Shown here: positions 1 to 13,671 of the stretch, in pieces
Numbering within the stretch: the first letter of the stretch is position 1
Layout: the number at the start of each line of letters is the position of its first letter
Origin: an uncultured Burkholderiales bacterium
Lineage (GTDB): Bacteria > Pseudomonadota > Gammaproteobacteria > Burkholderiales > Burkholderiaceae_D
Reading direction: 5' to 3'
DNA: 13,671 nucleotides
Assembly (NCBI GenBank): GCA_903904635.1
Contig: CAIVDH010000133.1
Coordinates: 1 to 13,671, forward strand
Program-made: the position numbers and the translations under genes
Notes under the pieces: model-generated
The model's input: only the letters and a program-made list of their open reading frames with translations
What the model was told of the DNA's origin: nothing
The model's database searches: none

Positions 1-2
1 CC

Positions 3-1721
3 CTTTTAAAGAAAATCGACTCTAAACCTGCCCCGTCCGCAATTGATGTAACAGAGTTCTTAGAAGCATTTTCAAAAACGAACCAAGCAGATGCTTTTAT
101 TACGGATAACTTATTATCAAACCTACCTGAAGAATTGGCCTCTGCAGTAACGCAATACGAAACTGAACAACTCGCTCTCCCCGTTACGACTGACGAGTTG
201 ATTACAACCATAGAAAAATATCTGTTACAAAATAAGCTGGCGGCAGGAACAACATTAAATCTCTCATACGGAATAACGCTGCTACGCGACTTCCATACTC
301 ATCCTGATTTGATATCGAACTTAGATGATCAACGGAGATTGATGGATTTTCTATCTAGTCTTAAAGAAGATTTTCAACGCTATGCACCTACAGCTTATTT
401 GAGAAACATAGCGAAAGTGATCAGCGACCTGAGTAGCAAAATAAACGATCAATATGCAAAATCTGAAGCGGAAGTTAAAACAACAACTACCCAAACTCAA
501 AATTTGCCGCGATGGCACCTTCACCCCAGAAAAATTAGTCAGGCAGACTATCATTACATAGCGGACAACTTGCCAATCAATATGCCTGTCTTGACGCGCA
601 GTGAAAATAATCGGCACGCATACCAGGCATTTCTTGATTTTATTGAAGACCCCAAAAAAAATATCCATGACACGCAGACCCGCAGGCATCTGGATAATTT
701 TTTGAATGTATTTTACGAAGACGTTAACAAGCTCGACCCTAAACTCAGGTCTGCATGCTTAATCCAAATAGACAGACTAGAGGGTGTGTTACAACATCAT
801 CAAAAATGTGATTTGCATGCGCAGATTGTTACAGATTTGAATCAGCATGCCCTGACCACATTACACATCTTACGCAATCAAATCGAGATTAATGGACCAT
901 CGTCGTCCATGCTTCATCTATTTCAATATGTGCTACATCGGAAAAATGCCATTGATATGCAATCGTTCTGGCATTTGTCTGGCTTAAGCAAAACGCAAAA
1001 AAATACGATAAGCGAAAGTCTGCCGCCGGAGACCAGAAAAATATTTAAAGTTTCGATGAATAATCTCAGTAAAGACCTGAAAGAATTCAAGCAGCAAAGT
1101 ATATTGAATCGCCCAAATCTAGTACCAACGTCGCAGGATGCAAGAAGGCAAATTATTACGCATATCGGACTCAAACTTCATGACTTGACGACATTTAAAG
1201 ATAATGAAAAAAACAAATCTGCTTTGGAGGTATTCCTTGCGCAACTATATAAAACAGATTTGAGTCAGCCTTCCACCATAAAAAATCTAGAAGAATTTTT
1301 TTCTTTATTCTTCGGTCAAATCAAGCAGTTAAATCCCGACACTCGAAATTTATGCCTCACTGAAATTGATCGACTTAAAGGGTTGCTTTTGACAGCGCAG
1401 CGCGCCGATATTGAAAGCTATGACTTAACAAAGTTGAAAAATAATAGCCTTATTGATTTTGCCACCGCATTACAACTCAACGCAGCACAATTGGGAACAT
1501 CTGCATTCATCATGGATTTGTTGCACTATCTTGAGAACGGCAGCAAAGCTATCACGCCCACCACATACTGGGCACTAAACCATGTGGCGACAATTAAACG
1601 AGCCAGCATCGCTGCATTGCTAGGCTCGCCGCAAAAAACCTATTTTTCATCCGCGATGATGCAGTTAACTGCCGACTTGCAAACCTTCAAGGCAGCTCAA
1701 ACTCCGTCAGCTCCATCTTGA
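3..1721 (+). CDS. Unrecognised repeat-containing protein, 5' end outside window
   Basis: The frame is open from position 3 to the TGA at 1719-1721, giving 572 visible residues. A TTG at 135 could act as a start, but the open frame before it encodes similar sequence, so the gene most likely begins left of the window. I do not recognise the family. The protein looks soluble and mostly alpha-helical, with no membrane segment in the visible part. It contains two long diverged repeats, about 540-1106 and 1143-1700, and a shorter related unit before them. The clearest shared block is at 699-791 and 1296-1388, where D/N-P, an R-x-x-C-L step and I-D-R-L can be lined up. The gene is visibly richer in A+T than its neighbours (181-240 has 22 G/C of 60), which may indicate a different origin. 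Its last 35 nt overlap the convergent lipoprotein gene. Function unknown. Confidence 0.8.
   Translation, partial: LLKKIDSKPAPSAIDVTEFLEAFSKTNQADAFITDNLLSNLPEELASAVTQYETEQLALPVTTDELITTIEKYLLQNKLAAGTTLNLSYGITLLRDFHTHPDLISNLDDQRRLMDFLSSLKEDFQRYAPTAYLRNIAKVISDLSSKINDQYAKSEAEVKTTTTQTQNLPRWHLHPRKISQADYHYIADNLPINMPVLTRSENNRHAYQAFLDFIEDPKKNIHDTQTRRHLDNFLNVFYEDVNKLDPKLRSACLIQIDRLEGVLQHHQKCDLHAQIVTDLNQHALTTLHILRNQIEINGPSSSMLHLFQYVLHRKNAIDMQSFWHLSGLSKTQKNTISESLPPETRKIFKVSMNNLSKDLKEFKQQSILNRPNLVPTSQDARRQIITHIGLKLHDLTTFKDNEKNKSALEVFLAQLYKTDLSQPSTIKNLEEFFSLFFGQIKQLNPDTRNLCLTEIDRLKGLLLTAQRADIESYDLTKLKNNSLIDFATALQLNAAQLGTSAFIMDLLHYLENGSKAITPTTYWALNHVATIKRASIAALLGSPQKTYFSSAMMQLTADLQTFKAAQTPSAPS
540..1700 (+). 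repeat. Diverged tandem protein-level repeats, about 190-200 residues each
   Basis: Two successive coding segments (540-1106 and 1143-1700) translate to similar proteins. The anchor block starts at 699 in the first and 1296 in the second, a spacing of 199 codons. Shared features are an aromatic-rich helix start, a D/N-P turn, C-L, I-D-R-L followed by G-x-L, and a tail of the form L-x-x-D-L-x-x-F-K. A weaker related block begins at 348. The similarity is visible only in protein, so the duplication is old. Confidence 0.65.
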
Positions 1722-2397
1722 TCGTGCCGGTCGAGAAAAAATTTGACTGCAATATCTCGACCCGCTCCAGCTTCACCAGCCCTACGCCTTTGCAATACCA
1801 CTCAGTGCTCACAATAGGGATATCTTTAAAGCCCTGCACCGCATCGAGATACAGCGGCAAAATACCGTTGCCAGCTATGCGCGCACAATGTTTAAAAGTA
1901 CCTGCTGGGACAGTGACTTCTTCTTCCATGGCTTCGACCACATGCGTCATTAAGACCTTGGGCATTTTCATATCGCCCTGACCGAGATCAGTCTTGGGCC
2001 CAATAGCAAATGGCTGCGAAGGCACCATCCAGGACGAACCTACTGTCAGAGGCAATTTAAGCACAGTGCGTGCATTCGTATCTAATTTGGCCTGCTCTTC
2101 CACATCCGTACGTATGGCTACACGGGAGATACCCACTTTATCTTTGCGCAACCAATATTCCACACCGATGCCACCCACAATTTCAGCGCGACGTATAAAA
2201 ACCTGATCACCACCTTCATAATCAATCGTGCGCGGCACCGAACTAACCTGGGTATGATGCGTCACGGCGCTATCAATGTCAGAGGTAACATCATAGGTCC
2301 AGCTAGAGCCGACATTAAGCGGAAAATAAGATTCACCAGTAGGCTCATGCGAGCAACCGGCCAGCAGCAGCAAGGCCGTTATGGATAAAAGACGCAT
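1687..2397 (-). CDS. Predicted outer-membrane lipoprotein, last gene of the pqq operon
   Basis: Three consecutive ATG codons (2403, 2400, 2397) follow a GGAG. The third has the best spacing (8 nt) and starts a compact lipoprotein signal, so I chose 2397; the ATG at 2403 would give an ATGA overlap with the preceding stop. The first 15 residues are a signal peptide ending in the lipobox LLAGC, with Cys15 the predicted lipidated residue. Ser rather than Asp follows the Cys, which by the Lol sorting rule favours the outer membrane. The mature part (about 220 residues) looks beta-rich and has two similar blocks, LNVGSSW near residue 27 and LTVGSSW near 117. No enzyme motif is visible. It is the distal gene of a tightly packed operon with a proton-channel pair, so it may be the outer-membrane end of that assembly (inference). 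Its 3' end overlaps the convergent repeat-protein gene by 35 nt. Confidence 0.85.
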   Translation of the reverse strand: MRLLSITALLLLAGCSHEPTGESYFPLNVGSSWTYDVTSDIDSAVTHHTQVSSVPRTIDYEGGDQVFIRRAEIVGGIGVEYWLRKDKVGISRVAIRTDVEEQAKLDTNARTVLKLPLTVGSSWMVPSQPFAIGPKTDLGQGDMKMPKVLMTHVVEAMEEEVTVPAGTFKHCARIAGNGILPLYLDAVQGFKDIPIVSTEWYCKGVGLVKLERVEILQSNFFSTGTIKMELTEFELP

Positions 2398-2399
2398 CA

Positions 2400-2912
2400 T
2401 CATTTCTCCGGCAGACGCGTGGCAGGTGCATCGCTGACTTTGAGTTTGATCTTGTTGTCGGCATTGACCTTGAACCATGACGAACCACTACCGCCGCCTG
2501 GGCGATCTATCGAACCGATCTGACGTATGCCCTGACGGCCTTTGCGCTGCGCTTCAGAGAGCTGCGCATGATTGTCCTTCAGATACGGCAAGCGATAAGC
2601 GCGCGGTGCGCCATTTGGGCGATTGCCTTCCAAAGAAGTCACCCACAAATAAATCGCGCCTTCTAGGCCACGCTCTTTATTGGGCTCTTCGATCAACGCA
2701 GAATTGATGATGAATTTTTCAGGCAGTACCCGCGGTGTCGGCCAGCCCAGCATATCTTCAAAGGTAAAGTTGGCGACAAAATAGCTGACTGTTACGACGA
2801 AAATCATCAGCACCTTGATCCAGCGCTTCCAGCCTGTGGCCAGACAAAGTATCAGCAGCCCAGCGGCTACGACTACATACAAAAAAGTCAGTAAGAGCGA
2901 AGTGTTGTTCAT
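2400..2912 (-). CDS. Small protein with two N-terminal membrane helices, unknown function
   Basis: Encodes 170 residues. Two hydrophobic helices lie at about residues 5-25 and 31-49, followed by a soluble region of about 120 residues that is probably periplasmic. That region has a Pro-rich start, a YLW segment near residue 88, and a Gly/Ser-rich stretch (GGGSGSS) near 139-145. I recognise no family. The ATG at 2912 overlaps the TGA of the ExbD-like gene (ATGA, 2909-2912). No good Shine-Dalgarno sequence is visible, so translation is probably coupled. The stop at 2400-2402 lies among the ATG codons of the lipoprotein gene. The packing suggests it works in the same membrane complex as its neighbours (inference). 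Confidence 0.8.
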   Translation of the reverse strand: MNNTSLLLTFLYVVVAAGLLILCLATGWKRWIKVLMIFVVTVSYFVANFTFEDMLGWPTPRVLPEKFIINSALIEEPNKERGLEGAIYLWVTSLEGNRPNGAPRAYRLPYLKDNHAQLSEAQRKGRQGIRQIGSIDRPGGGSGSSWFKVNADNKIKLKVSDAPATRLPEK

Positions 2913-3514
2913 GTTTGCGGTGCAAGTTGTTTAGGTAGGGTATTAATATTGCTGACGATGCCTTGTGCATCGACGGTAAATCGTACTGCAGTTTTTTCGT
3001 CGCCCTTGCTTTCGAGCTTAACGGTACCGTAAAAAGAAATTTCTGCCTTAGGATTGACCTTAACGACAGAGATATTCGCCTCAACCGGCTCTTTGTTTTT
3101 AGATTCGTAGTACTGCACATTGACGGTATATTCACCAGGCGCAAACCCGCGTATGGTCACGACTTCCTGATTGATAGGATTAACGACGTCTTTGCCATTG
3201 ACGGCAATCGTATCTCCCGCCAGACCGCGATCATCGCGGTCCAGATGCATCAAGCCTGCTTCGCGCTGACGAAACCAGGTCATGCCGCCGTTCGGATCCT
3301 GCACATAGGTGTCGAGGTCATTAGGATTCATGTCCGGCCACGAAACCGTAATAATGAATTCGGCTTTGGCAGGAACATCACCCTCTTTTTTTGCTTTCGG
3401 ATTCATCGACAATAAGGCGATGATGAAACAGAAAACAAAAGCAATGAGGATATTAAAGAGCATGTCGTAGAAGGGATCGACCTCGCCTTCACGACGCTTT
3501 TTACGCAAACTCAC
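2909..3514 (-). CDS. ExbD/TolR-like protein with atypical periplasmic domain
   Basis: Encodes 201 residues from a GTG start at 3514, which overlaps the upstream stop (GTGA) and is preceded by AGGGGA at good spacing. A short basic N-terminus leads to V-D-P-F-Y-D and one membrane helix at about 18-36. Asp17 sits where ExbD, TolR and MotB proteins carry their proton-conducting Asp. The rest is periplasmic but does not look like the usual short ExbD/TolR domain. Around residues 56-77 it has SWPDMNPNDLDTYVQDPNGG, an acidic motif resembling the W-x-D-x-x-D-L-D-x-x-V-x-D-P-x-G signature of DUF2135-like beta-sandwich domains; that resemblance is from memory, not a search. With the preceding gene it forms a probable proton-driven stator or energiser pair. 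What it drives is unknown; its place behind pqqE points to PQQ or quinoproteins. Confidence 0.82.
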   Translation of the reverse strand: MSLRKKRREGEVDPFYDMLFNILIAFVFCFIIALLSMNPKAKKEGDVPAKAEFIITVSWPDMNPNDLDTYVQDPNGGMTWFRQREAGLMHLDRDDRGLAGDTIAVNGKDVVNPINQEVVTIRGFAPGEYTVNVQYYESKNKEPVEANISVVKVNPKAEISFYGTVKLESKGDEKTAVRFTVDAQGIVSNINTLPKQLAPQT

Positions 3515-4275
3515 GTTTTCCCCTGGCGGGTCAGGGCGGCTAATTGTGTTTCAGCGAACTCCAGTGAATCAGCCAGAATGCCATCACTGCATCTATCCAT
3601 TTTTACCAGTTGAATACCGAGCAGCATGTTAGCAACCAAGCCTACTGCGGTTGTCAGCAATGCCACGCCCAGTCCACCGGTTAAGGTCTTAAGCAAGTTT
3701 TGCGATTGTGAGGGATCAAAATTTTGAATCTGCGAGATTTCAATGGCGAGTATGGAAAAGCCGATCACTTTACCCAACAGGCCCAGTTTGATTTGTATGC
3801 CATTAATCCACCAGGCGGATTCGCTGGGGCCATGCAGGCGCTCGGCTAACACTTCGGTCAGCTGGCCATTATCGTAATCCTGGTATTTACTCTTGCCGAC
3901 TAACGCAGCAAAATAATCATTGACGCTGCCAGTCAGCCCCACTGGTGCAAGCGACAAGCCAAACTGCGGCCTGACTGCCAGTATCCATGCATTCAGCGAC
4001 TGCCTTTCATTGGCCAGCGCAGCTGCACGTATCCCCACCCAAATGGTAGAGAGCACAAACACCACAATGATCATCAGGGTGATGCCGGTAGGATCAGCCG
4101 CAACCAAGATGCCCCATACATTGGCGCGCCAAAGCAGAAAGGCCGCAAATACTAAAAAGCCGGTGAAACTGAGCCACTGCAGAAAAAATGCATCCGATGA
4201 GGACCGGATCAATACTGTGGCACTACGTTTAAAGATCCGCGTAAGCGGAAGAAGCATGCGTGCCACAACATTCAT
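3511..4275 (-). CDS. MotA/TolQ/ExbB-type proton channel protein
   Basis: Encodes 254 residues. Four hydrophobic segments lie at about 31-52, 64-84, 159-182 and 200-222. The third carries LGLLGKVIGF and the fourth GVALLTTAVGLVANM, the two conserved helices of the MotA/TolQ/ExbB family (Leu-Gly-Thr-Val-x-G and Ala-Leu-x-Thr-Thr-x-x-Gly-Leu patterns). Between the second and third is a cytoplasmic loop of about 75 residues. Members of this family form a pentameric inner-membrane channel that couples proton flow to movement of an ExbD/TolR/MotB-type partner, and such a partner is encoded by the next, overlapping gene. The ATG at 4275 lies one nucleotide after the pqqE stop, so it is cotranscribed with PQQ synthesis genes. 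It is not TolQ of a normal tol-pal cluster, as no TolA, TolB or Pal is present. No TonB gene is in the window. Confidence 0.87.
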   Translation of the reverse strand: MNVVARMLLPLTRIFKRSATVLIRSSSDAFFLQWLSFTGFLVFAAFLLWRANVWGILVAADPTGITLMIIVVFVLSTIWVGIRAAALANERQSLNAWILAVRPQFGLSLAPVGLTGSVNDYFAALVGKSKYQDYDNGQLTEVLAERLHGPSESAWWINGIQIKLGLLGKVIGFSILAIEISQIQNFDPSQSQNLLKTLTGGLGVALLTTAVGLVANMLLGIQLVKMDRCSDGILADSLEFAETQLAALTRQGKT

Positions 4276-4276
4276 T

Positions 4277-5446
4277 TTATGAAACCTTGTCTCGTTCTTC
4301 TTTTATAGGAATCGAAGCATATTTCATGGAGTTGGCATCGGTTCGAAACAGTAACGGCTTTTCTGCCACCTGCACCGGATTAAGCTGCGCCTGCATGACT
4401 ATCTGCTTCACGTCACCATGATGAGGTGACTTACTGCATACCGGATCGGCGTTTTCAGCTGCCCCTGTCAGCGCGTAGGCCTGGCAACGGCAACCACCGA
4501 AATCTTTGTCCTTGTCAGGACATGAACGGCAGGGCTCCTTCATCCAGGCATCGCCCCGATACCGGTTGAATGCATCGCTTTTATACCAGATTTCTTCTAA
4601 TGTTGCCTCAGTGACATTCGGGAATGTGAGTCCCGGCAAACTTTTAGCGGCATGACAAGGCAAGGCAGAACCATCTGCAGCAACTGCCAAAAATACTGAA
4701 CCCCAGCCATTCATGCAGGCTTTGGGGCGTTCTTCAAAATAATCAGGCACCACAAACAAGATGCGCACTTTTTTACCGAGCTTGGCACGATACTCATTCA
4801 CCACGGCTTCGGCACGTTCTAACTGCTCGCGGGTAGGCATCAACTGATCGCGATTGACCATGCCCCAACCGTAGTACTGCGTATTGGCCAGCTCCAGATA
4901 TTCCACGCCCATTTCAACCGCCATTTCAATAATGCGGCCTACATGGTCGAGGTTATAGCGATGCAAAACCACATTCAACACCATGGGGTAATCATATTGC
5001 TTGATGAGCTTGGCTACGCGTGACTTCAATTCAAAGGTCTTGGTACTGGAGAGAAAATCATTCATCTCCTTGGTCGAATCCTGAAACGAGAGCTGTATAT
5101 GATCAAGCCCAAGTTCTTTCATGCGCGAAATGCGTTTTTCAGTCAGGCCTATGCCAGAGGTAATCAGGTTGGTGTAAAAGCCAAGTCGATGTCCTTCACC
5201 GATCAGCTCTTCCAGATCATCACGCACCAGCGGCTCACCACCGGAAAAACCCAATTGCGCTGCACCCAACTTGCGTGCCTGCTGCAATACATCCATCCAT
5301 TGCGCCGTGGTCAGCTCATTGCGATTTTCAGCATAGTTCAGTGGGTTGTAGCAAAACACACAATGCAAAGGGCATTTGTATGTCACTTCAGCCAAGAGCC
5401 ACAATGGTGGCGGTATTTGCGTTGGTTCAGAAATTAGTTCAGACAA
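4277..5446 (-). CDS. pqqE: PqqE, radical SAM peptide cyclase of PQQ synthesis
   Basis: Encodes 389 residues, normal for the family. PqqE uses S-adenosylmethionine and iron-sulfur clusters to join the Glu and Tyr side chains of the precursor peptide PqqA, the first step of PQQ synthesis in the cytoplasm. The radical SAM motif is Cys25-x3-Cys29-x2-Cys32, followed by the GGEP motif at 69-72. The C-terminal SPASM region has seven cysteines, from ACMNG through PCHAA, PCRSC and GGCRC to VCSK, which would bind the auxiliary clusters. The only suitable start is TTG at 5446, lying inside pqqD with an 8-nt overlap and preceded by GAGG at 5 nt. There is no nearby in-frame ATG. The TTG start and overlap suggest translational coupling to pqqD, its delivery partner. 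Confidence 0.97.
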
Positions 5447-5702
5447 TCCAGCCTCGCTCGGTTGCTATTTCAAGAAAGCCTTTTACATCGGCTTCCAGTC
5501 CAGTGGCGTTAAATGTTTGCTCAATATCGGCGACGATAGCCGGCACATCACGCTCGCCATCACAGCGCTTTAAAATCTCACCGGCGCTTTGATTGAGCTT
5601 GACCATCCCTTCGGGATACAACAACACATACGCACCCTGCGCCTCTTCCCATTGCATGCGAAACAATCGCGCAAGCTTGGGCTTTTCAGAAAATTCACTC
5701 AT
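5439..5702 (-). CDS. pqqD: PqqD, PqqA-binding chaperone
   Basis: Encodes 87 residues, typical for PqqD. PqqD is the founding type of RiPP recognition element: it binds the precursor peptide PqqA and presents it to PqqE. The family signature is visible in [16 protein letters not shown] and in the C-terminal part ([10 protein letters not shown], then a helix ending ERGWIV). The frame is open further upstream to an ATG at 5753, but that would add 17 residues unlike PqqD and overlap pqqC. The ATG at 5702, 11 nt after the pqqC stop, gives the family length, so I chose it. The Shine-Dalgarno sequence is weak. Its stop overlaps the pqqE start by 8 nt, consistent with stoichiometric production of the PqqD-PqqE pair. 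Confidence 0.95.
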
Positions 5703-5713
5703 GCTGACATCTT

Positions 5714-6424
5714 TCAGGGATACGCTTTTTCGATGGCGTCCGAAATGGACCACAACACATCGAGCTTAAATTGCAAAATCTCAAGCGCGCGCTCTTGCTG
5801 CGCACGCGTAGTGAAATATTCCAGCGTGACGGCAAGACCATGCATGACATCACGCTCGGCCAAGGTAATGCGGCTGCGGAAATAAGCCAGACCATCATCA
5901 TTGACCCACTTGTAATGCGTAGGCCAGTTCGCCAGACGATCTTTATGGATTTTTGGCGCAAACATTTCTGTCAGCGATGAGCAGACTGCTTCCTGCCATG
6001 GTGACTGTCGCGCAAAATTTACATACGCATCCACAGCAAAGCGCACACCCGGCTCCACTTTTTTCAGGGACCATAATTCTTCACGCGAGATACCCACTGC
6101 TTCACCTAAGCGCGTCCACGCTTCGATGCCGCCTTCTTTGCCATCGTAACCATCATGATCCAAAATACGCTGCACCCATTCACGACGGATAGCACGGTCC
6201 GGACAATTGGCAATGATGGCCGCATCTTTGACCGGAATTTTGACTTGATAATAAAAACGATTGATAACCCAGCCACGTATCTGCTCGGGCGTGAGTTCAC
6301 CATTGTTCATCTTTACATTGAACGGATGATTGATGTGATAGCTGGTGCCCTTGGCGCGCAACTGCGCTTCAAATTCTGTATGGTCCCAGGGTAGTGCGTT
6401 AGCGATATTAGTTTGTGCGTTCAT
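5714..6424 (-). CDS. pqqC: PqqC, pyrroloquinoline-quinone synthase
   Basis: Encodes 236 residues. PqqC catalyses the last step, ring closure and eight-electron oxidation of AHQQ to PQQ with oxygen and without a metal or cofactor, in a helical fold related to haem oxygenase and TenA. Family signatures are visible throughout: [16 protein letters not shown] near the N-terminus, [11 protein letters not shown], the DHDGYDG region, RLGEAVG, and C-terminal THYKWV and YFRSRI, which hold His, Tyr and Arg typical of the active site. No truncation is seen. The ATG at 6424 overlaps the pqqB stop (ATGA) and has GGAG 8 nt upstream inside pqqB. Confidence 0.97.
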
Positions 6425-7356
6425 ATTGAAATCTCCATGCCATCAAATGCGACTTCGATACCGTGCTTTGCCAATGAAGCACGCTCGGCCGAGTCTTCGT
6501 TCAAAATCGGGTTAGTGTTATTAATATGGATCAGCACTTTGCGGCGTGCGCCTATGCTGTCCATTAATTCAATCATGCCGCCCGGGCCTGATAACTGCAG
6601 ATGACCCATGTCGGCCGCTGTTTTTTGTGACAAGCCCAGCGTAATCATTTCGTCACCCGTCCACACGGTGCCATCAACTAACACGCAATCCGCTTTTTCC
6701 ATTGCGGCCTGCACATGCGGCTCTATCTCACCTAAGCCTGGTGCATAAAACAAGGTTTTGCCGGTCTCAATATTTTCGATTAACAAACCATTGTTGTCGC
6801 CCATTTGCGGATTAGCGCGATGCGGTGAATACGGCGGCGCTTTACTTTTTAATGGCAAAGGATGAAAGCGTATGCCAGCTACACCAGGCACTTCTATAGG
6901 CGCAAAGCTCGTTGTATCACCAGCAGCCGCTGGGCTGATTGCATGACGCTCTACACCACAGTAATGCGACAGCACCGGCACTAAGGGCAGGCCATGATTG
7001 AGATCGTCCCACACCGAATCAGTGCAATACAGATTGAGTTTCTTTTTGCCTTCACGCAGCATCAACAAACCTGTTACGTGATCTATCTGCGCATCCATCA
7101 CCATCACCGCGGCGATACCTGAATCGCGTATCGCGCGCGCTGGCTGCAATGCAGGGTTGGCGCGGATTTGCGTCAGTATGTCGGGGGAGGCATTGATTAG
7201 CACCCAATCAACACCGTTATTAGAAACGGCAATCGATGATTGCGTGCGTGCGCGTGCATTGATGGTGCCCTTGCGTACGCCATTACAGTTAGTGCAATTG
7301 CAATTCCATTGTGGGAAACCACCGCCTGCAGCAGAGCCTAATACAAGAATTTTCAT
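6421..7356 (-). CDS. pqqB: PqqB, metallo-beta-lactamase-fold PQQ synthesis protein
   Basis: Encodes 311 residues, the normal PqqB length. The start [19 protein letters not shown] is characteristic, and Cys19, Cys21 and Cys24 form the CxCxxC metal site typical of the family. The [10 protein letters not shown] segment is the PqqB version of the metallo-beta-lactamase metal motif. PqqB has been proposed to hydroxylate the cross-linked Glu-Tyr intermediate before PqqC acts. It is the first gene of the operon. The ATG at 7356 lacks a recognisable Shine-Dalgarno sequence; the leader instead has ACCTCCT, an anti-Shine-Dalgarno sequence, just upstream. An in-frame TAA about 24 nt upstream rules out a much longer form. 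Confidence 0.97.
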
Positions 7357-7546
7357 GATTTTCAGGAGGTCAGATTAATTTGGATACTTAACATTCTTTA
7401 CGTGTTTGACGCACTCTCGCGCAAAACTTTAAACAAAAGCTGAACCCGGCATGGACTTACATGAATGAGAAGCCTGCGGTCCAAATCGGACGCACAGGGT
7501 CAGTTACGTGCATAATCGTCTCGGGCACTACACTCTGAAAATCGAG

Positions 7547-7570
7547 GTTTTACACTTATAAGAGTAAAAC
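7547..7570. repeat. Inverted repeat in the pqqB leader / pip upstream region
   Basis: The arms are GTTTTACACT (7547-7556) and AGAGTAAAAC (7561-7570), nine of ten positions complementary, around a TATA spacer. It could be a regulator-binding site, or a hairpin at the very start of the pqq transcript if the proposed start near 7575 is right. The A+T-rich stem favours a protein-binding site over a terminator. Confidence 0.5.
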
Positions 7571-7585
7571 TACTTTGATTCAGAA

Positions 7586-7601
7586 TGCAGCTTTTGTTCC
7601 A
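7586..7601 (-). promoter_or_regulatory. Candidate sigma-54 promoter for the pqq operon
   Basis: On the minus strand the sequence TGGAACAAAAGCTGCA has the invariant GG and GC exactly 10 nt apart and differs from TGGCAC-G-N4-TTGCA at three fixed positions. The start of transcription would fall near 7575, leaving a leader of about 219 nt before pqqB. A sigma-54 activator gene lies about 1 kb away. The match is moderate and could be chance. Confidence 0.4.
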
Positions 7602-7656
7602 TCTGTTTTTTTAATTTGCTGATCCATTTTAGCGCAACTACTCTCACTAAAAATTC

Positions 7657-8601
7657 ATGGCTGCGACCGCTTTCGACCAACAACACCTGCAAGCAGGTGA
7701 TGGACATACCCTCTACGTGGCACAGTATGGCAAGCCCGATGGCCCTGCCGCTGTAGTACTGCATGGCGGCCCTGGCAGCGGTACGCAACCCTCTGTGCTG
7801 GAGTGGTTTGATCTCTCAAAACAGCGCGTAGTGCTATTTGATCAACGTGGCGCTGGGCTATCACAACCTCAGGGCGAGATTCTGCACAACGATAGTCACA
7901 AACTGGTTGCCGATATTGAACTACTACGCGCATCACTGGGTATCACCCAATGGATGGTGGTCGGTGGCTCATGGGGCGCAACATTAGCGCTACTGTATGC
8001 AGGGCAGCATACGCAACATGTGCAGTCGCTGGTTTTACGCGGCAGTTTTCTTGCCAGCGCACGTGAAATGCAATGGTTTTTTCAATCATTGTCGGCGCTG
8101 GTGCCGCAGGGCTGGCAGCGCCTGACGCAGGGCTGGTCTCATCATGAAAAAAACCATGTACTCGACAAACTCTGCGCCATGCTGCTGCATGGTGAGGCAC
8201 AAGAGGCCAGCGATGCAGCCGGACGCTGGAGTGATTATGAAAATGAAATCATGCGTGTGATGGCTGGCTCTGCAGCCTTGGATACTGACCAATCAAGTAA
8301 GGCATCAGCACGCACATTGGGCAAATACCGATTGCAGGCGCACTACTTGTCTCATCAATGCTTTACCAGTGAAAGAACGTTACTGCGCATGGCGCATAAG
8401 CTGCGCGCTGTTCCTTGCGCCATCATTCATGGCACGCATGATCTGGTCTGTCCGCCTGAAAATGCATGGCGCTTGCGGCGTTTTATGCCGCACGCAAGTA
8501 TGCATTGGGTCAGCAAGGGTAGTCATACGCCTGCAGATGCGGGAATTGCAAAAGCACTCACTGACGCTATACGCGACCTCACTGATGCAACAAAAAATTA
8601 A
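7657..8601 (+). CDS. pip: Proline iminopeptidase, alpha/beta hydrolase family S33
   Basis: Encodes 314 residues, typical of prolyl aminopeptidases, which remove an N-terminal Pro from peptides in the cytoplasm. The oxyanion motif HGGPGSG is at 36-42, DQRGAGLS at 62-69, and the nucleophile elbow GGSWG at 103-107 with Ser105 as nucleophile. Asp262 (in GTHDLV) and His290 (in KGSHTP) complete the likely triad. No signal peptide is seen. The ATG at 7657 is the only sensible start, but no clear Shine-Dalgarno sequence precedes it. It is transcribed away from pqqB and ends 48 nt before the convergent regulator gene, with no strong terminator visible. Some PQQ clusters carry a peptidase that trims cross-linked PqqA; whether this enzyme does so is open. 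Confidence 0.9.
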   Translation: MAATAFDQQHLQAGDGHTLYVAQYGKPDGPAAVVLHGGPGSGTQPSVLEWFDLSKQRVVLFDQRGAGLSQPQGEILHNDSHKLVADIELLRASLGITQWMVVGGSWGATLALLYAGQHTQHVQSLVLRGSFLASAREMQWFFQSLSALVPQGWQRLTQGWSHHEKNHVLDKLCAMLLHGEAQEASDAAGRWSDYENEIMRVMAGSAALDTDQSSKASARTLGKYRLQAHYLSHQCFTSERTLLRMAHKLRAVPCAIIHGTHDLVCPPENAWRLRRFMPHASMHWVSKGSHTPADAGIAKALTDAIRDLTDATKN

Positions 8602-8649
8602 TAAATTTAATTAACGCTACAAATTAATCAATGGCACCCGCACAACTTG

Positions 8650-10677
8650 TCACTGATGCAGCTTGCGATAAATAGTGTTACGCGACACGCCAAGTGTGCG
8701 CGCAGCGGCAGAGACATTGCCGCCATGCTCATCCAACGCTCTTTGTATTGCCAATAATTCCACATCTTCTAGTCGTGCTGGCGCAGCTACCGTTTTTTTC
8801 AACGCTTGCGTAGGTATCGCAGCTTCTGCGACCAAGGCATCATCAACGGCCTTGACGTCTTCAAGAAAATCTTCCGGCAAATGCTCTAGCCTGACCACAT
8901 GATCCTCATCAGCCATGACCATGGCAGTACGTAACAAATTAGTCAGCTGACGGAAATTTCCAGGCCATGCATGCCGCTTGAACAAGTTCATCACTTCCGG
9001 CGTAACAGAGTAAGCCTGCCCATCTGATTCTATCGCCAGTAATTTATTTATCACGACCTCAAGATCGGTGCGTTCACGCAAAGGCGGCAATCTCACCACC
9101 AATCCATTTAAACGATAGTAGAGATCTTCACGAAACAAACCCTTGGCAATCAGATCACGCAAATTACGGTTAGTCGCACATATGAGTGAGACATTAACAG
9201 GTATGGATTTATTACTCCCCAAAGGCATGACCAGGCGCTCTTGCAGTACGCGTAACAAGCGTGCCTGCAAACTCAGTGGCATGTCACCTATCTCATCGAG
9301 AAATAATGAGCCGCCATTGGCTTGCAGGATTTTGCCGGTGCTACCTTTTTTACGCGCACCGGTAAATGCGCCATCTTCGTAACCAAATAATTCTGATTCA
9401 ATCAAGGTTTCAGGGATGGACGCACAATTGACTGCTACAAACGGACCGCTGGCACGCGGTGAATCATTATGTATAGCTTGCGCGAGCAGCTCTTTGCCGG
9501 TACCGGTTTCACCGGTTACCAGCACAGGAATATCCCGCCCCATCACCAAATTAACTTTTTTGATCAGCGCTGCGACTTTTTCATCGCCGGTATTAAGGTA
9601 ATGCAAACTTGAAAGCCCCCGACGACGCGCCATATTTTCAACATCAGACAAATTTTCTTTGCTGCTTTTGACCGGCTCTTTGCGAATTGGTTCTTCCACT
9701 GCGGACTGCAAAAACAAATTCGTACTTCTTAATTCAGCCTTCGCCAACACTTTCACACCTGTATGCAAGCAGAGATTTAACAGCGTAGGCGCAGCAGTGC
9801 GGTAGTGATCAAATAGCGCAGAAACGGGCATGCCGAAAAGTGAGCTGAATGTATGTGTTTGCAATGCAGACAGGGGCAAACCTAACTGAAACAATCCGCT
9901 ACGGTTGGCAGATAAAAATCGCCCCGATGTTGAGAATGAAGCAATCCCTTCCATCAGCGTGCCTATAAATTCAGGACGGCTATGAAAGTGCAAGGTAATG
10001 GCATCATCGAAGGCGGCAGAAAATAGTTGATTTTCTATCATCTGCGCCGACATTCTGACCAAAGCCATCGTGTGCTTGTGAAAGCTGCGCTGGTCTCCGG
10101 TGACATCGAGCACGCCGATCAACTGTCCCTGATGATTCACGATCGGGGCAGCAGAGCAAGTAAGAAAATGATTGGCCGTGAGGTAGTGCTGATCGGCGTG
10201 TACCAACGTTGGCGCTTTTTCGGCAATAGCCGTTCCTATGGCATTGGTTCCTTTGCTTTGCTCAGACCAGGCAACTCCGGCGCGCAAGGCCACTCTGTCA
10301 GCTTTTTCGAGAAAATCATCATCCCCCAGCGCGTGCAAAATTATGCCCTGCGCATCAGTGAGTATCACCATGTTGTGGGTGTTGATGATTTGCTCGTAAA
10401 GCGTCTCCATGACTGGCACAGCATGCGTATGCAAACCACGGTTGGCATCGACCTTGTAAATCAGGTCTGCCTTTTGCAAAGGCGCATAGTCAGGTCTAGA
10501 GTCTTGTTGCAGACCGAAGGCGAGCGAACGTTTGTGAGATTCTTCAATCATGGCGAGTTGTGAATTCGCATGAAGCATGCCAATCGATTGATGTTGCTTA
10601 TCCGGCAATATCAATTCGGCGCCTTCCGTCAAACCGCTTTTTTCCCCTTGTGAATAGGGGCCTGAGGCGCTTCCCAT
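8650..10677 (-). CDS. AcoR-type sigma-54-dependent transcriptional activator
   Basis: Encodes 675 residues. The frame is open back to 10869, but that would read through the divergent promoter and into the cytochrome gene; ATG 10677 has a strong GGAGGAG at proper distance, so I chose it. Domains in order: a GAF sensor at about 91-221 (GTNAIGTAIAE at 143-153, HFLTCSAAPI at 170-179), a degenerate PAS-like region at about 235-310, an AAA+ domain with Walker A GETGTGKE at 389-396, the sigma-54-contact loop GAFTGA at 436-441 and Walker B GGSLFLDEIGD at 455-465, and a Fis-type helix-turn-helix at about 652-673. There is no phosphoreceiver domain, so it probably binds an effector directly. The AcoR family commonly controls acetoin, alcohol or glycerol catabolism. 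A sigma-54 promoter lies in front of the divergent cytochrome gene, its likely target (inference). Confidence 0.93.
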   Translation of the reverse strand: MGSASGPYSQGEKSGLTEGAELILPDKQHQSIGMLHANSQLAMIEESHKRSLAFGLQQDSRPDYAPLQKADLIYKVDANRGLHTHAVPVMETLYEQIINTHNMVILTDAQGIILHALGDDDFLEKADRVALRAGVAWSEQSKGTNAIGTAIAEKAPTLVHADQHYLTANHFLTCSAAPIVNHQGQLIGVLDVTGDQRSFHKHTMALVRMSAQMIENQLFSAAFDDAITLHFHSRPEFIGTLMEGIASFSTSGRFLSANRSGLFQLGLPLSALQTHTFSSLFGMPVSALFDHYRTAAPTLLNLCLHTGVKVLAKAELRSTNLFLQSAVEEPIRKEPVKSSKENLSDVENMARRRGLSSLHYLNTGDEKVAALIKKVNLVMGRDIPVLVTGETGTGKELLAQAIHNDSPRASGPFVAVNCASIPETLIESELFGYEDGAFTGARKKGSTGKILQANGGSLFLDEIGDMPLSLQARLLRVLQERLVMPLGSNKSIPVNVSLICATNRNLRDLIAKGLFREDLYYRLNGLVVRLPPLRERTDLEVVINKLLAIESDGQAYSVTPEVMNLFKRHAWPGNFRQLTNLLRTAMVMADEDHVVRLEHLPEDFLEDVKAVDDALVAEAAIPTQALKKTVAAPARLEDVELLAIQRALDEHGGNVSAAARTLGVSRNTIYRKLHQ

Positions 10678-10680
10678 ATG

Positions 10681-10689
10681 TCTCCTCCC
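10681..10689 (-). promoter_or_regulatory. Strong ribosome binding site deciding the activator start
   Basis: Minus-strand GGGAGGAGA lies 3 nt upstream of the ATG at 10677 (GGAGG core to ATG 6 nt). It supports this start over the much longer open frame reaching 10869. Confidence 0.8.
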
Positions 10690-10767
10690 GCGCAAAACAA
10701 CTGTTTCTTTTTTTATCGGTGTTGTCCACAGGAATGTAGCACTTGTTCCGTTATGACGCAAAAGACT

Positions 10768-10783
10768 AATTTGCGAGCAAATT
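10768..10783. promoter_or_regulatory. Perfect palindrome upstream of the sigma-54 promoter
   Basis: AATTTGC and GCAAATT are perfect inverted arms separated by GA. The centre is about 51 nt upstream of the predicted cytochrome transcription start, between the two divergent genes. It may bind a dimeric regulator. Enhancer sites for sigma-54 activators usually lie further upstream, so binding by the adjacent activator is only one possibility. Confidence 0.45.
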
Positions 10784-10800
10784 TCTTCTGACTTACTGCA

Positions 10801-10816
10801 TGGCACGGCAATTGCG
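10801..10816 (+). promoter_or_regulatory. Sigma-54 (-24/-12) promoter of the cytochrome operon
   Basis: TGGCACG, GCAA, TTGCG matches the sigma-54 consensus TGGCACG-N4-TTGCW at all but the last position, with the invariant GG and GC 10 nt apart. The predicted start is near 10827, giving a 33-nt leader with GGAG before the cytochrome ATG. The divergent gene encodes a sigma-54 activator with an intact GAFTGA loop. Confidence 0.85.
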
Positions 10817-10859
10817 GTAAAGCATGTAAAATTTAAACCTCTAAACGGAGTAAAACCCC

Positions 10860-11333
10860 ATGAACGCACTCGCCCGCATCGTGCTTACCAGCGCCACACT
10901 CGCTGCCAGCTTATTAATTTCCAGTTCGGTTTTTGCCCATGGCGACGTCACACCGCAGGCTGTTGACACCAAATCATTGCCGCCTTTGGGCGACAAATGG
11001 GCCGCAGATAATCCTTACCGCGGCAATGACGGCGCCATCAAAGTCGGCACCTCTGCCTATGCCCAGAACTGCGCTCGTTGCCACGGTATTGATGCCATAT
11101 CTGGCGGTATAGCGCCTGATCTGCGTATGCTGGATCGTGATTGCATGACACAAGCTGAAGCCAAGAAAACAAGCTGCATCAAAGAAAATGATGATTATTA
11201 CGCAACCACGGTACGCAAAGGTCGCGTACGTAATGGCGCCGTGTACATGCCGCCGTTCGAAGGCATCTTGCAACAAGAGGCTGTTTGGGCAATCAAGGCT
11301 TATTTGGAAACACGCCGTACCGACAAGCCTTAA
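10860..11333 (+). CDS. pedF: Periplasmic cytochrome c, PedF-like (c-550 type)
   Basis: Encodes 157 residues. Residues 1-26 form a Sec signal peptide ending VFA. The haem-binding motif is CARCH at 71-75, and Met130 in VYMPPF is the likely sixth ligand. Two further cysteines (95 and 106) could form a disulfide. The size, the GDKWAADNPYRG segment and the loop between haem site and Met ligand fit the cytochrome c-550 PedF type, which takes electrons from PQQ-dependent alcohol dehydrogenases. The ATG at 10860 is preceded by GGAG, with somewhat long spacing (10 nt), and by a sigma-54 promoter. It heads an operon with a substrate-binding-like protein and a NosR-like protein. The quinoprotein dehydrogenase itself is not in the window. 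Confidence 0.88.
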   Translation: MNALARIVLTSATLAASLLISSSVFAHGDVTPQAVDTKSLPPLGDKWAADNPYRGNDGAIKVGTSAYAQNCARCHGIDAISGGIAPDLRMLDRDCMTQAEAKKTSCIKENDDYYATTVRKGRVRNGAVYMPPFEGILQQEAVWAIKAYLETRRTDKP

Positions 11334-11334
11334 G

Positions 11335-11383
11335 TTTTAGATTTTAAGTTTTAAGTTACAGATTTTAGATTTTAGATTTTTCG
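11335..11383 (+). repeat. Heptanucleotide tandem repeat after the cytochrome gene
   Basis: Six 7-nt units in register follow the cytochrome stop: TTTTAGA, TTTTAAG, TTTTAAG, TTACAGA, TTTTAGA, TTTTAGA, then a partial TTTTTCG. The array lies in the gap between two genes likely transcribed together. It could be slippage-prone or an unstructured A/U-rich RNA spacer. Confidence 0.75.
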
Positions 11384-11399
11384 TATCAAAAAAATAATA

Positions 11400-11419
11400 A
11401 GCGCCTTCACCAGGGCGCT
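11400..11419. other. Intercistronic stem-loop, terminator-like on the minus strand
   Basis: AGCGCC (11400-11405) and GGCGCT (11414-11419) are perfect arms around an 8-nt loop. On the plus strand no T run follows; the stem ends just before the AGGGGA ribosome site (11423-11428) of the next gene, so it may protect or tune that message. On the minus strand it is followed by TTATTATTTTTTT, resembling an intrinsic terminator, although no leftward gene is seen to its right. Confidence 0.6.
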
Positions 11420-11434
11420 AACAGGGGACTAGCA

Positions 11435-12262
11435 ATGCAATGCTTTACCGTTCGGGGCCTGATGGCAACCTTGGCAGTTGTCTGCGGCACTATGCTAGTT
11501 CATGCAAGTGCTCTGGCAGACATGGAAAAAATTCGCGCTAAGGGCAAACTGACCGTCGCAATCTATGATGACTTCGCACCTTTCTCCGGCAAAGCCGGTG
11601 GTATTGATGTCGATCTGGCTGAAGCACTGGCAAAAAAATTAGGGCTCAAGCTGTCCTTGCTGCCTTTTCCTGCTGGCGAAAATATCAATGATGATTTGCG
11701 CAATATGGTCTGGAAAGGACATTACCTGGGATTTGGACCAGCCGATGTGATGATGCATGTGCCCGTTGATCGCAGCGTTATGGCTAGCAACGATAAAGTA
11801 GAAATTTTCGCGCCTTATTATCGCGAGATGATCAAGCTTGTTCGCAATATCAAAACCATACCGGAAGTGCAAAGCAGTGCTTCGCTAATAGGTAAGCGTG
11901 TGGGTGCCGAGAAAGTCTCTATCTCGTCCATGGTGCTATTGGGTGACCGTGAACTGCGTGAATATGTACAAATTTTTCCTACCGCACTTGAGGCATTGGG
12001 GAAACTGAAGGCCGGTGAATTGGATGCCGTTGTTGCGACCCGTTCCGAAATTGAATCTGTCCTGCGTGGCGATACAAATTTCGAATTAATTGATGCGCCT
12101 TTCGAGCGGCTGCCGCGCAAAGGCTGGGTCAATGGCATGGCCGTCATCAAAGAAAATACAGAACTGGCCAAGCTGCTACAGGCCGCTGTTAATGAATTAT
12201 TCGAGTCCGGTGAAATGACCACCATATTTGCCAAGCATGGCGTAAAGTCAGTCAAGCCCTAA
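11435..12262 (+). CDS. Quinoprotein-associated substrate-binding-like protein (MxaJ/XoxJ type)
   Basis: Encodes 275 residues. The first 28 or so form a signal peptide ending ALA. The mature protein has the periplasmic binding protein fold of family 3: KGKLTVAIYDDFAPFS at the start, then GGIDVDLAEALAKKLG, GPADVMMHVPVDR, and in lobe two GKRVGAEKVSISS and LKAGELDAVVATRSE. No ABC permease or ATPase gene accompanies it. With a PedF-type cytochrome upstream it fits the quinoprotein dehydrogenase-associated class that includes MxaJ and XoxJ, thought to assist maturation or activation of PQQ dehydrogenases rather than import a solute. The ATG at 11435 follows AGGGGA with about 7 nt spacing. Its stop TAA is directly followed by the ATG of the next gene, so the two are likely cotranslated. 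Confidence 0.88.
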   Translation: MQCFTVRGLMATLAVVCGTMLVHASALADMEKIRAKGKLTVAIYDDFAPFSGKAGGIDVDLAEALAKKLGLKLSLLPFPAGENINDDLRNMVWKGHYLGFGPADVMMHVPVDRSVMASNDKVEIFAPYYREMIKLVRNIKTIPEVQSSASLIGKRVGAEKVSISSMVLLGDRELREYVQIFPTALEALGKLKAGELDAVVATRSEIESVLRGDTNFELIDAPFERLPRKGWVNGMAVIKENTELAKLLQAAVNELFESGEMTTIFAKHGVKSVKP

Positions 12263-13671
12263 ATGCGCAAGCTGCTGGCAGCTTGGTTGTTGCTGTGCGC
12301 CGTAGTCTGTGGCGCACATGCCGGCGTGATGACCAAAGAGACGCTGGCGAAAAAATTCCCTTCGCCTTTAGTACTCGGTGACAAAGATAGCGAACTGCCG
12401 ATCTGGCCCATATTCAAACAAAATGCCACCGCCACAGAGCTGGTCGCTTATGTCTATGAATCTATAGATTTCGTTGCGCTGCCCGGCTTTGCCGGTATAC
12501 CAGTCAATCTGCTCATTGCGCTCGACCCCAAGGGTAATTTTATGGAAGTACAGGTGCTCTCGCATCATGAGCCTGTATTTCTGGAAGGCCTGGGTGAGCA
12601 GCCATTATTTAATTTTGTGAACCAGTACAAAGGTTTGTCACTGACACAAAATATTACGATAGAAACGGGCACCCGCAAGACAGCAAAAATGGATGGCAAT
12701 AATGTGCGCATTGATGGCGTCTCCAAAGCGACTGCATCGGTGCGCATCATTAATCAGACTTTACTGACTTCGTCTCTGGCAGTAGCGCGAAAAAAACTGG
12801 GCTTCTCAGGCAGCTATGATCCGGATCAGATCGCCCGTTTAAAGCCAGGCTTTTTTGAAAAACAAACGAGCGCAGATTTATTTGGAAAAAATTTAATTAC
12901 GCATTTTTCTCTGGCCAATCGGGATATAGAAAATATATTTAAAGGCACAGCAGGCGAAGGGCTGGATACAGAAGGCGGTGCCGCACCGGATGCTGTGTTC
13001 ATTGATATGTATACCGCCATGGTATCGGTACCTAGCATAGGCAAAAATTTACTCGATGGCCCTAGCTGGGAAAAGCTGGCCTGGCGTCTGGAAAAAGGCG
13101 ATCACGCGCTACTGGTCATGTGGGGCGGTCGCTACAGCATTACGCCAGAAGATTTCACGCCCGGCACTTCACCTGAACGCCTGACTTTAAAACAAGGCGG
13201 ACTGCCCATAGAGATGCGCGATCTTGATATTGATTTGCATCTGGCCGATGGCACACCTATCGCGCCTGATCAGATGAAAGTCTTTCGCGTGATTAGCCAG
13301 ACCGGACTGGATTTATCCAAGCCGCTGGATTTTTCGCTGAATGTGAAGCGTGAAAAAGGCATGGTCTATCCGGAAATCATACGCAAATCATTCGACTACA
13401 AGCTTGATGTACCTGAGCGCTTTTATGATGTGCCGGCTGGCGACAACAAAACCTGGGTCAGCATCTGGCAGCAACGCGCTGTTGAGCTGGGCATATTGGG
13501 CACAGCACTTTTTATTCTGACGATATTGCTGGTACAGCAGCGCTGGCTGACTGCAAATGCGCGCCGCTTCACTGTCATACGTGTGAGTTTTTTATTGTTT
13601 ACGCTGGGCTTCATAGGCTGGTATGCGCAAGGCCAATTGTCTATTGTGAACATGACTGGCGTGCTGCTGGC
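12263..13671 (+). CDS. NosR/NirI-like flavin-binding membrane protein, 3' end outside window
   Basis: The frame is open from ATG 12263 to the window end (469 codons). Residues 1-20 are a signal peptide ending AHA. A periplasmic part of about 385 residues follows. At 153-159 it reads VSKATAS, corresponding to the S/T-G-A-T motif by which NosR and RnfG-type domains attach FMN to Thr; here Thr157 is kept but Gly is replaced by Lys. Membrane helices lie at about 407-427 and 438-455, and GWYAQGQLSIVN at 452-463 is a characteristic NosR/NirI segment. Full-length relatives continue with more helices and a 4Fe-4S ferredoxin-like end, which would lie beyond the window. NosR feeds electrons from the quinol pool to periplasmic nitrous oxide reductase. 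Here the neighbours are quinoprotein partners, so a link between membrane redox carriers and alcohol oxidation is inferred, not shown. Confidence 0.85.
   Translation, partial: MRKLLAAWLLLCAVVCGAHAGVMTKETLAKKFPSPLVLGDKDSELPIWPIFKQNATATELVAYVYESIDFVALPGFAGIPVNLLIALDPKGNFMEVQVLSHHEPVFLEGLGEQPLFNFVNQYKGLSLTQNITIETGTRKTAKMDGNNVRIDGVSKATASVRIINQTLLTSSLAVARKKLGFSGSYDPDQIARLKPGFFEKQTSADLFGKNLITHFSLANRDIENIFKGTAGEGLDTEGGAAPDAVFIDMYTAMVSVPSIGKNLLDGPSWEKLAWRLEKGDHALLVMWGGRYSITPEDFTPGTSPERLTLKQGGLPIEMRDLDIDLHLADGTPIAPDQMKVFRVISQTGLDLSKPLDFSLNVKREKGMVYPEIIRKSFDYKLDVPERFYDVPAGDNKTWVSIWQQRAVELGILGTALFILTILLVQQRWLTANARRFTVIRVSFLLFTLGFIGWYAQGQLSIVNMTGVLL

Follow-up and report, generated by a model that had tools for sequence, protein, structure and literature searches.

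The four genes that follow pqqE in a PQQ synthesis unit from an uncultured Burkholderiales bacterium most likely encode a PMF-type envelope device, from a lineage common to phages, that has been recruited for periplasmic quinoproteins, on which we infer that it acts. The shared ancestry with a cassette carried by phages and the linkage to quinoproteins are both very probably correct.

The window, by which we mean the whole stretch of 13,671 nt that was analysed, contains all eight genes reported in the initial annotation on the reverse strand between positions 1687 and 7356, as judged from its ORFs and from profile searches (Table 1). The packed, leftward arrangement described there, in which pqqBCDE are followed by genes for an ExbB-like protein, an ExbD-like protein, a two-helix protein (TM2) and a lipoprotein, was borne out by profiles, coordinates and hydropathy. 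PqqB, PqqC, PqqD and PqqE all exceed their curated cut-offs. The pqqB and pqqC genes overlap by 4 bases, pqqC and pqqD are 11 bases apart, pqqD and pqqE overlap by 8 bases and a single base separates pqqE from the ExbB-like gene, after which the four genes of the set overlap successively by 4, 4 and 1–4 bases, the last value depending on the start chosen. A pqqA-type E-x-x-x-Y peptide precedes pqqB in the related loci L058, L070 and L071; pqqA was not recognised in the window, and no small peptide of this kind was found in the roughly 300 bases before pqqB, either here or in L008–L011, L016 and L018. The pqqA gene of these strains may lie elsewhere in the genome.

Table 1. Positions of the genes and key codons in the window, with the evidence for each assignment
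Feature	Position	Strand	Evidence
pqqB	6421..7356	-	TIGR02108, 417 bits (cut-off 245)
pqqC	5714..6424	-	TIGR02111, 340 bits (cut-off 240)
pqqD	5439..5702	-	TIGR03859, 109 bits (cut-off 46)
pqqE	4277..5446	-	TIGR02109, 543 bits (cut-off 381)
ExbB/TolQ-like four-helix membrane protein, 254 aa	3511..4275	-	PF01618, E 1.7e-4; TolQ profile match; alignments A2, A7
Lys169 codon of ExbB-like gene (position of TolQ pore Thr145)	3769..3771	-	TolQ alignment
ExbD-like protein, 201 aa, one membrane helix and periplasmic beta domain (predicted TerD-like)	2909..3514	-	
Asp17 codon of ExbD-like gene, invariant membrane Asp	3464..3466	-	47/47 alignment rows
TM2, 170 aa, two membrane helices, periplasmic domain and conserved C-terminal tail	2400..2912	-	Alignments A3, A6
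Lipoprotein, DUF3108-like	1687..2403	-	PF21347, 24 bits (under cut-off 27); alignment A4
Sigma-54-dependent regulator adjoining the locus	8650..10869	-	Frequent neighbour
Cytochrome c-550 PedF of quinoprotein systems	10860..11333	+	TIGR04494, 204 bits (cut-off 122)
Periplasmic binding-protein-like gene, weak MoxJ similarity	11435..12262	+	TIGR03871, 18.9 bits (below cut-off 212)

Hydropathy analysis predicts that the ExbB-like protein of the window crosses the membrane four times, the ExbD-like protein once and TM2 twice, and the fourth protein carries the lipobox LAGC-S; together with the membrane Asp of the ExbD-like protein, which is kept in all 47 alignment rows (as D16 in the alignment numbering, where the start residue is omitted), these features agree with the initial annotation. 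The ExbB-like protein of the window scores 21.8 bits against MotA_ExbB (PF01618; Pfam cut-off 22.9), and the family profile built from alignment A7 matches solved TolQ (E 1.2e-4) and MotA (E 8e-4). Alignments A1–A9 are hand-picked subsets of loci, and L013 was left out of A2–A4 because three of its frames, as cut, contain stops. The ExbD-like protein matched neither ExbD (PF02472) nor an OmpA-type domain at E ≤ 1. Its predicted model has a single N-terminal membrane helix (residues 13–36), and comparison of folds matched the model to solved TerD, which points to a TerD-like fold for the periplasmic beta domain; among the six top-ranking structures, two bear titles other than TerD. At the level of sequence, Pfam PF02342 gave no TerD match at E ≤ 1, and hhalign against 20 TerD sequences returned a Prob of 0.9%. 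The AlphaFold2 model of TM2 (pLDDT 88.1) places its helices at residues 3–25 and 30–55. Overall, the four genes look like a single trans-envelope device, as the initial annotation proposed.

The arrangement recurs well beyond the window. Among 80 of 115 bacterial relatives, the gene order ExbB-ExbD-TM2 is kept in every locus and the lipoprotein follows in 77, the other three (L012, L056 and L080) stopping at a contig edge, so the four-gene arrangement is not due to chance; adjacent genes of the set overlap or nearly touch in most of the 80. Nearly all of these loci are labelled Burkholderiales, one (L074) being labelled Hyphomicrobiaceae, and the four-gene form with the lipoprotein was seen only in Burkholderiales-type loci among those examined. 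Methylibium petroleiphilum, a quinoprotein user, encodes a protein 76% identical to the ExbD-like one. With a list of markers drawn from genes that have NCBIfam names and are met repeatedly in these very loci, a quinoprotein marker was found in 76/80 loci, and in 61/61 of those of at least 12 kb, compared with 1/20 random 20 kb control stretches taken at round coordinates from four genomes and searched with the same list. The gene directly upstream of the set is PedC in 28/80 loci, PqqB or PqqB-like in 10 and PqqE in eight, and certain upstream neighbours are non-PQQ genes. Frequent company also includes a sigma-54-dependent regulator (51/80 at E 1e-10), the PedF cytochrome c-550 (44/80) and the periplasmic binding-protein-like gene with weak MoxJ similarity (39/80). 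The usual company of the four-gene set is the PQQ alcohol-dehydrogenase system. The tie to PQQ proposed in the initial annotation is supported; a role as an add-on to PQQ synthesis or export is not, pqqC or pqqE lying within the fetched stretch in only 12/80 loci.

In a family sample of 130 genomes spanning 129 genera, 20 carry the set; PQQ dehydrogenase is present in 20/20 of these carriers, but PqqC in only 14/20. The six carriers without PqqC are 98–100% complete, and in each of them the set is accompanied by a quinoprotein marker. PQQ dehydrogenase occurs in 31/110 non-carriers (p 4.6e-10 against carriers, uncorrected for ancestry). The set is not generally needed by users of PQQ dehydrogenase, because 31 of the 51 genomes with that enzyme do not have it. 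In the genus of the window, 19/21 genomes carry the set and 17/21 have a dehydrogenase over the cut-off. A seventh match in the order sample (G010, E 4.5e-26), in a genome without PqqC, was weak and was not counted as strong.

The core trio also occurs outside quinoprotein loci. It is found, without the lipoprotein, in Rhizobium phages, and in identical order in 78 of 80 IMG/VR loci (80 of 150 viral relatives); 45 viral and seven phage loci were left after removal of near copies at 75% identity. The lipoprotein was not found with the trio in 87 viral or phage loci (best match E 0.04). A bacterial family, f88, likewise carries the trio without pqq genes, and the lipoprotein was absent from the f88 loci searched; in five of six f88 loci there is no quinoprotein marker nearby, and in one locus (L197) the trio lies near a phosphoesterase, a Ser/Thr kinase and a divergent histidine kinase. 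Four of 20 phylum-level matches were short and weak. The trio very probably forms a separate lineage, common to large tailed phages; the tree has no outgroup and a small cellular sampling. Wide occurrence without pqq genes, which the initial annotation had held to count against a PQQ role, is thus seen for the core, in phages and f88; the form that includes the lipoprotein shows no such spread among the loci examined. Because the trio is present in phages and in the five f88 loci lacking a marker, its basic action is not specific to quinoproteins. In the accessible parts of the open-licence PMC literature, no description of either the set or the phage cassette was found.

The Burkholderiales form differs from its phage relatives at one position of the predicted pore. 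One study (PMC12215075) describes the threonines of both TolQ pore motifs as forming a ring of polar residues close to the indispensable Asp of TolR. The second of these, aligned with TolQ Thr178, is kept as Thr209 in 41/41 rows of the ExbB-like alignment. At the first motif, the residue aligned with TolQ Thr145 is Lys169 rather than Thr in the window, and it is Lys in 73 of the 75 related bacterial loci, out of 80, from which ExbB frames were recovered (L009, with the motif GLLGKV, is counted among the 73). The same position reads Thr in 79, Asn in two and Ala in one of the 85 frames recovered from 87 viral or phage loci, with three unread, and Thr in 6/6 f88 proteins. As Lys replaces the pore Thr so consistently, the Burkholderiales form may not conduct protons at all.

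Our data are consistent with a model in which the set downstream of pqqE specifies a stator of the inner membrane, of the same type as ExbBD, TolQR and MotAB, suggested by an ExbB-like protein, an ExbD-like protein with its membrane Asp and TM2 behind them, and in which the modelled TerD-like beta domain would face the periplasm. In Burkholderiales, the core would have acquired an outer-membrane-type lipoprotein, a putative link to the outer membrane, and settled in PQQ alcohol-dehydrogenase loci. The device would act in the periplasm at a stage when PQQ and enzyme are already available through synthesis or import, and would draw on or sense the proton gradient so as to assemble or maintain the quinoprotein machinery, through loading or retention of cofactor and metal. 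The title of entry 2kxt describes the solved TerD as a calcium binder, and quinoproteins are reported to depend on calcium or lanthanide (PMC12124388), both of which speak for this reading. Assembly or maintenance of quinoproteins is the likeliest single job of the device, though far from certain, and as an overall explanation we put it forward tentatively, at somewhat less than an even chance. Rather unlikely is a wider scenario in which large phages carry undescribed three-protein envelope motors with TerD-like heads that were captured by cells, perhaps once, the Burkholderiales capture being refitted for quinoproteins by the lipoprotein and by a lysine ring replacing the proton-handling threonines, so as to yield a locked, sensing or anion-handling device.

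Among the alternatives, the strongest is a general device for envelope integrity or stress, a Tol-like trio that would steady the envelope under alcohol or aldehyde stress in the periplasm, keep an infected cell sealed and, in f88, answer to a sensor kinase. It covers phages, f88 (L197) and quinoprotein loci alike, but leaves unexplained both the strict tie to quinoproteins in Burkholderiales (61/61) and the pore Lys found in that form alone, and we regard it as unlikely, if worth serious attention. Still less probable is a private energiser that replaces TonB-ExbB-ExbD in the uptake of PQQ, a metal or a metal carrier through a TonB-dependent receptor of the outer membrane. Such a receptor was matched within the fetched stretch in 26/80 loci and lies near the set in four of the six carriers without PqqC, and there is a precedent in E. 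coli, where PQQ is reported to enter through the TonB-dependent receptor PqqU, with pqqU lying beside the PQQ operon in four Burkholderiales genomes (PMC12124388). However, none of the four set proteins matches TonB at E ≤ 1, the one receptor examined, which is truncated at the edge of its locus, scored 99 bits against a PqqU cut-off of 1200, five further proteins encoded in the genome of the window exceed the MotA_ExbB cut-off, phage cassettes have no conserved receptor neighbour, and the Lys sits in the pore. A part in phage defence or counter-defence akin to Zorya ZorAB, which shares the motor fold, is very improbable: there is a match to ZorA models (E 1.4e-9) for the single ExbB-like protein of phage type that was tested (L104), and the kinase beside the L197 trio matches PD-T4-6 kinase models (E 3e-51), but the window protein reaches only E 0.0023 (14.7 bits) against ZorA, the ZorA matches span generic motor helices, the ZorB, ZorC and ZorD models matched none of the ten proteins tested, among which ZorB with ZorC/D or ZorE was likewise not found, and the Burkholderiales context is metabolic. 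Least probable of all is export of PQQ from the cytoplasm to the periplasm or medium, the leading idea of the initial annotation, which the position of the set after pqqE in the window and in 8/80 loci would favour, as would a Lys ring suited to an anion such as PQQ, but which is argued against by the six of 20 carriers without PqqC, where an exporter would be useless, by PqqC genomes without the set (13/27 in the family sample and 54/59 in the order sample) and by the core without adjoining pqq genes in phages and f88.

To our knowledge, how PQQ and metal are assembled into quinoprotein enzymes is poorly understood, and the quinoprotein assembly and maintenance reading, if true, would add a new accessory of periplasmic alcohol oxidation; this bacterial process seems to have adopted an envelope machine that viruses also possess. 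The change from Thr to Lys represents a natural experiment on the role of a pore residue. PMF motors are known from motility, phage defence, type I secretion, membrane stabilisation and nutrient import (PMC12204202). If the core, which many large phages carry, is a new branch with another periplasmic head, it would represent a new viral activity that drives or senses the host envelope.

Compared with TolQ-TolR and ExbB-ExbD, the set has the same G-x-x-G-(T)-V-x-G and T-x-x-GL pore motifs in its A protein and the membrane Asp in its B protein, but the B protein lacks a PF02472 match and has a predicted TerD-like domain, TonB and TolA are absent from the set, TM2 is additional, and in Burkholderiales Lys stands where TolQ has Thr145. 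MotA has four membrane stretches, as is predicted for the A protein of the set; unlike in the MotAB and PomAB stators, no flagellar gene was seen beside the set and its B protein has no OmpA-type match. Zorya ZorAB offers the same motor-type membrane pair in a phage-related setting, whereas here the cassette is carried by the phages themselves. TerD is a soluble cytoplasmic protein, whereas the ExbD-like protein is membrane-tethered and lacks a sequence-level match to that family. The PQQ alcohol-dehydrogenase ABC system (PedC TIGR03861, TIGR03863 and TIGR03866) shares its loci with the four-gene set, but is of ABC type rather than a PMF motor. Lastly, TolQ has been described with membrane-tethered vWA partners, systems that combine the same TolQ-like motor with an Asp-bearing partner of different periplasmic domain (PMC12204202); the present set differs in the predicted TerD-like nature of that domain, in having a third membrane protein and in that phages carry its core.

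The leftward eight-gene unit of the window was confirmed as the initial annotation described it. Its PqqB, PqqC, PqqD and PqqE proteins all passed curated cut-offs in a profile search, and a 1-base gap after pqqE leads into a four-gene set whose frames are joined by start/stop overlaps. Hydropathy gives four membrane stretches for the ExbB-like protein, one for the ExbD-like protein and two for the third protein (TM2), and the last protein carries a lipobox. Because the ExbB-like protein scored slightly under the Pfam cut-off for MotA_ExbB and the ExbD-like protein had no ExbD match in the Pfam search, both are remote family members at best; five further proteins of the same genome pass the MotA_ExbB cut-off. 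The assembly totals 2.47 Mb in 443 contigs and is 87.9% complete, the window being a 13.7-kb contig. No pqqA-like small gene was found directly ahead of pqqB in the window (7357-7660) or in the related bacterial loci L008-L011, L016 and L018; one precedes pqqB in L058, L070 and L071, and where none does, the precursor gene may lie elsewhere in the genome. Among the flanking features (listed in the table), the 572-aa open frame had no tblastn match among 80 related loci, and the NosR/RnfG-like protein, scoring 283 bits against a NosR model cut-off of 1000, was matched in 15 of them.

A family sample built around one carrier, that is, a genome with an ExbD-like profile match, comprised 130 genomes from 129 genera, of which 20 matched the ExbD-like profile, 27 had PqqC above cut-off and 51 had a PQQ alcohol dehydrogenase above cut-off. 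The anticipated co-occurrence with pqqC was borne out as an enrichment (14/20 carriers versus 13/110 non-carriers, p 1.8e-7), but the association with the dehydrogenase was tighter (20/20 versus 31/110, p 4.6e-10), both p values being uncorrected for shared ancestry. The set thus tracks quinoprotein use more closely than PQQ synthesis. The six carriers without PqqC have genomes that are 98-100% complete, and in all six a quinoprotein marker lies beside the set. An order-level sample of 300 genomes gave six strong matches, five with PqqC above cut-off, and a seventh, weak match without PqqC; for the genus to which the window belongs, the counts are 19 of 21 genomes with the ExbD-like gene and 17 of 21 with the dehydrogenase above cut-off. 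Quinoprotein users without their own PQQ synthesis are already known, and many Gram-negatives scavenge PQQ, according to passages of PMC12124388.

A search with the ExbD-like protein over one genome per species yielded 115 related loci, of which 80 were kept. Almost all of these carry the label of Burkholderiales, of one of its families or of beta-proteobacteria; a few bear broader labels, and one (L074) is labelled Hyphomicrobiaceae. The ExbB-ExbD-TM2 trio was present in all 80 and the lipoprotein in 77, the other three loci all terminating at a contig edge; neighbouring genes mostly show a 4-base overlap or near contact. At least one quinoprotein marker was found in 76/80 loci, and in 61/61 loci of at least 12 kb, with a list (PqqB-E relatives, PedF, PQQ alcohol dehydrogenase and components of the PQQ alcohol-dehydrogenase ABC system) drawn from genes recurrent in these same loci; the identical list found a marker in 1 of 20 control stretches (20 kb each, four carrier genomes). 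The proposed PQQ link stands as quinoprotein company, but pqqC or pqqE themselves occur in only 12/80 loci. Directly upstream of the ExbB gene lies PedC (28 loci), PqqB or a PqqB-like gene (10), PqqE (8), another gene (33) or a contig edge (1), with a gap of at most 14 bases in all but L014 and L018. Ten upstream genes were checked by profile: L061 has PqqB above cut-off, L020, L029 and L043 have sub-cut-off PqqB-like genes, L024 a PQQ-associated propeller, L035 a sigma-54 regulator and L070 a response regulator, and those of L051, L064 and L076 had no profile match. In 28/80 loci the neighbourhood of the set includes a TctC-type tripartite-tricarboxylate receptor protein. In L013, stops interrupt the ExbB, TM2 and lipoprotein frames in the form cut, but not the ExbD frame; the locus may have decayed, been misassembled or had its frames mis-cut.

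The core extends beyond these loci. Searches with the lipoprotein profile and with a single ExbD-like sequence, which differ in kind, found 343 and 5133 relatives, numbers that would fit a core more widespread than the four-gene form. A phylum sample of 398 genomes gave 20 matches (four weak), ten of them in one bacterial family, f88, with genomes of 6-9 Mb. There the trio occurs without the lipoprotein, in eight short and six longer stretches. In L197 the genes behind it encode a calcineurin-like phosphoesterase and a Usp-domain Ser/Thr kinase, and a histidine kinase gene runs divergently; same-sized genes follow the trio in L194, L195 and L198, not in L196 or L199. No quinoprotein marker was found in five of the six longer loci. 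In the exception, L196, PedC (57% identity) and a MoxJ-type gene lie near the trio; this locus might link the two cellular settings. Seven Azospirillum megaplasmid records each hold two remote ExbD matches, and the trio is present in the sole stretch read (L241).

The ExbD-like protein also matches 27 Rhizobium/Sinorhizobium phage records, duplicates included, in alignments that cover at least 80% of the protein with identities of up to 40%. In the seven fetched, an ExbB-like gene precedes and a TM2-like gene follows, partners matched weakly by bacterial profiles and firmly only by profiles containing other phages. From IMG/VR, 80 of 150 relatives were kept; 78 hold the complete trio, all in the same order, and the two others (L107, L110) start at a contig edge. 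L114, L151 and L155 have about 1 kb extra between ExbD and TM2. With bacterial profiles alone, 78 viral ExbB and 67 TM2 genes pass E 1e-8, E-values that apply to a small frame set. The top lipoprotein match in viral and phage loci reached only E 0.04. Wide occurrence without pqq genes, which was to count against the proposed PQQ link, is seen for the trio, present in phages and f88 with no pqq genes beside it, and not for the four-gene form with the lipoprotein, observed only in loci of the Burkholderiales type. Terminase and head-protease-type Clp genes are among the cassette's neighbours, consistent with a phage origin of these loci; no other neighbour is conserved across the phage cassettes. 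Three Rhizobium phages (L098, L099, L100; 59-69 kb) have a trypsin-like protease gene directly ahead of the cassette, and homing-endonuclease genes interrupt the cassette in two of the seven phages fetched. To judge from one profile match, the ExbD-like periplasmic domain may also reside within large phage proteins.

Coordinates of features in the window and in related bacterial and phage loci
Record	Coordinates	Strand	Feature
Window	3-1721	+	Open frame, 572 aa, no NCBIfam match; convergent with lipoprotein gene, 35-base overlap
Window	1687-7356	-	Eight-gene unit, pqqBCDE and four-gene set
Window	10801-10815	+	Candidate sigma-54 promoter with exact consensus, 45 bases ahead of pedF; adjoins gene for sigma-54-dependent regulator
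Window	12263-13669	+	NosR/RnfG-like membrane protein, truncated by contig end
L197 (f88)	5746-7931	-	Phosphoesterase and Ser/Thr kinase-Usp protein behind the trio; PD-T4-6 defence kinase models matched by the kinase, E 3e-51
L241 (Azospirillum)	5112-7100		Trio
L097 (Rhizobium phage RHph_I1_18)	5101-5914		Five tRNA genes in a run immediately behind cassette
L098 (Rhizobium phage)	3225-3983		Homing-endonuclease gene
L100 (Rhizobium phage)	4535-5077		Homing-endonuclease gene
phrog_1735 (long phage protein family, function unassigned)	422-558 of 673		Match to ExbD-like periplasmic domain, E 7.9e-6

A tree of 55 ExbD-like proteins, built without an outgroup, groups Burkholderiales-type and f88 rows together (support 97/98), as clades supported at 89/72 and 100/99, respectively. 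The other rows are phage or viral and far more diverse, apart from two long-branch cellular rows beside small Rhizobium phages. This pattern would agree with capture from phages, the reverse direction being also possible in an unrooted tree.

Compared with solved structures, the combined ExbB profile matched TolQ (E 1.2e-4), MotA (8e-4) and ExbB (0.014). Threonines 145 and 178 of the TolQ pore, described in part of PMC12215075 as a polar ring close to the essential TolR Asp, align with ExbB-like positions 169 and 209. Position 209 is Thr in 41/41 rows. Position 169 is Thr in 79/85 phage and viral proteins and 6/6 f88 proteins, and Lys in 73/75 Burkholderiales-type loci and in the window; the membrane Asp of the ExbD-like protein is invariant (47/47). 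Two Burkholderiales-type loci, L056 and L058, retain the pore Thr, and L058 is the first branch in its clade (L056 was left out of the tree). In a motor of 5:2 stoichiometry, the two aspartates could be neutralised by five lysines in their vicinity, and the Burkholderiales-type form may for that reason be non-conducting for protons.

We take the set to be an envelope device of PMF type whose lineage is common to phages, recruited to quinoprotein loci and acting once PQQ and the enzyme have been made. Our first choice for its job, which may be another, is the assembly or maintenance of quinoprotein machinery. Envelope upkeep under alcohol oxidation comes second. Energising an outer-membrane importer comes third; the importer gene pqqU adjoins the PQQ operon in four Burkholderiales, as a section of PMC12124388 reports. 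PQQ export, suggested earlier from the window, is unlikely. We found no description of the four-gene set in open-licence full-text literature. The main texts of PMC12204202 and PMC12505986 contain neither the word PQQ nor TerD, and in the portions seen phage appears only as a defence topic. Motors with other periplasmic partners have already been reported: vWA-type motors in PMC12204202 and generic ion transporters with added DUFs in PMC12505986.
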